From Haloterrigena alkaliphila (GTDB taxonomy: Archaea; Halobacteriota; Halobacteria; Halobacteriales; Natrialbaceae), in NCBI RefSeq assembly GCF_017352155.2, contig NZ_CP071462.1, forward strand, positions 806,001 through 870,000: a stretch of DNA of 64,000 nucleotides. The letters are read 5' to 3'. A program made the position numbers and the translations under genes. The notes under the pieces are model-generated. The model was not told where the DNA came from, ran no database searches, and was given only the letters and a program-made list of their open reading frames with translations. Shown here in pieces: positions 1-64,000 of this stretch (the stretch's first letter is position 1; each line of letters opens with the position of its first letter).

Positions 1-215
1 AGCGTTTTCGAGCCGAGATGGAATTCGTGAATACCGTGGTGATTATCAAATCTGATGATCGGATCTTCGGCCCCGGCCTCTCCGTAGTGAAACGCGTACT
101 TGATTCCGTTTGGAAACGTTTCCGACTCGGGCACCGCGAGAACGCGAACGCGGGCAACGGTGCCGTCCGCATAGGCTTCGATCTCGTCGCGGACGACGCT
201 GACGTCATCGCTCAT
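1..215 (-). CDS. TumE-family toxin-like protein (DUF6516), 3' end cut by the window edge
   Basis: The minus-strand frame opens with ATG at 215 and stays open to base 1, giving about 71 residues of the N-terminal part. The sequence starts MSDDVSVVRDEIEAYADGT and later shows YAFHYGEAG and RFDNHHGIHEFHLG. This matches the pattern of the TumE/DUF6516 family, small proteins usually encoded beside a helix-turn-helix antitoxin (TumA). The partner would lie beyond the left edge and is not seen. Two near-identical palindromes sit 9-53 nt upstream of the start, as expected for an autoregulated toxin-antitoxin operon. Family assignment is from remembered family features; toxicity is inference. Confidence 0.7.
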   Translation of the reverse strand, partial: MSDDVSVVRDEIEAYADGTVARVRVLAVPESETFPNGIKYAFHYGEAGAEDPIIRFDNHHGIHEFHLGSKT

Positions 216-223
216 CCCCGATC

Positions 224-268
224 GTTAGGATGGACCCTAACAGAATAAGTGTTAGGGTAAACCCTAAC
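224..268. promoter_or_regulatory. Twin palindromic operators around the TumE promoter
   Basis: GTTAGGGTAAACCCTAAC (251-268) is a perfect 8-bp inverted repeat with a 2-bp centre. A second copy at 224-241 has one mismatch. Their centres are 27 bp apart. Between them, 241-250 reads ACTTATTCTG on the minus strand, a TATA-like box about 30 nt upstream of the ATG at 215. A dimeric repressor bound at both sites would flank and block the box. The binding protein is unknown; a TumA-type antitoxin is the natural candidate. Confidence 0.6.
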
Positions 269-329
269 ATCTGGGGAGAGCAAACAACCGTTCGGTCGAC
301 AGCCGGCCAGCGAGAAAACCACCGTCCCC

Positions 330-1976
330 CTACTCCTCGCCGCGGCGCTGGCGCATGTTCTGTCGCGTGAACTGCGGCTGGGTCCCGATCCCCTTGCGCT
401 CGCGGAACGATCGGTAGAGCTGGATCATCATGACGAGCGAGAAGACGGCCGCGACGATCGACCCCTCGGGCGCCTCGAGCGCGTAGAGGACGCCCATCGA
501 GAACAGCGACATGGTGAGGAGCATGCCGTAGACCAGTCGTTTGGCGAGTTTGGCGAAGACGTCCTCCTCGTCCTCGACGCCGATGCGGACGAAGAGGTCG
601 TCGCGGTCGAGTCGGTCGAGGGCACGCTCGGTCTTGGGCGCCAGCCGGGTCAGCGACTCCCCGGATCGCCGGATCTGTCTGCCCGTCTCCCGGGCGTACT
701 GCCGGATCGACTCCTCGCGGTACCCCTCCTCGGTGAGGTAGTCGGTCGCGGTCGAGATGAAGTCGAAGTCGGGCTCGAGGGTGACGCAGACCCCTTCCAC
801 GACGGTCGCGACCCGAAGGACCAGCGCGAGGTTCTTGGGGAGTCGGAACGGGAAGACGTAGATGGAATCCTCGATCTGGCCGACGATCTGGTTGATCCGG
901 TACTGCTCGACGGACTCCCCGCGAGCGTCCTGGATGGCGATCTCCATCACCTCGGCCATCACGCCCCGATCGGCGTCCGGGGAGAGCGTGCCGATCTCGA
1001 CCAGGGCGTCGAGGATGCCGTCGATGTCCTGGTTGGCGACGGCGACGTAGAACTCGATGATCTTCTCCTGGACGAACGGCTCGACCCGACCCGACATCCC
1101 GAAGTCGTAGAAGACGATCCGTCCGTCGTCGGTCACCGCGAGATTGCCCGGGTGGGGATCGGCGTGGAAGACCCCGTCGTCCATGATCATCTGGAGGTAC
1201 GCCCGCTCGAGGTTCTCCGCGATTCGCGTCCGATCGATCCCCTTGCGCTCGAGTTCCTCGAGGTCGTTGATCTTCGTCCCTTCGACGTACTCCATGGTGA
1301 GCACGCGGCGTCCGGAGTGGCTCTCGACGACGTCGGGGATGACGAAGCGGTCGTCGTCGGCGAAGTTGCCCCGGATCTCCCGGAGCATCTCGGCCTCGCG
1401 CTCGTAGTCCATCTCCTCGCGGATGGTCTTCGCGAACTCGTCGGCCAGGTTCTCGAGCGAGAACGCTCGGGAGTCGTCGACGAAGTACAGCAGGATCGGC
1501 AGCGACCACTTGATCACCCGCAGGTCGGCGGCGACCAGTTCCTCGATGTTCGGTCGGCGGATCTTCACCGCGACCTCGCGGCTCCCGGCGTCCGCGCGCC
1601 CCCACTGGGACTCGGCGGTCGCCGGATCGACGCGCGCCCGGTACACCTGTCCGAGGCTCGCGCCGCTGATCGCCTCGGTGTCGAACTCGGCGAAGCTGTC
1701 GTCGAGGGGGCCGATCTCGTCCTCGAGCACCGCCCGCGCGTCGGCCCAGTCGGCCGGCGGCACCTCGTCTTGCAGCGCTGAGAGGACGTCGATGTACGCC
1801 GGGGGTAACACGTCCGGCCGGGTCGAGAGCAACTGCCCGAGTTTGATGAACGTCGGCCCCAGCGTCAACAGCGACTCGAGGAGGACCTCGGCGCGGTGAC
1901 GGTGGGTCTCGGCGTCGACCCGTCGAGGGGAGCCGAACAGCAGAAAGCGGTGTCGGTCGCGGGCGAAGGCGAGCAA
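330..1976 (-). CDS. ABC1/AarF/UbiB-family atypical protein kinase
   Basis: About 548 residues. The ABC1 signature is clear: TFIKLGQLLSTRPDVLP near residue 42, the alanine-rich ATP-binding stretch AISGASLGQVYRA, the lysine in EVAVKIRRP, HADPHPGNLAV for the catalytic loop and VFYDFGMSGR as the DFG-like metal-binding motif. Two hydrophobic segments at the C-terminus (about 490-530) suggest membrane attachment. Bacterial and mitochondrial members support ubiquinone synthesis; the haloarchaeal substrate is unknown, with quinone or isoprenoid lipid metabolism as the usual guess. The start is uncertain: TTG at 1976 is the first standard initiator, but the frame stays open to 2045 and the upstream residues (LRAYKRFVLVAWQFLPL) look like real N-terminal family sequence, so a CTG at 2036 is possible. 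Confidence 0.9.
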   Translation of the reverse strand: MLAFARDRHRFLLFGSPRRVDAETHRHRAEVLLESLLTLGPTFIKLGQLLSTRPDVLPPAYIDVLSALQDEVPPADWADARAVLEDEIGPLDDSFAEFDTEAISGASLGQVYRARVDPATAESQWGRADAGSREVAVKIRRPNIEELVAADLRVIKWSLPILLYFVDDSRAFSLENLADEFAKTIREEMDYEREAEMLREIRGNFADDDRFVIPDVVESHSGRRVLTMEYVEGTKINDLEELERKGIDRTRIAENLERAYLQMIMDDGVFHADPHPGNLAVTDDGRIVFYDFGMSGRVEPFVQEKIIEFYVAVANQDIDGILDALVEIGTLSPDADRGVMAEVMEIAIQDARGESVEQYRINQIVGQIEDSIYVFPFRLPKNLALVLRVATVVEGVCVTLEPDFDFISTATDYLTEEGYREESIRQYARETGRQIRRSGESLTRLAPKTERALDRLDRDDLFVRIGVEDEEDVFAKLAKRLVYGMLLTMSLFSMGVLYALEAPEGSIVAAVFSLVMMIQLYRSFRERKGIGTQPQFTRQNMRQRRGEE

Positions 1977-2052
1977 CAGCGGGAGGAACTGCCACGCGAC
2001 GAGGACGAACCGCTTGTACGCGCGGAGGGAGACCAGCCTGTGTCACCTCGTG

Positions 2053-2415
2053 TTAGTCGCCGTCCTCGTCGACGACGTCGATCGTCGTCTCCGTCTCCGT
2101 GGTCTTGGGCAGCGTCAACTCGAGGACGCCGCGTTCGACCGTCGCGTCCGCCTCGGAGCCCATCGCGTCCGCGGGCACGGGGAGGTCGACGTTCAGAAAC
2201 AGCGTGCGGTTCTCCTCGAGGTAGTGGTAGTCGCCGGCGGGATCCTTCTCGCGGTGGGCGTCGATGGAGATCCGATCGTTCTCGACGGAGAGTTCGATCG
2301 ACTCGGCGGTAACGCCGGGGACGTCGAGGACGAGCAGGTAGGCGTCGTCGCTTTCGAGCAGATCGAAGAAGACGTCCGCCGAGAGGTCCCGTAGTGCGTC
2401 ACGGAGCGCTGGCAT
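2053..2415 (-). CDS. hsp20: Hsp20/alpha-crystallin small heat shock protein
   Basis: 120 residues from ATG at 2415. The central alpha-crystallin beta-sandwich is recognisable: YLLVLDVPGVTAESIELSVE, a short loop with HREKD, then ENRTLFLNVDLP and the closing ERGVLELTLPK. The usual C-terminal I-x-I anchor is not clear; the tail is acidic (DVVDEDGD). Small heat shock proteins hold unfolding proteins in oligomeric shells without ATP. The gene lies in tandem with the downstream ABC1-kinase gene, whose probable start is only a few nucleotides away (2036-2045), so co-transcription is likely. A much longer open frame covering the region is a by-product of high GC. Confidence 0.85.
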   Translation of the reverse strand: MPALRDALRDLSADVFFDLLESDDAYLLVLDVPGVTAESIELSVENDRISIDAHREKDPAGDYHYLEENRTLFLNVDLPVPADAMGSEADATVERGVLELTLPKTTETETTIDVVDEDGD

Positions 2416-2510
2416 AGCTACAGGTTCGAACGCCGATACGAAAAAGGCCGCGGTAGCGGTCGATTCGAGGGGCAGTCGTCGCGGTCGCGGTGCATCGGTT
2501 CCGACGCCGT

Positions 2511-3338
2511 TCAAAGCGCCCACGAAACGGCGAGCCACGCGGCGAGAACGCCGACCGCGAGCGACAGGAGCCCGCTCCCGCCGGACCGAAGTCCGAGTCG
2601 CCGCTCGCTGCTGTCGGAAACGACGAACGGATCGCCGAACAGCGAGTGGCGAAGCCGAATCCAGCGGCTCTCGGCGAGCGCCGCGTCGTCGACGCCGACG
2701 GCGGCGTTGATCTGCCCCGCCGCCCGCGAGACCGTCGTATCGTAGCGGGCCGTCCCGAGGACGTGAACCGTCTCGCCGGGCTCGAGGCGGCGCTCCCGAA
2801 ATCGGCGGTCCGCTCCCGTCGTGAGCTCGAACACGCGGAGGTCGACCGTGGTGTTCTGGCAGTCGACGGCGTCGGTGGCCTCGATGAACCGCGCGATCCG
2901 CTCGGGGGGCGCCGTCCCGCCGTCGACGTCGATCCGTTCGTCCGCCTCGAGGCGAAAGTCGGCCCCCGGTGGCTCGATCAGCATACTGTTCGCGCCGTCG
3001 TCGAGCAGAAACGGGACGTACCCCTCGCCGGAGTCGATCGTCCGCCAGCTCGAGCCCTTCCCGCTCGAGTCGTACTGCTCGACCTCGTACTCGTAGGCGA
3101 GACACGGGGTTCCGGTGAACGGCGCTCGAACGAGCCGACCCTCCTCGACCGGCTGGGCGGTCCCGCGGAGTTCGACCCGGCCGCCGTCGGTGGCGTCGAA
3201 GACCGAGTCCGGTTCGACCCGGAGGACGCGGTTCGCGACCCGGAGTTCGGTGAGGCCGTACCAGCAAAACGGAACGGCGACGATCGCACCCAGCGCGAGG
3301 ACGGCGATCGAGACGGGTTCGAGTTGGGCCGGTGTCAT
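2511..3338 (-). CDS. GIDE-domain membrane protein
   Basis: 275 residues from ATG at 3338. A transmembrane segment lies at about 8-29, followed by a soluble region with VELRGTAQPVEEG and APFTGTPCLAYEYEVEQ, the hallmark of the GIDE domain (named for the eukaryotic MUL1/GIDE ubiquitin ligase but here without a RING finger). A C-terminal hydrophobic helix (about 255-275) closes the protein, so the central domain lies between two membrane anchors. The role in archaea is unknown. An upstream open extension in the same frame is rich in Ser/Arg and looks non-coding, so the internal ATG was chosen. Confidence 0.8.
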   Translation of the reverse strand: MTPAQLEPVSIAVLALGAIVAVPFCWYGLTELRVANRVLRVEPDSVFDATDGGRVELRGTAQPVEEGRLVRAPFTGTPCLAYEYEVEQYDSSGKGSSWRTIDSGEGYVPFLLDDGANSMLIEPPGADFRLEADERIDVDGGTAPPERIARFIEATDAVDCQNTTVDLRVFELTTGADRRFRERRLEPGETVHVLGTARYDTTVSRAAGQINAAVGVDDAALAESRWIRLRHSLFGDPFVVSDSSERRLGLRSGGSGLLSLAVGVLAAWLAVSWAL

Positions 3339-3546
3339 CTCCCGAGCCGTTCGTAGCCGCGCCCGATATACGTACCGGCACGGACGCGGAATCGGCGGCG
3401 GCACTGGCAGCGAATCGGTGGGACACGGAGGCCGGATCGGCGGCGATACGAAGGCCGAATCGGCGGCGGTACGGACAGCGAACCGGCGAACCGCGGAAGC
3501 CGCGAGGTCCCCCACGCTTTTGGCCCCCGACGACCCGGGTTGAGGT

Positions 3547-4875
3547 ATGGACGGAGCCGACAGCGAGCGCAGGGAGGCCGGGTTCAAGGTCCGGACCCCG
3601 GTCGACGAGGCGCGCCGGGAACTCAGGGAGGCCCTCGAGGGGCGCGACGACGCGGACCGACGTCCCGACGACGGGAGCGACGGTTCGGCCGCGACGGGAA
3701 CCGAGACCATCGACGTCGAGCGGGCTGACGGCCGGGTGCTGGCCGCGCCCGTGACCGCCGCCCGGAGCGTCCCCCACTACGAGCGGGCGGCGATGGACGG
3801 CTACGCCGTCCGCGCCGCGGACACGTTCGGCGCGAGCGAGCGCTCCCCCGAAGTGCTCCGGATCGCCGAGGGGATCGGTGACGACGCCGATATCGGTCCG
3901 GAGACGACCGCACGCGTCCACACCGGCAGCGCCCTCCCCGAGGGCGCCGACGCGGTCGTGATGATCGAACGCGTCGAGGAACTCGAGTCCGTCGGCGAAC
4001 TCGAGGTCGCGGACGCGGTCGCGGAGGGGGAAAACGTCGCGCCGGTCGGCGAGGACGTCGAGGAGGGTCAGCACCTCTACGACGCGGGCCACCGGCTGCG
4101 GCCGTCGGATCTGGGCCTCCTGCGGTCGGCGGGCTACGCCCGCGTCGCGGTCGCCCAGCGTCCCACGGTGGGCGTGATCCCGACCGGCGAGGAACTCGTC
4201 GCGGGTGATCCGGGGCCGGGCGAGGTGATCGAGACCAACGGCCTGACCGTCTCCCGACTCGTCGAGCGCTGGGGCGGACGCGCGACCTACCGGGACGTCG
4301 TCACCGACGACCCCGAATCGCTGCGCGTGGCGATCCAGCGCGACCTGGCGAAGGACGTCGTCGTCACCACCGGCGGCTCGAGCGTCGGCGAGCGGGACCT
4401 GCTGCCGGAGGTGATCGACGACCTGGGCGACGTGATCGTCCACGGCGTCGGACTCAAACCCGGCCACCCGGTCTGTCTCGGACTCGTCGAGGAGACGCCC
4501 GTCCTCGCCCTGCCCGGCTACCCCGTCGCCTGTATCGTCAACGCCGTCCAGTTCCTGCGGCCGGTCCTGCGCTGGCTCGAGGGGACCGAGCCCGACCCCC
4601 ACCCGACCACGCACGCGCGTCTCGAGCGCAAGATCCCCAGCGAGCCCGGGACGCGAACGTTCGCGCGCGTGCGACTCGAGGACCGCGATCCCGACGACGG
4701 CGAGGCGTTTGCACCCGGCGAGCCTCGCTACGCGGCGACGCCGACCCGCGCGAGCGGTTCGGGGGTGCTCTCGAGCGTCGCGCTGGCCGACGGCTGGGTG
4801 GTCGTCGACGACGACCGCGAGGGGATCCCCGCCGGCGAGACAGTCGCGGTCGAGAACTGGGAACCGAACGCGTAA
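3547..4875 (+). CDS. moeA: Molybdopterin molybdenumtransferase MoeA
   Basis: 442 residues. MoeA inserts molybdate into adenylated molybdopterin to complete molybdenum cofactor. Signatures in order: PHYERAAMDGYAVRAAD (about 75-92), the lid motif HTGSALPEGADAVVMIE, VIPTGEELV, TTGGSSVGERD of the MoaB-like cofactor-binding domain, HGVGLKPGHPVCLG and ALPGYPVACIVN, then the C-terminal domain IV. It lacks the periplasmic-binding-like C-terminal extension found in some archaeal MoeA proteins. No other cofactor genes are adjacent; the neighbours are a divergent GIDE protein and a small membrane protein. An N-terminal acidic linker (DDADRRPDDGSDGS) is haloarchaeal in style. Confidence 0.92.
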   Translation: MDGADSERREAGFKVRTPVDEARRELREALEGRDDADRRPDDGSDGSAATGTETIDVERADGRVLAAPVTAARSVPHYERAAMDGYAVRAADTFGASERSPEVLRIAEGIGDDADIGPETTARVHTGSALPEGADAVVMIERVEELESVGELEVADAVAEGENVAPVGEDVEEGQHLYDAGHRLRPSDLGLLRSAGYARVAVAQRPTVGVIPTGEELVAGDPGPGEVIETNGLTVSRLVERWGGRATYRDVVTDDPESLRVAIQRDLAKDVVVTTGGSSVGERDLLPEVIDDLGDVIVHGVGLKPGHPVCLGLVEETPVLALPGYPVACIVNAVQFLRPVLRWLEGTEPDPHPTTHARLERKIPSEPGTRTFARVRLEDRDPDDGEAFAPGEPRYAATPTRASGSGVLSSVALADGWVVVDDDREGIPAGETVAVENWEPNA

Positions 4876-4929
4876 GCCACCCGTTCCGTCTCGATACTGT
4901 TTTTTACCATGACGAGTGTACACACAGTC

Positions 4930-5073
4930 ATGGAACTGAACGAATTCCTCGAGGGGGAAACACTGACCGGCCGGCAGGCCGCGATCGTGTTCTTCGCCTT
5001 CCTGATACTCATCGTCGTGTCCGCGCTCGTCCTGATCGCGTTCAGCGACGCTTTCTACAACCTGGTCAACTAG
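4930..5073 (+). CDS. Small single-span membrane protein (47 aa)
   Basis: ATG at 4930 gives a 47-residue protein with an acidic N-terminus (MELNEFLEGETLTGRQ) and one long hydrophobic helix at about 17-38 (IVFFAFLILIVVSALVLIAF), ending FYNLVN. A T-rich TATA-like stretch at about 4899-4906 lies 25-30 nt upstream, which fits a leaderless transcript at 4930. An in-frame ATG at 4909 would add seven residues. Coding nature is supported by the clean membrane-helix pattern. No function can be given. Confidence 0.6.
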   Translation: MELNEFLEGETLTGRQAAIVFFAFLILIVVSALVLIAFSDAFYNLVN

Positions 5074-5087
5074 CCGGCGTCGCCGGC

Positions 5088-6221
5088 TCAGTCCGATCGT
5101 AGCGCGAGTCGAACGGCGTCGGCGAGCGCGTTCACGCGGGCGACGTGCTCGTAGGAGCCGTCGCGGACCCCGTTCGTGACGTACGAGAAGCCGACGTTCT
5201 CGGCGGGATCGGCCCAGCCGACGCTGCTGCCGAGCCCGGCGTGGCCGAACACCCGTTCGGGCGAGAGCGTCCCGTAGGGTGCGACCGTCGTCCCGCCCTT
5301 CCAGAAGCCCAGCGCGAACCGGCCTTCGCGGCCGATCGTTCCGTCGGCGTCCGTCTCGGCCTGGACCCTCGTCATCCGGTCGACGGTCTCTTCCGAGAGG
5401 ACGCGAGTGCCCTCGAGTTCGCCGCCGTTGGCCAGACAGGCGTAGAAGCGGGCCATGTCGCCGGCGGTCCCGATGCCGTTGGCGGCGGGGATGACCGCCC
5501 GGTGGATCTCCTCGCTGTTGAACGGCGCGGCGACCTCGGTGTGATCGCCGAGACCCTCGCCGGGGTCGCGACAGCGGTCGAACTCCTCGAAGGCGACCAG
5601 CGTCGCCACGTCGTCGTCCTCGTCGTCCCGGAGGCCGATCCCGGTGTCGTCCATCCCGAGCGGGTCGAAGACGCGCTCCGCGACGGCCTCCTCGATCGGC
5701 GTCCCCGACGCGCGGCGGACGAGTTCGCCGACCAGCCAGCCGAACGTGAGCGCGTGGTACGCGGGCGTCTCGCCCGGCGCGAAGTTCGGCTCCATCGACT
5801 CGAGGTGCTCGACGACGGCGTCCCAGTCGCCCCAGAGGTCGGGCCGGTCGTCGATCTCGCCGCGGTTGAGTCCGGCCGTGTGGCTGAGCACCTGCCGGAC
5901 GGTGATTTCGGCTTTCTCCGTGCCCTCGTCTGCGAACTCCGGCCAGTGATCGACGACCCGGTCGCCGTACTCGAGTTTCCCTTCATCGACCAGCGTGTGC
6001 AGCGTGACGGCCGCGTACGGCTTCGTGCTCGAGAACAGCAGGTGACGCGTCTCCGGCGTCTCCTGTGGACCCTCGGGCGCCTCGACGCCGCCGGCGAGGT
6101 CGAGCGCCCGCTCGCCGTCGACGTAGACCGCTAACTGCGCCCCGTGGTGGAGGCCGACCTCGAGGTGACGGTCGAAGAGATCAGCGATGCGCTCCCGATC
6201 CGAATCGGCAAGTCGTGTCAT
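5088..6221 (-). CDS. Serine hydrolase of the beta-lactamase/esterase (class C-like) family
   Basis: 377 residues from ATG at 6221. The SxxK catalytic motif is SSTK at 64-67, in the usual context HLLFSSTKPYAAVTLHTLVDEGKL. The position of the YxN motif reads YHALTFGWLVGEL, as in esterase-like members. A late motif FGHAGLGSSVGWADP matches the H-x-G region. No signal peptide is visible, so it is probably cytoplasmic. These enzymes are mostly esterases or peptidases rather than antibiotic hydrolases. It converges with the small membrane gene, and its upstream region holds the hairpin array and then the divergent dps operon. Confidence 0.88.
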   Translation of the reverse strand: MTRLADSDRERIADLFDRHLEVGLHHGAQLAVYVDGERALDLAGGVEAPEGPQETPETRHLLFSSTKPYAAVTLHTLVDEGKLEYGDRVVDHWPEFADEGTEKAEITVRQVLSHTAGLNRGEIDDRPDLWGDWDAVVEHLESMEPNFAPGETPAYHALTFGWLVGELVRRASGTPIEEAVAERVFDPLGMDDTGIGLRDDEDDDVATLVAFEEFDRCRDPGEGLGDHTEVAAPFNSEEIHRAVIPAANGIGTAGDMARFYACLANGGELEGTRVLSEETVDRMTRVQAETDADGTIGREGRFALGFWKGGTTVAPYGTLSPERVFGHAGLGSSVGWADPAENVGFSYVTNGVRDGSYEHVARVNALADAVRLALRSD

Positions 6222-6333
6222 ACCACACGAATCCCCGGGGAGGCTTGTAATCGTTCCGCCACGAACTTTTTCCGCCTCGGGTTCGCCACGGCGAACCACT
6301 CTCTGTTCGCGGACGGAGTCCGCTCACACGACT

Positions 6334-6425
6334 CGAGGGACGCGGAGCGTCCCTCGCTGGGCGCAAAAACGCCCTCAGAAATCGAAGATTTCTGACGGGT
6401 CCGCGAGAGCGACGCTCTCGCGGAC
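6334..6425. repeat. Array of three perfect short-loop hairpins
   Basis: Three inverted repeats follow each other, each with a 3-base loop: CGAGGGACGC/GGA at 6334-6356 (10-bp stem), TCAGAAATC/GAA at 6375-6395 (9-bp stem) and GTCCGCGAGAGC/GAC at 6399-6425 (12-bp stem). They lie in the gene-free stretch 6222-6609 between the serine hydrolase start and dpsA. The stems differ in sequence but share the architecture. The rest of that stretch holds further short imperfect palindromes and the dpsA control region. No convincing gene is present. Confidence 0.75.
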
Positions 6426-6543
6426 TTCGATGAAAAAGGCCGACTGCTCGGCCTCGGCGTCGGTGAACCGCTCGCTTCGTTCGCGGATGCTAGAAGCGTT
6501 CTATGCGTATGGATACTGATGGGACTGAATCGACGGAATGAAG

Positions 6544-6559
6544 TTTAGGTCCGCCGAAA
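6544..6559. promoter_or_regulatory. DtxR-type operator-like palindrome upstream of dpsA
   Basis: TTTAGG-TCCG-CCGAAA is a 6-4-6 inverted repeat with one mismatch. It resembles the TTAGG...CCTAA half-sites bound by DtxR/Idr iron-dependent regulators, and sits 20 bp upstream of the TATA box of dpsA, an iron-storage gene. The resemblance is visible; control by iron is inference. Confidence 0.4.
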
Positions 6560-6578
6560 ATGTGTCCCACCTGAAAGG

Positions 6579-6584
6579 TATAAA
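6579..6584 (+). promoter_or_regulatory. TATA box of the dps operon
   Basis: TATAAA at 6579-6584 in the context GAAAGGTATAAAGGTG, 26-31 nt upstream of the dpsA ATG at 6610. The purine-rich GAAAGG just before it fits a BRE. The spacing suggests a leaderless mRNA beginning at or next to the ATG. Confidence 0.75.
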
Positions 6585-6609
6585 GGTGTCGAGCGACTAT
6601 CCCACTGCG

Positions 6610-7158
6610 ATGAGTACCCAAGAGACGACCGTCCGTCAACAGGCCGGCACCGTCGACGAAAACGCGCTCCGGCTCGAGCAGGACAAAGCCGAGCAGATCG
6701 TCGAGGCGCTGAACTCCGAACTCGCGAACTCGTACGTCCTCTACCACCAGCTCAAGAAACACCACTGGGTGGTCGAAGGTGCAGAGTTCTTGCCCCTCCA
6801 CGAGTTCCTCGAGGAAGCCTACGAACACGTCGAAAAGGGCGCCGACGAGATCGCCGAGCGCGCCCAGGCGCTGGGGGGCGTCCCCGTCTCCGGACCGACC
6901 AACCTCGAGGAGCGCGCCACCGTCGAATTCGAGGGCGAAGACGTCTACGACGTCCGCACGATGTTCGAGAACGACCTCGAGATGTACGGCGACATCGTCG
7001 AGTCGATGCGCGGCAGCATCGAACTCGCCGAGAACCTCGGCGATCACGCGACCGGCGAACTGCTGCGCGAGATCCTCGTCACGCTCGAGGAAGACGGCCA
7101 CCACTTCGAACACTACCTCGAAGACGACACGCTCGTCCTCGAAGAGGCCACTCACTGA
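6610..7158 (+). CDS. dpsA: DpsA ferritin-like iron-storage/DNA-protection protein
   Basis: 182 residues, the length of the characterised Halobacterium DpsA. Dps proteins form hollow 12-mers that oxidise Fe(II) and store it, protecting DNA against peroxide. The inter-subunit ferroxidase ligands are all present: H52 (in KKHHW), H64 (PLHEFLEE), E68, D79 and E83 (ADEIAERAQALGG). The N-terminal tail is short and the C-terminus acidic. It heads a three-gene series: the next Dps gene starts 13 nt downstream. It has a textbook TATA box and an iron-regulator-like palindrome upstream. Confidence 0.95.
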   Translation: MSTQETTVRQQAGTVDENALRLEQDKAEQIVEALNSELANSYVLYHQLKKHHWVVEGAEFLPLHEFLEEAYEHVEKGADEIAERAQALGGVPVSGPTNLEERATVEFEGEDVYDVRTMFENDLEMYGDIVESMRGSIELAENLGDHATGELLREILVTLEEDGHHFEHYLEDDTLVLEEATH

Positions 7159-7171
7159 ACGGGTGACCTGA

Positions 7172-7753
7172 ATGGCACAGAAACAAGGGCGCCTCGTTCG
7201 GGAGCCCGAGACGGGCGAGCGACGGCAAGAGTGGGGCACCATCGCGGCGAACGAACTCCGGATCGACCGCGCCGACGCCGAGGCGATCGTCGACGCCCTG
7301 AGCGTCGACCACGCCGGATCGTTCAACCTGTTCTACCTGCTTCGCAAGCATTACTGGACCGCTGCGGGGGCCGAACACGAGTCGGTCGCTGACTTCCTCG
7401 AGGACGCCTACAAGCGCGTGCGCGAGATCAACGACGACCTCGCGATTCGGATCGTCGAGCTCGGGGGGATTCCGCCAAATACGCCGTCGACGCTGCAGGA
7501 ACGGGCCGACGTCCACCTCGAGGCCGAGGATCTCTACGACCTGCGGACCTCCCTGGACGGTGACCTCGAGGGGTACGCGACCCTGATCGTCAGTCTGCGC
7601 GACCACATCGCGCTCGCGGAAGAACGGGGCGATCCGGGCACGGCCGAACTGCTCCGAAACCACCTCGAAGCCCTCGAAGAAGACGCCCACGTCATCGAGC
7701 AACTACTCGAGGATGAGACGCTCGTTCGAGCGGAGGTGCTGCGGGACCGATGA
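7172..7753 (+). CDS. Dps-like protein 2 with degenerate ferroxidase site
   Basis: 193 residues, colinear with DpsA through the four-helix bundle (LRKHYWTAAGAEHESVADFL, then the helix ending AIRIVELGG). Against DpsA without gaps in this block, three of five ferroxidase ligands are changed: H52 is Y61, H64 is A73 and E83 is I92; E77 and D88 are kept. It should fold as a ferritin-like bundle but probably cannot oxidise iron at the classical site. It may co-assemble with DpsA or bind another ligand. It lies 13 nt after dpsA and overlaps the next gene by ATGA (7750-7753), implying translational coupling. Confidence 0.88.
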   Translation: MAQKQGRLVREPETGERRQEWGTIAANELRIDRADAEAIVDALSVDHAGSFNLFYLLRKHYWTAAGAEHESVADFLEDAYKRVREINDDLAIRIVELGGIPPNTPSTLQERADVHLEAEDLYDLRTSLDGDLEGYATLIVSLRDHIALAEERGDPGTAELLRNHLEALEEDAHVIEQLLEDETLVRAEVLRDR

Positions 7754-8319
7754 CGAGTACACCACACCTTCGACGCCCCGACCCGTCTCACGTCCGGCAA
7801 GAGTGGGGGACGGTAGCCGACAATGCGCTCCGTCTCGAACGGGACGTGGCTGAACGGCTGGTCACAGCCCTGAACAGCGAAATATCCGGGCTGTATATCC
7901 TCTTCAATCAGGTGCGCAAGCATTACTGGCTCGCCGAAGGGGCCGAATTGGAGCCACTCAGAGAGTTCCTCGAAGATGCTGCCGACCGGCTCACGGAGAT
8001 GACCGACGACATCGCCATTCGGATCACCGCGCTCGGCGGCGTTCCGGCCTGTGGGCCGATGGGTATCCGCCAGCACGCGCCGATAGTCATCGAAGACGCC
8101 CACCACTACGATATCCGCTCGTCGCTCGAGCGTGACCTCGACGGGTACGCGACGCTCGCGGTGCAGTGGCGTGAGCATATCGAACTGGCGGACCGGGTCG
8201 GCGATAGGGCGACGAACGAACTCCTGCGCCGCCATCTGAAGACACTCGAGGAGGACGCGCACGTCCTCGATCGATACCTCGCCGACGAGACGCTCGTGCT
8301 GCGCGACGCGACCCGCTGA
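7750..8319 (+). CDS. Dps-like protein 3 with degenerate ferroxidase site
   Basis: 189 residues, closest to the preceding paralogue (shared HYW, FLEDA, DDIAIRI). The same three ferroxidase ligands are lost: the DpsA H52 position is Y59, H64 is R71 and E83 is I90, whereas E75 and D86 remain. Both paralogues carry a conserved N-terminal RQEWGT(I/V)A segment not seen in DpsA. The start ATG overlaps the stop of the upstream gene. The shared substitutions imply that the duplication came after, or was followed by, loss of iron oxidation and selection for a common new property. Confidence 0.88.
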   Translation: MTSTPHLRRPDPSHVRQEWGTVADNALRLERDVAERLVTALNSEISGLYILFNQVRKHYWLAEGAELEPLREFLEDAADRLTEMTDDIAIRITALGGVPACGPMGIRQHAPIVIEDAHHYDIRSSLERDLDGYATLAVQWREHIELADRVGDRATNELLRRHLKTLEEDAHVLDRYLADETLVLRDATR

Positions 8320-8393
8320 CTCGTTTAGTTCGCACACGCAGTTGCCGTTCAGTACAGACTGAGAACATACCACGCTCGGCTGACGAACCCGCA

Positions 8394-8515
8394 TGCGGTG
8401 GCGCGCGCTGTCGGAGGACCGAGCGACAGCGAGGGGCTCCGGCGGAATTGCGCGAGGGATGAGCGAGCGCAGCGAGCGAGTCGGCTGGGGAGGGCGTGGC
8501 GAATCACCGTTGCCA
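8394..8515 (+). repeat. Dispersed element A, copy 1 (TGCGGTGGCGCG...GTTGCCA)
   Basis: A 122-bp segment sharing its left end (TGCGGTGGCGCGCGC) and right block (GAGGGATGAGCGA, then GGGGAGG-CGTGG and GTTGCCA) with two further copies at 62545-62674 and 62729-62849. The variable middle contains an inverted repeat CTGTCG...CGACAG. It lies in the gene-free stretch 8320-8690 after the dps operon; otherwise that stretch shows only the approach to the next gene. Short spurious frames such as MSERSERVGWGGRG arise from it. Confidence 0.7.
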
Positions 8516-8690
8516 CGATAGCAGGACGCTTCGCTTCATCCGTCGCTCCAATCGAAGCGCCGTTCCATTCGTACTATGGACTGAACGCGCGGCCGCCCCT
8601 CAAGCGCCGACGCCACGCCTGAGGCACACCTTATCAAAGGGCCAGCAGTACACGCGGCAACGTTTGGGTCTGGAGTCGAACCGTCGTCCT

Positions 8691-8999
8691 ATGTCCGCGT
8701 TCGGTGGCGCCGAAACGACCACGTTCCCCTTCCCGACTCGAGTGCTGTCCGACCGTGTCGACGACTGCGTCCGAGTCGTCGTCGACGTCTCGCCCGCCGC
8801 AGTCGACGATCTCACCGTCGAAGCGGGGACGACTCGAGTCCGGATCGAGATCGATCGCGACGGCGAGCGCTACGCGCGCGTCTTCTCGCCGCTGCCGTCG
8901 CTCCCCCCGCGGCGGGGGTTCGGCGACGACCGCAGCGCCGTCTACAACAACGGCGTCCTGACGGTCTCGCTCGAGACGACGCGCCGCCGCCGGCGCTAA
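8691..8999 (+). CDS. Small Hsp20-like protein (102 aa), function unknown
   Basis: ATG at 8691 gives 102 residues. The middle and end resemble a minimal alpha-crystallin beta-sandwich: VDDCVRVVVDVSPAAVDDLT, VRIEIDRDGERYARVF and the closing strand NNGVLTVSLET, followed by a basic tail (RRRRR). The usual G-x-L motif of Hsp20 is present as GVLTVSL. It could be a divergent small heat shock protein or a haloarchaeal family of that fold. No operon partner is evident; the next gene starts 258 nt downstream. Confidence 0.7.
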   Translation: MSAFGGAETTTFPFPTRVLSDRVDDCVRVVVDVSPAAVDDLTVEAGTTRVRIEIDRDGERYARVFSPLPSLPPRRGFGDDRSAVYNNGVLTVSLETTRRRRR

Positions 9000-9257
9000 G
9001 CGGTCGCTCCGCCTCTGTCACCGGTATCTCGAGGTTCTCGTTTGAACGAGTCGCCGACTGGACGCAGGCCGACGACCGGACGAAACTCGTGTTGCTCGAG
9101 GGCGATCACGGGTTCTGATCGGTCGACGTCGGTCCCGTCGCTCGGATTCGTCGTGCGCGTGCCTGCACTACCCTTTTGGCCACCAGTCCGATAGGTTCGA
9201 CTCGAGCCGACGGAACGAACGCCGATCGACACGCGAACGACTCACCGACACGGCCCA

Positions 9258-10775
9258 ATGTCATCACAGGACGCTCGTCTCGAGTCCGGCGGCTTCGTCC
9301 CCTTCTATCGCTCCTACACGAAGACGTGGATCCACGCCGTCGCGACGGCCGGACTGACGGCGTTCGGGACGCTAACCATCGTCCACCGCTGGTTCGCCGC
9401 GCTGGCGCTGGCGTCGTACGTCGTCCCGCCAGTCGTGCTCTACCTGCGCCACGGGCGAACCGACGGTCGATCGGTCCCGGATCGCGACGCACCCGAACCC
9501 GAACGCCGCGACGCGGACCCGGCAGTCGAACCCGGACGCGACACGTCGATACCGGAACGGACCGCATCGGAACCGGAGCCGGAGCCCCGACGCGCCGAAT
9601 CGAAACCGGACGCGGAACGGGCCACATCCCACGAGACGGACGAACTCGAGACGGCCGACTCGAGCGACGAGACCGCCAAAGCGGTCGCCGGCGAGCGCGC
9701 GTCTCCGCGGGCGGAACGGCCATCCCGTGGGGATCCAGAGGCGAAGACAGAGCCGGAACCAGCGGCCGAGGTCGGGACAGAGCCGAACGCGCCGGAGGGG
9801 CCCACCGCGGAGCGGGAGTCCGACCCGGAGCCAACCGCGGAGCCGCAATCCGAACCGGAGCCTCCCGCGTGGCACGCCGTCGACGCGCCCACAGCGGCGA
9901 CGCTGCGCGACGTCGTCCTCACCGAACCGAACGACACCGACGGCTCGAGCGCCGGCTACGCCGTCGGTGACGGCGGGGTCGTCCTCGCCGGCGACGGCGA
10001 CGAGTGGACGGTCGTCCTCGAGGACGGGCCCGCAGCGGGACGTAACGACCTCCACGGCGTCGACGCGACGGCGGACGGCGAGGCGGTCTGGGTCGCGGGC
10101 GACAGCGGCGCGCTGGGCCGGATCGACGCCGAGACGGGCCGGCACACCGACTACACCGCGCCGGAGGACATCACCGATAACTGGCTCGGCGTCGCCGTCG
10201 GCGGCGCGAGCGGCGCGGAGACGGTGCTCCTGATCGACGGCTCCGGCGCCGTGCTCCGCGGCGAGTATCGCGCCGACGGGACCGACGGCCCCGGCCTCGA
10301 GTGGACCGGGCCCGAGAAACCCGGCAGCGGCTCGAGTCTCTCCGGCGTCGCGCTCGCGGACGACGCGGTGGGGTACTGCTGTGACACCAACGACGGCGTC
10401 TTCGAGACGAACGACGGCGGGGAGTCGTTCGAACGCGTGGGACTCGAGGGTGCCGACGGGACGCTCACCGACGTCGCGACGGGCGGACGGGACGACTGTC
10501 TGGTGAGCGCGGACGACGGCGTCGTCCACCGCTACGACGGCGGTTCGACGTGGACGCCCGAGCGGGTCGCCGACGAAGCCCTGCCCGGCATCGATCGCCA
10601 CGAGGGCCGGACGGTCGCGTGCGCGTCCGACGGTGCGGTTCACGTGCGCGAGGGAGCGGCCGCCGACTGGGAGCGAACCGATACGGGCGCGTCAGCCGGA
10701 CTGCTGGCCGTCTCGCTGGGAATCGGTGGGATCGCCGCGGTCGGCGAGGACGGCACCGTCGTCGTTCGAAGTTGA
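9258..10775 (+). CDS. Membrane-anchored beta-propeller protein (BNR/YCF48-like repeats)
   Basis: 505 residues. Two hydrophobic helices (about 24-62, ending in ALASYVVPPVVLYLRHG) are followed by a long Glu/Pro-rich, disordered spacer (about 70-205). The C-terminal half (about 210-505) is made of repeated beta-blade units such as YAVGDGGVVLAGDGDEWTVV, AVWVAGDSGALGRID and VFETNDGGESFERVGL, typical of sialidase/photosystem-stability-like propellers. The propeller is tethered by the helices, probably on the cytoplasmic side since no signal peptide is seen. It ends 36 nt before the metal ATPase gene and may be co-transcribed with it. No function is known. Confidence 0.8.
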   Translation: MSSQDARLESGGFVPFYRSYTKTWIHAVATAGLTAFGTLTIVHRWFAALALASYVVPPVVLYLRHGRTDGRSVPDRDAPEPERRDADPAVEPGRDTSIPERTASEPEPEPRRAESKPDAERATSHETDELETADSSDETAKAVAGERASPRAERPSRGDPEAKTEPEPAAEVGTEPNAPEGPTAERESDPEPTAEPQSEPEPPAWHAVDAPTAATLRDVVLTEPNDTDGSSAGYAVGDGGVVLAGDGDEWTVVLEDGPAAGRNDLHGVDATADGEAVWVAGDSGALGRIDAETGRHTDYTAPEDITDNWLGVAVGGASGAETVLLIDGSGAVLRGEYRADGTDGPGLEWTGPEKPGSGSSLSGVALADDAVGYCCDTNDGVFETNDGGESFERVGLEGADGTLTDVATGGRDDCLVSADDGVVHRYDGGSTWTPERVADEALPGIDRHEGRTVACASDGAVHVREGAAADWERTDTGASAGLLAVSLGIGGIAAVGEDGTVVVRS

Positions 10776-10810
10776 TACCGTTATAGCGCTCGAGGCCGAC
10801 CCTTCGGACA

Positions 10811-13453
10811 GTGAGCGAACAGCGAACCGAGCGCGAGCACTGTCGCCTGTGCGGGACGGCCGTCGGCGAGTCAGCCGGCGAGACGGTGGCGGACTCGGGA
10901 GACGGTCCGTTCTGCTCGAGCGGGTGCCGGGAGATCGCCGCGGAACTCGGCGTCGGCGCAGAATTCGGCGATGGAACGGACTCGGGCGACGACGCAGACG
11001 TGGGCGACGGCGCGGACGATGGCGACGCGGACGCCAGAGCGCCAGGCGTAGACGACCGGCCGGCGGTGGAGCGGCCCGAGGGCTACGAACGGACGTTCTT
11101 CCGGATCGACGGCATGCACTCGGCGCTCTGCGAGTCGTACCTCGAGTCGGTCGCCGAGGGCCGCGACGGCGTCGCGGACGCGGCCGCGAGTTACGTCACC
11201 GAGACGGTCCGGGTCGATCACGACCCGGATCGGATCTCGGCCGACGAACTCGAGAACGCCCTGTCGACGACCGGGTACACGGCCTACCGCCGCGAGGCGG
11301 CCGCCGGGGAGAGCGACGCGACCGAGGAGAGCACGACGCGCCGGTCGCGGGAGATGAAGGGCGTGCGAAAGCGCCGCGCGGAGAACGTCCTCGAGGTGCG
11401 CTACATCGTCGGAATCGTCTTCGGTTCGTTCCTGCTGTTGCCGTACGTCACGACGTTCTACCCGATGCAGGTCGCCGACTACACCGACTACTGGCTCTTC
11501 GAGCAGTACGCCCAGCAGTTCGGCGGGTTCGACGTCGGCCTCGTCCTGCCGCTGTACTTCGGGCTGACCGGCGCCATCCTCTACCTGACCGGGCGCCCGC
11601 TCCTGCGCGGCGCGTACGTAAGCCTGAAGCTCCGGGAGCCGAGCACCCACCTGCTCGCGACGCTGACGATCGTGGCCGCCTACTGTTACGGAACGATCGC
11701 GTTCGTCAGCGGAAGCGTCGACATCTACTACGACCTGACGATCCTCGTCGCCGCGGTCGTGATGACGGCGATCTTCTACGAGGAGTCGGTCAAACGCGAC
11801 GCCCTGAACCGGCTGACCGACCTCACGATCTCGCAGGTCGGGACGGCCCGAGTGCTCGAGGCCGACGGCGAGACGCTGGAGGTGCCGGTCGCCGAGGTCG
11901 CGGCCGACGACCGTCTGCTCGTCCGCGCGGGCGAGCGCGTTCCGGTCGACGGCCGCCTCGCGGAGGGGGCGTGTACGGTCGACGAGGCGGTTCTCACCGG
12001 CGAGTCGCTGCCGGTCTCGAAGACCGCCGGCGACCCCCTGATCGGCGGCTCGGTCGTCACCGACGGCGCCGCGGTCGTCGCGGCCGACGACGAGACGACC
12101 AGCAGCATCGATCGGCTGACTCGGTCCGTCTGGAACCTCCAGAGCGCCGACCACGGCGTCCACCGCCGGGCCGACGCGCTCGCCGGAACCCTCCTTCCGG
12201 TCGTCGTCGCGGCCGCCGTCATCGCCGGGATTGCCGCCGCCCTGCTGGGTGCGGGTCCGGCGGATACCGCGAGAGCTGTCCTCCTGGCCCTCGTCGCCGC
12301 GAGTCCGTGGGCGCTCGCGTTCGCCACGCCGATGTCGATCGCCTCGAGCATCCGCGAGGGCCTCGAACGCGGCATCGTCGTCTTCGACGAGAGCGTCTTC
12401 GAGCGCCTGCGCGAGATCGACGTCGTCGTCTTCGACAAGACGGGGACGCTCACGACCGGCGCGATGACCGTCCTCGAGGCCGACGCCCCCGAGGACCTGC
12501 TGCGAGCGGCCGCCGCGGTCGAGCGCCGCGGGGCGCACCCGGCGGCCGCCGCGATCGCCGAGGCCTTCGGCGACTCGGAATCGACCGAGACCGCCGACGC
12601 GAATCGGCCCGACGGCGGCGTCACCGACGAACCCTCGGCGGGGGGCGACGACGCGGAATCCGGCCGCGTCCGGGAGTTCGAGCGACACGCCACCGGCGTC
12701 GAAGGCCTTTATCAGACTCCGTCTGATGGGCCGTCAGAACGCGGGCGTTCTGACGAGGTCGTCGGCGGCCGGCGGATCCTCGTCGGTCACCCCGACCTCT
12801 TCGCCGAACGGGGGTGGTCGCTCGAGGACGGACTCGAGACGCGAGTCGACGACGCGCGCGAGGCCGGACACCTCCCCGTGGTCGTCGGCCGGGACGGTCG
12901 CGCGGAGGGGATCGTCGTGGTCGGCGACGAGTCCCGATCCGAGTGGGCGGACACGGTCGCGCAACTGGACGCGAACGGCGTCGACGTCGTGGTACTCACC
13001 GGGGACGACGACTCGGCGGCGGCCCGCTTCCGGGAGCATCCGGGCGTGTCGCGGGTCTTCGCGAACGTCCCGCCCGCGGGGAAGACCGCGGCGATCCGGC
13101 GGCTGTGCGCCGACGGGCGCGTGGCGATGGTCGGCGACGGGACCAACGACGCGCCGGCGCTGGCGGCGGCCGACCTCGGCATCTCGCTGGGCGGCGGGAC
13201 GGCGCTGGCCGCCGACGCGGCCGACCTCGCGATCGTCGAGGACGACCTCGCGGCGGTCGAACGGGCGTTCGCGCTCGCGCGCGCCGCCCGCGAACGGATC
13301 GTTCAGAACCTCGCCCTCGCGTTCGGGTACAACGCGATCGCCGTCCCCGTCGCGCTGGCCGGCCTGCTGAGTCCGGTAATTACGACCACCGCGCTGGTCG
13401 TCACGACGCTGCTGATCGCCGGGAACGCCTCGCGGTCGCTGCTCGAGGCGTAG
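10811..13453 (+). CDS. P1B-type (heavy-metal) P-type ATPase with N-terminal TRASH domain and SPW motif
   Basis: 880 residues from a GTG start. A Cys-rich TRASH-like metal sensor opens the protein (C11, C14, C35, C39), followed by an Asp-rich linker and a degenerate HMA domain (GMHSALC at 101-107, one Cys of the usual pair lost). The transporter core has TGES, phosphorylation motif DKTGTLT (D542), the HP of the N-domain (GAHPAA) and GDGTND (775-780). The transmembrane metal motif, CPC in copper pumps, reads S498-P499-W500. The TM8 region has TT where copper pumps have SS. The family is certain; the metal is not. A hairpin pair lies in frame at 12711-12753 (about residues 634-648). Confidence 0.92.
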   Translation: MSEQRTEREHCRLCGTAVGESAGETVADSGDGPFCSSGCREIAAELGVGAEFGDGTDSGDDADVGDGADDGDADARAPGVDDRPAVERPEGYERTFFRIDGMHSALCESYLESVAEGRDGVADAAASYVTETVRVDHDPDRISADELENALSTTGYTAYRREAAAGESDATEESTTRRSREMKGVRKRRAENVLEVRYIVGIVFGSFLLLPYVTTFYPMQVADYTDYWLFEQYAQQFGGFDVGLVLPLYFGLTGAILYLTGRPLLRGAYVSLKLREPSTHLLATLTIVAAYCYGTIAFVSGSVDIYYDLTILVAAVVMTAIFYEESVKRDALNRLTDLTISQVGTARVLEADGETLEVPVAEVAADDRLLVRAGERVPVDGRLAEGACTVDEAVLTGESLPVSKTAGDPLIGGSVVTDGAAVVAADDETTSSIDRLTRSVWNLQSADHGVHRRADALAGTLLPVVVAAAVIAGIAAALLGAGPADTARAVLLALVAASPWALAFATPMSIASSIREGLERGIVVFDESVFERLREIDVVVFDKTGTLTTGAMTVLEADAPEDLLRAAAAVERRGAHPAAAAIAEAFGDSESTETADANRPDGGVTDEPSAGGDDAESGRVREFERHATGVEGLYQTPSDGPSERGRSDEVVGGRRILVGHPDLFAERGWSLEDGLETRVDDAREAGHLPVVVGRDGRAEGIVVVGDESRSEWADTVAQLDANGVDVVVLTGDDDSAAARFREHPGVSRVFANVPPAGKTAAIRRLCADGRVAMVGDGTNDAPALAAADLGISLGGGTALAADAADLAIVEDDLAAVERAFALARAARERIVQNLALAFGYNAIAVPVALAGLLSPVITTTALVVTTLLIAGNASRSLLEA
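12711..12753. repeat. Two perfect hairpins inside the P-type ATPase gene
   Basis: ATCAGAC/TCC/GTCTGAT at 12711-12727 and TCAGAACGC/GG/GCGTTCTGA at 12734-12753. Their architecture matches the intergenic hairpin arrays at 6334-6425 and 32520-32690. They encode an extra Ser/Gly/Arg-rich loop (YQTPSDGPSERGRSDE) within the nucleotide-binding domain without breaking the frame. Confidence 0.7.
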
Positions 13454-13547
13454 CCGGCGGCTGGGGAATCAGTTGCCGTCGCTTCTTCGCGGCGTGTGTC
13501 GACGCCAGATTCGCGAGTGCGACTCGAACCCCGCGACAACCGTCCCG

Positions 13548-13588
13548 TCAGTACAACAGCTGTAACCGTATTATCAGTACAATAGCTG
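13548..13588. repeat. 26-bp-spaced direct repeat at a gene end
   Basis: TCAGTACAACAGCTG (13548-13562) and TCAGTACAATAGCTG (13574-13588) differ at one base. On the minus strand each encodes the terminal QLLY-stop of the neighbouring gene, so the 3' end of that gene has been tandemly duplicated. Confidence 0.6.
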
Positions 13589-13969
13589 CTCGAGCTGGTG
13601 GCGTCGGCGCTCGAGGTCGATCGCCGGCTCGACGTCGGGGTCCTCGACGAGTCGATCGAGAGTCAAGAGCGGATCCGTCCCGGCGCGTTCGACGGCCTCG
13701 AGCAGGGCTTCGATCGCGGCCCGGTTGGTCGCGAGCGAGGAACAGCGCCCGATGGCGAGCGCGAGGGGGACCGCCGCGTCGGGATCGGTCGGACAGGCGT
13801 CGCTGATTCTGGAAAAGTCGGGCTCCTCGAGGGCGGCGTCGGCTTCGGGGCCGACGTTCAGACAGCGCGTACAGCACGTCGCGGCCGGCGACTCCGCTGG
13901 CGCGTACTCGCGGTACTCCTCGGGAACGGAAAAAACGACCGTCGATGCGCTGCACGCGGTACAGGCCAT
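13574..13969 (-). CDS. Zinc-ribbon-like haloarchaeal protein (DUF6276-like)
   Basis: 131 residues. The N-terminus has two CxxC pairs, MACTACSAS and CCTRCLNV, separated by about 25 residues, as in a treble-clef or zinc-ribbon knuckle. The rest is alpha-helical with ALAIGRCSSLATNRAAIEALL and an acidic DPLLTLDRLVEDPDVEPAIDLERR stretch. It resembles haloarchaeal proteins labelled DUF6276; I recall the label rather than having checked it. It lies 34 nt downstream of atpD on the same strand and may be read through from it. Confidence 0.7.
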   Translation of the reverse strand: MACTACSASTVVFSVPEEYREYAPAESPAATCCTRCLNVGPEADAALEEPDFSRISDACPTDPDAAVPLALAIGRCSSLATNRAAIEALLEAVERAGTDPLLTLDRLVEDPDVEPAIDLERRRHQLEQLLY

Positions 13970-14003
13970 GGTTGGTCAGATGTGTCGCGTCGGTCGTGCT
14001 CGC

Positions 14004-14756
14004 TCAGTCGCCGCCCGGAACGCCACCCGCGGTCGACTGTTCCATGTCGGGTTCGGCCGTGCTCCCCTCGTCCTCGTCCGGCGCCACTTCGTCCGCCGCC
14101 GCGGCTTCGGCCTGGCGTTCTTCCTTCTCGGCCTGCTCCTTCTTATCCTTGATCTTCTTCAGGCGGAACGTCTCCTCGCGCTCCTGCTCCTCGAGTTTCT
14201 GCTCGATGTACTCCTGGCCGTCGTAGAGGTCGGGCAGGAGTTTGAACTCGAGGGCGTTGACGCGGCGCTTGGTGGTCTCGATCTCGCGGAGCATCTTCTT
14301 CATCGCCGTCTCGACCTCGGCGGCGAGGATGATGCTCTCCAGCAGGTCCTCGTAGGCTTCGGCGGCCTCGTCGATGCGTGCGGAGGTCCCCATGATCCCG
14401 TAGCCCCGCTGGTCGAGGCTCTTGGTGACCTTGGAGGACTCGATCTGCGGGACGACGACGCCCATGATGTTCTTCGACTCGGTGGTGATCTCGGGGTGTT
14501 CCTGCAGCGCAGCGGCGGCGCCCCGGACCGCGACGTCGCCTTCCATGGCTCGAGCCATGTTGATCTTCTTCTGGGCCGCGTCGTAGTCGTCTGCGAGGTC
14601 TCCGCGGACGTCCTGGGCCTTGTCCAGGATGTCCATGAACTCCATGATCAGCCCGTCCCGTTTCTTCTCTAAGGTCCCGTGCCCCCGCTCGGAGAGTTCG
14701 ATCCGATCCTCGATCTCCATCAGGTTCTTGCGGGTGGGCTTGACGTCCTTGGCCAT
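14004..14756 (-). CDS. atpD: A-type ATP synthase subunit D (central stalk)
   Basis: 250 residues from ATG at 14756. The N-terminal helix [19 protein letters not shown]-, the conserved LLKKKRDGL equivalent ([15 protein letters not shown]) and the C-terminal coiled coil ([20 protein letters not shown]) are diagnostic of the D subunit, which with F forms the rotor shaft. The C-terminus has a charged Glu/Ala extension. In most haloarchaea atpD directly follows atpB; here 2.5 kb with an acyl-CoA ligase and two small genes lies between, and atpD lacks any visible upstream coupling. It needs its own promoter, or read-through. Confidence 0.95.
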
Positions 14757-14893
14757 CTTGTGGGAGGGTTGCGCCCCCAGTCGGATAACTGTTTACAGTT
14801 TTGGCGGGTATCGGCCAACGGGACGGCTCCTCAGTGTGCGTCGGGGCTCCTTTCCAGTTGAGCGACGGGACGACTCGTGTCCACTCGGCGGGC

Positions 14894-15097
14894 CTACCCG
14901 AGGAAGAGATCGACCATGTTCCCCGACGACTGGCCGCGGTAGAGTTCGGAGTAACCGCAGCTCGTACAGCTCACGACTATGAACTGCCGGTTCTGTATGT
15001 CGAAGAACTTCGACAGTCCCGTCCCGCTCGTCGCGATCTCGTCGATCTCCGTCTCCGTGTGGTCGCACTTCGGACAGCCGCGATCGTCGTCCTTCAT
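14894..15097 (-). CDS. Small zinc-ribbon nucleic-acid-binding-type protein (67 aa)
   Basis: 67 residues with two knuckles, CPKC (8-11) and CTSC (44-47), flanking TEIDEIATSGTGLSKFFDIQNRQFIVVSC, followed by GYSELYRG. This is the pattern of small zinc-ribbon proteins predicted to bind nucleic acids (COG3478 type). The role is unknown. It is transcribed divergently from the gene starting at 15160, and an AT-rich palindromic box at 15120-15132 sits at promoter distance from both starts. It precedes atpD by 137 nt on the same strand. Confidence 0.8.
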   Translation of the reverse strand: MKDDDRGCPKCDHTETEIDEIATSGTGLSKFFDIQNRQFIVVSCTSCGYSELYRGQSSGNMVDLFLG

Positions 15098-15119
15098 ATC
15101 CTCGAATTCGTGTTGGACG

Positions 15120-15132
15120 ACAAATATTTTGT
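15120..15132. promoter_or_regulatory. Shared bidirectional TATA-like box
   Basis: ACAAATATTTTGT is a near-palindrome whose centre lies about 28 nt from the minus-strand ATG at 15097 and about 34 nt from the plus-strand ATG at 15160. It is the only AT-rich block in the 62-bp gap and reads as a TATA box in both directions. Confidence 0.5.
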
Positions 15133-15159
15133 GCTCGGGTCTCGAGGAATCGACTACTG

Positions 15160-15432
15160 ATGACCGGCGCGATCATCATCGTCTTCCTCCTCTTCGCGAT
15201 CGCGATTCCGCTGGCTCTCTGGGTCGCGATCGAGGGTGAGACGTCGAATCCGACCGTCGTCGATCGCACGGAGGCGGAGCGGATCGCACAGGAACAGGGC
15301 GGGCGGAAGCGGTCAGGGTCGGACTCGAGCGAGCGCGCGGGTGGGGTCCGAAATCATACGGATAACTTCGACGAGGAACCCGGATGGGGAACGCGGTCGG
15401 AGGACTCGGATCGCGACGATCGGTGGCGGTAG
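15160..15432 (+). CDS. Small membrane protein with charged cytoplasmic tail (90 aa)
   Basis: An N-terminal helix (about 3-23, TGAIIIVFLLFAIAIPLALW) is followed by VAIEGETSNPTVVDRTEAERIAQEQGG and a hydrophilic Asp/Arg/Ser tail. The topology suggests the tail is cytoplasmic. The stop codon is immediately followed by the stop codon of the convergent acyl-CoA ligase gene at 15433, so the two genes abut with no intergenic base. No family is recognised. Confidence 0.65.
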   Translation: MTGAIIIVFLLFAIAIPLALWVAIEGETSNPTVVDRTEAERIAQEQGGRKRSGSDSSERAGGVRNHTDNFDEEPGWGTRSEDSDRDDRWR

Positions 15433-17046
15433 CTACCCCTGCCCGACCATTCGATCCTCGTCCTCCCACTCCTCCTGGCGGAGTTCGTACTTCTGGATCT
15501 TGCCGGTGGCCGTGGTCGGCAGTTCCTCGACGAACTCGACCTCCCGGACGACCTTGTAGCCCGCGAGGTTGTCGCGGGTGAACTCGACGAGTTCGTCCCG
15601 CGTCACGCTCGGATCGTCCGGATCGCCGTTGCCCGGCACGACGAACGCCTTCGGCGTCTCGCCCCACTCGTCGCTGGGTGCCGGAATCACCGCAACGTCC
15701 GAGACCTCGGGGTGGTCGAACAGCGTGTCCTCGAGTTCGATGCTCGAGATGTTCTCCCCGCCGGAGATGATGATGTCCTTCTTGCGATCCTGGATCGAGA
15801 TCATCCCGTGCTCGTCGATGGTAGCGAGGTCGCCGGTGTGGTAGTAGCCCTCGACGCGGTCGTTGAACGCCTCCTCGGTCTCCTCGGGCTTGTTCCAGTA
15901 CTTCTCCATGACCTGGTTGCCCCGAACGACGATCTCGCCGATCGAGGCGTCGTCGCGGTCGACGTCGTTGCCGTCCTCGTCGACGACGCGGATCTCGGTG
16001 CCCAGATAGCCCAGCCCCTGTCGTTTCTTGATTGTGAACCGGTCCGAATCGTCGTCGTCGAACGTGCGGCGGGCGTCGGAGGTCGTGATCAGCGGCCCGG
16101 TCTCGGTCGCGCCGTAGACGTGTTTCAGGTACCAGCCGAACTCGTCCTCGACGGTGCGGATGGTGGCCTCCGGCGGGGCCGACCCCGCGGTCGCGATCCG
16201 GACGTCGTTGGCTCCCGTAGTCTCCGGATCGTGCTCCTCGTAGTAGTCGATCAGCATGTTCAGCACCGTCGGCGCGCCGCACATGTAGGAGACGTCCTCG
16301 GTCTGGACCGCCTCGAAGATGTCACCGGCGTCGACCCCGCGCGTACAGACGTGTTTCGCGCCGATCCCCGTCACGGCGTAGATGTGCCCCCAGCCGTTGA
16401 CGTGGAACATCGGCAGCGTCCAGAGGTAGCTATCGTCGTCCCGGAGCTCCTGGTGGGCCGTGACCAGGTAGGCGTGGAGCGTCTCCGAGCGGTGGGTCCG
16501 ACAGACCCCCTTCGGGTCGCCCGTCGTCCCCGAGGTGTAGTTCATCGTGATGATCTCGTCCTCGTCCATCTCGGGGCGGTCGTACTCGGTGCCCGCCTCC
16601 TCGAGCACCGCGTCGAACTCCTCCCATTTCCCCTCGACGGCGTCGGCGTCGTTCGTGATGAACGTCTCCGTCGGCACCTCGTCGCGGATCGGTTCGATCT
16701 TGTCCGCGAAGTCGTAGTCGGCGTAGATGGCGTCGACCTCGGCGTCCTCGAGCATGTACGAGAAGTCCTCGGGCGTCAGCCGGTAGTTCAGCGGCGTGTG
16801 CACCGCGCCGAGTTGCATGCTCCCGTAGGCCGCCTCGAGGTGGTAGTGGGTGTTCGGGTCGAGCACCGCGACGCGGTCGCCCTTCTCGATGCCCCGCTCC
16901 TGCAGCGCCGCCGAGAACCGGTCGGCGCGCTCCCCGAGTTCGTCGTAGGTGTAGCGCTCCCCCGTCGTGGCGACGACGGCCTCCTCGTCCCCGTAGTGGT
17001 CCCGTGCCCGGTCGAGAAAGTCCGTCACGAGCAGTGGTTTGTGCAT
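15433..17046 (-). CDS. Acyl-CoA synthetase / fatty-acid--CoA ligase (AMP-forming)
   Basis: 537 residues. Adenylate-forming motifs: NYTSGTTGDPKGVCRTHR (the phosphate-binding loop, about 168-185), YGATETGP (A5 region), GYYHTGDLATIDEHGMISIQDRKKDIIISGGENIS (A7-A8) and the catalytic lysine in TATGKIQKYELR. It activates a carboxylic acid to acyl-AMP and then acyl-CoA, probably medium or long chain. A TATA-like CATAAT lies about 25 nt upstream. It sits between atpB and atpD on the same strand, interrupting the usual ATP synthase gene order; there is no evident functional link. Confidence 0.93.
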   Translation of the reverse strand: MHKPLLVTDFLDRARDHYGDEEAVVATTGERYTYDELGERADRFSAALQERGIEKGDRVAVLDPNTHYHLEAAYGSMQLGAVHTPLNYRLTPEDFSYMLEDAEVDAIYADYDFADKIEPIRDEVPTETFITNDADAVEGKWEEFDAVLEEAGTEYDRPEMDEDEIITMNYTSGTTGDPKGVCRTHRSETLHAYLVTAHQELRDDDSYLWTLPMFHVNGWGHIYAVTGIGAKHVCTRGVDAGDIFEAVQTEDVSYMCGAPTVLNMLIDYYEEHDPETTGANDVRIATAGSAPPEATIRTVEDEFGWYLKHVYGATETGPLITTSDARRTFDDDDSDRFTIKKRQGLGYLGTEIRVVDEDGNDVDRDDASIGEIVVRGNQVMEKYWNKPEETEEAFNDRVEGYYHTGDLATIDEHGMISIQDRKKDIIISGGENISSIELEDTLFDHPEVSDVAVIPAPSDEWGETPKAFVVPGNGDPDDPSVTRDELVEFTRDNLAGYKVVREVEFVEELPTTATGKIQKYELRQEEWEDEDRMVGQG

Positions 17047-17247
17047 ACGTGTCGTGCGTCAACAACGATTATGAAGGTGGTTTCGATTCCTCCCGGCCGG
17101 CGGTCACGACCGGTACGTTCGTATATCGTTGGCGGTGACGGCGATCGCGGCGGTCGCTCGAGCCGAAACGGACGGCTCCAACTCGAAACGTGAATGGAGG
17201 GGAACGGCAGCGTTCCGTCTCTCGAGTCGGTTCGTCACTGATCACCG

Positions 17248-17262
17248 GCGAAAAAGAACCGA
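17248..17262 (-). terminator. T-tract terminator after atpB
   Basis: About 30 nt past the atpB stop the minus strand reads GGTTCTTTTTCGCC, a T-run of the type that ends archaeal transcripts. It separates the ATP synthase operon from the acyl-CoA ligase gene. No strong stem precedes it. Confidence 0.4.
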
Positions 17263-17292
17263 AAGCGGAGTCGAATCGGGTTCGGAGCGCGA

Positions 17293-18714
17293 TCAGTCGG
17301 CCGACGCTTCGACGGCCTCGGGCTCCTCTTCGCGGTAGTGCTCCTCGATGAGGTCTTCGTCGATGCGGTTGAGTGCCTCCTTGGGCAGCATCGAGAGGAG
17401 GTCCCAGCCGAGCTCGAGCGTGTCGTCGATCGAGCGGTTGGTGTCGTACCCCTGCTGGACGAACTCCGTCTCGAAGCGGTCGGCGAAGTCGAGGAACTTG
17501 TTGTCCCGCTCGCTGAGCGCTTCGCGACCGACGATGTTCACGAGGTCGCGCAGGTCTTCACCCTCCGCGTAGGCGGCGTATATCTGGTCGGAGACGTCGC
17601 CGTGGTCCGCGCGGGTCAGGCCCTCGCCGATCCCGTCGTCCATCAGCCGCGAGAGGCTGGGCAGGACGTTGACCGGCGGCTCGATCCCCTGACTGTTGAG
17701 GTCCCGGTCCATCACGATCTGGCCCTCGGTGATGTACCCGGTCAGGTCCGGAATCGGGTGGGTGTCGTCGTCGCCGGGCATGGTGAGGATCGGAATCTGC
17801 GTGACCGATCCCTCCTTGCCCTCGATTCGACCGGCGCGCTCGTAGAGTTGCGCCAGGTCGGTGTACATGTAGCCGGGGTAGCCACGGCGGCCCGGAACCT
17901 CCTCACGCGCGGCGCCGATCTCGCGCAGCGCCTCGCAGTAGTTGGTCATGTCCGTCAGGATGACCAGCACGTGGTACCCCTTCTCGAAGGCCAGATACTC
18001 GGCCGTGGTCAGCGCGAGTCGCGGGGTGACCTGCCGCTCGACCGCGGGGTCGTCCGCGAGGTTCATGAAGACGACCGAGCGCTCGAGCGCGCCGGTGCGC
18101 TCGAAGTCGTCCATGAACTCATTGGCCTCTTCCGCGGTGATCCCCATCGCACCGAAGATGACGGCGAACTCGGAGCCCTCGTCGTCGTCGCCGCCCTCGT
18201 CCTCTTCGGGAACGGTCGCCTGTCGGGCGATCTGCAGCGCGAGTTCGTTGTGGGGCAGCCCCGATCCGGAGAAGATCGGGAGCTTCTGGCCGCGGACCAG
18301 CGTGTTCATGCCGTCGATGGCGGAGACGCCGGTCTGGATGAACTCCTCGGGGTACTCCCGGGAGTAGGGGTTGATCGCCTTCCCGACGATGTCCTCGCGG
18401 GACTCGGGAACGATCTCCGGGCCGCCGTCGATCGGGTTCCCGGAGCCGTCCAGCACCCGTCCGAGGAGGTCCTCGGTGACGGGCATCTTCATCGTCTCGC
18501 CCAGGAAGCGAACGGAGGCGTTGCGGTCGATCCCGCCGGTCCCCTCGAACACCTGGATCGAGACGATTCCGTCGCTCGATTCCAGCACCTGGCCGCGCAG
18601 CGTTCGCCCGTCTTCGGTTTCGATCTCGACGATCTCGTCGTAGCCGACGGGCTCGTCGACCTCGGCGAACACCAGCGGACCGCTGATTTCCGTGATAGTC
18701 TGATACTCTTTCAT
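17293..18714 (-). CDS. atpB: A-type ATP synthase subunit B (regulatory)
   Basis: 473 residues from ATG at 18714 ([19 protein letters not shown]). Typical elements are [47 protein letters not shown] (the non-catalytic P-loop equivalent without a classical Walker lysine), [38 protein letters not shown] and [24 protein letters not shown]. With three A subunits it forms the A3B3 headpiece. It begins 2 nt after the atpA stop. A longer open extension upstream is the antisense-like shadow of atpA. Confidence 0.97.
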
Positions 18715-18716
18715 CG

Positions 18717-20480
<1,764 letters not shown>

Positions 20481-20483
20481 AGT

Positions 20484-20816
20484 TTAGCTGTCTTCGTCCT
20501 CGTCCATCAGGTCGATCCCGATCGCGCGTTTGATCTGCTCGCGCAGTCCGCCGCCACCGGTTCCGCTCCCGATCGTGACGACGACCGGTTCGACGCTCGT
20601 CTCGACCTCCTGCCGGACGTTTCGCGACAGGTGCTCGAGGTCGTCGTCGTGCATGACGACGATCCCGACGCCCTCGTCCTCGAGGGCCGCCGTCGCCGCG
20701 TCGTCTAACCGCTCGTCTTTCTCGTCGTCCGGGACGTTCTCGAACCGACGGACGCCCGCGAGGCGGAAGCCGGTGGTGAACTCCGGACTGCCGACGACTG
20801 CGATTTCCTGGCTCAT
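20484..20816 (-). CDS. atpF: A-type ATP synthase subunit F
   Basis: 110 residues: MSQEIAVVGSPEFTTGFRLAGVRRFENV, then DEGVGIVVMHDDDLEHL and PVVVTIGSGTG, the standard Rossmann-like F subunit that binds D in the rotor. The C-terminal helix LREQIKRAIGIDLMDED is present. Its start overlaps the atpC stop by 4 nt (20813-20816). Confidence 0.95.
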   Translation of the reverse strand: MSQEIAVVGSPEFTTGFRLAGVRRFENVPDDEKDERLDDAATAALEDEGVGIVVMHDDDLEHLSRNVRQEVETSVEPVVVTIGSGTGGGGLREQIKRAIGIDLMDEDEDS

Positions 20817-21880
20817 AGGATCACCAGCTCCTCTTCGATCTCGTTTTCGTCGAGGCCGACCTCCCGACCGCGCGCGATGGCACGGATGTTCTCGACCTCG
20901 CGCTCCTTCGCGAGGATGTACGAGAGCACGGCCGAGACGGAGGTCGGGTAGATGCTCGAGAGCGTATCCGCGTACTCGAGCAACGCAGCGTCTAGTGCGT
21001 GCTCGAACTGGATAAGGCTGTCAGCATCGCGCAGCCGGTCCATCGCTCCCGAGAGCCGGTCGCCGTAGCGCTTGTTGTCGCCGATGTGATCGACGAGCGC
21101 GTCGTAGTCGGTGACGAGACGACTCAGCTCCGAGCGGTCGAACAGGACCCCGCCCTCGATGTAGTAGCTGGCGGGATCGAGGTCCGCCCCGCTGCGAGCG
21201 AGTCGCAGCGCGTTCCGGGCGTTCCGGAAGTCGATCTCCGCCTGCAGGAACTCGACGTACTTCGCCTCCGGTCCCTCCCGGGGCTCGGCCGCCGGGCCGC
21301 GGGAGACGCCCTCGAGCAGGTGCTCGTAGAACGCCCGGTCCAGGGCGTTCTCGAGGGGGACGAGCGCACCGCTCTCCTCGTACTCCTCGTGGGCCGCCTC
21401 GAGGGACTCGGCGTAGATCGTCCGATCGAGGAGTTCGATCCCGTCCCCGATCGTGTCGACCTCGAGCAGTCGGTCGATCGTCCGCTCGTCGAGTTCGCCG
21501 GCCCGGATCAGGTCCGTCCGGATCTCCTCGGGAGTGGAGTCGGTGTAGATTCCGCGGAAGATCGTCTTCAGGTTCCAGACGTCGAACTTCCGGAGGTACC
21601 GGGCGATGAGGTCGTAGAGGTGTCCCTGCGACCAGTCCAGCAGGTCCTGGAAGTGCTTCGCGAGGTTGCGGTTCAGGGCGTACTCGATCAGGTCGACGCC
21701 CGAGAACCGCGCGCCGAGCGCGTTGATCTCGCGCTCGTACTCCGTCTCCTCCATGAACCGTGCGATCTCGCTCGGCCCCATCCGGATCAGCTTGCGATAG
21801 TCTTCGTCCGAGAACAGCGATGCTCGGCGCGACCGCACGCGAGCGTTCACGTATTCCGGATTCGAGGCACCTGCGCTCAT
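20813..21880 (-). CDS. atpC: A-type ATP synthase subunit C
   Basis: 355 residues, matching the AhaC/NtpC family that couples the central stalk to the membrane ring: NPEYVNARVRSRRASLFSDEDYRKLIRMGPSEIARFMEETEY at the start, DLIEYALNRNLAKHF and LKTIFRGIYTDSTPEEI in the middle, and the terminal SAVLSYILAKEREVENIRAIARGREVGL. It overlaps atpE by 4 nt upstream (21877-21880) and atpF by 4 nt downstream, so translation is likely coupled. Confidence 0.96.
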   Translation of the reverse strand: MSAGASNPEYVNARVRSRRASLFSDEDYRKLIRMGPSEIARFMEETEYEREINALGARFSGVDLIEYALNRNLAKHFQDLLDWSQGHLYDLIARYLRKFDVWNLKTIFRGIYTDSTPEEIRTDLIRAGELDERTIDRLLEVDTIGDGIELLDRTIYAESLEAAHEEYEESGALVPLENALDRAFYEHLLEGVSRGPAAEPREGPEAKYVEFLQAEIDFRNARNALRLARSGADLDPASYYIEGGVLFDRSELSRLVTDYDALVDHIGDNKRYGDRLSGAMDRLRDADSLIQFEHALDAALLEYADTLSSIYPTSVSAVLSYILAKEREVENIRAIARGREVGLDENEIEEELVIL

Positions 21881-22458
21881 TGCTCGAAGAGTCGGTTGCT
21901 GATCTCCCGGAGGTTGTCTTCCCAGACGTCCTCGAGGACCGAGTCGAACGTGTTGTTGACCCGGACCCGCGACTGGTCGCTCTCGACGACGACGCCGCCG
22001 AGACAGTCGCGCTCGCCGGCGTACTCGTAGCCGTCGTAGTCCTCGAGGATCGATTCGATCAGTTCCTCGTCGTCCGCGCGACCGTAGACGTTGACGTCGG
22101 CTCCCTCGTCGAACTCGCCGCTCGCGGCCTCGAGGAGGTCGCGGGTGAGTTCCTCGCGGGTGTCGCCCTCGAGGGCGGCGAGCTCGTCCTCGACCTGCTC
22201 GCGGACCTCACCGAGCACGTCGCGGCGGGCCTCCAGGCGCTTCTGTTTCGCCTCCAGTTTCGCACTGGAGAGGCGCTGTTCGCGAAGCTGCTCGATCTCG
22301 CGCTCGACGTCCCGCTCGGCGTCCTCGCGGATCTCGTCGGCGTCCGCCTCGGCGGCCGATTCGATCTCGTCGGCGCGCGCTTCGCCCTCGGCGCGGATGT
22401 CCTCCGCACGCGCGTGGGCCTCTTCTCGAATGTCTTCTACGACTGTGTCCAAACTCAT
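21877..22458 (-). CDS. atpE: A-type ATP synthase subunit E (peripheral stalk)
   Basis: 193 residues from ATG at 22458. Residues 1-90 form a highly charged coiled coil (VVEDIREEAHARAEDIRAEG...), followed by the globular C-terminal domain with CLGGVVVESDQSRVRVNNTFDSVLEDVWEDNLREISNRLF. It pairs with subunit H to form the stator stalk. It follows atpK by 22 nt. Confidence 0.95.
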   Translation of the reverse strand: MSLDTVVEDIREEAHARAEDIRAEGEARADEIESAAEADADEIREDAERDVEREIEQLREQRLSSAKLEAKQKRLEARRDVLGEVREQVEDELAALEGDTREELTRDLLEAASGEFDEGADVNVYGRADDEELIESILEDYDGYEYAGERDCLGGVVVESDQSRVRVNNTFDSVLEDVWEDNLREISNRLFEQ

Positions 22459-22480
22459 TGTGAGAGAAGGGGGTGGTCGG

Positions 22481-22741
22481 TTAGACCAGGAAAATGGCAA
22501 CGATAGCGAAGATGACGAGCGTTTCCGGGAGGACAGTCATGACAATACCCGGAACGAACATGTCGTCGTCTTCGGCGATTGCGCCGACGGCCGCAGCGCC
22601 GATCCCTCGCTCTGCGTATCCTGCAGCGAGTGCAGAAAGACCGACTGCGAGCGCGGCAGCACCCGTGTTAGTGAGGAAGGGCGATTCTTCGACGGTCTGC
22701 TGCAGTGCAATACCGGCCGTATCCGCTAGGGTTTCGATCAT
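22481..22741 (-). CDS. atpK: A-type ATP synthase subunit K (proteolipid ring)
   Basis: 86 residues forming one helical hairpin. The first helix is Gly/Ala-rich (NTGAAALAVGLSALAAGYAERGIGAAAVGA); the second carries the ion-binding glutamate in PGIVMTVLPETLVIFAIVAIFLV. An N-terminal stretch of about 22 residues precedes helix 1 and may act as an insertion signal. Many copies form the rotor ring. It is preceded by 320 bp without a gene, which contains a separate TATA-like box, so it may be transcribed at higher level than the rest. Confidence 0.95.
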   Translation of the reverse strand: MIETLADTAGIALQQTVEESPFLTNTGAAALAVGLSALAAGYAERGIGAAAVGAIAEDDDMFVPGIVMTVLPETLVIFAIVAIFLV

Positions 22742-22800
22742 GGTGAATATGATTCTGAGTTCGATTGCTCCGAACAGCCGTATCTGTCTCTGCGCACCCC

Positions 22801-22806
22801 ATAAAA
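22801..22806 (-). promoter_or_regulatory. Internal promoter upstream of atpK
   Basis: On the minus strand TTTTATGG lies about 60 nt before the atpK ATG, preceded by a T-rich GATTTTTTCGAG. This predicts a start with a leader of about 35 nt. It sits in the 22742-23061 gap, otherwise unusually AT-rich for this genome and without a convincing gene. Confidence 0.4.
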
Positions 22807-23013
22807 CTCTCGAAAAAATCCGATATGGATAAACGATAGTAGCCAGCGCCGCGGATTTTGGATCGCCTAGCCAATAAAATGTCCTTATATGTCACGGACT
22901 CCTGAATAACGGTTCGCGAAAGCAGAAATACGTCTTCCTGTATGGGTACGAGGCCACAGACGATAATCTACTGTGCCGTCACCGATGAGACGCAGCTACC
23001 GAGGGAGTAGGTC

Positions 23014-23036
23014 CCAAAAGAGACGAGACCGTCTAC
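23014..23036 (-). terminator. Possible terminator downstream of atpI
   Basis: The minus strand after the atpI stop reads AGACG-GTCT-CGTCT followed by CTTTTGG, a 5-bp stem with a short T-run. With the separate atpK promoter it suggests that the H-I transcript can end before K. Confidence 0.3.
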
Positions 23037-23061
23037 GAGTCGCGCGCGACGGACCGGGCGA

Positions 23062-25257
23062 TCAGTCGGCGGGCTGAGAGCCTTCGTGACCGAACGGCTC
23101 GTATTCCTCGCCGCCGCCTTCGTAGAACTTCTGGAAGAACTCCACGTACTCGAGGCGGAGCATCTGAATCCCCGCGGCGGTGATCCCCAGCAGGAGCACC
23201 AGCACGTGCCCGAAGACGAACACGAGGATCGCGAGCGGAATCCCGATCCAGGCCGGATCCATCCAGAGCAGTCCGACGAACTCCTGTTCGTAGCCGGAGA
23301 CGTCGTACGTCGGAAGGTTGAACGCGGTGTAGCCGTGGTCCGAGTAGCCGCCGAACACCAGCAGGTTCACCGCGAACGCCATCCCGGCTTTTGCGAGCAG
23401 GACGGCGACCATCCGCAGGTACGAGAGGACGTGACCGAACGCCCACGCGGGCACCTCGAAGACGCCCGCGATACCTTCACCGATGCCGACGAGTACGACC
23501 CCAACGGCGAAAGCCGCTAACGCGACGAGGCCGACGATTTCCGGGATGACGGCGTAGTCAGCGACGAAATCCGGCTTCTGGCCGACGGCGTGGCCGCTGA
23601 AGATCCAGATGAACAGGCCGTTCATCGCGAGGATCCACGAGAGTCTCTCGTAGACGGCGGCCTTGAGCCCGTGGCTGAGTTCGTTGATGAATCCGAGGAT
23701 CAGCCCCAGATTCAGGTGGATCAGCCCGAAGACGAGGCTGAAGACGATCCAGAGGATCGCCCACTCGGTCGACTGCAGCCCCTTATCGAGCGTATCCATG
23801 AATAGATACGTCGACAGCGTGCTGTGGAGCCCCTCGGGCATCCAGTACTCGATGTGAACGCCGAACATCTCGTCGTACAGCCAGCCGAAGATCACCGTGA
23901 ACGCGCCGGCCCAGATGCCGATCGTCCCGACCGCTTTGCCGGCGTCGGAGTCGAACGCCTTCCAGGCGCCGTACCCCATCAGCATGTACAACAGCCCGTA
24001 GCCGATGTCGCCGATCATGTACCCGAACGCGAACGGGTACGTGAGGAAGACGAGCACCGTCGGATCGAGCTCGCTGTACTTGGGCTGGCCGACCATCTTC
24101 ACCAGCAGTTCGAACGGCTTCGCCGGCGTGATGTTCTTGAGGATGACCGGCGGTTGGTCGTCCATCGTGACGGCGCCGCCCTGACCGGTCGTCGTCCCGC
24201 CGTCCGTGGCGGCCCGCTGCTGCTCGGCCTGTGCCGGCTCGGCGTCGGCGGGTTCGTCCTCGCCACCGTCACCGTCGTGGCCGTCCCCGCCGGAGCCGGT
24301 GTGGGCTTCCGCGCCGTGTTCGTGTTCGTCGTAGTCGGCGACCTCGAGTTCCTCGATCTCGACGCTGTCGCCGACGGCGTCGTTCAGCCCGGCGACGAGT
24401 CGATCGTACTCGCTGGCCGGGATCCACCCCTCCGCGACGAACGCGTGCTCGCTCGTCGCGAACTGCAGGGGCGCCTCCGCCTGCTGGACCTCGATGGTCA
24501 GCTCCCGTTCGACCTTGCGGAGGAAGCCGCCGTGCTCGCGCGCGATCTCCTCGAGTTCAGCGTCGATGTCCTCGAGCTGGTACTCGAGTTCCTCCTTGCG
24601 CTCCTCGAGATCGGCGACGTACGCGCTCGGACTCTGTTCGGTGTCGGGCACCTCGTGACGGGTGACGTCGACGCCGACCAGGGCGTCGTCGAGCGGCGCC
24701 TCGCCGGCGTCGTCCGTGGGCGCGGCCACGACGGCCACGACGTCGCCGCCGGTAAACGTCTCGAAGGCTCGGATCTCGTCGGACGCGGCGATCGCGGCTT
24801 CGATCTGGTCGACCGGTCCCTCGACGACGGTGACGTCGACCGTCTCGTACCCCGACAGCAGGTCGAGGTCGATCCCCAACTCCGCGAAGGGGGCCACGCG
24901 GTCGATCTTCTCCTCGACCCGCCGGAGCTCGTCGTTGACCTCGCTGCGGCGGTCGTCGAGTTCGTTGACGCGGGTCCGGATCTCCTCGAGTCGATCCTCC
25001 CAGCCGTCTTCGAGTGTTCCCTGTTCGGCCCCTGTGTCGGACAGCTCCAGGGTGCTCTCGAGGGCCCGGACGGTCACCAGCTTCTCGGAGCCCCGGTCGG
25101 CGCCCTCGATGGGCTCGCCGTTGTCGAACCCCTGCCAGGAGCCGTCGTAGTCCGAGAGGTGAACCAGGTTCAACTCGTGGACCGTCTCGATGACCGCGGG
25201 CATGACGCCCTTGGATCCGGTCACCGAGACCTTGCTCATCTGCTCAGGTCTGAGCAT
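23062..25257 (-). CDS. atpI: A-type ATP synthase subunit I (membrane stator, a-subunit)
   Basis: 731 residues. The first half is a coiled-coil cytoplasmic arm beginning MLRPEQMSKVSVTG; the second half has seven or eight membrane helices, with PFAFGYMIGDIGYGLLYM and GHVLSYLRMVAVLLAKAGMA carrying the conserved arginine of the proton half-channels. Between them lies an acidic His-rich insertion (about 305-360, DEHEHGAEAHTGSGGDGHDG...), unusual outside halophiles. It overlaps the end of atpH by 14 nt. Confidence 0.96.
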   Translation of the reverse strand: MLRPEQMSKVSVTGSKGVMPAVIETVHELNLVHLSDYDGSWQGFDNGEPIEGADRGSEKLVTVRALESTLELSDTGAEQGTLEDGWEDRLEEIRTRVNELDDRRSEVNDELRRVEEKIDRVAPFAELGIDLDLLSGYETVDVTVVEGPVDQIEAAIAASDEIRAFETFTGGDVVAVVAAPTDDAGEAPLDDALVGVDVTRHEVPDTEQSPSAYVADLEERKEELEYQLEDIDAELEEIAREHGGFLRKVERELTIEVQQAEAPLQFATSEHAFVAEGWIPASEYDRLVAGLNDAVGDSVEIEELEVADYDEHEHGAEAHTGSGGDGHDGDGGEDEPADAEPAQAEQQRAATDGGTTTGQGGAVTMDDQPPVILKNITPAKPFELLVKMVGQPKYSELDPTVLVFLTYPFAFGYMIGDIGYGLLYMLMGYGAWKAFDSDAGKAVGTIGIWAGAFTVIFGWLYDEMFGVHIEYWMPEGLHSTLSTYLFMDTLDKGLQSTEWAILWIVFSLVFGLIHLNLGLILGFINELSHGLKAAVYERLSWILAMNGLFIWIFSGHAVGQKPDFVADYAVIPEIVGLVALAAFAVGVVLVGIGEGIAGVFEVPAWAFGHVLSYLRMVAVLLAKAGMAFAVNLLVFGGYSDHGYTAFNLPTYDVSGYEQEFVGLLWMDPAWIGIPLAILVFVFGHVLVLLLGITAAGIQMLRLEYVEFFQKFYEGGGEEYEPFGHEGSQPAD

Positions 25258-25576
25258 GCACGTCCTCCTGGAACAGTTCGACGACGTGGTCGGTCACTTC
25301 GTCGACCCGATCTCGGGCTTGCGCTGCGAGCGTCTCTCGCTCCTGCTCGCCCTCCTCGAGGACGCGTTCGCACTCCGCGTCGATCTCTTCGCGCGCCTCC
25401 TCGAGGCGACGCTCCCTGAGTTCGCGCGCCTCCTGTTCCGCTTCCGTGCGGATCTCCTCGGCTCGTTCCCGGGCCTCGGCGATCCGCTCGTCGCGGTCGT
25501 TCTGTGCCAATGCGACGATCTCGTCGGCCTCGTCCTCCGCCGACTTAATTCGTTCGAGAACCTCTGGCCTCGGCAT
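25244..25576 (-). CDS. atpH: A-type ATP synthase subunit H (peripheral stalk)
   Basis: 110 residues, almost entirely a charged coiled coil (IKSAEDEADEIVALAQNDRDERIAEARERAEEI...), matching the AhaH subunit that pairs with E. It is the first gene of the operon. A GGAG sequence lies a few bases before the ATG and a TATA-like box about 34 nt upstream. Confidence 0.92.
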   Translation of the reverse strand: MPRPEVLERIKSAEDEADEIVALAQNDRDERIAEARERAEEIRTEAEQEARELRERRLEEAREEIDAECERVLEEGEQERETLAAQARDRVDEVTDHVVELFQEDVHAQT

Positions 25577-25606
25577 ACTCCTATCGGGTGAAATTTACGA
25601 GAGCGC

Positions 25607-25612
25607 GTATAT
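25607..25612 (-). promoter_or_regulatory. Promoter of the ATP synthase operon
   Basis: The minus strand reads CCATATACGCG, with the TATA-like core at 25607-25612, about 34 nt before the atpH ATG. This allows a leader of about 8 nt, just enough to include the GGAG site. Confidence 0.45.
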
Positions 25613-25733
25613 GGTAGTTGCGAAAGTGAGCGACCACTCGTCGGGGGGCGCCCGATCGACAGCGCTCGAGTATCCGTCCGCCGTGACCGACCGAACAGTA
25701 GACATATCCCGATCCGTCTGAAATCCCTCCGTA

Positions 25734-26357
25734 ATGGGAGTCCTCGAGAACAAAGCCCGGGCCCGACTGTTCTACAAGTACCTCTCGACGGTATACGACC
25801 GAATCAATCCCTTCGTCTGGAACGAGGAGATGCGCACCGCGGCCCTCGAGTTGCTCGACCTCGAGTCCGAGATGACGGTGCTGGACGTCGGCTGTGGCAC
25901 CGGCTTCGCGACTGCCGGGCTGCTCGAGCACGTCGACGAGGTGTACGCCCTCGACCAGAGCGAACACCAGCTCGAGCAGGCCTACGCAAAGTTCGGCAAG
26001 CGCGCCCCGCCGGTCCACTTCCACCGCGGCGACGCCGAACGGCTGCCCTTCGCGACGGACACGTTCGACGTCGTCTGGTCCTCGGGCTCGATCGAGTACT
26101 GGCCGACCCCGATCCTCGCGCTCCGGGAGTTTCGCCGCGTGCTGAAACCCGGCGGACAGGTGCTCGTCGTCGGGCCGAACTACCCCGACAATTTCCTCGC
26201 CCAGAAGCTGGCCGACTCGATCATGCTCTTCTACGACGAGTACGAGGCCGACCGCATGTTCAAGCGGGCCGGCTTCGAGGACGTCAAACACGCCTTCATG
26301 GGGCCGTCGTACAACCCCGAGGTCGCGATCACGACAATTGCGCGCGCGCCCGAGTAA
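25734..26357 (+). CDS. SAM-dependent methyltransferase (class I, UbiE/MPBQ-like)
   Basis: 207 residues. Motif I is VLDVGCGTGFAT (about 48-59), then the acidic SAM-binding residue in VYALDQSEHQLEQA, GDAERLPFATDTFDVVWSSGSIEYWP (motif II region) and EFRRVLKPGGQVLVVGPN (motif III). The N-terminus KARARLFYKYLSTVYDRINPFVW resembles quinone methyltransferases, so menaquinone or another isoprenoid quinone is a reasonable substrate, but this is inference. A TATA-like CATATC lies about 27 nt upstream, so the mRNA is probably leaderless. It is divergent from the ATP synthase operon. Confidence 0.88.
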   Translation: MGVLENKARARLFYKYLSTVYDRINPFVWNEEMRTAALELLDLESEMTVLDVGCGTGFATAGLLEHVDEVYALDQSEHQLEQAYAKFGKRAPPVHFHRGDAERLPFATDTFDVVWSSGSIEYWPTPILALREFRRVLKPGGQVLVVGPNYPDNFLAQKLADSIMLFYDEYEADRMFKRAGFEDVKHAFMGPSYNPEVAITTIARAPE

Positions 26358-26446
26358 TTCGGCGGTAACGCAACGTCCCGTCGGACTGTCCCGTTTCGGA
26401 GCGAGCAACGAGCGCCGCGCCACCGCCGCGTCTAATTTGCTCGTCG

Positions 26447-26938
26447 TTACCGCGCCGTCGTCTCGAGCGCTGCGACGCGGTATCCGTCGACGGCGAGCGT
26501 GACGGTAATCGTATCCCCCGAATCGATCTCGGGATCGTTCGTTCCAGCGACGACGATTCCCGCCCGCTCTCCAGCCCGCCACTCGGAGTCGGCCCGCGCG
26601 TTGAACGGGCCGTCCGGCGTTCCGTCGAATCCGCGCGCGCCGACGAACGGAACGGGCGGTTGCTCGTCCAGTCGCTCACCGTTTACTGCGATCGTCACCG
26701 ACAACGCGGAGACGTCGATCGGATCGCCGCTGCGATGCTCGACGACGATCGACGACTCGGTACCGTTGGCCGTTAGGTCGAACGCCGCGGTCGGTCCGCT
26801 GGCCTCGAGGGACACCGTGCCGACCCCGACTGCCACGGCGGCTGCCAAACAGACGGTGAGCGCGACCAGAGCGATCAGACCAACGACCGGACTGATCCCT
26901 CTCTGATCAGACTCGCGGACAATCAACGGTCTCGACAT
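26447..26938 (-). CDS. Type IV pilin-like protein (archaeal pilin N-terminal domain)
   Basis: 163 residues from ATG at 26938 (a GTG at 26947 would add three). The N-terminus contains the prepilin-peptidase site and hydrophobic helix SDQRGISPVVGLIALVALTV, the classic haloarchaeal pilin motif cut between G and I. The rest is a beta-rich exported domain (STAT-like segments TAAFDLTANGTESSIVVEHRSGD and DTITVTLAVDGYRVAALE). It should be an adhesive or surface pilin subunit, although no assembly genes are in the window. Confidence 0.85.
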   Translation of the reverse strand: MSRPLIVRESDQRGISPVVGLIALVALTVCLAAAVAVGVGTVSLEASGPTAAFDLTANGTESSIVVEHRSGDPIDVSALSVTIAVNGERLDEQPPVPFVGARGFDGTPDGPFNARADSEWRAGERAGIVVAGTNDPEIDSGDTITVTLAVDGYRVAALETTAR

Positions 26939-27043
26939 TCCATTCACGACCGTGCTGACCGCCCGTTACCGTAAAAACGTTCGTCCGATCGCAGTCACTT
27001 GACTTACACTCTCGACTCGAGCACGCTCCGGAGGGAGCTACTG

Positions 27044-28285
27044 TTACCGGTTCGTAACTGTCGCCTCGATGGTCGTTGCATCCGTCGTTACCGTCAGTTC
27101 GTACGGTTTCGCAGGCGGAACGAACCAGATCGATCCGTCTTCGTCGGTCGCTCCGAGTTCGAATCCGTCGACCGTTACCCTCCCCGATACAGGCTCGCCG
27201 GTCTCGGAGTCGGTCAGCGTGACCTCGACTGGTCCGTTCTTCGGGGTTTCGTTGAGCGACAGTCTCTGTCCGTCTGCGGTCCAGACCGTCTCCGATGCCG
27301 TCGGCAGGTTGGCCCGACTCAACACCTGCACCTCCCGATGGACTTCGCCCGTGCCGCCGTCGAGGTACGCCTCGAGTCGTCCCTGGTCGTGTGTGGCCTG
27401 AATCTGGTAGAGTTGCACCGTCGTGTGCTCGTTGGCCGTTGGCGACCGGCCGTTCTCGAACACCCACGGATAGAGCTCGCCGGCGTGATCGTACGCGTCG
27501 GTGATATCGTCGAACTGCGTCTCACGATCGGTATCGCGGTTGTCGAATCTGGTCGCTTCACGGACGTAATCGCCGCCATCGATATAGGAAATCGCGTATC
27601 CGGTTTCGGTGGTTTCGACAGCGACGATGCTCTCGCTCGTCTCGCTGCGGGCCGCCTGCTCGAGATGCGTCCGGACCGGCGTCCGGTGCATCTCGAGTTC
27701 GTTCTGGTCATCCTGAACGTCGATATCGTAGCCGGAGATCCGATCAGCACGGTCTTCGATATGGCCGAGAGCCGCCGACAGAACTCCCGCCTCGTGGTGA
27801 TTGCGAAGCACCTCCTGCAGTAACTCGGCCGTCGACAACTCCCCCTCAGCGTGGGCGCTCACGGCGGTCCGTTCGCGTTCCTCGAGTTCGCCCGTCCGTT
27901 CTTCGATTCGTTCGTAGGCTTCCCGAACCATCGTCTCTCGTTCGTCGGCGCTCGCCGTCTCGAACTCGCGATCGAGGATCCGGTACTGGTCGTAGTCGAC
28001 CCGCAGCGTGTCGTCGGTGCTCGCGAGCAGCGTTCCCAGGTCTGCTCCGTACTCGGCGTATTCTGTTCTCGTCGATCCCTCGAGCGACAGTCGATTGGTC
28101 GTTTCGTTGGCAGCCGCGTCGTTCGTCATCGTTCGCTCTTGTAGCGTCGCTTGCTCGAGCGTGTGCTCTCGAAGCGTCGGCTGTTCGGAGTCGCGCGCTT
28201 CGTCTTCGGGCCCCGCTGCGACGGGAATCGCGACGAGCGAGAAGACGAGCAGCAACGCGAGGAGGGCAGGGGTCGCGCTGTTCAT
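27044..28285 (-). CDS. Large secreted haloarchaeal protein (DUF7096/DUF7094-like)
   Basis: 413 residues from ATG at 28285. A signal peptide (ALLALLLVFSLVAIPVAAG, about 6-25) is followed by an N-linked-glycosylation-rich, acidic helical region (about 45-170) and a beta-rich second half ending in DSETGEPVSGRVTVDGFELGA, a carboxypeptidase-regulatory-like fold. It has no C-terminal anchor and is probably secreted. It resembles haloarchaeal proteins labelled DUF7096/7094 (from memory). It is divergent from the membrane-anchored regulator at 28500, and the pair may work together. Confidence 0.75.
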   Translation of the reverse strand: MNSATPALLALLLVFSLVAIPVAAGPEDEARDSEQPTLREHTLEQATLQERTMTNDAAANETTNRLSLEGSTRTEYAEYGADLGTLLASTDDTLRVDYDQYRILDREFETASADERETMVREAYERIEERTGELEERERTAVSAHAEGELSTAELLQEVLRNHHEAGVLSAALGHIEDRADRISGYDIDVQDDQNELEMHRTPVRTHLEQAARSETSESIVAVETTETGYAISYIDGGDYVREATRFDNRDTDRETQFDDITDAYDHAGELYPWVFENGRSPTANEHTTVQLYQIQATHDQGRLEAYLDGGTGEVHREVQVLSRANLPTASETVWTADGQRLSLNETPKNGPVEVTLTDSETGEPVSGRVTVDGFELGATDEDGSIWFVPPAKPYELTVTTDATTIEATVTNR

Positions 28286-28499
28286 CGCTCCACCGTACGA
28301 ACCCCTGATACAAAAACCAGTCGCACCAGAAAATATCACTTCTTCTACCAGTTAGCGCACGATTTACCGAGTATTTTGGTTCGTTTTACGTCGCTTCAGG
28401 AGCGTCAGTAGCGACCGGAAATCTCTTCACAGCCAGTAATAACACGTTATTTTTCGATGGAAAGGGTTTTTTCCCCGGGGAATCCACCGGTTGGTACGC

Positions 28500-29837
28500 A
28501 TGCGGGTTTCCACTGCCGTCACACTCGCCCTTTCAGCCCTCCTCACACTGTCTCTGTTCGGGATGACAGCCGCCGCGGTACCGGTAGCGTCCGTATCTAC
28601 TCCAACGGACGCACAGCCTGCCATCGCCGCCGACCATAGCACGGGAGAGCCGGTTTTCTCCACGGGTTCGCCACCCCAATCATCGGCCCATTCGAGTCTG
28701 GCTACCGCGCAGGATGCTCCTACTCCCCTCGATCCGAAGCAGGTGATCCGGATCGACGTCTCGGACGATGGCGACGCCAAATGGACGATCGAGAGCCGGT
28801 TCCTCTTGACCAACGAGACCGAGGAAGCCGAGTTCGACGAGTACGCCGCTTCGGTCACGAGCGGGCAACGCGACGTGTCGTACGACCTACAGCAGTTCGA
28901 ATCGTTTCGTCGGGACGCCCAGGAGGCAACCGGTCGCGAAATGAGCCTCGAGAACGCCGGGTGGAACGAACCGCGCATCGTCTCACCTGATGAGGCTGGT
29001 ATTGAGGACGCTGATATCCCCGAAACCAGCGAAGATACTGAGGTCCGCGTCGGAATCATCTCTTACTCCTTTACGTGGACGAACTTCGCGGTCGTCGAAG
29101 ACGACCGAATCTACTTCGGTGATGCTCTGGTCGGACTTCCGTCATTAACCGACGGCCAGCGATTGGCCGTTCATTCACCGTCGAACTACGCCCTCGACAC
29201 ACCCACCGAACTCGTCTGGGACGGCCCCTACGAGTTCAGCGACGGGGAACTCGAGATCGTCTTCGTCCGCACCAGCGGTTCCGGACTTCCACCGGTTGGC
29301 TGGTTGGTCGGCGGGTTCGCACTCCTTCTGGTGGTCGGCGCCGTGAGCTATCTGCTCGCTCGTCGGAGCCCGAACCCCGATCACCCCACGTCGATCGACC
29401 AACTCTTCGATCACGGGGCATACCTCGCTGGTAGCGTCGCCGATCGGTTACGGTCGGTGACATCGCAAGATCAACGCGCTTCGACGAAGCCGAACCCAGA
29501 CGGTGGCTCGGTGCAATCGGCTACCGATCCGGCGATCGACTTCGAGGGAGCCGACCAGTCGGCCGCCGACACCGGAACCCAACTCGAGTACGAGGAGGAT
29601 ATCGACGACGATATCGACCCCGACCTGTTGAGCGACGAGGAACGAGTCCTCCGCATGATCAAACAGAACGGCGGCCGGATGAAACAGGCCTCGATCGTCA
29701 GCGAAACCGGCTGGTCAAACGCAAAGGTGTCCCAACTGCTCTCGCAGATGGACGAGGACGAGGACATCGAGAAACTTCGCATCGGTCGCGAGAATCTCAT
29801 TACCCTCCCCGAAGTCGATCCGACCGAACTCGACTGA
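28500..29837 (+). CDS. Membrane-anchored winged-helix regulator with extracytoplasmic domain (DUF7345/DUF7343-like)
   Basis: 445 residues from ATG at 28500. A signal sequence (about 5-25) leads to an outside domain of about 240 residues (RIDVSDDGDAKWTIESRFLLTNETEEAEF...), a membrane helix at about 264-288 (VGWLVGGFALLLVVGAVSYLL), a disordered linker and a C-terminal winged helix at about 380-440 (EERVLRMIKQNGGRMKQASIVSETGWSNAKVSQLLSQM). The topology places the DNA-binding domain inside and a sensor outside. It can act at the membrane or be released by proteolysis. The assignment to DUF7345/DUF7343 is from memory. Confidence 0.85.
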   Translation: MRVSTAVTLALSALLTLSLFGMTAAAVPVASVSTPTDAQPAIAADHSTGEPVFSTGSPPQSSAHSSLATAQDAPTPLDPKQVIRIDVSDDGDAKWTIESRFLLTNETEEAEFDEYAASVTSGQRDVSYDLQQFESFRRDAQEATGREMSLENAGWNEPRIVSPDEAGIEDADIPETSEDTEVRVGIISYSFTWTNFAVVEDDRIYFGDALVGLPSLTDGQRLAVHSPSNYALDTPTELVWDGPYEFSDGELEIVFVRTSGSGLPPVGWLVGGFALLLVVGAVSYLLARRSPNPDHPTSIDQLFDHGAYLAGSVADRLRSVTSQDQRASTKPNPDGGSVQSATDPAIDFEGADQSAADTGTQLEYEEDIDDDIDPDLLSDEERVLRMIKQNGGRMKQASIVSETGWSNAKVSQLLSQMDEDEDIEKLRIGRENLITLPEVDPTELD

Positions 29838-29944
29838 GGCTAGTTCGTCGCCACTGTCGGTGTCGGCATTCTGTCTCTCGCTAGCAGCGTCTACCGAGCG
29901 CACTGCCAGATAGTTTATGGACCGTGACTTTCTCGTAAGGACCA

Positions 29945-32461
29945 ATGTCTGTGTCGTCGGTCGACTGCCGCCAACTTCTCGCATTCTCTCTGGTGGTACT
30001 TCTCTGTACCTCGCTGTTATTCCCGGCCGCTGTCGCGGTCGAACACAGCACGCTCGCGTCCCCGACCGCGTCCGATGAGACGAATCGAGACGTCGCAGCC
30101 GGGAGTACGACTGCCGACTCGATCGCCGTCGAGCGATCGGAACGAGCGCAGATCGATCCAGCCCTCGAGGACCTCGAAGGTGTCGCCGAAGTGATCGTTC
30201 GCTTCGAGAACGACGCGACCGGGACGGCATCGACCGACGATACCGACACGAGGTCGCTACAGACGACTGCGAATCGCTCGCAGACCCCGTTCGAGCGCGC
30301 GGCTGAGACGACCGCCGGACTCGAGGTCGAGCGTCAGTTCTGGCTCGCGAACGCCGCGCTGGCACGAGTGGATACGGATCGTGTCGATCTCGACACGGTC
30401 GCCGCGATCGACGGCGTCGTCGAGATCCACGCCGACGTCGTCGTCGAGCTCGAGACGGCTGCGACGACTGCCGGTCCGACGAACGGAACGGCGGGGCCAC
30501 GACTCGAGTCGACTGCAACTACGTCGGCGCCGGTCGGATCGATCGCGGACGGGTCGTCAGCGGTCGCGTCGCCGGGTGCCACCACGACGAGATTCGGCGA
30601 CCCGTATACCTACGGCCTCGAGCAGCTGTCAGTCCCCGACGTTCACGAGACGTACGACGCTCGCGGCGATGGGGCGACGGTCGCCGTCCTCGATACCGGT
30701 GCCGACGACTCTCACCCCGACGTACGGGTCGACGCGTGGCGGGACTTCTCCGGGGGCTCGTCGACGCCGATGGACTACAACGGGCACGGCACCCACGTGG
30801 CCGGAACGATCGCCGGCGGCGACGCGAGCGGAACGCAGATCGGCGTCGCGCCCGAGGCGGAGCTGCTCGTCGGCGCCGTTCTGACCGACTGTAGCGGCGA
30901 CACCTGTGTCGGCCGCACGTCGGACGTGATCGCCGGCATCGAGTGGGCCGTCAAAAAGGGGGCCGACGTCATCAGCCTGAGTCTCGGTTCTGAACGGTAC
31001 ACGGCGAGTTATATCAGCGCCATCCGGAACGCGGAGGCCAGCGGGACCGTCGTCGTCGCCGGCGCCGGAAACGGCGGCAGCGGCGTCTCCGCGTCGCCGG
31101 CAAACGTCTACGACGCGATCAGCGTCGGTGCTACCGACGAGTACGAACGCGTCAGCGACTTCTCGAGCGGGGAGGAGGTCGATACCGCTGCTGCGTGGGG
31201 CTCGAACGCCCCGCCCGAGTGGCCGGGTAGCTATATCGTGCCGACAGTCGTGGCTCCCGGTGATCGGATCCTCAGTGCCACTGCCGGCGGTGGCTACGAG
31301 CGAAAGCGCGGTACCAGTATGGCGACACCGCACGTCGCGGGCGTGATCGCGCTGCTCCAGGGAGCGACCGACCGATCGCTCGAGCCCGACGAGAGCAGGG
31401 AGGCAGTGACGAAAACGGCAACCAAGCCGGCGGGTAACCCTGACGAACAGGACATTCGTTACGGTCACGGAATCGTCGACGCGGTCGCAGCCCTCGAGGA
31501 AGCCGGTTCGTTCGCAACCGTCGAGGGAACGGTATCCGATACGGTAACGGGAGCCCCCATCGAGAACGCGACCCTCGTCCTCGAGAGCGGCGACGATATC
31601 GAGTACGAGGTAACTCCGAACGCCGAGGGCAAGTACGAACTCGAGCGGGTTCCGGCTGAACGGAAGTATACGCTGACCGCGACTGCTCCCGGTTACGAGA
31701 CGACGAACGAGTCGTCGTTCGTTCCGGCCGATGAAACGGCGACGCTCGACGTCTCGCTCGAGGGGGATAGCGGACTAGAGGTGGCCCTCCAAGATGCACA
31801 GTTCGAAGCCGGCGTCGCCGACGCGACCGTCGAGGCGACCGGCGAACGGGGAACGTATCCGGGCACGCACCGGGGTGACGGGGAGTACAGTATCGATGCC
31901 CTCCCTGGCGGCTCCGAGTACACGATCAACGTGACCGCCGAAGGCTACGTCGACGAGACGGTGCCGGTGGGCGAGATAACTGGAACCGGGAGCCACCGAG
32001 TCGTCCTCGAGGGAGATGCGACGCTGTCAGTGGCCGTCGTCGACGAGGACGGCGACCCGATCAGCAACGCGACCGCTACGATCGAACGGCCGGACGGAAC
32101 GTCGTTCGAGGTTTCCGGAGTGACGAACGCGGACGGTGAACTCGAAACGACCGTTCCTGGAACCGGCGAAGAATACACTGTCACCATCGCCGCATCGGGA
32201 TACAACACTGAGACGGTACCGACGGTGATCTCGAGCGAGGCGACGGCGTCCGTCACCGTGGAGCTGTCAGCCCCCGAGGACGGCGTTCCCGTGTTCGGCA
32301 CCGCGACCGCCGTGCTCGTGCTACTGGCAGCGCTCGTTATTAGCGTCGCGCGGGCCAAACCACGCTCGATTTCCGCCAGCAGTATCCGCCCGCCGGCCTG
32401 TCGCGTGTCCCGTTTTCTCGTCGGATTCGCTCCCGGTGGTCGCTCCCGGTACTTACGCTAA
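29945..32461 (+). CDS. Secreted subtilisin-like serine protease (S8) with repeated C-terminal beta domains
   Basis: 838 residues. Signal peptide about 10-32; propeptide (inhibitor I9-like, EVIVRFEND) up to about 215; catalytic domain with D250 (AVLDTG), H281 (GHGTHVAG), oxyanion N376 (GAGNGG) and S458 (GTSMATPH). Three carboxypeptidase-regulatory-like beta domains follow from about 523, then one hydrophobic helix (GTATAVLVLLAALVISVARA), where related proteins end with a PGF-CTERM anchor. After it the frame continues about 33 residues (KPRSISASSIRPPACRVSRF...), encoded by duplicated sequence rather than by a normal C-terminus. A TATA-like TTTATGG lies about 28 nt upstream. Confidence 0.92.
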   Translation: MSVSSVDCRQLLAFSLVVLLCTSLLFPAAVAVEHSTLASPTASDETNRDVAAGSTTADSIAVERSERAQIDPALEDLEGVAEVIVRFENDATGTASTDDTDTRSLQTTANRSQTPFERAAETTAGLEVERQFWLANAALARVDTDRVDLDTVAAIDGVVEIHADVVVELETAATTAGPTNGTAGPRLESTATTSAPVGSIADGSSAVASPGATTTRFGDPYTYGLEQLSVPDVHETYDARGDGATVAVLDTGADDSHPDVRVDAWRDFSGGSSTPMDYNGHGTHVAGTIAGGDASGTQIGVAPEAELLVGAVLTDCSGDTCVGRTSDVIAGIEWAVKKGADVISLSLGSERYTASYISAIRNAEASGTVVVAGAGNGGSGVSASPANVYDAISVGATDEYERVSDFSSGEEVDTAAAWGSNAPPEWPGSYIVPTVVAPGDRILSATAGGGYERKRGTSMATPHVAGVIALLQGATDRSLEPDESREAVTKTATKPAGNPDEQDIRYGHGIVDAVAALEEAGSFATVEGTVSDTVTGAPIENATLVLESGDDIEYEVTPNAEGKYELERVPAERKYTLTATAPGYETTNESSFVPADETATLDVSLEGDSGLEVALQDAQFEAGVADATVEATGERGTYPGTHRGDGEYSIDALPGGSEYTINVTAEGYVDETVPVGEITGTGSHRVVLEGDATLSVAVVDEDGDPISNATATIERPDGTSFEVSGVTNADGELETTVPGTGEEYTVTIAASGYNTETVPTVISSEATASVTVELSAPEDGVPVFGTATAVLVLLAALVISVARAKPRSISASSIRPPACRVSRFLVGFAPGGRSRYLR

Positions 32462-32484
32462 CGGCGTCCGCTCGACGACCTGCC
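32447..32484. repeat. 38-bp direct repeat, left copy
   Basis: Identical to 32694-32731 (offset 247). The right copy is the genuine 3' end of the radical SAM gene; this left copy supplies the last codons and stop of the protease gene. A second pair, TTTTCTCGTCGG at 32413 and 32495, shows further duplication in the same stretch. Confidence 0.8.
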
Positions 32485-32519
32485 ACGTGCACCTTTTTCT
32501 CGTCGGGTTCGCTCGCGAC

Positions 32520-32690
32520 GCTCACTCACCGCTCTCTGCTCACGGACGCTTCGGGTCCGTTCGCACGGTTAGTGGGACCTTCGGTCCCACTCAACTCGAA
32601 AAATCTGCCCTGCGAGAGCTTCGCTCTCGCTGCCCCTTCGCTCGTTTCACTCGCGAAGACACCAAAAACCCGCTCGTTCGCTTCGCTCAC
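32520..32690. repeat. Hairpin array between the protease and radical SAM genes
   Basis: Perfect hairpins with TTC loops: AGTGGGACC/TTC at 32571-32591 (9-bp stem) and GCGAGAGC/TTC at 32612-32630 (8-bp stem), plus an imperfect CGGAC...GTCCG around 32543-32560 and repeated TCGCT/AGCGA motifs to 32690. The array is bracketed by the 38-bp direct repeats. It resembles the array at 6334-6425. Confidence 0.75.
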
Positions 32691-32693
32691 TCG

Positions 32694-32731
32694 CGGTACT
32701 TACGCTAACGGCGTCCGCTCGACGACCTGCC
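32694..32731. repeat. 38-bp direct repeat, right copy
   Basis: Identical to 32447-32484. It covers the last codons of the radical SAM gene (RTPLA-stop, minus strand), so it is probably the source copy. Confidence 0.8.
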
Positions 32732-33695
32732 CGTCGTACGTCGGATACTGTTCGACGATTTCGCCCTCCTCGAGGTCACCCTCCTCGATCATCTCCTCTA
32801 AGAGCCACCAGGCGACCTCGACGTGGTTCGTCTTGACGGTGTAGAACTCCTCGGGGACGCCGAGCGCCTCGAAGCGGGCGGGATCGGCGGTGGTCTTGCC
32901 GTAGACGAGCGTGCCGTCGTCGGTGATATCGTCGAACTCCCGGCGGATGTTGCGGGCCATCCGTTTGAGCCGCCGGCGGTGCTGGGCCGCGTCCTTGAAG
33001 ACGGAGGTACAGAAGTAAACCTTCTCGTGGTCGCCCATGACCTCGAGGATCTCCTCTCGAGAGCCGTCGACGGCGCTCATGTGGTCCTCTTTGAGTTCGA
33101 ACCCCTGTTCCTGCATCCGGCGGTAGTTCCCGTCGCTCATCTCGAACTCGTTGACGTTGCAGAAATCGGCCGCGCCTTCGTCCAAAAAGTCGAGGAACTC
33201 CTCCTCGGCGCGGATGCCGGGGATCTCGAAGGCGGGCGTGAGTCCCTCTTCGCGGGCGATATAGAGGATCTCCTCCCACTCGGTGCCGTGGAGGTCGCCC
33301 CACTGCTCGTACGGCGGGTGGAATCGAATTTCGTCGAGGCCGGCCTCTGAGAGGCGGCGCATGTTCTCGCGGCCGCCGGTGATGCCGGTGTAGAGGTGGG
33401 TGTGGTGGTCCTCGCCGAACTTCCCTTTCAGGAGTTCGAGGTAGTGGCACGTTCGCTCGAGGGCCTCCTGGGGTTCGCCGCCGGTGATCGAGGTACCCAG
33501 CGCGTCCATCCGCTTGGCCTCCGTGATGACGTCTTCGTCGCTCTCGACGAGTCGCTCGTTGGCGTAGACGTCGGTGACGTTCTTGCGGTTCTCGCCGAGC
33601 GGGCAGTAGAAGCAGTCGCGTTCGTCACAGTAGCCGTAGACGAATAGCACCATCTTCCCACCGTTCGCGCACTGCTCACAGCCCTTCGAGATCAT
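32700..33695 (-). CDS. Radical SAM protein (COG2108-like, pyruvate-formate-lyase-activase relative)
   Basis: 331 residues. The iron-sulfur cysteines are spaced unusually, YGYCDERDCFYCPLGEN (C-x4-C-x2-C), after an N-terminal CEQCANGGK pair. The radical SAM barrel shows ITGGEPQEALERT (the GGE SAM motif), HTHLYTGITGG and LDEIRFHPPYEQW. Such proteins are annotated as uncharacterised relatives of pyruvate-formate-lyase activating enzymes; the substrate is unknown. The first two cysteines may bind a metal or extra cluster. The 3' end is part of the 38-bp repeat. Confidence 0.85.
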   Translation of the reverse strand: MISKGCEQCANGGKMVLFVYGYCDERDCFYCPLGENRKNVTDVYANERLVESDEDVITEAKRMDALGTSITGGEPQEALERTCHYLELLKGKFGEDHHTHLYTGITGGRENMRRLSEAGLDEIRFHPPYEQWGDLHGTEWEEILYIAREEGLTPAFEIPGIRAEEEFLDFLDEGAADFCNVNEFEMSDGNYRRMQEQGFELKEDHMSAVDGSREEILEVMGDHEKVYFCTSVFKDAAQHRRRLKRMARNIRREFDDITDDGTLVYGKTTADPARFEALGVPEEFYTVKTNHVEVAWWLLEEMIEEGDLEEGEIVEQYPTYDGQVVERTPLA

Positions 33696-33880
33696 TCGAC
33701 GCTAGCTACCGGCCCGATTCACAAAAGCCGTCCGAAACGCGGCGCTGACCGTGCGAGATTCTCCCATCGCCACCGATTGTACCACTATCCCGTCGTCGCG
33801 AGCGAGAGACCGTGCCGTCGTCATCGGGTCTCGAGCGCCCAGTATACTATTATAGGTCGGGTCCCAATGGGAGATATCAG

Positions 33881-35740
33881 ATGTCATCCGGGATCCACGT
33901 CCTCTGTGTCGACGACGACCCGGACATTCGCTCGGTGACGACCGCCTCGCTCGAGCGAGCGAGCGACGAACTCTCGGTCGCGACGGCAGCCACTGGCCGC
34001 GACGCGTTGTCGCGACTTCGGGACGAGGAGCCGATCGACTGTATCGTCAGCGATTACGAGATGCCGGGACTGGACGGGCTCGAACTCCTCGAGGCGGTCC
34101 GGGAACGCGACCCCGAGTTGCCGTTCATCCTGTTCACCGGGAGGGGGTCCGAATCGATCGCCAGCGAGGCGATCTCGGCCGGCGTCACCGACTACCTCCA
34201 GAAGGGGACCGGCGGCGACCAGTACACGGTGCTCGCGAATCGGATCGAGAACGCCGTCGCGAAGCGACGCGCCGATCGCGCACGCCGGGAGAGCGAACGC
34301 GAACTCGAGCGCTACCGCACGCTCGTCGAGTCGGTCGACGATCCGATGTACGTCCTCGACCACCTCGGGCGGTGTACCGTCGCGAACGACGCGTTCTGTA
34401 CGCTGCTCGACGTCGACCGCGAGGCGGTCGTCGGCGAACACATCACCGAGTTCATCAGTCGATCGTCGTTCGAGCGCGGCATCAAAACGGTGCGGAACCT
34501 GTACGTGAACGACGAGGAATCGGATCGGTTCGAGGTCACCGTCGAGACCGACGGCGGCGACCGGTGGATCGGCGAGGCGAACGTGACCGTCCTCACCGAC
34601 GACGACGGCGAGTTCGCCGGTTCGACCGCCGTCATTCGCGACATCACCGAACGGAAACGGCGCGAACGCGAACTCGCGGAGTACGAGCGCATCATCGAAC
34701 TCGTCCCGACCGCGCTGTTCGTCCTCGACGCCGAGGGGACGATCACCTGGTGTAACGACGAGTTCGCCGACGCGTTCGCGGAGGATGTCGCGGAACTACA
34801 GGGGACGGCGTTCCCGGCGCTCGTCGAGCGGGGCTACTACGCCGACCGGGTAATGGAAAAGTACGCCGAAGAGGTCAGGCGGTTGCTCTCCTCGTCGACC
34901 GACCTCGAGCGAGCGAAGTACCGGGTCCGGTTCCGGTCGCCGGACGGCGAGGAACTGATCCACGACGTTCACACCCGACTCCTCCCGCTCGAGGACGGGG
35001 AGTTCGCCGGCACGATTCACGCGATCCGCGATATCACCCGGCGACGCCGCTACCAGAACGAACTCGAGCGCCAGAACGAGCGACTCGAGGGGTTCGCCAG
35101 CGTCGTCAGCCACGACCTCCGGAACCCGTTGAACGTGGCCCAGGGGAGCCTCGAACTCCACGCCGAGGACTGTCCGGCCGCGGACGACGACTCGATCGAG
35201 CAGGTCCGCTCGTCGCTCGGCCGAATGGACGAACTGATCGAGAACCTCCTGTCGCTGGCCCGCCACGGTCGGACCGTCGGCGACCCCGAGCCGGTCGACC
35301 TCGAGCGACTCGTCCGCGAGGCGTGGAACGCGGTCGAGACGGCGGACGCCGTCCTCGACTGTCGCGTCGATCGAACGATCGTCGCTGACGGGGGTCGCCT
35401 GCGAGCGCTGTTCGAGAACCTCTTTCGGAACGCGATCGAACACGGGGGATCCGACGTTACCGTCACCGTCGAGTGGCTCGAGGACGATACTGATACCGAC
35501 GTCAGCTCGCCGGTATTTTACGTCGCGGACGACGGCTCGGGACTCGAGACCGCCCCTCGGGAGCTATTCGAATTTGGTCACACGAGCGCTGAGGACGGGA
35601 CCGGGTTCGGACTCGCGATCGTGCAACAGATCGTCGAGGCCCACGGCTGGACCGTCACCGCCAGTGAGGGTCGGGACGGCGGTGCACGGTTCGAATTCGA
35701 GGGTGTGACGATCTTCGACGACGAACCGGCACGCGACTAG
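33881..35740 (+). CDS. Hybrid sensor histidine kinase: receiver-PAS-PAS-HisKA-HATPase
   Basis: 619 residues from ATG at 33881. Order: receiver domain (1-125, HVLCVDDDP with phospho-acceptor Asp in IVSDYEMPG), PAS 1 (about 145-265), PAS 2 (about 270-390), the dimerisation histidine in FASVVSHDLRNPLN (about 410) and a Bergerat ATPase domain (NLFRNAIEHG, DDGSGLE, GTGFGLAIVQQIVEAHG). There is no membrane helix, so it is a soluble sensor that is probably regulated by phosphorylation from another kinase. A TATA-like CTATTATAGG lies 27-34 nt upstream (33847-33854), indicating a leaderless mRNA. Confidence 0.93.
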   Translation: MSSGIHVLCVDDDPDIRSVTTASLERASDELSVATAATGRDALSRLRDEEPIDCIVSDYEMPGLDGLELLEAVRERDPELPFILFTGRGSESIASEAISAGVTDYLQKGTGGDQYTVLANRIENAVAKRRADRARRESERELERYRTLVESVDDPMYVLDHLGRCTVANDAFCTLLDVDREAVVGEHITEFISRSSFERGIKTVRNLYVNDEESDRFEVTVETDGGDRWIGEANVTVLTDDDGEFAGSTAVIRDITERKRRERELAEYERIIELVPTALFVLDAEGTITWCNDEFADAFAEDVAELQGTAFPALVERGYYADRVMEKYAEEVRRLLSSSTDLERAKYRVRFRSPDGEELIHDVHTRLLPLEDGEFAGTIHAIRDITRRRRYQNELERQNERLEGFASVVSHDLRNPLNVAQGSLELHAEDCPAADDDSIEQVRSSLGRMDELIENLLSLARHGRTVGDPEPVDLERLVREAWNAVETADAVLDCRVDRTIVADGGRLRALFENLFRNAIEHGGSDVTVTVEWLEDDTDTDVSSPVFYVADDGSGLETAPRELFEFGHTSAEDGTGFGLAIVQQIVEAHGWTVTASEGRDGGARFEFEGVTIFDDEPARD

Positions 35741-36060
35741 GCCGTCACTTGTGCTGTGAACTGATTCGAGACGGACGCCCGCGCACGAACCGAGCGGACG
35801 CCGCCGCCGTCGCCTCGCGGTCGGCGGAGAACTCGCAGTCGATCGCGTTTTCGGGGGACGGCTAGCGGCCTCTAGACTTAATTGCGGTTACTACCGTTCC
35901 GTATACGGATGTCTGACAGCAGCCGCGTTCTCTGTGCCGGGGCGAGCCTCGAGCGCTCGACCGAACTGAGCGTGGCCCCGCCGTCTCGAGGCAGCCGCCG
36001 GCCGCGGAATTCTGTCGTCCCCAGAAGATGGAAATACCCCGCGCTCGAACGTTCGAGCAG
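35741..36060. other. Gene-free stretch between the sensor kinase and DUF373
   Basis: No supported gene. A TATA-like CTTAATTG at about 35876-35884 lies 28 nt before an ATG at 35909, but that frame runs out of register into the next gene and has no protein-like composition. An ATG at 36028 in the DUF373 frame would add 11 residues that family members lack. It most likely holds the DUF373 promoter region. Confidence 0.4.
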
Positions 36061-37182
36061 ATGCTGCTGGTCCTCTGTGTCGACCTCGACGACGACCTCG
36101 GTCGCAAGACCGGCTTTTCCACGCCGGTCATCGGTCGCGACCCCGTCGAGGAGGCCGCCGTCGCGCTGGCGACCGAAGACCCGGAGGACTCCGACGTCAA
36201 CGTGATCTTTCAGGGGTTGCACATCTACGACGACCTCGCCGACCGCGACGAGAGCGTCGAGGTCGCCGTCGTCACCGGCAACGACGAGGGCGACGTCAAG
36301 GCCAACCGGGAGGTCGGCGACGAGGTCGACACCGTCCTCGCGAGCCTCTCGACCGGCGAGGACGTCACCGCGCTCGTGGTCACCGACGGCGCGCAGGACG
36401 AGTCCGTCATCCCGATCATCCGCTCGCGGGTCCCCATCGACGGCGTCCGCCGCGTCGTCGTCCGGCAGGCCCAGAACTTGGAGTCGATGTACTACACGAT
36501 CAAACAGGTGCTGAACGACCCCGAGACCCGGGGGACGGTGCTGATTCCGCTCGGGATCCTCCTGTTGATCTACCCGCTCGCGCTGGCCGGGACCGTCCTC
36601 GACATGCCCGGGTTCGTCCTGGGAACGACCTCCGCGCTGCTCGGCCTCTATCTCATTTCGCGGGGCCTCGGGCTGGGCGACCGGATCGACGAGGCCGTCG
36701 AGCGGGCCCGCCGGTCGCTGTACGCCGGTCGAACCACCCTGCTGGCCTACGTCGTCGCCGCCGCCCTGTTCGTCCTCGGCGGGATGAGCGGCGTGGACGA
36801 ACTCGAGGTCGTTCGCGACGCCACCGCCGGCGAGGTCGGCGCGCCCCTCATGGTCGCGGCGCTCGTCTACGGCTCGATTCAGTGGCTGGCCGCCGCGGGC
36901 GTGACCACCAGCCTCGGCCAGATCACCGACGAGTACATCGCCGGCACCCTCGAGTGGCGCTACCTCAACGCGCCCTTCTACGTCCTCTCGATCGCGATCG
37001 TCCTCCACGCGGTCAGCGCCTTCTTCCTCGACAGAGTCGACATCAGCTACCTCGCGGCGGCCCTGACGGTCGGCACGCTCCTGGGGATCGTGAGCACGCT
37101 CGCCTTCGCCGTCCTCGAGTCCCGGTTCTCCACCGACGACGGCGAGGAGGCCGGCGAAACGCGGACGGCCGACAGCGCCTGA
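36061..37182 (+). CDS. DUF373 family membrane protein
   Basis: 373 residues from ATG at 36061, chosen because family members begin LLVLCVDLDDDLGRKTG. The first half (1-155) is a soluble alpha/beta domain (DVNVIFQGLHIYDDL, VALVVTDGAQDESVIPIIRSRVPI). The second half has about six to eight membrane helices (from about 168: LIPLGILLLIYPLALAGTVLD...). DUF373 occurs widely in archaea; the function is unknown. The conserved Asp-rich start suggests metal or nucleotide binding. Confidence 0.88.
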   Translation: MLLVLCVDLDDDLGRKTGFSTPVIGRDPVEEAAVALATEDPEDSDVNVIFQGLHIYDDLADRDESVEVAVVTGNDEGDVKANREVGDEVDTVLASLSTGEDVTALVVTDGAQDESVIPIIRSRVPIDGVRRVVVRQAQNLESMYYTIKQVLNDPETRGTVLIPLGILLLIYPLALAGTVLDMPGFVLGTTSALLGLYLISRGLGLGDRIDEAVERARRSLYAGRTTLLAYVVAAALFVLGGMSGVDELEVVRDATAGEVGAPLMVAALVYGSIQWLAAAGVTTSLGQITDEYIAGTLEWRYLNAPFYVLSIAIVLHAVSAFFLDRVDISYLAAALTVGTLLGIVSTLAFAVLESRFSTDDGEEAGETRTADSA

Positions 37183-37230
37183 GCCCGATCGTCCCGAAGA
37201 TTCATTTCTCCGTCCGGTATCGTGCCCCAC

Positions 37231-38343
37231 ATGGAGATCGAAGCCGCAGTCGTCGAGGAGGAGGGCGGAGCGTTCGACATCGAGACCGTCGAACTCGAGG
37301 AGCCGCGGGCGAACGAGGTGCTGGTCCGCGTCGTCGGGGCGGGCGTCTGTCACACCGACATGGTCGTCCGCGACCAGCTGTACCCGACGCCGCTGCCGGC
37401 GGTCCTCGGCCACGAGGGGTCCGGGATCGTCGAGTCGGTCGGCTCGAACGTGACGCGGGTCGAACCCGGCGACCGGGTCGTGTTGAGTTTCGACTACGAC
37501 GACGACTGTCACAGTTGCCACGACGGCCACCCCGCGTACTGCGAGGCGTTCTTCGAGCACAACTTCGGCGGCCGACGCCCGGAAGACGGCACGTCACCGA
37601 TTTCGCGCGACGGAGAGCGGCTCAGCGGCCGCTTCTTCGGACAGTCGTCGTTCGCGACCCACGCCATCGCGACGGAACGGAACGTGGTCCCCGTCGGCGA
37701 CGACGTGCCGCTCGAACTGCTCGGTCCGCTGGGCTGTGGGATCCAGACCGGCGCCGGGGCCGTCCTCAACTCGCTCGAGCCGAGTGCCGGATCGTCGATC
37801 GCGGTCTTCGGCGCCGGCTCGGTCGGTCTCTCGGCGGTCATGGCTGCGGATCTCTCGGGGTGTACCGAGATCGTCTCGATCGACTTGGAGGAATCCCGCC
37901 TCGAGAAGGCGGCCGCTCTCGGCGCGAGCGAGCCGATCGATCCCGAATCCGTCGACGACGTCGTCGAAGCCGTACGGGACCGTACCGACGGCGGCGTCGA
38001 CTACGCCGTCGAGTCGACCGGGGTCCCCGCGGTGGCCGAACAGGCGGTCGAGACGCTCACCCAGCGGGGCACGCTGGGAATCGTCGGTGCGCCGCCCCTC
38101 GGCGCCGAAGCGAGCTACGACATCAACGACCTCATCCTCAACGGCCGGTCGATCACCGGGATCGTCGAGGGCGATTCGGCGCCACAGGAGTTCATCCCGG
38201 ACCTCGTCGAACTCTACCGGCAGGGGAAGTTCCCGTTCGACGAACTCGTCACCTACTACGAGTTCGACGAGATCGAGCAGGCCGTCGCGGACTCCGAGAA
38301 CGGCAAGACGATCAAACCGATCCTCCGCGTCGGCGAACCGTGA
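37231..38343 (+). CDS. Zinc-dependent alcohol dehydrogenase (MDR family)
   Basis: 370 residues from ATG at 37231. Catalytic zinc ligands: C in VGAGVCHTDM (about 38) and H in LGHEGSGIVESVGSNV (about 61). The structural-zinc loop reads DDCHSCHDGHPAYCE, with three cysteines where four are usual, so structural zinc binding is doubtful. The NAD(P) fold is GAGSVGLSAVMAADLSG. It resembles aryl- or short-chain alcohol dehydrogenases that use NAD. The gene starts 48 nt after DUF373 and may be co-transcribed. Confidence 0.9.
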   Translation: MEIEAAVVEEEGGAFDIETVELEEPRANEVLVRVVGAGVCHTDMVVRDQLYPTPLPAVLGHEGSGIVESVGSNVTRVEPGDRVVLSFDYDDDCHSCHDGHPAYCEAFFEHNFGGRRPEDGTSPISRDGERLSGRFFGQSSFATHAIATERNVVPVGDDVPLELLGPLGCGIQTGAGAVLNSLEPSAGSSIAVFGAGSVGLSAVMAADLSGCTEIVSIDLEESRLEKAAALGASEPIDPESVDDVVEAVRDRTDGGVDYAVESTGVPAVAEQAVETLTQRGTLGIVGAPPLGAEASYDINDLILNGRSITGIVEGDSAPQEFIPDLVELYRQGKFPFDELVTYYEFDEIEQAVADSENGKTIKPILRVGEP

Positions 38344-38427
38344 GCGGCCGGTGACCGCCCGCGTTCCGATTCCAGTTTCAGCCCGCGTCCCGTTCTCGGT
38401 TTCCGCCCGCGTCGAGCCGGCGCGACG

Positions 38428-39270
38428 CTACCGTTCCCGTTCGACGACGAACTCCGCCAGTTCGACGAGGTAGTCCCGAGCTGCCGGATCGGCGACCTCC
38501 ACCCGCTCTAAGGCCTCGATCGCCCGGGCGGACTCGGCTCGAGCGCGCGCGTTGGCCTCCTCGGGGGTTAGATCGGTCACCTGCACGACCGAGGGCCGCT
38601 CGAGGGCGGCGTCGTGGCCGGTCGGCTTCCCCAAGTCGTCGGCGTCGGCGACGGCGTCGAGGACGTCGTCCCGGATCTGGAAGGCGACGCCGACCCGCTC
38701 GGCGTACTCGCCGAGCGCCTCGACGGTGACCGGGTCCGAGTCGGCGGCGATCGCCCCGAGTTCCGCGGCGGCCCGGAAGAGCGCGCCGGTCTTGCGCCGG
38801 GCGAGGGTCATGTACTCCTCCTCGGTCTCGGGTTCGGCGGATAGCTCCGTCGCCTCGCCGACGCCGAGTTCGACCAGCGCCTCGGCGACGACCTGCGTGG
38901 CGTCGGGATCCGACGAGAAGAGGGCGAAGGCCTCGCCGAGCAGTCCGTCGCTGGTGATGATCGCCGGCCCGTAGCCGAACTCGGCCCAGGAGCTGGTCGT
39001 TCCCCGGCGAAGCTCCGATCGGTCGATGATGTCGTCGACGACCAGCGAGGCGGTGTGGACGAGCTCGATCCCGACGCCGAAATCGACCGCGTCCGCCTCC
39101 GTGCCGCCGACGGTCTCGCAGGCCAGTACCGACACCAACGGCCGCACGCGCTTCCCGCCCGCCAGCGCCGCGTGGCGGACCTCGTCCCTGAGCGCGTCCG
39201 GCTCGACGCCGTCGACCACCTCGACGAGGCGCTCCTCGATCAGCGCCCGACGACGCTCCAGACGTTCCAT
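38428..39270 (-). CDS. idsA: Polyprenyl (geranyl/farnesyl/geranylgeranyl) diphosphate synthase
   Basis: 280 residues from ATG at 39270. First Asp-rich motif DDIID (in HTASLVVDDIIDRSELRRG), with GGKRVRPL before it, and the second DDVLD (in FQIRDDVLDAVAD). It condenses isopentenyl diphosphate with an allylic primer, giving C15-C25 chains for archaeal lipids and quinones. At 280 residues it is shorter than the usual 340-residue IdsA and the chain-length residues before the first motif are not decisive, so the exact product is open. The symbol is therefore tentative. Confidence 0.85.
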   Translation of the reverse strand: MERLERRRALIEERLVEVVDGVEPDALRDEVRHAALAGGKRVRPLVSVLACETVGGTEADAVDFGVGIELVHTASLVVDDIIDRSELRRGTTSSWAEFGYGPAIITSDGLLGEAFALFSSDPDATQVVAEALVELGVGEATELSAEPETEEEYMTLARRKTGALFRAAAELGAIAADSDPVTVEALGEYAERVGVAFQIRDDVLDAVADADDLGKPTGHDAALERPSVVQVTDLTPEEANARARAESARAIEALERVEVADPAARDYLVELAEFVVERER

Positions 39271-39450
39271 TGGCCCCGCTTCGGACGGGGACAAAAAGTA
39301 GGTGACGGATCTCATAGCAGGCCCGTCACCGTCGCTCGAGTTGCAGTTGTTGGACCGTCGATAGGTGCTCCTCGAGACGGGGCGCCCGAAAAATATCGCG
39401 TGTGCTCCGCGGCGCTCGCCTACGAGACCCGAACGCTGTGCGGATCTCGC

Positions 39451-40404
39451 CTACTGGAACTCTTCGGTCAGCGCCGGCACGACGTCGAAGAGGTCGTCGA
39501 CGATCGCGAAGTCGGCGATGTCCATGATCGGCGCGTTGGGGTCCGTGTTGATCGCGACGATCGTATCGGAGCCCTTCATGCCGGCGACGTGCTGGACGGC
39601 GCCGGAGATACCGATCGCGATGTAGACGTCGGGCGTGACGACCTTCCCGGACTGGCCGACCTGTCGGTTCTTGGGCAGCCAGCCGTTGTCGACGATCGGC
39701 CGCGACGAGGAGACCGTCGCGTCGAGCGCGTCGGCGAGTTCCTCGATGATCGGGAGGTTGTCCTCCTCCTCGATCCCGCGGCCGACGCTCACGAGTACGT
39801 CCGCCTCGCTGATGTCGACGTCGCCGCCGGCGACTTCCTCGAAGCCGTTGACGGTCGAGCCGATCGCGCCCTCGTCGATGTCGGCGTCGAAGGCCTCGAT
39901 CGAGGCGTCGCCGGTGCCTTCTGCCTTGGGCCACTCGGTGCTTCGGATCGTCGCGACGGCGGGGCCCTCGAGTTCGTTGGTGGTCTCGACTTTACCGCCG
40001 TACATCTCGCGGGTGGCGATCAGCGTCTCGCCGTCGGTCTCGAGGTCGATCGTGTCGGTGACGATCGGCAGGTCGAGTTGGTTGGCGACGGCCGGCGCGT
40101 AGTCGAGGCCGTTGACGCTGTTGGGGGCGAGAACGTACTGCGGGGCGAGGTCGTCGTAGAGCTGGGTGATCGCCTGCGTGTAGACGTCGTGGTTGAACTC
40201 CTCGCCGTAATCGACGGTGTGGATGGCGTCGACGCCTTCGCGGTTTACCTTCTCGGCGAAGTCGTCGACGGTGCCGCTGATGACCGCGAGGTGCAGGTCG
40301 CCGCCGGTCTCGTCGGCCAGCTGGCGGCCCGCGGTGACGATCTCGTAGCTGACGTCGCGCAGGTCGCCGCGGCGGTGGTCGGTGATTGCGAGGACGTCCG
40401 TCAT
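39451..40404 (-). CDS. etfA: Electron transfer flavoprotein subunit alpha
   Basis: 317 residues: [21 protein letters not shown], then domain II with [66 protein letters not shown] (the FAD-binding signature) and [31 protein letters not shown] carries electrons from acyl-CoA dehydrogenases to the quinone pool. Its ATG overlaps the etfB stop (40401-40404). No ETF-quinone oxidoreductase gene is close by. Confidence 0.95.
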
Positions 40405-41192
40405 GGTGCCACCCCCTTGTCGCGGAGCAGGTCACCCAACTCCGAAGCGGTCTCCTCGGCGCTGCCCTCCCAGACCGTGACGTCGCTCTCGCTCTCGGGC
40501 TCGTACATGTCCGTCAGCTCGAGTTCGGAGTCGACGGCGCTCTCGTCGACGCCGATGTCGCCGAGACTCTGGACGTTCATCGGTTTCTGCTGGGCCTGGC
40601 GGATGCCGCGCAGGCTGGCGTAGCGGGGCTCGTTGATCCCCGTCTGGATCGTCAGTACGGCGGGGAGCTCGATGTCGGTCAGCTCCTCGACGCCGCCCTC
40701 GAGTTCGCGTCGCACGGCGGCGACGTCGTCGTCGAAGCCGTGCTCGAGGTGGTTGACGACGGCACCCCACTGGAAGCCGAGGTTCTCGGCGACGGAGACG
40801 CCGGTCGCGGCGAAGCTGTCGTCGCCGGCCTGGACGCCCGTCAGCACGAGGTCGGGGTCCTCTTCCTCGACGACGGCGGACAGGATTTCCGTCTTCGCGT
40901 TGACGTCGAGCAGGTCGACGCCCTCGAGGGCGTCGTCCCAGACGCGGACGGCGCGGTCGGCGCCCTTCGCGAGCGCCTGACGGATGGTTTGCTCGCAGTC
41001 CTCCGGACCGATCGTGACCGTGACGACTTCGTCGGCGATTCCCTCTTCCTGGAGCTGGACGGCCTCTTCGATGGCGTAGTCGTCCCACTCGTTGAGGTCG
41101 GCACCCAGGTACTGGTCGGCGATCTCAGTACCCTGGATTTCGAACTCGTCTTCGACGGTCGCGACTTCTTTGACCGTAACGAGGATTTTCAT
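40401..41192 (-). CDS. etfB: Electron transfer flavoprotein subunit beta
   Basis: 263 residues from ATG at 41192. The N-terminus MKILVTVKEVATVEDEFEI and the AMP-binding region TGVQAGDDSFAATGVSVAENLGF, followed by AVLTIQTGINEPRYASLRGIRQA, mark the beta subunit. It is translated first in a two-gene operon, with etfA coupled by a 4-nt overlap. Confidence 0.95.
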   Translation of the reverse strand: MKILVTVKEVATVEDEFEIQGTEIADQYLGADLNEWDDYAIEEAVQLQEEGIADEVVTVTIGPEDCEQTIRQALAKGADRAVRVWDDALEGVDLLDVNAKTEILSAVVEEEDPDLVLTGVQAGDDSFAATGVSVAENLGFQWGAVVNHLEHGFDDDVAAVRRELEGGVEELTDIELPAVLTIQTGINEPRYASLRGIRQAQQKPMNVQSLGDIGVDESAVDSELELTDMYEPESESDVTVWEGSAEETASELGDLLRDKGVAP

Positions 41193-41398
41193 CAATAATC
41201 ACTGCAACGTCCGTACCGTAAACCTTTTCGAAACGCGCTTTCAGATGCCTCTCGTTCATTTAACAGACGTTCCGATCGGGACGACTGTGTGTTACGACTC
41301 CTGTCCGATGACCAGTAGCTGCTACCAGCGTTTCGTCCGGCTCGGGTTTCGATCCGCGAGACGGAAACGGTTTAACGACGCCACTGGTAGTACGTACT

Positions 41399-41914
41399 AT
41401 GGCTGACTGTCCGCTCGCCGACGACTGCCCGAGCTTTTCCGAACGGATCTCGGGAATGGGGTGCCAACACTACGGAGACCGCGGCGGCAAGGAGTGGTGT
41501 CAACAGTACAACCAGCCCATCGAGGACCTGAAGACCCAGCCGGTCAAGGCCGGCGAGGAAGTCGTCGTCGACGTCGTCGACATGCACGAGAGCGGCGCCG
41601 GTGTCGGCCGGACCGAGGACGGCTTTATCGTCATGGTCGACGGCGTTCTGCCGGAGGCCCGCGCACGCGTCGAGATCACGCGCGTCCACAGCAACCACGC
41701 CCGAGCGGAGGAGCTCGAGCTCCTCCCGATGGATCCGGACGAGGCGGAGGACGACGCCGATTCGGACGCCGGCGAGGACGCGGACAGCGCGGATGGGACG
41801 GACAGCGCGGACGAGACGGACGGCGAGGATGACGAAGAGGCAGCGGACGAGCAGTCGGGGAAGCGATACCAGCGCGAACGGCTCGGCAGTCGCGAGAACT
41901 TCTGGGGCTCGTAA
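41399..41914 (+). CDS. TRAM-domain protein with Cys-rich N-terminus
   Basis: 171 residues. Residues 1-34 carry six or so cysteines (CPLADDCPSFSERISGMGC... KEWC), a possible zinc or iron-sulfur site. The TRAM beta-barrel spans about 45-105 (KAGEEVVVDVVDMHESGAGVGRTEDGFIVMVDGVLPEARARVEIT), predicted to bind RNA. The C-terminal half is an Asp/Ser/Glu-rich disordered tail. Small TRAM proteins of methanogens act as cold-shock RNA chaperones; extending that to this one is inference. Confidence 0.85.
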   Translation: MADCPLADDCPSFSERISGMGCQHYGDRGGKEWCQQYNQPIEDLKTQPVKAGEEVVVDVVDMHESGAGVGRTEDGFIVMVDGVLPEARARVEITRVHSNHARAEELELLPMDPDEAEDDADSDAGEDADSADGTDSADETDGEDDEEAADEQSGKRYQRERLGSRENFWGS

Positions 41915-42028
41915 CTCGCGCCCCGCTCGAGTGGACAGTCGTCGAACGATCGCCGGTTTTCTCGGAGCCGTCCCGCGTTTGGCTGCAATAAGACGTAAGT
42001 ACCCGTCACAGCAACAGGTACGCAATCG

Positions 42029-43603
42029 ATGACTTTCGGATCGGGGACCGGACGGCGCCTGCTCACCATCGGCGCCGTCTGCTGTGCCGTCTTCGGACTC
42101 CTCGTCGCCGCGAGCGCGATGCCGATGGTGGCGTCGGAATCGCCGGCGAGCGATCTGCTCGGCGGCTCCGACGACGAGTCGGCGTCCGGGGCCGCGCTGA
42201 CGGAAGAGCAAGCCGCTGCCGCCCAGAGCGGGGACGGTAGTATGGGCGGCGGGGGTAGTATCGACGGTGGGGCCACCAGTGAACGCTCGGATGGGATGCC
42301 GGGCCGCGAACTGATCCAGCGCGCCGCCGCCTCAGACAATCCGCTCGTCCAGAAGGCGCTATACGGACTCGCGTCGCTGGCCTCCCTGTTCGGCGGCCCG
42401 GCCGGAGCGGTCGACGCAGGGGGCGATCCGGCCGCCGCCGGCGTCGACGGTGAGTTCGGAGCGCAGCTCGATTCGCCGGCCGGCTCAGCGGCATACCCGG
42501 AGATCGACGGCGACGGGACGCTACAGGGCGATACCGGCGCGAGCGAACTCGAGGACGGGAGCGACGCGCCCGAACCGGGCGACGGAACGGAGACGGGGAC
42601 CGAGGCGGACGGTGGCGACGGCGAGACCGGCGACGGGGGCTCGACCGACGGCAGCGAGACGGAAACCGACGAATCCGGCGACGAGATCGGCGGTGAGGGG
42701 AACGAAACCGACGGCCAGTCGAGCGACGGCGACACCGGTTCGGAGACCGACCCGAACGCCGACGGGGCGACGGACGGCGCCGGATCCACGACTGACGGTT
42801 CCGAGGGAGCTACCGAGCCGAATACCGACGGCAGTGACGACGGAACCGACGAGACCAGCACCGATGCAGGCGACGAGGACGCCGGACTCGAGGACTCCGT
42901 CCCGGGGCTCTCCGACGGCACCCTGACGGCCGTCCTCGCTGTCCTCGCCGTCGCGGCCGTCGGCTACGTCTTCTATACGCGCGACAATCCGATCGGGACG
43001 CTGCGCTCGATTCCGAGTCGGCTCGTCTCGCTCGCGCTGTCGGCCGTCGTCGCCTGTTCGCAGGGGCTCGAGCGGGCCGTCGCGCGGCTCCGGGAACTCC
43101 GGTCGATCGCAGACCTCCCGGGACTCGTACTGGAGACGCTCAGGGACGCGATTCGATCGACGACGACGCGCGTTCGCGCCGTCGGCGCGTCGCTCTCGCC
43201 GTTTGCTGACGCGGAGGCCACCGATTCCGCGGCGATCGCGGAGACGCAAGTCACTGCCCGCGAGCGCATCCGGCAGGCGTTCGCGAGCGTGATCGACGCC
43301 GCACCGATGTACCGGGCCAGCGTCGCGACGGCGACCCCGGCCGAGGTCGCGCGACGGGCCAGCGACGCCGGCGCGCCCGCGGACCCCGTCGAGACGATCA
43401 CCGACTCCTTCCGGGACGTCGAGTACGGCGACCGCGACCCGGCGTCGTACCTCGACCGAACGACGAGCGCACACGATCAATTGCGGTCCGCGCTCGAGAC
43501 CACGCAATCGGAAGGGAAGACGGAGACGGAGACCGGCGCAGAACCGGCGGTCGAAGGCGGCGAAGCCACGACGAACCCGGCGGAGGCCGACGCGAATGAG
43601 TAG
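42029..43603 (+). CDS. DUF4129-type membrane protein
   Basis: 524 residues. A signal-like N-terminal helix (about 10-30), a long acidic low-complexity region of about 220 residues rich in Gly/Asp/Thr/Ser, a membrane helix (about 298-315, GTLTAVLAVLAVAAVGYVFY) and a C-terminal cytoplasmic domain containing SDAGAPADPVETITDSFRDVEYGDRDP, the DUF4129 pattern of proteins that partner transglutaminase-like and DUF58 proteins. It overlaps the next gene by 8 nt and starts a four-gene cluster. Confidence 0.78.
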   Translation: MTFGSGTGRRLLTIGAVCCAVFGLLVAASAMPMVASESPASDLLGGSDDESASGAALTEEQAAAAQSGDGSMGGGGSIDGGATSERSDGMPGRELIQRAAASDNPLVQKALYGLASLASLFGGPAGAVDAGGDPAAAGVDGEFGAQLDSPAGSAAYPEIDGDGTLQGDTGASELEDGSDAPEPGDGTETGTEADGGDGETGDGGSTDGSETETDESGDEIGGEGNETDGQSSDGDTGSETDPNADGATDGAGSTTDGSEGATEPNTDGSDDGTDETSTDAGDEDAGLEDSVPGLSDGTLTAVLAVLAVAAVGYVFYTRDNPIGTLRSIPSRLVSLALSAVVACSQGLERAVARLRELRSIADLPGLVLETLRDAIRSTTTRVRAVGASLSPFADAEATDSAAIAETQVTARERIRQAFASVIDAAPMYRASVATATPAEVARRASDAGAPADPVETITDSFRDVEYGDRDPASYLDRTTSAHDQLRSALETTQSEGKTETETGAEPAVEGGEATTNPAEADANE

Positions 43604-44357
43604 GACGCCGTCGACGACCGGGCTGGCGCTCCTGACGCTTCCGGCCGCGGTGCTGGTCGCCGTGGGCGGCGTCCTCGCCGTTCGGCCGGCGCTGTTGCTC
43701 GAGCGGGTGCCCGAACTCGAGACGCTGCTCGCGAGCGTCGATCCCGGGACCGTCGTGTTCGCGCTGGTGATTCTGCTGGTGCTGTTCGCACCGACGCTCG
43801 GACTCGCCGGCCGCCTTCGCCGCTCCGGACTGGCGCCGCTCGTCGACGACGCGTCCGACGTCGGTTTCGACGACTCCTCCGGCGGCCGGCGCGATCGGCG
43901 CGCCGCAGTCGGGGGAACGATCGACGACCGGATCGCCCTCGCGACGGCCTACGACGACGAACCGCGCGACGTCCGGGAGGCCGCCCGCGAGCGCCTCCTC
44001 GAGTCGCTGCGTCCGATCGCGGCGACCGCCTACGCGAACCGCGCCGGGGTCGCCGACGAGGAAGCGACGGCCGCGATCGAGGCCGGGACCTGGACCGACG
44101 AGCCCCGGGCGGCCGCCTTCCTCGCCGGTTCGGAGGGGCCGTCGACGCCGCTGTGGCTGTGGCTGCTCGACCTCCTGCGGACGGCCGACCCGTTCGTCGC
44201 CCACCTCGAGACGACGATCGACGAGATCGAACGCCTCCAGTCGTCGGCGACCGTCGCCGCGCCGCGGAGTGAGTTGGCGGGAGACTCGAGCAGCCGGATC
44301 GAGCCGGCGGAAGACTCGAGCGACCCGAGCGAGGCGACCGCGGGGGTGGCGTCGTGA
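43596..44357 (+). CDS. Membrane protein of the DUF58 cluster (DUF7269-like)
   Basis: 253 residues. Two membrane helices near the start (about 8-29 and 48-68) precede a cytoplasmic domain with DDRIALATAYDDEPRDVREAARERLLESLRPIA and WLLDLLRTADPFVAHLETTIDEIERL. The tail is Ser/Glu-rich. Similar haloarchaeal proteins in this position are labelled DUF7269 (from memory). It is coupled to the upstream gene by an 8-nt overlap. Confidence 0.72.
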   Translation: MSRTPSTTGLALLTLPAAVLVAVGGVLAVRPALLLERVPELETLLASVDPGTVVFALVILLVLFAPTLGLAGRLRRSGLAPLVDDASDVGFDDSSGGRRDRRAAVGGTIDDRIALATAYDDEPRDVREAARERLLESLRPIAATAYANRAGVADEEATAAIEAGTWTDEPRAAAFLAGSEGPSTPLWLWLLDLLRTADPFVAHLETTIDEIERLQSSATVAAPRSELAGDSSSRIEPAEDSSDPSEATAGVAS

Positions 44358-44379
44358 TCGACTCCCCGGAGGTGGCGCC

Positions 44380-45978
44380 GTGACCGAGCACCGCCGACAG
44401 GCCCGCTGGCAGGTCGCACTCGTGGTTGCGCTAGTGACTTGCCTGCTGGCGGTCGCGCTCGGGCTCCCGGCGCTGTTCTTCCTCGCGATCGCCGCGCTGG
44501 GGTTCGTCCTCGCCGGCGCCGCGAGCGCGTCTCCCGATCTCGGTCCCGACGACGTCGAGATCGAAGACGAGTCAGACGACGCGATGGCGGCGACCGAGGT
44601 CGCAGCGTCCGATAGCGAGGTCGCGGACGGCGACGGAGCGGAGGACGGTGAGTCGGCGGACGACGGTGAGTCGGGAGATCGCGATGGCGAATCGGATGAC
44701 GCCGCGCTCGAGACCGACGGCACGCTCCGCCTCGAGCGAAGCCTCGCGGAGACCCGCGTGCGCCCGGGCGCGCCGGTGACGGTGACGATCGCGGTGACCA
44801 ACGAGACCGACCGCGTCCTCCCGGACGTCCGGATCGTCGACGAGCCGCCGGCCAACGTGCCGGTGACCGACGGCGCGCCCGCGTTCGCGACCGCCCTTCA
44901 GCCGGGCGAGACCGTCACCCGCGAGTACGAACTGACGCCGCCGCGAGGCGAGTACGCCTTCGGCCCGCTGACGGTTCGGGCCCGGTCGCTGTCGGCGACC
45001 GCGGTCGCGACCGCCGAACGCGAACCCGACGGCGACACCGCGTTCGCCTGCGAGACCCTGCTCGACGCCTTTCCGTTTCAGGATCGGACCATCCAGTTCG
45101 TCGGACAGGCGCCGACCGACGACGGCGGCAGCGGCATCGAGTTCTTCTCGACGCGGGAGTACCGCCGCGGCGATCCGATCAACCGGATCGACTGGCACCG
45201 GTACGCCCGGACGCGGGACCTCACGACCGTCGAGTACCGCGAGGAACGGTCCGTCACGATCGTGTTCGTGATCGACGACCGCCGCGACGCCCACCGCGAG
45301 CGGCCCGACGGCGGCCCCGACTCGTTCGACCTCACGCTCTACGCCGCGTCCCGCGGCGTCGTGGCGTCGCTCGAGGACGGCAATCGAACCGGGCTGGCGA
45401 CGCTCTCGGGGACCGACTGGGTCGATCCCGGCGCCGGAGACGGCGTCCGGCGGCGAGTCGAGGACGCTCTCGAGGACGTCTCCGCCGGAGGGGGTGCGAC
45501 GAATGCCGCTGGTGAGGACCGTGGCACGAACGCCGCTACCGGTGACCGGGACACGAACGCCGCTCCCGACGACCGAGTCGCGGACCCCACCTCGGCGGTG
45601 ACCGACGGCGGTGCGGCGAGCGGACCGGGACTCGGGGGGAGTTCCCTCGCGGCCGACCTCGAGCGCCGCCTGCCGAACCGGGCGCAGGTCGCGTTCTGTG
45701 CGCCGCTGTTGGACGACGCGGCCGTCGACCTCGTGGAGACGCTGCGGACCCGCGGGCGGGCGGTCACGGTCGTCTCCCCGAACGTGACCGCCGGCACCGA
45801 ACGGTCAGCGCCCACGCCCGGCGCTCGAGTCGCCGGACTGGAGCGGGCGAACCGGATCGACGCCCTTCGGGGACTCGGTGCGACCGTCGTCGACTGGGAC
45901 CTCGCGGAGCCGGTGTCGGTCGCCCTCTCGCGGGCGTTCCGCGCCCGCAGCGCCGGACTCGGGGGTGGGTCGGTGTGA
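44380..45978 (+). CDS. DUF58 domain protein with von Willebrand-like region
   Basis: 532 residues from a GTG at 44380 with a good Shine-Dalgarno sequence GGAGGTG 6 nt upstream. Two membrane helices (about 8-48), an acidic linker, a beta-sandwich of about 130 residues (VTVTIAVTNETDRVLPDVRIVDEPP), then the DUF58 core FSTREYRRGDPINRIDWHRYARTRDLTTVEYREE. The C-terminus is VWA-like (VFVIDDRRDA). DUF58 proteins usually occur with MoxR ATPases and are thought to mature metal enzymes or surface complexes. An Asn/Asp/Gly-rich repeat insertion lies at about 370-410. Confidence 0.9.
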   Translation: MTEHRRQARWQVALVVALVTCLLAVALGLPALFFLAIAALGFVLAGAASASPDLGPDDVEIEDESDDAMAATEVAASDSEVADGDGAEDGESADDGESGDRDGESDDAALETDGTLRLERSLAETRVRPGAPVTVTIAVTNETDRVLPDVRIVDEPPANVPVTDGAPAFATALQPGETVTREYELTPPRGEYAFGPLTVRARSLSATAVATAEREPDGDTAFACETLLDAFPFQDRTIQFVGQAPTDDGGSGIEFFSTREYRRGDPINRIDWHRYARTRDLTTVEYREERSVTIVFVIDDRRDAHRERPDGGPDSFDLTLYAASRGVVASLEDGNRTGLATLSGTDWVDPGAGDGVRRRVEDALEDVSAGGGATNAAGEDRGTNAATGDRDTNAAPDDRVADPTSAVTDGGAASGPGLGGSSLAADLERRLPNRAQVAFCAPLLDDAAVDLVETLRTRGRAVTVVSPNVTAGTERSAPTPGARVAGLERANRIDALRGLGATVVDWDLAEPVSVALSRAFRARSAGLGGGSV

Positions 45979-47675
45979 CGGCCGACGCCTCGGGTGGCGG
46001 CGGCCACAGCGGACCCGGTGGGAACGGTGTCCGCGACGGGCCGCCGTTCGGGTCCGATCGCCCCCGCTCGAGGCGCGGCGTCGCCCTCGAGACGGGCCGG
46101 GAGACGTTCGAGGCGCTCAAACGCGGCCTCTGGCGGGCCCTCGCGCGGCCGACCGCCAGCGACGTGGCGATGATCCTCGCGACGCTCGCGATCGGACTGG
46201 TCGTCGGCTCCCGGCTGGCCGGCCCCGAACTCGCGGGCCTCGCGATGGCTGCCGGACTCGGTGCCGCGGTGGTAACGATGCTGCTCGGCAGCGACAGCCC
46301 CGCCGTGCGCGGGTTCGGCGGCGCCCTCGCGGTCCCCGTCTCGGTGCTGGTGTCGTCGCCCGCACTGCTGGCCACCGCACTGACGCTTCGGTCGTCGGGC
46401 GTCGGTCCCTTCGCCGGACTCGCCGTCTGGGCGCTGGTCGTCGCCGCGCTCGCGGCCGGACTGGTTTCCTGGGATCGGCTCGGCGACGGCGGCGTCCGCC
46501 GCGGGGCGACGGGGACGGGCCTCGCCACCGTCGGCGTGATCGTCGTTCTCGTCCTCCGGGTCGTCCCCGAGTCGGCCGTCCGCGAGCGGGCCGGCGAGGC
46601 CGCGACGGACTTGCTAGGGGTCGCGGGAGACGTCCTCGTCGCCGCCGACGGACGATGGGCGGTCGTCACCTTCGCCGCGCTGCTGCTGGTCGCGGCGCGC
46701 GCCTCGAGCCAGACCCTGACGTACCTGCCCGTCGAGCGACTCGTGCCGCCTGACCGGCGCGGGGCGCTCGCGGCGGGCCTCGCGCGCTGCCACCGGGCCT
46801 GCTCGTGGGCGACTCGCGGAGCGCTCGCGCTGGGGATCGTGGCGATCGTCGCGCCCGCCGCGAGCCAGCGGTTCTCGTCGATGCCGGTTACGCCGGGGGA
46901 ACTGCGGACGGAACTCCCCGCACCCGCCGGCGACGCGCTCGCGGGGCTGGTGACGGCCTCGGGACTGCGGATCGCGCTGCTCGGGCTGCTCGCGTTCGTC
47001 GTGACGCTGGCGCTGCTCGAGTGGTCTCGTCGCGCCCTCGGCGGGAACGTCGCTCGCCTCCTCGCGCGCCTGCTCGCGCCGGTCGTCGGCGGCGGGGTCG
47101 TCGCGCTCGTCCTCGCCCGGGCGCTCTCCGAGACGGCCGTCGAGGCCGATCTGCAGGGACTGCTCGAGGGTGCCGCGCCGGCGTCGGTCGTCGAGTTGCT
47201 GGGCGCGTTCCCGGCGTTCGCGCTGGCGGCGGTCCTGCTCGTGTTCACGCTGGGGTCGCTCTCCTCGCTGCTGTGGACCGTGACGATGCTGCGCGTGGTC
47301 CGGATCCTCCCCGCGCGGGCGATCGGTCCCGCGCTCGCGGCCGGCGCGGTGTTCGTGCTGGCGGTCGGACTGACGGTGGTCGGCCGGGTCGAACCGGCCA
47401 TCGCGACGGCGACGGGCGCGTTCGTCCTCTGGGATATCGGCGAGTACGCCGACTGCATTCGGACGGAACTGGGCCGCGGGGCGGCGACGATGCGCGCGGA
47501 ACTCGTCCACGTCGGCGGGTCGCTGTTGACGGGGGCCGTCGTCGCCGGCGGTACCGTCACCTGCTACCGGTGGGCCGCGACGGACGTCTCCGTCACCGAT
47601 CCCGCACACGCGGCGGGCGCCGTCGGAGCGGGGCTGCTCGCGGTCGTCCTCGTCGCGTGGGCGCTTCGCGGCTGA
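45975..47675 (+). CDS. Polytopic membrane protein of the DUF58 cluster (DUF7519-like)
   Basis: 566 residues from a GTG that overlaps the upstream stop (GTGA). After a Gly-rich soluble N-terminus of about 60 residues there are about 12 to 14 hydrophobic helices (for example DVAMILATLAIGLVVGS and VLLVFTLGSLSSLLWTVTMLRVV). No catalytic motif is visible. The context with DUF4129, DUF7269-like and DUF58 proteins suggests a shared membrane complex. The DUF7519 label is from memory. Confidence 0.75.
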   Translation: MTADASGGGGHSGPGGNGVRDGPPFGSDRPRSRRGVALETGRETFEALKRGLWRALARPTASDVAMILATLAIGLVVGSRLAGPELAGLAMAAGLGAAVVTMLLGSDSPAVRGFGGALAVPVSVLVSSPALLATALTLRSSGVGPFAGLAVWALVVAALAAGLVSWDRLGDGGVRRGATGTGLATVGVIVVLVLRVVPESAVRERAGEAATDLLGVAGDVLVAADGRWAVVTFAALLLVAARASSQTLTYLPVERLVPPDRRGALAAGLARCHRACSWATRGALALGIVAIVAPAASQRFSSMPVTPGELRTELPAPAGDALAGLVTASGLRIALLGLLAFVVTLALLEWSRRALGGNVARLLARLLAPVVGGGVVALVLARALSETAVEADLQGLLEGAAPASVVELLGAFPAFALAAVLLVFTLGSLSSLLWTVTMLRVVRILPARAIGPALAAGAVFVLAVGLTVVGRVEPAIATATGAFVLWDIGEYADCIRTELGRGAATMRAELVHVGGSLLTGAVVAGGTVTCYRWAATDVSVTDPAHAAGAVGAGLLAVVLVAWALRG

Positions 47676-47770
47676 GTTCGGGTCCGCGGGGGAGTTCGAG
47701 TGCAGTCATCTCCCCCGTCGGCTTCGCCGCGGACACAAGGGTTTTCTCGCCGCTCGTGCCATACGCTGGC

Positions 47771-48763
47771 ATGGATCGGATCGCGCTGTCGAACTCCGCG
47801 TTCGAAGGGGACAACAACGCGTACCTCTTCGCGGACGGTCGGGAAACGGTGATGATCGACACCGGGGACGGAATGGCTTCGACCCGGGAGCAACTCGAGG
47901 CCGCGTTCGCGGATCGAGGGCTGACCTTCGCCGACGTCGATCGAATCTTCCTCACGCACTGGCACGGCGACCACACCGGCCTGGCGGGAGCGATTCAGGC
48001 CGAGAGCGGCGCCGAGGTTCACGTCCACGAGGCCGACGCCCCGCTCGTGGCCGGCGACGAGGACGCCTGGGAAGCGATGTTCGACCGCCAGCAGGCGTAC
48101 TTCGAGGAGTGGGGGATGCCCGAGGAGAAGCAGGCCGTCCTCCGCGATCGGATGGCGAGCGCCGATACGGCGACCGAGACGCCGACCGTGACGCCCTTCG
48201 AGGACGGTGACACCTTCTCGTTCGACGGGGGCGACCTCGAGGTCGTCCACACCTCCGGCCACGCCGCGGGGCTCTCCATGTTCGAGACGACCCTCGACGG
48301 TCGGCGCGAGGTCTTCTCCGGCGACGCGCTGTTGCCCGTCTACACGCCGAACGTCGGCGGCGCGGACGTGCGCGTCGAAAAGCCCCTCGAGAAGTACCTC
48401 CGCGCGCTCCAGCGGATCGTCGACGCCGACTACGACCGGGCGTGGCCGGGCCACCGGGACCCGATCGACGACCCGGCCGGCCGCGCCCAGCACATCATCG
48501 ACCACCACGAGGAACGCGCCTGGCGCGTCCTCGACGCGCTCGACCGGAAGGGCCCCTGCGACACCTGGACGGTGAGCGCTGACCTCTTCGGCGACCTCGA
48601 GAGCATCCACATCCTCCACGGCCCCGGCGAGTCGTACGCGCACCTGGAACACCTCGAGCGGGCCGGGACCGTCGTCCGGGAGGACGACGAGTACCGACTG
48701 GCCGACGGCGTCGCCGAAGTGATCGCCTCGAAAGAAGACGAGCGGTGGCACCTCGAGTACTGA
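47771..48763 (+). CDS. MBL-fold metallo-hydrolase (glyoxalase II-like)
   Basis: 330 residues from ATG at 47771. The zinc-binding motif is THWHGDHTG (HxHxDH), with further ligands in HTSGHAAG (H after beta strand), SGDALLP (D) and AWPGHRDP (H), a complete dinuclear MBL set. A C-terminal domain of about 80 residues (AWRVLDALDRKGPCDTWTVSADLFGD... LEHLERAGTV) is a winged-helix-like beta-CASP-free extension typical of the LACTB2-type hydrolases. The substrate is unknown. Confidence 0.9.
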   Translation: MDRIALSNSAFEGDNNAYLFADGRETVMIDTGDGMASTREQLEAAFADRGLTFADVDRIFLTHWHGDHTGLAGAIQAESGAEVHVHEADAPLVAGDEDAWEAMFDRQQAYFEEWGMPEEKQAVLRDRMASADTATETPTVTPFEDGDTFSFDGGDLEVVHTSGHAAGLSMFETTLDGRREVFSGDALLPVYTPNVGGADVRVEKPLEKYLRALQRIVDADYDRAWPGHRDPIDDPAGRAQHIIDHHEERAWRVLDALDRKGPCDTWTVSADLFGDLESIHILHGPGESYAHLEHLERAGTVVREDDEYRLADGVAEVIASKEDERWHLEY

Positions 48764-48984
48764 CGCCGTCGCCGCCGCTGGTCGACTCGTTCTGTACTGG
48801 TACGACGAAAGAGCACCCCCCAGGGTGACTCTCTCCCCTCGCGGGAACCGCGTGAGGCACGGCGAGTGGTGATGTCAAAGGCACGCTCCCCACCGTGGCG
48901 CAGAACCTGCGCACCGAACAATGGGATATACCGACTGATATTTCTACTGGTTAGCGAGCGATCGAGCGTCCGACGATGGCGTCC

Positions 48985-49938
48985 TCACTGGTCCATCGAC
49001 GGTACCGGCACGCTGTTGACCGCGCTCTCGACGACCGCTCGCGGGTCGACGCCGCGGACGTCGGCCTCGGTGGTCAGGACGATTCGGTGGTCGAGCACGG
49101 CGTGAACGACCGCGTGGACGTCCTCGGGGGCGACGTACTCCCGTCCCGAAACCACCGCGCGGGCGCGACAGGCCTCGAACAGGCGCTGGAGCCCCCGCGG
49201 GGAGATGCCCACGTCGACGCGCTCGTCCTCGCGGGTCGCCCGACAGACGTCCACGAGGTACTCGCGGATCGCCGGATCGACGCCGATCGTCTCCGGCACC
49301 GCCTGCAGGTCCAGCACCGTCTCGCGGTCGACGACGCTGCCGACGGTCGGCGTTCGCGACTCCCGGCTCGCGCGCCGGTTCAGTAACTCGAGGTCGCCCG
49401 CCCGGTCGGGATACCCCATCTCCGTCTTGACCATGAAGCGGTCGACCTGGGCCTCCGGCAGCGGGAAGGTTCCCTCCTGCTCGACGGGGTTCTGCGTCGC
49501 GATGACGAAGAAGGGCTTCGGAAGTTCGCGAGTCTCGCCGCCGATCGAGACCTGTCGCTCGCCCATCGCCTCGAGCAGCGCGGCCTGCGTCTTCGGCGGC
49601 GCGCGGTTGATCTCGTCGGCCAGCACGACGTTCGCGAAGATGGGGCCGGCCTCGAAGGAGAACTCGCCGGCGTGCTCGTCGTAGACGTGCGTACCGGTGA
49701 TGTCGGCCGGCAGCAGGTCCGGCGTGAACTGGATGCGCGTGAACTCCAGATCGAGCGCGGTCGCGAGCGTCCGCGCGGTCAGCGTCTTCCCGGTTCCGGG
49801 GACGTCCTCGAGGAGGACGTGGCCCTGCCCGACGACGGCGGTCAGGATGGTCTCGAACAGCTCCCGTTCCCCGATGACTGCGCCGCCGATCTCGGCGAGG
49901 ACGTCCTCGCAGGCGTCGGCGGCGTCGGTGACGTTCAT
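48985..49938 (-). CDS. MoxR-type AAA+ ATPase
   Basis: 317 residues. Walker A EDVPGTGKT (about 41-49), Walker B VLADEINRAPPKTQAALLEAMGE, sensor 1 FVIATQNPVEQEGTFPLPEAQVDRF and the arginine-bearing C-terminal lid (SPRGLQRLFEACRARAVVSGREYV). MoxR proteins act as chaperones that activate partner VWA/DUF58 proteins. The DUF58 gene lies 3 kb upstream on the opposite strand, so the two are not in one operon here. Confidence 0.93.
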   Translation of the reverse strand: MNVTDAADACEDVLAEIGGAVIGERELFETILTAVVGQGHVLLEDVPGTGKTLTARTLATALDLEFTRIQFTPDLLPADITGTHVYDEHAGEFSFEAGPIFANVVLADEINRAPPKTQAALLEAMGERQVSIGGETRELPKPFFVIATQNPVEQEGTFPLPEAQVDRFMVKTEMGYPDRAGDLELLNRRASRESRTPTVGSVVDRETVLDLQAVPETIGVDPAIREYLVDVCRATREDERVDVGISPRGLQRLFEACRARAVVSGREYVAPEDVHAVVHAVLDHRIVLTTEADVRGVDPRAVVESAVNSVPVPSMDQ

Positions 49939-49960
49939 GGCCGATGGCAGTCGCGCGACC

Positions 49961-49970
49961 GATATATACC
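49961..49970 (-). promoter_or_regulatory. Strong TATA box of the MoxR gene
   Basis: The minus strand reads AACGGTATATATCGGTC, with GGTATATATC about 27 nt before the ATG at 49938. This predicts a leaderless mRNA. Confidence 0.7.
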
Positions 49971-50033
49971 GTTTGGCCGCTAGTCGTCTTCAGTGGCGTT
50001 TTGATCTCTACCGCTGGTAAATTCGCCTAGGAA

Positions 50034-50150
50034 CACCACGAAAGCCCCTGAGGCCCTCGACCCTCCGGGCCTTGCTGCGCGCCTCACTTCGTTCGGTGCT
50101 TGCGGCGTCCGGGAGGGACCGAGCGCCTCAGCCCCTTTCAGTCCCACCCG
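50034..50150 (+). repeat. Structured element B, left copy
   Basis: 117 bp with the ends CACCACGAAAGCCCCTGA and CAGCCCCTTTCAGTCCCACC. Between them, a stem TGAGGCCCTCGA... pairs with ...CCGAGCGCCTCA and encloses a loop with GCTGCGCGC and CACTTCGTTC-GTGCTTGCG. The inverted right copy has the same ends and loop but another stem sequence. The 49939-50462 gap holds this pair and the start region of the Tfx gene; no gene is supported. Confidence 0.75.
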
Positions 50151-50175
50151 CGGTAGCATGACCGACCAGCCGGCA

Positions 50176-50299
50176 CGGGTGGGACTGAAAGGGGCTGACG
50201 CTATCGAGGAAGGCCGACGACGCAAGCACTGGACTGAACGAAGTGAAGGAAGCGCGCAGCGAGTCGCCCGACTCGATAGCGTCAGGGGCTTTCGTGGTG
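50176..50299 (-). repeat. Structured element B, right (inverted) copy
   Basis: 124 bp, read on the minus strand: CACCACGAAAGCCCCTGACG at one end and CAGCCCCTTTCAGTCCCACC at the other. The stem TGACGCTATCGAG pairs perfectly over 13 bp with its partner. The loop again has GCTGCGCGC, CACTTCGTTC-GTCCAGTGCTTGCG. A 25-bp spacer separates it from the left copy. Confidence 0.75.
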
Positions 50300-50462
50300 G
50301 TTGCAGTAGAGACAGCGGACGGAGACTCGAGAGTGCCGAAAGAACCGGCGACCGAACGCGCGTATTCATCGACGGATCGGGGAAGCTTTGAGCCTACGGC
50401 CGCCTTAGACGTGGATATGAGCGGACGCGAGACGGACTCGAGCGCGAGGGGAGGCGATCGCC

Positions 50463-50936
50463 GTGATCGATGACGTCGAGGCGTTGCTCGATGAGATCGG
50501 GTTCGACGCGGAGGCGAGCGTGCTGACCCACCGACAGGCGCAGGTCCTCGCCCTTCGGGAGCGCGGCGTCTCGCAGGCGGACATCGCCGACGCGCTTGGT
50601 ACCTCGCGGGCGAACGTCTCCTCGATCGAGTCGAGCGCGCGCGAGAATCTCGAGAAGGCCCGGGAGACGGTCGCCTTCGCGGAGGCGCTGCGGGCGCCGG
50701 TTCGCGTCCGGGTGCCGGCGGGGACCGACCTCTACGACGTGCCGCAACTGGTCTACGACGCCTGCGACGAGCAGGGCGTCAAGGTCGATCACACCGCGCC
50801 GGACCTGATGAAGGTCGTCAGCGACGCCGCGGGATCGGCGGTGTCCGGCCGCCAGGTGTCGACGCCGCTGATCGTCGGCGTCACCTCGGAGGGGATGGTC
50901 CGGGTGCGCCACCAGAATCGCGAGCCCGAGACGTGA
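50463..50936 (+). CDS. Tfx-family DNA-binding regulator
   Basis: 157 residues from GTG at 50463. The N-terminal helix-turn-helix is VLTHRQAQVLALRERGVSQADIADALGTSRANVSSIESSARENLEKA, as in Methanothermobacter Tfx, an activator of a molybdenum-enzyme operon. The C-terminal domain (VRVPAGTDLYDVPQLVYDACDEQGVKVDHTAPDLMKVV) is the conserved Tfx effector region. moeA in the same window is a conceivable but unproven target. An ATG at 50417 opens a different frame and is not the start. Confidence 0.9.
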   Translation: MIDDVEALLDEIGFDAEASVLTHRQAQVLALRERGVSQADIADALGTSRANVSSIESSARENLEKARETVAFAEALRAPVRVRVPAGTDLYDVPQLVYDACDEQGVKVDHTAPDLMKVVSDAAGSAVSGRQVSTPLIVGVTSEGMVRVRHQNREPET

Positions 50937-51032
50937 TCGCCGCCGGTCCGCGCGACCGTCGGCCGTCAGCGCGCGATCCGAGCGCCACGGCAGCCCGAAG
51001 ACCGAAAGGCGACGACGGTGTACGACCGGGCG

Positions 51033-51677
51033 ATGACGTTCGATCTGCCGGCATCGGTAGCCGACTCGTGGCGAGCGCTGGGAACCCGCACCGGCGAGAC
51101 GAGCGTGGTGCTCGCCTCGATCACCGCCGAGACGACCGTGTACGAACCCATCGAGGGGGCCGACGAACTGGCCGCCGTCGGCGCGAGCGAGATTCCGGCC
51201 CGCTCGCTGTTCGCCGTCGACGTGACCGTCTCGCCGTCGCTCTCGAGTCTCGGGATGGCACCCGAATCGGTCTTCGAGAAGGCGGCGCCCAAGGCGAAGT
51301 CGCAGTTCGTCGACACCCTCGAGTCGGAGGGCCTGACCGTCGAGGGCACCCGGGAGACGCTCGAGTTCGAGGCGTCGAACGGGGAGACGGGTTCGTGGTA
51401 CGTCTTCGACGTGGCGTACCCCGTCGACCCCGAGGTGACCGACGGGACGGAACGAATCGACGCCGAGGCCCACGCCGCCGTCTGGCCGACCGAGACGACG
51501 TTCGGGATGGCCGGCGGGGTGCTGCCGCTCGAGGACGGCGTCGACACCGGGGCGGCCGACTCGGAGACGACGCCGGAGGACGGGTTGGACGTCGATCCGG
51601 AGCGCGACCGCGAGACGATCGCGGAACTGATCCGGACGATCGACTTCGAGGCCGAGGACGCCGAGGGAGAGGAGTAA
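51033..51677 (+). CDS. Haloarchaeal protein of unknown function
   Basis: 214 residues from ATG at 51033; a GTG at 51018 would add five. Mixed alpha/beta composition: TSVVLASITAETTVYEPIEG, RSLFAVDVTVSPSLSSLGM, VEGTRETLEFEASNGETGSWYVFDVAYPVDP, with a strongly acidic C-terminus (TGAADSETTPEDGLDVDPERDRE...). No catalytic motif, signal or membrane segment is visible. I do not recognise a family with confidence. It follows the Tfx gene by 96 nt on the same strand. Confidence 0.7.
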   Translation: MTFDLPASVADSWRALGTRTGETSVVLASITAETTVYEPIEGADELAAVGASEIPARSLFAVDVTVSPSLSSLGMAPESVFEKAAPKAKSQFVDTLESEGLTVEGTRETLEFEASNGETGSWYVFDVAYPVDPEVTDGTERIDAEAHAAVWPTETTFGMAGGVLPLEDGVDTGAADSETTPEDGLDVDPERDRETIAELIRTIDFEAEDAEGEE

Positions 51678-51817
51678 TTCCCCTCGGCACCGCAACGCGG
51701 CGTTTCACGGCTGTTTCTCGGGGTTCCCCGAACCCGTCGAACCGTTTCGATCCGATGACTCACACGCCAGCTTACCGATGCGAACATTGATTGAGCGATC
51801 CGTGGAGCGTCGAACCG

Positions 51818-52822
51818 ATGGCGCTGCCCCCGGAGAAGTACACGCTCTCCAATTTTGTCGACGCCTGCAGGAACCCCGAGAAGTTCCGGCACGAACTCAA
51901 GAAGCGGTACGGGGACGTGCAGAAACACGCGTTCTACCGGAAATACGGCCGTCCGACCGATATCATGGAGGCGGACTGGGACAACTTACTGATCCTGGAC
52001 GCCTGCCGGTTCGACTACCTCGCTAAGCACAATTCGATCGCGGGAGAGTTGGATTCGGCGGTGTCCGTCGCTTCGACGAGCAACGAGTTCGTGGAGAAGA
52101 CGTTCGCCGGCAAGACGTTCCACGACACGGTGTACGTCTCGGCGAACGGGTTTTCACACCACCTCGAGGACGGCACCTTCCACGAGTTCGTGTCGACGTA
52201 CCCCGAGTCCCAGCGGGACACCCTCGACAGCGAACTGTACCGGAACTACCGGCCCGAAATCGTCCGGGAGAACGCCCTCGAGGCGCACGAACGCCATCCG
52301 GACAAACGACTCCTCGTCCACTTCATGCAGCCACACGGGCCGTACTTCGGCCCGAAAGCCGAGGCGCTGCGGGAACGACTCCGAACGAATCACGGGCTCC
52401 GGTTCTCCGCGTGGAGCGACGACACGACCGTCACCAGTCGGTCCGACGGCATGGTCTACCTGATGGACGCTGCGGAAGCCGGCTACGTCTCCCCCAGCGA
52501 ACTGCAGGAGGTGTACGTCGAAAACCTGACCCTGGTCCTCGAGCACGTCGAGGCACTCCTCGAGGGACTCGACGGGAAGACCGTCATCACCGCCGACCAC
52601 GGGGAACTCCTCGGCGAGTCGACGAACCTGTACTCCAGAGTCACGGGTGACCGGTACGAGCACCCGGGATACGTCTGGACCCCGGAGCTCAGACTCGTGC
52701 CGTGGCTCGTCGTTCCGGCCGAACAGCGACGCGAAATCGTCGCGGAGGATCCGGTAAATCGCGGCGACGTCGACGACGAGGTCGTCGAGGAACACCTCCG
52801 GGCGCTGGGATACCAGTCCTGA
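51818..52822 (+). CDS. Sulfatase / alkaline-phosphatase-fold hydrolase
   Basis: 334 residues from ATG at 51818. The metal-binding start of the fold is DNLLILDACRFDYL (D plus the nucleophile Cys region), with LVHFMQPHGPYFGP in the middle and VITADHGELLGE as the second metal motif. The cysteine in LDACR stands where sulfatases carry the formylglycine Cys or phosphatases a Ser/Thr. It could act on cell-surface glycans or phosphoglycans; comparable haloarchaeal proteins lie near glycosylation genes, but none is adjacent here. Confidence 0.85.
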   Translation: MALPPEKYTLSNFVDACRNPEKFRHELKKRYGDVQKHAFYRKYGRPTDIMEADWDNLLILDACRFDYLAKHNSIAGELDSAVSVASTSNEFVEKTFAGKTFHDTVYVSANGFSHHLEDGTFHEFVSTYPESQRDTLDSELYRNYRPEIVRENALEAHERHPDKRLLVHFMQPHGPYFGPKAEALRERLRTNHGLRFSAWSDDTTVTSRSDGMVYLMDAAEAGYVSPSELQEVYVENLTLVLEHVEALLEGLDGKTVITADHGELLGESTNLYSRVTGDRYEHPGYVWTPELRLVPWLVVPAEQRREIVAEDPVNRGDVDDEVVEEHLRALGYQS

Positions 52823-52904
52823 ACTGCTCGAGGCGGGGCGACGATCGGAGGCGTGCCGCCGCGCCTTGCCAACGTGCGGTTCCACGGGACGGAGACTGGT
52901 GATT

Positions 52905-52912
52905 TTTATAAA
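52905..52912 (+). promoter_or_regulatory. TATA box of the HFX_2341-type regulator
   Basis: TTTATAAA in the context GATTTTTATAAACCG, 21-28 nt before the ATG at 52933. Confidence 0.65.
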
Positions 52913-52932
52913 CCGCATCCCACGTATCCCGT

Positions 52933-53871
52933 ATGCAAACCCACATCGTCCCGGTCGGCTTCGACTACGACCGGCTGATCGCGCCGCTGGTGCGCGATCA
53001 GATCGACGTCGACAGCGTCATCCTCCTCGAGGGCGCCGTCGGGAGCGAGGCCAACGTCGAGTACTCCCGCCACCTCTCGGAGAAACTCGAGACGGACTTC
53101 ACGAATCTGCTTGGCGCGAGCACCGAGCGGTTCGTCCTCGAGGACGTTTACGACTACGACGCGGCCTTCGAGCAGGCCTACGACCTCATCACCGCGGAAC
53201 TCGACGACGGCAACGAGGTCTGGGTCAACGTCGCCGCGATGCCCCGCACCGTGAGTTTCGCCTTCGCCAACGCCGCCCACTCGCTGATGGTCGAGCGCCA
53301 GGAGGACCGCGAGGGGATCCACACCTACTACACCGCCCCCGAGAAGTATCTCGAGACGGAACTGGCCGAGGAACTCCGCGAACAGATCGCCCTCCTGGAG
53401 GAGCTGGACGACCGTTCGGACGCACCGGTCGAGGATGGCGACGGTCTCGACGGCGAGGGCCTCGACGGCGACCGGATCGACGAGCGCCTCGAGACCGCCC
53501 GGAACCTCCTCTCGGAGTTCGACGAGCGCGGGACGACGATCGGCGCCAAGGAGATCGACGGCAGGCACATCGTCGAGTTGCCCGTCGCCTCCTTCTCGAA
53601 CGTCAAACCCTTCGAGGAACTCATCCTGTTCAAACTCGGCGAGGACGGCGAGTTCGATTCGGTCTCGGAACTGGCCGAGTCGCTGGCCCGCGAGTTGAAC
53701 GAGGAGTATACCGACAGCTTCCGCTCGAAGGTCATCTACAACGTCGACCGTCTCGGACCCGGCGGCAAGGGGTACATCGAGCGCGAGGAGCACGGCAAGT
53801 CCTACCGGACGCGGCTCTCCCGGATCGGCGAACTCTGGGTGCGGGCCCACTCCGACGACGACTCGCGGTAG
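52933..53871 (+). CDS. HFX_2341-family transcriptional regulator (CARF-like N-terminal fold plus winged helix, DUF6293)
   Basis: 312 residues. The N-terminal 150 residues form a Rossmann-like fold starting with MQTHIVPVGFDYDRLIAPLV and containing NEVWVNVAAMPRTVSFAFANA, the phosphate-loop-like region seen in Csa3/CARF-type sensors. An acidic Gly/Asp linker separates it from the C-terminal winged helix (PVASFSNVKPFEELILFKLGE... RLGPGGKGYIEREEHGKSYRTRLSRIGELW). I recall the family as HFX_2341/DUF6293. The CARF comparison is an inference from fold pattern; no CRISPR array or cas gene is in the window. Confidence 0.82.
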   Translation: MQTHIVPVGFDYDRLIAPLVRDQIDVDSVILLEGAVGSEANVEYSRHLSEKLETDFTNLLGASTERFVLEDVYDYDAAFEQAYDLITAELDDGNEVWVNVAAMPRTVSFAFANAAHSLMVERQEDREGIHTYYTAPEKYLETELAEELREQIALLEELDDRSDAPVEDGDGLDGEGLDGDRIDERLETARNLLSEFDERGTTIGAKEIDGRHIVELPVASFSNVKPFEELILFKLGEDGEFDSVSELAESLARELNEEYTDSFRSKVIYNVDRLGPGGKGYIEREEHGKSYRTRLSRIGELWVRAHSDDDSR

Positions 53872-53921
53872 CGGTCGGAACGATCGGCGGTCGCGTCACG
53901 ATCCTCGAGGGGCTCCGGGCG

Positions 53922-54290
53922 ATGGTCGCCTTCGCGGTGGAGACGACCGTCGAACGCTCGCTGTCGGGCGTCGTCTCGCGGCTCGAGGCCGGCGAGCCGG
54001 TCACCCCGCGGGAGCTCTTCACCGTCGTCATGCAGGGCGACCACGACCCGACGGTCCACGACCGGATCGCGCTCGCCAGCGCCGACAGGGACGACCTCAC
54101 GGACGGCTTCCTCGAGCGGCTGACGGCGTACCTCGGCGGCGACCTGCGGCGCGTGACCGACTCGCGGACGGTGATCGACGTCGAGGCGGGCGAGCGGACT
54201 GCCGGCTGGCGGGAGTCGGACGGGAGCGCGAACGGAAGTTCCGAGCAGCGTTCGCTCGAGGACACCGACGCGAACCCGTACGAGACGTGA
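53922..54290 (+). CDS. Hypothetical haloarchaeal protein (122 aa)
   Basis: ATG at 53922 gives 122 residues with a helical first part (ETTVERSLSGVVSRLEAGEPVTPRELFTVVMQGDHDPTV), SADRDDLTDGFLERLTAYLGGDLRRV and an acidic tail (NGSSEQRSLEDTDANPYET). Composition and codon use fit a real gene, although antisense frames are also open. It follows the regulator gene by 50 nt. No family is recognised. Confidence 0.55.
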   Translation: MVAFAVETTVERSLSGVVSRLEAGEPVTPRELFTVVMQGDHDPTVHDRIALASADRDDLTDGFLERLTAYLGGDLRRVTDSRTVIDVEAGERTAGWRESDGSANGSSEQRSLEDTDANPYET

Positions 54291-54313
54291 TCGACGAGGC
54301 GACGACGAAACAC

Positions 54314-54424
54314 CTAACACGGTTCCCGAGGCAAGACGTAGGTATGCCCGTCATCGTCGCGGCCGCAGTCGACGCATTCGCCGGCCCGCGCGACGCGGTT
54401 TTCGTAGGGGCCCCGTAGCCCCAC
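54314..54424 (-). CDS. Possible 36-aa Cys-containing miniprotein
   Basis: From a GTG at 54424 the minus strand encodes GLRGPYENRVARAGECVDCG, then RDDDGHTYVLPREPC and stop. The CVDC knuckle plus a terminal Cys suggests a metal-binding miniprotein. The frame is open further upstream, so the start is uncertain. The gap between the plus-strand hypothetical gene and valS is otherwise empty. Weak support. Confidence 0.35.
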   Translation of the reverse strand: MGLRGPYENRVARAGECVDCGRDDDGHTYVLPREPC

Positions 54425-54559
54425 ATTTGCAACCCCGATTCGACGGATGTATTGTCGGCGACCAGCATTCACCGAGCAACGACCGGTATCAGCAATGAGT
54501 ACGCGCACCGACGATCCGACGACGACGCACGGCCGACGCCCTCCGCGGGCGGTGAGAGC

Positions 54560-57244
54560 ATGAGTATGGACGCGCCCGAACGGACGAGCGAGGACGCCGC
54601 CGAGGGAGAGCCGACCCTCGAGGGCGGCTACGACCCCGAAACGGTCGAGGAACGGTGGCAACAGCGCTGGGTCGACGAAACGGTCTACGCCTACGAGAGC
54701 GACCCAGAGCGCGATCCCAACACGACTTACGCCATCGACACGCCGCCGCCGACGGTCTCGGGGAGCCTCCACATGGGCCACCTCTACGGCCACACCCTCC
54801 AGGACTTCGCGGCGCGGTTCCAGCGGATGCACGACGGCGCGGTCCTGTTTCCGTTCGGCTACGACGACAACGGGATCGCCAGCGAGCGCCTGACCGAATC
54901 CGAACTGGACATCCGCCACCAGGACTACGAGCGCCGCGAGTTTCAGGAACTCTGCCGCGAGGTCTGCCGGGAGTACGAGGCCGAGTTCACGGAGAAGATG
55001 CAGGGGCTGGGGTGTTCGATCGACTGGAACAACACGTACAAGACGATCGAACCCCGCGTCCAGCGCATTTCGCAACTGTCCTTCCTCGACCTCTACGAGA
55101 AGGGACGGGAGTACCGCAAGAAGGCGCCCGCGATCTGGTGTCCGGACTGCGAGACGGCCATCTCGCAGGTCGAGATGGAGGACGACGAGCGGGGCTCGCA
55201 CTTCAACGACATCGCGTTCGAGCTGGCCTCCGACGGTACCGACCGCGACGAGTTCGTCATCTCCACCACGCGTCCCGAACTGATCCCGGCCTGCGTCTCC
55301 GTCTTCGTCCACCCCGATGACGAGGAAAATCAGGATCTCGTCGGCGAGGAGGCCCGGATTCCGATCTTCGGCCACGAGGTGCCGATCATCGAGGACGAGC
55401 GCGTCGACATGGAGAAGGGCAGCGGCGTCGTGATGTGCTGTACCTTCGGCGACCAGAACGACATCGAGTGGTACCAGGCCCACGACCTGCCGCTTCGCGT
55501 CGCCATCGACGAGTCCGCGACGATGACCGACCTCGCCGGGGACTACGAGGGCATGTCCACCGAGGAGGCCCGCGAGGCCATCGTCGAGGACTTGGACGAC
55601 GAGGGCGCCCTCCGGGACCGCCGGGAGATCACCCACGCGGTGCAGGTCCACGAGCGCTGCGACACGCCCGTCGAGTACCGCGTCTCCAAGCAGTGGTACG
55701 TCGAGATCCTGGACCACAAGGAGGAGTACCTCGAGGCCGGCCGGGAGATGGACTGGTACCCCGAGAAGATGTTCAGCCGCTACAAGCACTGGATCGAGGG
55801 CCTCGAGTGGGACTGGCTGATCTCCCGCCAGCGCGACTCGGGCATTCCGTTCCCGGTCTGGTACTGCGCGGACTGCGACCACGAGATCATGGCCGAGCGG
55901 GCGGCGCTACCGGTCGACCCGCTGAGCGACGAGCCGCCCGTGGATAGCTGCCCCGAGTGCGGGGGCGACGACTTCGTCGCGGAGGAGGACGTCTTCGACA
56001 CGTGGGCGACCTCCTCCCTCACCCCGCTGATCAACGCGGGCTGGGACTGGGACGAAGGGAGCGAGGAGTTCACCATGGCAAAGCCGGAACTGTACCCCTT
56101 CGACCTGCGCCCGCAGGGCCACGACATCATCTCGTTCTGGCTGTTCCACACCATCGTCAAGTGCTACGAGCACACCGGCGAGGTGCCCTTCGACGCGACG
56201 ATGATCAACGGCCACGTGCTCGACGAGAACCGCGAGAAGATGTCCAAGTCGCGTGGCAACATCGTCGCTCCCGACGAGGTCCTCGCCGACTATCCGGTGG
56301 ACGCCGTCCGATTCTGGGCCGCCAGCGCGGCGGTCGGCGACGACTTCCCGTACCAGGAGAAGGACCTGACGGCGGGCGAGAAGCTGCTGCGGAAGCTCTG
56401 GAACGCCTCGAAGCTCGTCGACACGCTCGCGCCGCGCGATCCCGAGGAACCCGCCGACCTCGAGGCGATCGACCGCTGGCTGCTCGCCGAACTCGACGAC
56501 GCCGTCGCGGACCTCACCGACCACCTCGAGGCCTACGAGTTCGCGAAGGCCCGCGACCGCCTGCGCACGTTCTTCTGGAACACGTTCTGCGACGACTACC
56601 TCGAGATCGCCAAGACGCGCGAGGAGAACCCGTCGACGCAGTACGCGCTGCGGACCGCCCACCGGACGTTCCTCGAGCTGTGGGCGCCGTTCCTGCCCCA
56701 CGCGACGGAGGAGATCTGGCAGGCCGTCTACAGCGACGATCCCGAGAACCTCGAGGAGACCAGTATCCACACCCGCGACTGGCCCAGCCCGCAGGGGTAC
56801 GACGCGGACCTCGAGGCCGGCGAGACCGCGATGGAGGTCATCTCCGCGCTCCGGCGGTACAAGAGCGAGAACCAGTTACCGCTGAACGCCGACCTCGGGT
56901 CGGTGTCGGTCTACGGGCCGATCGAGGGCTTCGAGGACGCGATCCAGCACGTGATGCACGTGCAGGATCTCACGGTGCTCGAGGAGGAACCCGAAGTGAC
57001 GACCGAAATCGCGTCGATCGACCTCGACTACTCGACGCTCGGGCCGAAGTTCGGCTCGAAGGTCGGCGAGATCGATTCGGGGATCGAGAGCGGCGACTAC
57101 GAGATCGATGAAGACGATAGCGTCTTGCGAGTCGCCGGCGAAGAACTCGAGGACGACCTCTTCGAGGTCGAACGCGAGCGCACCTACTCCGGCGCCGGCG
57201 AGATGATCGAGACCGAGTCGGCGGTCGTCGTTCTCGAGGACTGA
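54560..57244 (+). CDS. valS: Valyl-tRNA synthetase
   Basis: 894 residues from ATG at 54560. Class I signatures: the HIGH equivalent HMGH in SGSLHMGHLYGHTLQDF and KMSKS in ENREKMSKSRGNIV. The editing domain (CP1) has FVISTTRPELIPACVSVFVHPDDE. A zinc-type CPDCETAISQVEM and a second CPECGGDDF region are present. The anticodon-binding domain holds RTFFWNTFCDDYLEIAK and LWAPFLPHATEEIWQAVY. The C-terminal long coiled coil of bacterial ValRS is absent, as usual in archaea. Codes for an essential gene. Confidence 0.97.
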   Translation: MSMDAPERTSEDAAEGEPTLEGGYDPETVEERWQQRWVDETVYAYESDPERDPNTTYAIDTPPPTVSGSLHMGHLYGHTLQDFAARFQRMHDGAVLFPFGYDDNGIASERLTESELDIRHQDYERREFQELCREVCREYEAEFTEKMQGLGCSIDWNNTYKTIEPRVQRISQLSFLDLYEKGREYRKKAPAIWCPDCETAISQVEMEDDERGSHFNDIAFELASDGTDRDEFVISTTRPELIPACVSVFVHPDDEENQDLVGEEARIPIFGHEVPIIEDERVDMEKGSGVVMCCTFGDQNDIEWYQAHDLPLRVAIDESATMTDLAGDYEGMSTEEAREAIVEDLDDEGALRDRREITHAVQVHERCDTPVEYRVSKQWYVEILDHKEEYLEAGREMDWYPEKMFSRYKHWIEGLEWDWLISRQRDSGIPFPVWYCADCDHEIMAERAALPVDPLSDEPPVDSCPECGGDDFVAEEDVFDTWATSSLTPLINAGWDWDEGSEEFTMAKPELYPFDLRPQGHDIISFWLFHTIVKCYEHTGEVPFDATMINGHVLDENREKMSKSRGNIVAPDEVLADYPVDAVRFWAASAAVGDDFPYQEKDLTAGEKLLRKLWNASKLVDTLAPRDPEEPADLEAIDRWLLAELDDAVADLTDHLEAYEFAKARDRLRTFFWNTFCDDYLEIAKTREENPSTQYALRTAHRTFLELWAPFLPHATEEIWQAVYSDDPENLEETSIHTRDWPSPQGYDADLEAGETAMEVISALRRYKSENQLPLNADLGSVSVYGPIEGFEDAIQHVMHVQDLTVLEEEPEVTTEIASIDLDYSTLGPKFGSKVGEIDSGIESGDYEIDEDDSVLRVAGEELEDDLFEVERERTYSGAGEMIETESAVVVLED

Positions 57245-57335
57245 CGCGGGAACTGCGATCGCGATTCGTCGTTCACCACCTGTTCTGCGTCGGCGTTGTT
57301 TGTCGCTTGTATGCCCCGGCGTCGTTCGTCGCTCG

Positions 57336-59524
57336 TTATGCCTCAGTATCGTCAGTCGTCCCCGCTGCAGGCAACGTAAACGAGAACGTCGTGCCGTCTC
57401 CGGGATCGGAGTCGACGCGCATCTCGCCGCCGTGGCGCTCGACGATGCGTCGGCACAGCGCCAGGCCGATGCCGGTCCCGGAATGTTCTTCGTGACTGTG
57501 GAGCCGCTGGAAGACCTCGAAGATGCGATCCTGATCGTCGGGGTCGATGCCGATCCCGTCGTCGCTGACCGACACCTGCCACACGTCTCCCGTTCGCTCC
57601 GCGCTGACCCGCACCTGTGGCGGCTCGTCGCCGCTGTACTGGATCGCGTTGCTGAGGAGATTCTGGAAGACTTGCCGTAACTGGGCGGCGTCGCCGTCGA
57701 CGCGGGGCAGTTCCTCGACCGCGACGTCGGCGTCGCTCTCCTCGATCCGCACCCCGAGATCCTCGCGAACGTCCGCGAGAACCCCGTTCAGGTCGACCGG
57801 CTCGAAGGGTTCGCCCTGCGTTTCGACGCGCGAGTACTCGAGCAGCCCCTCGATCATCTCGCGCATGCGGTCGGCGCCGTCGACGGCGTAGTCGATGAAC
57901 TCCTCGGCGTCGTCGTCGAGCTCGTCGGCGTAGCGGCCCTCGAGCAGTTGCAGGTAGCTCGTGACCATCCGCAGGGGCTCCTGCAGGTCGTGGGAGGCCG
58001 CGTAGGCGAACTGCTCGAGTCGTTCGTTCGACTCCTCGAGTTGCTGCTCGTACTGCTTGCGCTCGGTGATATCGCGGAAGTAGACCGACAGCCCCGACTC
58101 GGAGGGGTAGACGGTAAACTCCAGCCAGGCGTCGAACGTCACGGCCTCGACCTCGAAGCTGACGGGGTCCTGCGTCTCCATCGCTTCCCGGTACTTCTCC
58201 CGGAACAACGACTCCGCCGGGTCGGGAACCGTCTCCCAGACGGGCCGGCCGAGCAGTTCCTCCCGCGACCGGTCCAAGATCGCGGCCGCCTGGTCGTTGA
58301 GGTGGGTGTACCGCCACTCCTCGTCGAGCGCGTAGAACGCGTCCGAGATGCGAGGATCTCGCTCAACTCCGTCTCGAGCTCCGCCTTTCGCTGCTCGAGT
58401 TGCCGTTCCCGGGCCTTGAGTTCGATCACGTCCTTCGCCGCGGTGACGATGCGTTCGAGTTCGCCGTCGGGACCGTAGACCGGTGCCGTGTTCACCCGGA
58501 AGTGCATTCGCTCGCCGCTGGGCGGTTCGAACGTCAGTTCCTCGTCGAAGACCGGCTCGCCAGTCTCCAGGACGCGCGCGGACGTCGTCTCGCTCGAGTC
58601 GAGCAACTCCCCGTCCTCGTCGTAGATCTTCCACTCGCCGGTGTCGACGGGGTTTTCGCGGAACTCCTGCTCCGAGAGGCCGAAGGCCTCCTGTGCGCGC
58701 CGGTTCGCCCGGATCGTCTCGCGATCGGCGGTCTGGACGGCGATCGCGACCGGCGCCGTTTCCAGCAGTTTTTCGGTCTGGTCGTACTCGCGGCGAAGCT
58801 GTCGTTCGCGTTCCTTTCGGTCGGTGATATCGTCGACGGCGACGACGACGAGGTCGTCCGCCGACGCCCCGTCCGCGAGCGGCGCGGCGGTGATCGAGCG
58901 CCAGCAACGGCCGTCGTCCGGCAGTTCGAGCTGACACTCGTAGTCGGTGACGGGCTCGCCGGTGGCGCGGACCCGTTCCCACGGCCAGTCGTCGCGCGGA
59001 ACCGGCTCGCCGTCGGCGTCGTAGAGCGTCTCCGCGTCGACGGTGCGGTCCGCGTCGGGGTCCGCGATCGGAAGCCGATCGAACAGCCGTCGGTTCCCCC
59101 GAACGACCGTCCCGTCGGGCGCGATGACGCCGAGTCCGACCGGCGCCGTCTCGAGGAGGTGTTCGGTGAGCCCCCGTTCCCGACGCAGTCGTCGTTCGTA
59201 CTCCTCGCGGTCGGTCTCGAGCGCGGCGTCGGTTTCGTCAGTGTCCTTGGTTTCCTCCGTCTCGCCGGTCGCGTCGCTCCCGTCGGTCCGGTTCGTCGCT
59301 CGTGCCTCGGCGCGCCACCAGACGCGCGTCTCGTCGATCAGTTTCGTTCCGAGCACGCCTCGATCGGCGAGCTCGTTCAACAGGTGGCGGGCGGCCCGGT
59401 CGCAACACTCGAGCGTCTCGGCGACCTCCCCGGCCGTCATCGGTGCGGCGGGCTGTGCCGACTGCGTTACCGCAGACCGAACGTCCGCGAGCGTCACGTC
59501 CGGGGTCGGGCCGGGAACTCCCAT
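57336..59524 (-). pseudogene. Frameshifted sensor histidine kinase with N-terminal helix-turn-helix and PAS repeats
   Basis: Two overlapping minus-strand frames form one kinase. The 5' part (59524 to about 58350) encodes an HTH (PMTAGEVAETLECCDRAARHLLNELADRGVL), two PAS domains and the start of a coiled coil; the 3' part (about 58350 to 57336) continues with a third PAS (RISDAFYALDEEWRYTHLNDQAAAIL), HisKA (YAASHDLQEPLRMV) and HATPase (NLLSNAIQYSGDE, GTGIGLALCRRIVERHGG). Around 58349-58354 the frame slips: ELSEIL then RISDA would join if one base (or four) were restored. Either a true disruption or a sequencing error; a programmed slip is less likely. Confidence 0.8.
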
Positions 59525-59627
59525 GGAATCCACCTAGAGATAGCTCCATAAACGCTTGGCGTTTGGGTGAGTATCACGTAGCAGGCGTCGGAACGGTCGC
59601 GGCGGCTGACGGACAATCGGTGACGGG

Positions 59628-60308
59628 CTACGAGCCGCGGTCGCACTTCTCGACGCGGATCGCGAGCGCGAGAAAGAGCGCCAGCATCGCGAACGTCACC
59701 TCGCCCGCGGCGGCGACGCCGAGCGCGTCCGCGCCGAGGAACACGGACGTGTCGCGGGTGACCGGCAGGAGGGTGTGATGGGGCTCGCCGACGATCGGCA
59801 CGAAGTAGTCGACGACCAGGTTGCTCCAGTACCAGACGGCGGCGACGGCGACGGCCCACACCGGGAAGTCGGTGATCCGGTGGAGGACGAACGCCTGCAC
59901 GACCATCGCGAGGTGGCTCCAGAAGAGGAACTGGTACATCAGCGGATTCAGGCCGGCGTAGGCGTCCGCGAAGGCCAGCAGGGTGTAGGGGGTCCACAGC
60001 CCCAATATCACGTTGCCAAAGAAGGCCAGCGACGTCAGCCACGGCTGTTCGTACCCCAGCTTCCAGCAGGCGACCGCCAGCGCGATCAGCAGCGTCGCCA
60101 TCGGGCTGTCGGGCACCCACGGCCACATCACCGCCGCCGTTTCGCCGAGCTGGGGGCCGTAGTACCAGAAGCCGAAGACCGTTCCCGCGAGGTTGATCGC
60201 CACGACGAGCCACGCGAACCGCAGTCCGAGGTCCTCGAGCGTCTTCGGAACGGGTGCGAGGGCGGTCGGCAACGGCTCTCGGTCGGGCGACGCGGTCGAC
60301 GCGAACAT
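59628..60308 (-). CDS. DUF1405 family membrane protein
   Basis: 226 residues from ATG at 60308. About six membrane helices (RFAWLVVAINLAGTVFGFWYYG, TLLIALAVACWKLG, WLTSLAFFGNVILGLW, MYQFLFWSHLAMVVQAFVL, WAVAVAAVWYWSNLVVDYF and the C-terminal FAMLALFLALAIRV). The pattern is DUF1405, found in archaea and Bacillus; the role is unknown. It precedes the kinase gene on the same strand and is divergent from the acetoacetate-decarboxylase-like gene. Confidence 0.88.
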   Translation of the reverse strand: MFASTASPDREPLPTALAPVPKTLEDLGLRFAWLVVAINLAGTVFGFWYYGPQLGETAAVMWPWVPDSPMATLLIALAVACWKLGYEQPWLTSLAFFGNVILGLWTPYTLLAFADAYAGLNPLMYQFLFWSHLAMVVQAFVLHRITDFPVWAVAVAAVWYWSNLVVDYFVPIVGEPHHTLLPVTRDTSVFLGADALGVAAAGEVTFAMLALFLALAIRVEKCDRGS

Positions 60309-60455
60309 CGTTTCGTCAATCGTGACGAACGGCGCTCGCAAAACAGTAGCGGTTACCGTCGATGGGCTGCCACCGAATCGATTCGAACGGGTATCGCGTC
60401 CCTCGCCCCGAATCCGACCCGGACCACTATTTGCTTCCGTCACGTCGTGGGCCGT

Positions 60456-61370
60456 ATGGAACCCGCCATCGCCGACGGCTCGCGAGTGACGCTCTCGACC
60501 GGCCACGAGATCGAACTGCCGCTCGAGCTCTCCTTCGCCGTCGGCGGCGTGACGGTCCCGGCTCGGCGCGAACGACTCGCGGCACTCCTCCCGAGCGACC
60601 TCTCCGCGCTGGCCGTCGCGCCGGGGATCGGTTGCGTCACGTTCGTGGGAATTCAGTATCACCGCGTCGGCGGGGAGTCGAACGAGCGGAACCGCGGGAC
60701 GGGCGACCGGAACGACGGGCCGAACGAGAGAGACGACAAACCGAACTGGAGGAACGACGAGTCGGCTGACGAGCGGAGAGTCGATACCGGTCTCGAGCCC
60801 TACAACGAGTTCGCGGTGATCGTTCCCGCGGTTCGCGGCGGGCAGACCGACGCACCGTTCGCACAAATCTACGGCGGCGAAATCGGTGGCTACGTCCACT
60901 GGCTACCCGTCACGACCGACGCCTCGGTCGCGCTCGGACGCGAGATCTGGGGCTACCCCAAGGAGCGGGCCGACATCACGGTGACCGACGGGCCGCGGGG
61001 CCTGCGCTGTGTCGTCGCCGACGCGGGTGACGATCGGCGAGGTGAGGATGGGAGTGGGGGTCACGGGGGTCGGAAACGCAGCGGAAATCGAGAACGAGTG
61101 CGCTTCGAGGTGCCCCGCCCTCGGACGCGAGTCGCCGACGGCAGGCGCGACTGGACGCTGTGGAGTTACACGACGAAGGGCGGCGACCTGCTGCGGACGA
61201 AAGCCGAGGTCTGGGGCGACGTCGCGCTCGGATCGCCCCTCGGCGCGACGCTCGAGGTCGATCCCGCTCTCGAGGCGGAACTGGGCTGCTGGTCGCGCCC
61301 GCTCGTGCGGCTGTACGGCGCTCGAGTGCGGGCGCGACTCCACAAGGGCGAGCGAGTCGGCGACGCCTGA
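60456..61370 (+). CDS. Acetoacetate decarboxylase family protein
   Basis: 304 residues from ATG at 60456. The signature [18 protein letters not shown] includes the Schiff-base lysine (K in YPKE) and the preceding Glu/Tyr. Other parts ([29 protein letters not shown]) fit the family's beta-cone. Two hydrophilic low-complexity insertions, [20 protein letters not shown] at about 70-100 and GRKRSGNRE at about 205, are unlike other members. Many family members are not true decarboxylases; the substrate is open. Confidence 0.85.
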
Positions 61371-61444
61371 GGCGATTCGAGGAGTCGCCCTCACTTCGCG
61401 CTCGAACGGACACGCGTAAGTGCGGTCGCTCACAACCGCGTACT

Positions 61445-62359
61445 ATGACTGACGAAACCGACACCGATCTCGAGGAACTCAGACGCGGGACCGACCTCGT
61501 CAAGCGCGGCTTCGCCCGGATGCAGAAGGGCGGCGTCATCATGGACGTTGTCAACAAGGAACAGGCGCGCATCGCCGAGGACGCCGGCGCGGTCGCCGTG
61601 ATGGCCCTCGAGGCCGTCCCCGCGGACATCCGCAAGCGCGGCGGCGTCGCCCGGATGGCCGACCCCGCCGACGTCGAGGCGATCGTCGAGGAGGTCTCGA
61701 TCCCGGTGATGGGCAAGGCCCGCATCGGCCACACGAAGGAGGCCCAGATCCTCGAGGCCGTCGGCGTCGACATGATCGACGAAAGCGAGGTGCTGACCCC
61801 CGCCGACGACGCCTACCACATCGACAAGCGCGACTTCACCGCGCCGTTCGTCTGTGGCGCCCGCGACCTCGGCGAGGCGCTGCGCCGGATCGACGAGGGC
61901 GCCGCGATGATCCGAACGAAGGGCGAGGCCGGCACCGGCGACGTCAATCAGGCCGTCCACCACCAGCGGACGATCAAGGGCGCGATCCGCGAACTCGAGG
62001 GAATGACTCACGAGGAGCGAGAGGCCTACGCCCGCGAGATCGAAGCACCCGCGGAACTGGTCCACGAGACCGCCGAGATGGGCCGTCTTCCGGTGGTGAA
62101 CTTCGCCGCGGGCGGTATCGCCACCCCCGCGGACGCCGCGCTGATGATGCACCACGAGTGCGACGGTATCTTCGTCGGCAGCGGCATCTTCGGCGCCGAG
62201 AACCCGCCCGAGATGGCCGAGGCGATCGTCGAGGCGACGAACGACTGGGACGACGCCGAGACGCTCGCGGAGATTTCGAAGAACCTCGGCAAGGGGATGA
62301 AAGGCGACGCGAACGCCGATCTGCCCGAGGAGGAGCAACTGCAGGGTCGAGGCGTCTAG
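61445..62359 (+). CDS. pdxS: Pyridoxal 5'-phosphate synthase lyase subunit PdxS
   Basis: 304 residues. PdxS makes vitamin B6 directly from ribose 5-phosphate, glyceraldehyde 3-phosphate and ammonia supplied by PdxT. Key elements: [41 protein letters not shown] (first catalytic lysine region), VMGKARIGH (K81-type ligand), [26 protein letters not shown] (phosphate loop) and [22 protein letters not shown] with FVGSGIF. pdxT is not adjacent. Confidence 0.97.
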
Positions 62360-62544
62360 CCGAGGAGCGCGGAGTTTCGTTTTCGACTGCGCGACGCCCG
62401 GTCGGGACGTCGATCGGACCGCTGGATCCGACTCGGCAGCCGAATGCATCGCGCGTCGTTGTTTCTCTGCTATCTACGGCCGTTTCGGTAGCCCACTGCC
62501 ATCGTAACTCGACCACCGTCTCTCAACCGGACCGTTGAACCGGC

Positions 62545-62674
62545 GTGCGGTGGCGCGCGCTGTCGGCCGCCCGAGCGACAGTGAGGTCGGTCGATAACAC
62601 CGTGCGAGGGATGAGCGAGTGATTGAAAGGAACGAGCGAATCGGTTGGGGAGGACGTGGAAATCCCCGTTGCCA
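62545..62674 (+). repeat. Dispersed element A, copy 2
   Basis: 130 bp, starting GTGCGGTGGCGCGCGCTGTCGG and ending CGTTGCCA. Shares both ends with 8394-8515. The middle keeps the inverted repeat CTGTCG...CGACAG. The 62360-62939 gap holds this copy and copy 3 in inverted orientation; no gene is supported there. Confidence 0.75.
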
Positions 62675-62728
62675 GCGCAAGTAGTGTACTTGTGCGACAA
62701 TCCTCAAAGGCGAGCGTTCTGCTGACAC

Positions 62729-62849
62729 TGGCAACGAGGAGAGCCACGTCCTCCCCAACCGATTCGCTCACTCCGTTCGCTCATCCCTCGCACGGCTTCG
62801 AACTGCGCCTCACTTTTCGTTCGACACAGTTCGGCGCGCGCCACCGCAC
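62729..62849 (-). repeat. Dispersed element A, copy 3 (inverted)
   Basis: 121 bp on the minus strand, beginning GTGCGGTGGCGCGCGCCGAA and ending CGTTGCCA. The middle has a different inverted repeat, CGAACTG...CAGTTCG, in place of CTGTCG...CGACAG. It faces copy 2 across a 54-bp spacer that itself contains the near-palindrome CGCAAGTA...TACTTGTGCG. Confidence 0.75.
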
Positions 62850-62939
62850 GAGTGACCGCTCGAAGCGATCCGCCACGTCGCTGTATCGGTCGACGACAGT
62901 CAGCTGATCCAGATCTGCAGTCGTCCGATACCAGCGCAG

Positions 62940-63266
62940 TCACCGAACGAACGGTACGACGACCAGATAGGCGAGGTACGTCAAAAGCGAACCGAGCGCG
63001 AACGAGAGGACGCTCGAGGCCGCGACCCACGCTCCGATCACGACGCCGAGGAGTGCGAGCCCCACACAGAGGCCCTGGACGGCGGGCCGTTCCCAGTAGT
63101 CGCGGACGGTCTCGTACGCTCGAGCGGCCGCGAGTTCGAAGCCGATCGTTCCGAGGCCACCGAGCACGAGGGCCGGCCACCACACCGACGCGTCGACGGC
63201 CACGAACGCGAGTCCGACGGCGACGAGAACGAGTATCGCGAGCGCGGCGTCGGTTCGGGTTCCCAT
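62940..63266 (-). CDS. Small polytopic membrane protein (108 aa)
   Basis: ATG at 63266 gives 108 residues with four hydrophobic helices (LAILVLVAVGLAFVAVDA, WWPALVLGGLGTIGF, LCVGLALLGVVIGAWVAAS and LGSLLTYLAYLVVVPFV). The loop between helices 2 and 3 (AAARAYETVRDYWERPAVQG) is amphipathic. It is encoded 55 nt after thrB on the same strand and may be in its transcript. No family is recognised. Confidence 0.75.
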   Translation of the reverse strand: MGTRTDAALAILVLVAVGLAFVAVDASVWWPALVLGGLGTIGFELAAARAYETVRDYWERPAVQGLCVGLALLGVVIGAWVAASSVLSFALGSLLTYLAYLVVVPFVR

Positions 63267-63321
63267 CGGTTCGAGTGGTCAGTCTGGCGTCGTTCACCCG
63301 ACTCGAGTCGCGGATCGGCGA

Positions 63322-64000
63322 TCAGTCCCGGTACAGCGTCGCGCCCTCGCCGATGCGGGTCTGGTAGGCGCGACTCTCGATGCCGACGGCGTCGAAGGTG
63401 TCGATCATGGTCGACGCGATCGCGGCCTGATCGCGCCGGTGACAGACCGCGAGGATTCCCGGGCCGGCCCCGCTGACCGTGACGCCGGTCGCCCCCGCCT
63501 CGAGGGCGGCGTCCCGAACCTGCGCGTAGCCGTCGATCAGCGCGGTGCGTTCGGGGGTGACGATGGCGTCTTCCATCCCGCGGCCGACGAGGGCGGGATC
63601 GTCCCGGGTCATCCCGACGGCCAGCGTGGCGGCGTTGCCGACGGTGTCGACGACGTCCTCGAGGGTCGCCGAGTCGGGGACGACCCCGCGCGCGTCGCGC
63701 GTGGAGACGGACATTTCGGGGAGACAGGCGACGACGGGGATCGAGGCGTCGACCTGCGTGACGCCGTCGTCGGTGACGATGGTGAACCCGCCCAGCAGTG
63801 AGGGCGCGACGTTGTCGGCGTGGGCCTCGCCGGAGACGAGCGCCTCGCCCTCGGCGGCGACGGGAACGAGTTCCTCCCGCGAGAGGCCGCGGTCGTAGAG
63901 GGCGTTCAGCGCGACGGCCGCGGCGGCCGCGCTCGCGGCTGAGGAGCCGAGTCCGGACGAGGGCCGCACCCCCTTGTCGATCTTGATGTGGGCCGGCGCG
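63322..64000 (-). CDS. thrB: Homoserine kinase ThrB, N-terminus beyond the window
   Basis: The frame runs off the right edge. The GHMP-kinase ATP loop is VRPSSGLGSSAAS near the edge, followed by AHADNVAPSLLGGFTIV and the C-terminal GHMP motif VSGAGPGILAVCH. ThrB phosphorylates homoserine for threonine synthesis. The visible 226 residues are about three quarters of the usual 290-300. Confidence 0.93.
   Translation of the reverse strand, partial: APAHIKIDKGVRPSSGLGSSAASAAAAAVALNALYDRGLSREELVPVAAEGEALVSGEAHADNVAPSLLGGFTIVTDDGVTQVDASIPVVACLPEMSVSTRDARGVVPDSATLEDVVDTVGNAATLAVGMTRDDPALVGRGMEDAIVTPERTALIDGYAQVRDAALEAGATGVTVSGAGPGILAVCHRRDQAAIASTMIDTFDAVGIESRAYQTRIGEGATLYRD

Follow-up and report, generated by a model that had tools for sequence, protein, structure and literature searches.

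Haloterrigena alkaliphila carries three Dps genes in tandem, two of which encode proteins without the ferroxidase ligands, and the question raised by this locus is what these two proteins do. The genes occupy positions 6610 to 8319 of the 64,000-nucleotide stretch of DNA that was analyzed (here, the window), all on the forward strand; coordinates, spacing, and residues were checked against the sequence. A catalytic DpsA of 182 amino acids is encoded by gene A (6610 to 7158), followed by genes B (7172 to 7753; 193 amino acids) and C (7750 to 8319; 189 amino acids), whose products we call pseudo-Dps. The start of B lies 13 nt from the stop of A, and B and C overlap by ATGA, as described in an earlier sequence-only reading of this DNA, which had proposed that all three proteins are made together. 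Co-expression is well supported by the spacing in relatives, in which A and B are usually separated by −1 to 13 nt and B and C by −4 to +6 nt, with a distance of 361 nt in one species. A second, solitary DpsA gene is located elsewhere in the genome.

Dps fold and ferroxidase ligands

PF00210 recognizes A, B, and C alike, each with a score over its cut-off, and among solved structures Halobacterium salinarum DpsA (1moj) is the top match to all three, with E values of 1e-64, 2e-36, and 8e-40, respectively. An AlphaFold model, built for C alone (mean pLDDT 80), has helices at residues 31 to 61, 65 to 94, 102 to 109 (BC), 122 to 149, and 153 to 178, that is, a four-helix bundle with a short helix in the BC loop, as in Dps. 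This model superimposes on 1moj with a TM score of 0.83 at 43% identity, and its top Foldseek matches are all Dps proteins. The proposal that B and C retain the Dps fold is thus well supported. Both also exceed the curated cut-off (170 bits) of NF041388, the NCBIfam equivalog for haloarchaeal DpsA, with scores of 183.8 and 194.1, compared to 291.5 for A, and because this model takes them in, databases name B and C DpsA.

In 1moj numbering, used throughout, A possesses the canonical Dps ferroxidase ligands H52, H64, E68, D79, and E83, while the corresponding residues are Y52, A64, E68, D79, and I83 in B and Y52, R64, E68, D79, and I83 in C. The alignment with 1moj agrees with the sequence-only reading both on the ligand set of the first gene and on the loss of H52, H64, and E83 from the two others, with E68 and D79 retained; the N-terminal RQEWGT that it had found common to B and C is also present, where A has RQQAGT. 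Position 68 is not diagnostic as a ligand, since 1moj and 42% of haloarchaeal DpsA proteins have Gly there. Two further carboxylates, at positions 72 and 75, where 92% and 100% of A proteins, respectively, have E, are replaced as well, mostly by K/R and by R in B (K72 and R75 in the window) and by D and by T/S/A in C (D72 and T75 in the window). At position 165, the His that is found in 58% of A and reported to bind metal in H. salinarum DpsA (PMC7327923) has likewise been exchanged.

The same loss is found among orthologues. H52, H64, and E83 never occur together in 46 B or 46 C proteins, and none of the three is left in 37 of the 46 B and 44 of the 46 C; nine B keep E83 or H52 (one keeps both), and two C keep H52. 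Residue 64, Arg in the C of the window, varies among C orthologues (G, S, A, E, V, or R). Alternative ligands that rebuild a ferroxidase center, which would refute the sequence-only reading, are not provided by any Bfr-type set in B or C. The [E/D]xxH motif is absent from helix B in all 46 B and 48 C proteins, which excludes an intrasubunit center of the Bfr/DpsL type. The His-type ferroxidase site of cyanobacterial Dps, with His at the equivalents of H51, H63, H78, and H164 (PMC7327923), was also ruled out, as position 52 is rarely His (two B and two C), position 64 never is, and position 79 is Asp.

With these ligands gone, B and C would be unable to oxidize iron. The acidic iron-nucleating surface is probably lost too, since the summed charge at positions 64, 68, 72, 75, 79, and 83 is −4.5 per subunit in A, 0 in B, and −2.5 in C. 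Judged by their residues, B and C are Dps homologues that have the Dps fold and lack the catalytic ligands, not canonical ferroxidase Dps proteins, and the functional equivalence implied by NF041388 is contradicted for both of them by the missing ligands. Residues 94 to 104 of C (GGVPACGPMGIRQHAP in the window) form a near-invariant loop, CGPMGIRQHAP, unlike anything in A and B at this place; it is possibly an interface or a metal- or ligand-binding site.

Pairing, fusion, and descent of B and C

Clear orthologues of B were found in 20 of 125 Natrialbaceae genomes, and orthologues of C (over 200 bits) in 40 of 391 sampled genomes of Halobacteria. Strong B matches among 247 sampled genomes of the phylum were confined to the order to which the window belongs. 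B lies directly 5′ of C in all 40 C-bearing genomes, and the only unpaired copies are contig-end pieces and one fragment of 47 amino acids. A precedes the pair in 26 of 39 B-C loci (counted among our loci L089 to L128) and is not adjacent in the other 13, so that the conserved unit is the B-C pair and not the trio: the search for conserved three-gene sets that had been suggested for relatives found a strictly kept pair, to which A is only often joined. Every genome with B-C has DpsA elsewhere (at least three matches per genome), which says little because nearly all haloarchaea have DpsA (some Dps match was found in 375 of the 391 genomes).

B and C are fused into one open reading frame in Halogranum amylolyticum (396 amino acids) and in Halogranum rubrum (about 414 amino acids). 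Both halves match PF00210, they are joined by a linker of roughly 17 to 34 amino acids, and the fusion may represent a single event within Halogranum. At another locus (L114 of genome G001, positions 5447 to 7169), B runs past its usual end, C is broken about 600 nt further on, and the B protein groups with those of Halogranum; this locus is possibly a decayed B-C fusion.

No conserved neighborhood was found beyond the trio, as the flanks differ between genera. In the window, a heavy-metal P-type ATPase (HMA/E1-E2_ATPase; 10811 to 13453, forward strand) lies 2.5 kb 3′ of the trio, and in four Natronococcus loci (L044, L046, L047, and L054) genes for a DsbD-like membrane protein and then a related HMA ATPase come just 3′ of B-C. 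These ATPases possibly mark a metal-handling neighborhood, or their presence is a coincidence. An HSP20-family gene is located at 2053 to 2412 (reverse strand), and a 102-amino-acid open reading frame just 3′ of the trio (8691 to 8999, forward strand) has the look of a small heat-shock protein by eye, with no Pfam family matched. The trio is also carried by a Halarchaeum plasmid, on which all three genes are annotated as dpsA. A phage origin is disfavored, as C has no match in the phage collection.

In the phylogenetic tree, B and C form clades with SH-aLRT supports of 99 and 97 that are grouped together with a support of 100, although the root is unsure because the sole outgroup, chain 5hjf (Nostoc Dps4), is distant. 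As sister clades, B and C most likely inherited a single loss of the ligands that took place before they split, and independent loss of the same ligands in both need not be assumed. Among nine close relatives, dN/dS has medians of 0.07 (A), 0.17 (B), and 0.18 (C); all three genes are under purifying selection, which is somewhat weaker on B and C. Decay is seen in isolated cases only, namely, a frameshifted B (L104), the broken C of L114, and a B fragment in Halorubrum persicum (L058). Absence from relatives together with signs of decay, the other observation that would have refuted the sequence-only reading, is therefore not what the conserved and selected pair displays.

A putative iron-regulator operator

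Upstream of A we found a DtxR/IdeR-type palindrome, TTTAGGTCCGCCGAAA (6544 to 6559, forward strand), that begins 66 nt before the DpsA start; it is a new feature of the operon and its putative operator. Nothing else in the window matches TTTNGGN4CCNAAA (0.01 matches expected), and the palindrome has one mismatch to TTTAGGN4CCTAAA. Its sequence can be likened to the core of the DtxR/IdeR box TTAGGTTAGSCTAACCTAA (PMC10317159), and a TTAGG...CCTAA palindrome at the promoter, by which members of DtxR/IdeR regulons are recognized, is thus present at this position. The TATA box, TATAAAG (6579 to 6585, forward strand), follows the palindrome and lies 31 nt before the DpsA start, which fits a leaderless transcript and a start at 6610. 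An in-frame ATG at 6538 was ruled out as the DpsA start because it sits 5′ of both the operator and the TATA box. The host being archaeal, a sigma-70 promoter scan is not applicable.

Counted as present when at least 10 of its 12 fixed bases match, the palindrome occurs in 24 of 29 distinct upstream regions of A-B-C operons and in 6 of 18 from B-C operons without A, compared to about 2% of random 150-mers; binomial values for this enrichment are indicative only, since related sequences are not independent. The distance from the end of the palindrome to the TATA box is 19 to 22 nt in most relatives. With 12 of the 18 A-less regions lacking the palindrome and 13 of the 39 loci lacking A, neither mixing with A nor control by the palindrome's regulator would be universal. 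In Haloarcula-type B-C loci (L045, L051, and L097) the palindrome and TATA box are kept and a short ATG-initiated stretch precedes B, which resembles a remnant left when A was lost in place.

The 4.27-Mb genome contains 12 palindrome sites, and 5 of the other 11 lie directly before genes of iron-uptake type, read from 3-kb stretches around each site (SBP_bac_6, a FecCD permease, two Peripla_BP_2 proteins, and an ABC/TOBE ATPase). At some of these uptake genes the palindrome comes right after a TATA-like sequence. A site 3′ of the TATA box predicts repression, while the site 5′ of it at the Dps operon predicts activation by an iron-loaded regulator. Such an arrangement has precedents: IdeR boxes lie upstream at the activated bfrB and over the start at repressed genes, and IdeR activates bfrA/bfrB (PMC10317159); DtxR of Corynebacterium glutamicum activates dps and ftn (PMC1382209). 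H. salinarum DpsA was reported to be lower under iron deficiency (PMC3600143). A DtxR-family gene (PF01325 plus PF02742) is divergent beside the trio in Halorubrum sp. CBA1125 and Halopenitus persicus, and in another genome (G139) a DtxR-family gene is also divergent from it. The H. alkaliphila genome itself encodes at least four strong PF01325 proteins.

Proposed assembly of B and C and its implications

Strict pairing, the fused open reading frames, and complementary residues at positions 72 and 75 suggest that B and C form a heteromer. In the two-fold interface of Dps, ligands 64 and 68 meet 83 and 79, respectively, of the partner, so that helix B runs antiparallel with i + j = 147 and position 72 faces position 75. 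R75 is found in 45 of 46 B, and D72 in 44 of 46 C, which have a small residue at 75. A B:B dimer would bring like charges together and a B:C dimer would pair R75 with D72; the charge products in this register (2.4 for BB, 1.1 for CC, and 0.2 for BC), obtained from the register rule and not from coordinates, favor B:C in a suggestive way only, and other helix-B registers give mixed charge results. For the fused protein, AlphaFold gives a model with a pTM of 0.46, which does not show how the halves pack.

Taking these observations together, we lean slightly toward an iron-regulated operon that provides a B:C heteromer of ferroxidase-dead Dps subunits, most likely mixed with DpsA and less likely in a shell of its own. 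A DtxR/IdeR-family regulator would bind the palindrome 5′ of the TATA box and, in ample iron, turn the operon on; at uptake genes, the same kind of site 3′ of the TATA box would, from its position, bring about repression. The operon would yield catalytic DpsA together with co-translated B and C, which have the Dps fold and would not oxidize iron. B and C would pair across the two-fold, formerly ferroxidase, interface. Faces free of ferroxidase would arise from the resulting dimers, which would most likely sit as two-fold units beside A2 dimers in one 12-subunit shell and there adjust how many ferroxidase sites it has and how charged its cavity is; a separate B6C6 shell is less likely. The identity of the regulator, activation, the B:C dimer, and the mixed shell are the parts of this explanation that we infer. 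The evidence is stronger for the B:C heteromer than for mixing with A. A more specific version, in which neither B nor C is stable without the other and whole B:C dimers enter DpsA shells under iron control, the composition setting the ferroxidase sites per cage, is one that we put forward tentatively. Of what the sequence-only reading had suggested, co-expression and a retained fold with the canonical site lost both hold, and its mixed Dps shell is plausible; a DNA- or ligand-binding role apart from iron is weakened by an iron-type operator that also precedes some A-less B-C operons.

A version of that role is nevertheless the alternative to be taken most seriously, if an unlikely one: B and C could form their own ferroxidase-free heteromeric shell, or a smaller oligomer, and bind nucleic acid or some other anionic ligand in that form, with DpsA oxidizing iron separately. 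The mean net charge rises from −32 in A to −22 in B and −14 in C, the N-terminal tails, in which several Arg and a new Trp occur, are conserved and specific to each class, and a third of the loci have no A next to B-C. B and C are still net acidic, however, and have no DNA-binding motif apart from the tail, and the operator at A-B-C and some B-C operons speaks for iron. That same operator would suit weak or different metal sites, made up of D79 and class-specific His or Cys residues, which would turn B and C into subunits that store or sense iron or some other metal. D79 is kept in 98 to 100%, and candidate partners are H106 in B (91%) and C94, H102, and H111 in C (77%, 94%, and 75%), but these are not all universal and no ExxH-type or His-type ferroxidase set accompanies them, and we consider such sites improbable. 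The chance that B and C are simply redundant tandem duplicates on their way to being lost, expressed together by accident, appears very slim. Their patchy occurrence (20 of 125 Natrialbaceae), some broken copies, and a dN/dS about twice that of A could be read in this way, but the pair is shared by several families, its two clades are deep, its class-specific residues are invariant, dN/dS is still only 0.17 to 0.18, and pairing is strict to the point of fusion. Gene decay as the origin of B and C is thus disfavored and largely refuted by their conservation, selection, and pairing.

Catalytic and noncatalytic subunits are combined in one iron-handling system in human H/L ferritin, a 24-mer; its L chains carry nucleation carboxylates, which B and C have lost. 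DpsA and DpsB of Lactococcus lactis reportedly lack the usual ferroxidase center. They are likewise two Dps paralogues in one organism (Stillman 2005), and their N-terminal helices bind DNA, as cited by PMC13319912, but they are bacterial, lie outside the haloarchaeal clade, and are not known as an obligate pair or a fusion. The nearest working precedent is Bfr1/Bfr2 of Magnetospirillum gryphiswaldense, encoded by genes 11 nt apart, in which one ferroxidase-competent and one ferroxidase-mutated subunit form one heteromeric cage (PMC6529640). That cage is a 24-subunit heme bacterioferritin with an intrasubunit center and two genes, whereas three genes are present here and two different dead subunits apparently pair with each other. 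DpsL/thioferritin (PaDpsL; 2vzb and 8w1e) shares with B and C a Dps fold without the inter-subunit ferroxidase site; it has a Bfr-type center inside the bundle (PMC11150526), which B and C lack. H. salinarum DpsA (1moj/1tjo; NF041388) has the fold and family common to A, B, and C and the ligands kept by A, while B and C are without H52, H64, E83, and the 72/75 carboxylates and are paired and sometimes fused. Dps proteins are described as homododecamers in PMC5553809 and as all carrying ferroxidase centers in PMC13319912; in the literature searched, mostly outside subscription papers, we found no report of a heteromeric Dps, a ferroxidase-less Dps, or the haloarchaeal B-C pair.

The B-C pair is hidden in public records under the name DpsA. 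This amounts to a systematic annotation error, by which counts of haloarchaeal DpsA genes take in proteins that are probably unable to oxidize iron. For structural studies, the fused B:C protein is a ready-made construct. If our reading is correct, dead Dps subunits, conserved as a pair and regulated by iron, would give the mini-ferritins their counterpart to the mixed bacterioferritin and to H/L ferritin, and the haloarchaea would provide a natural separation of shell from catalysis.
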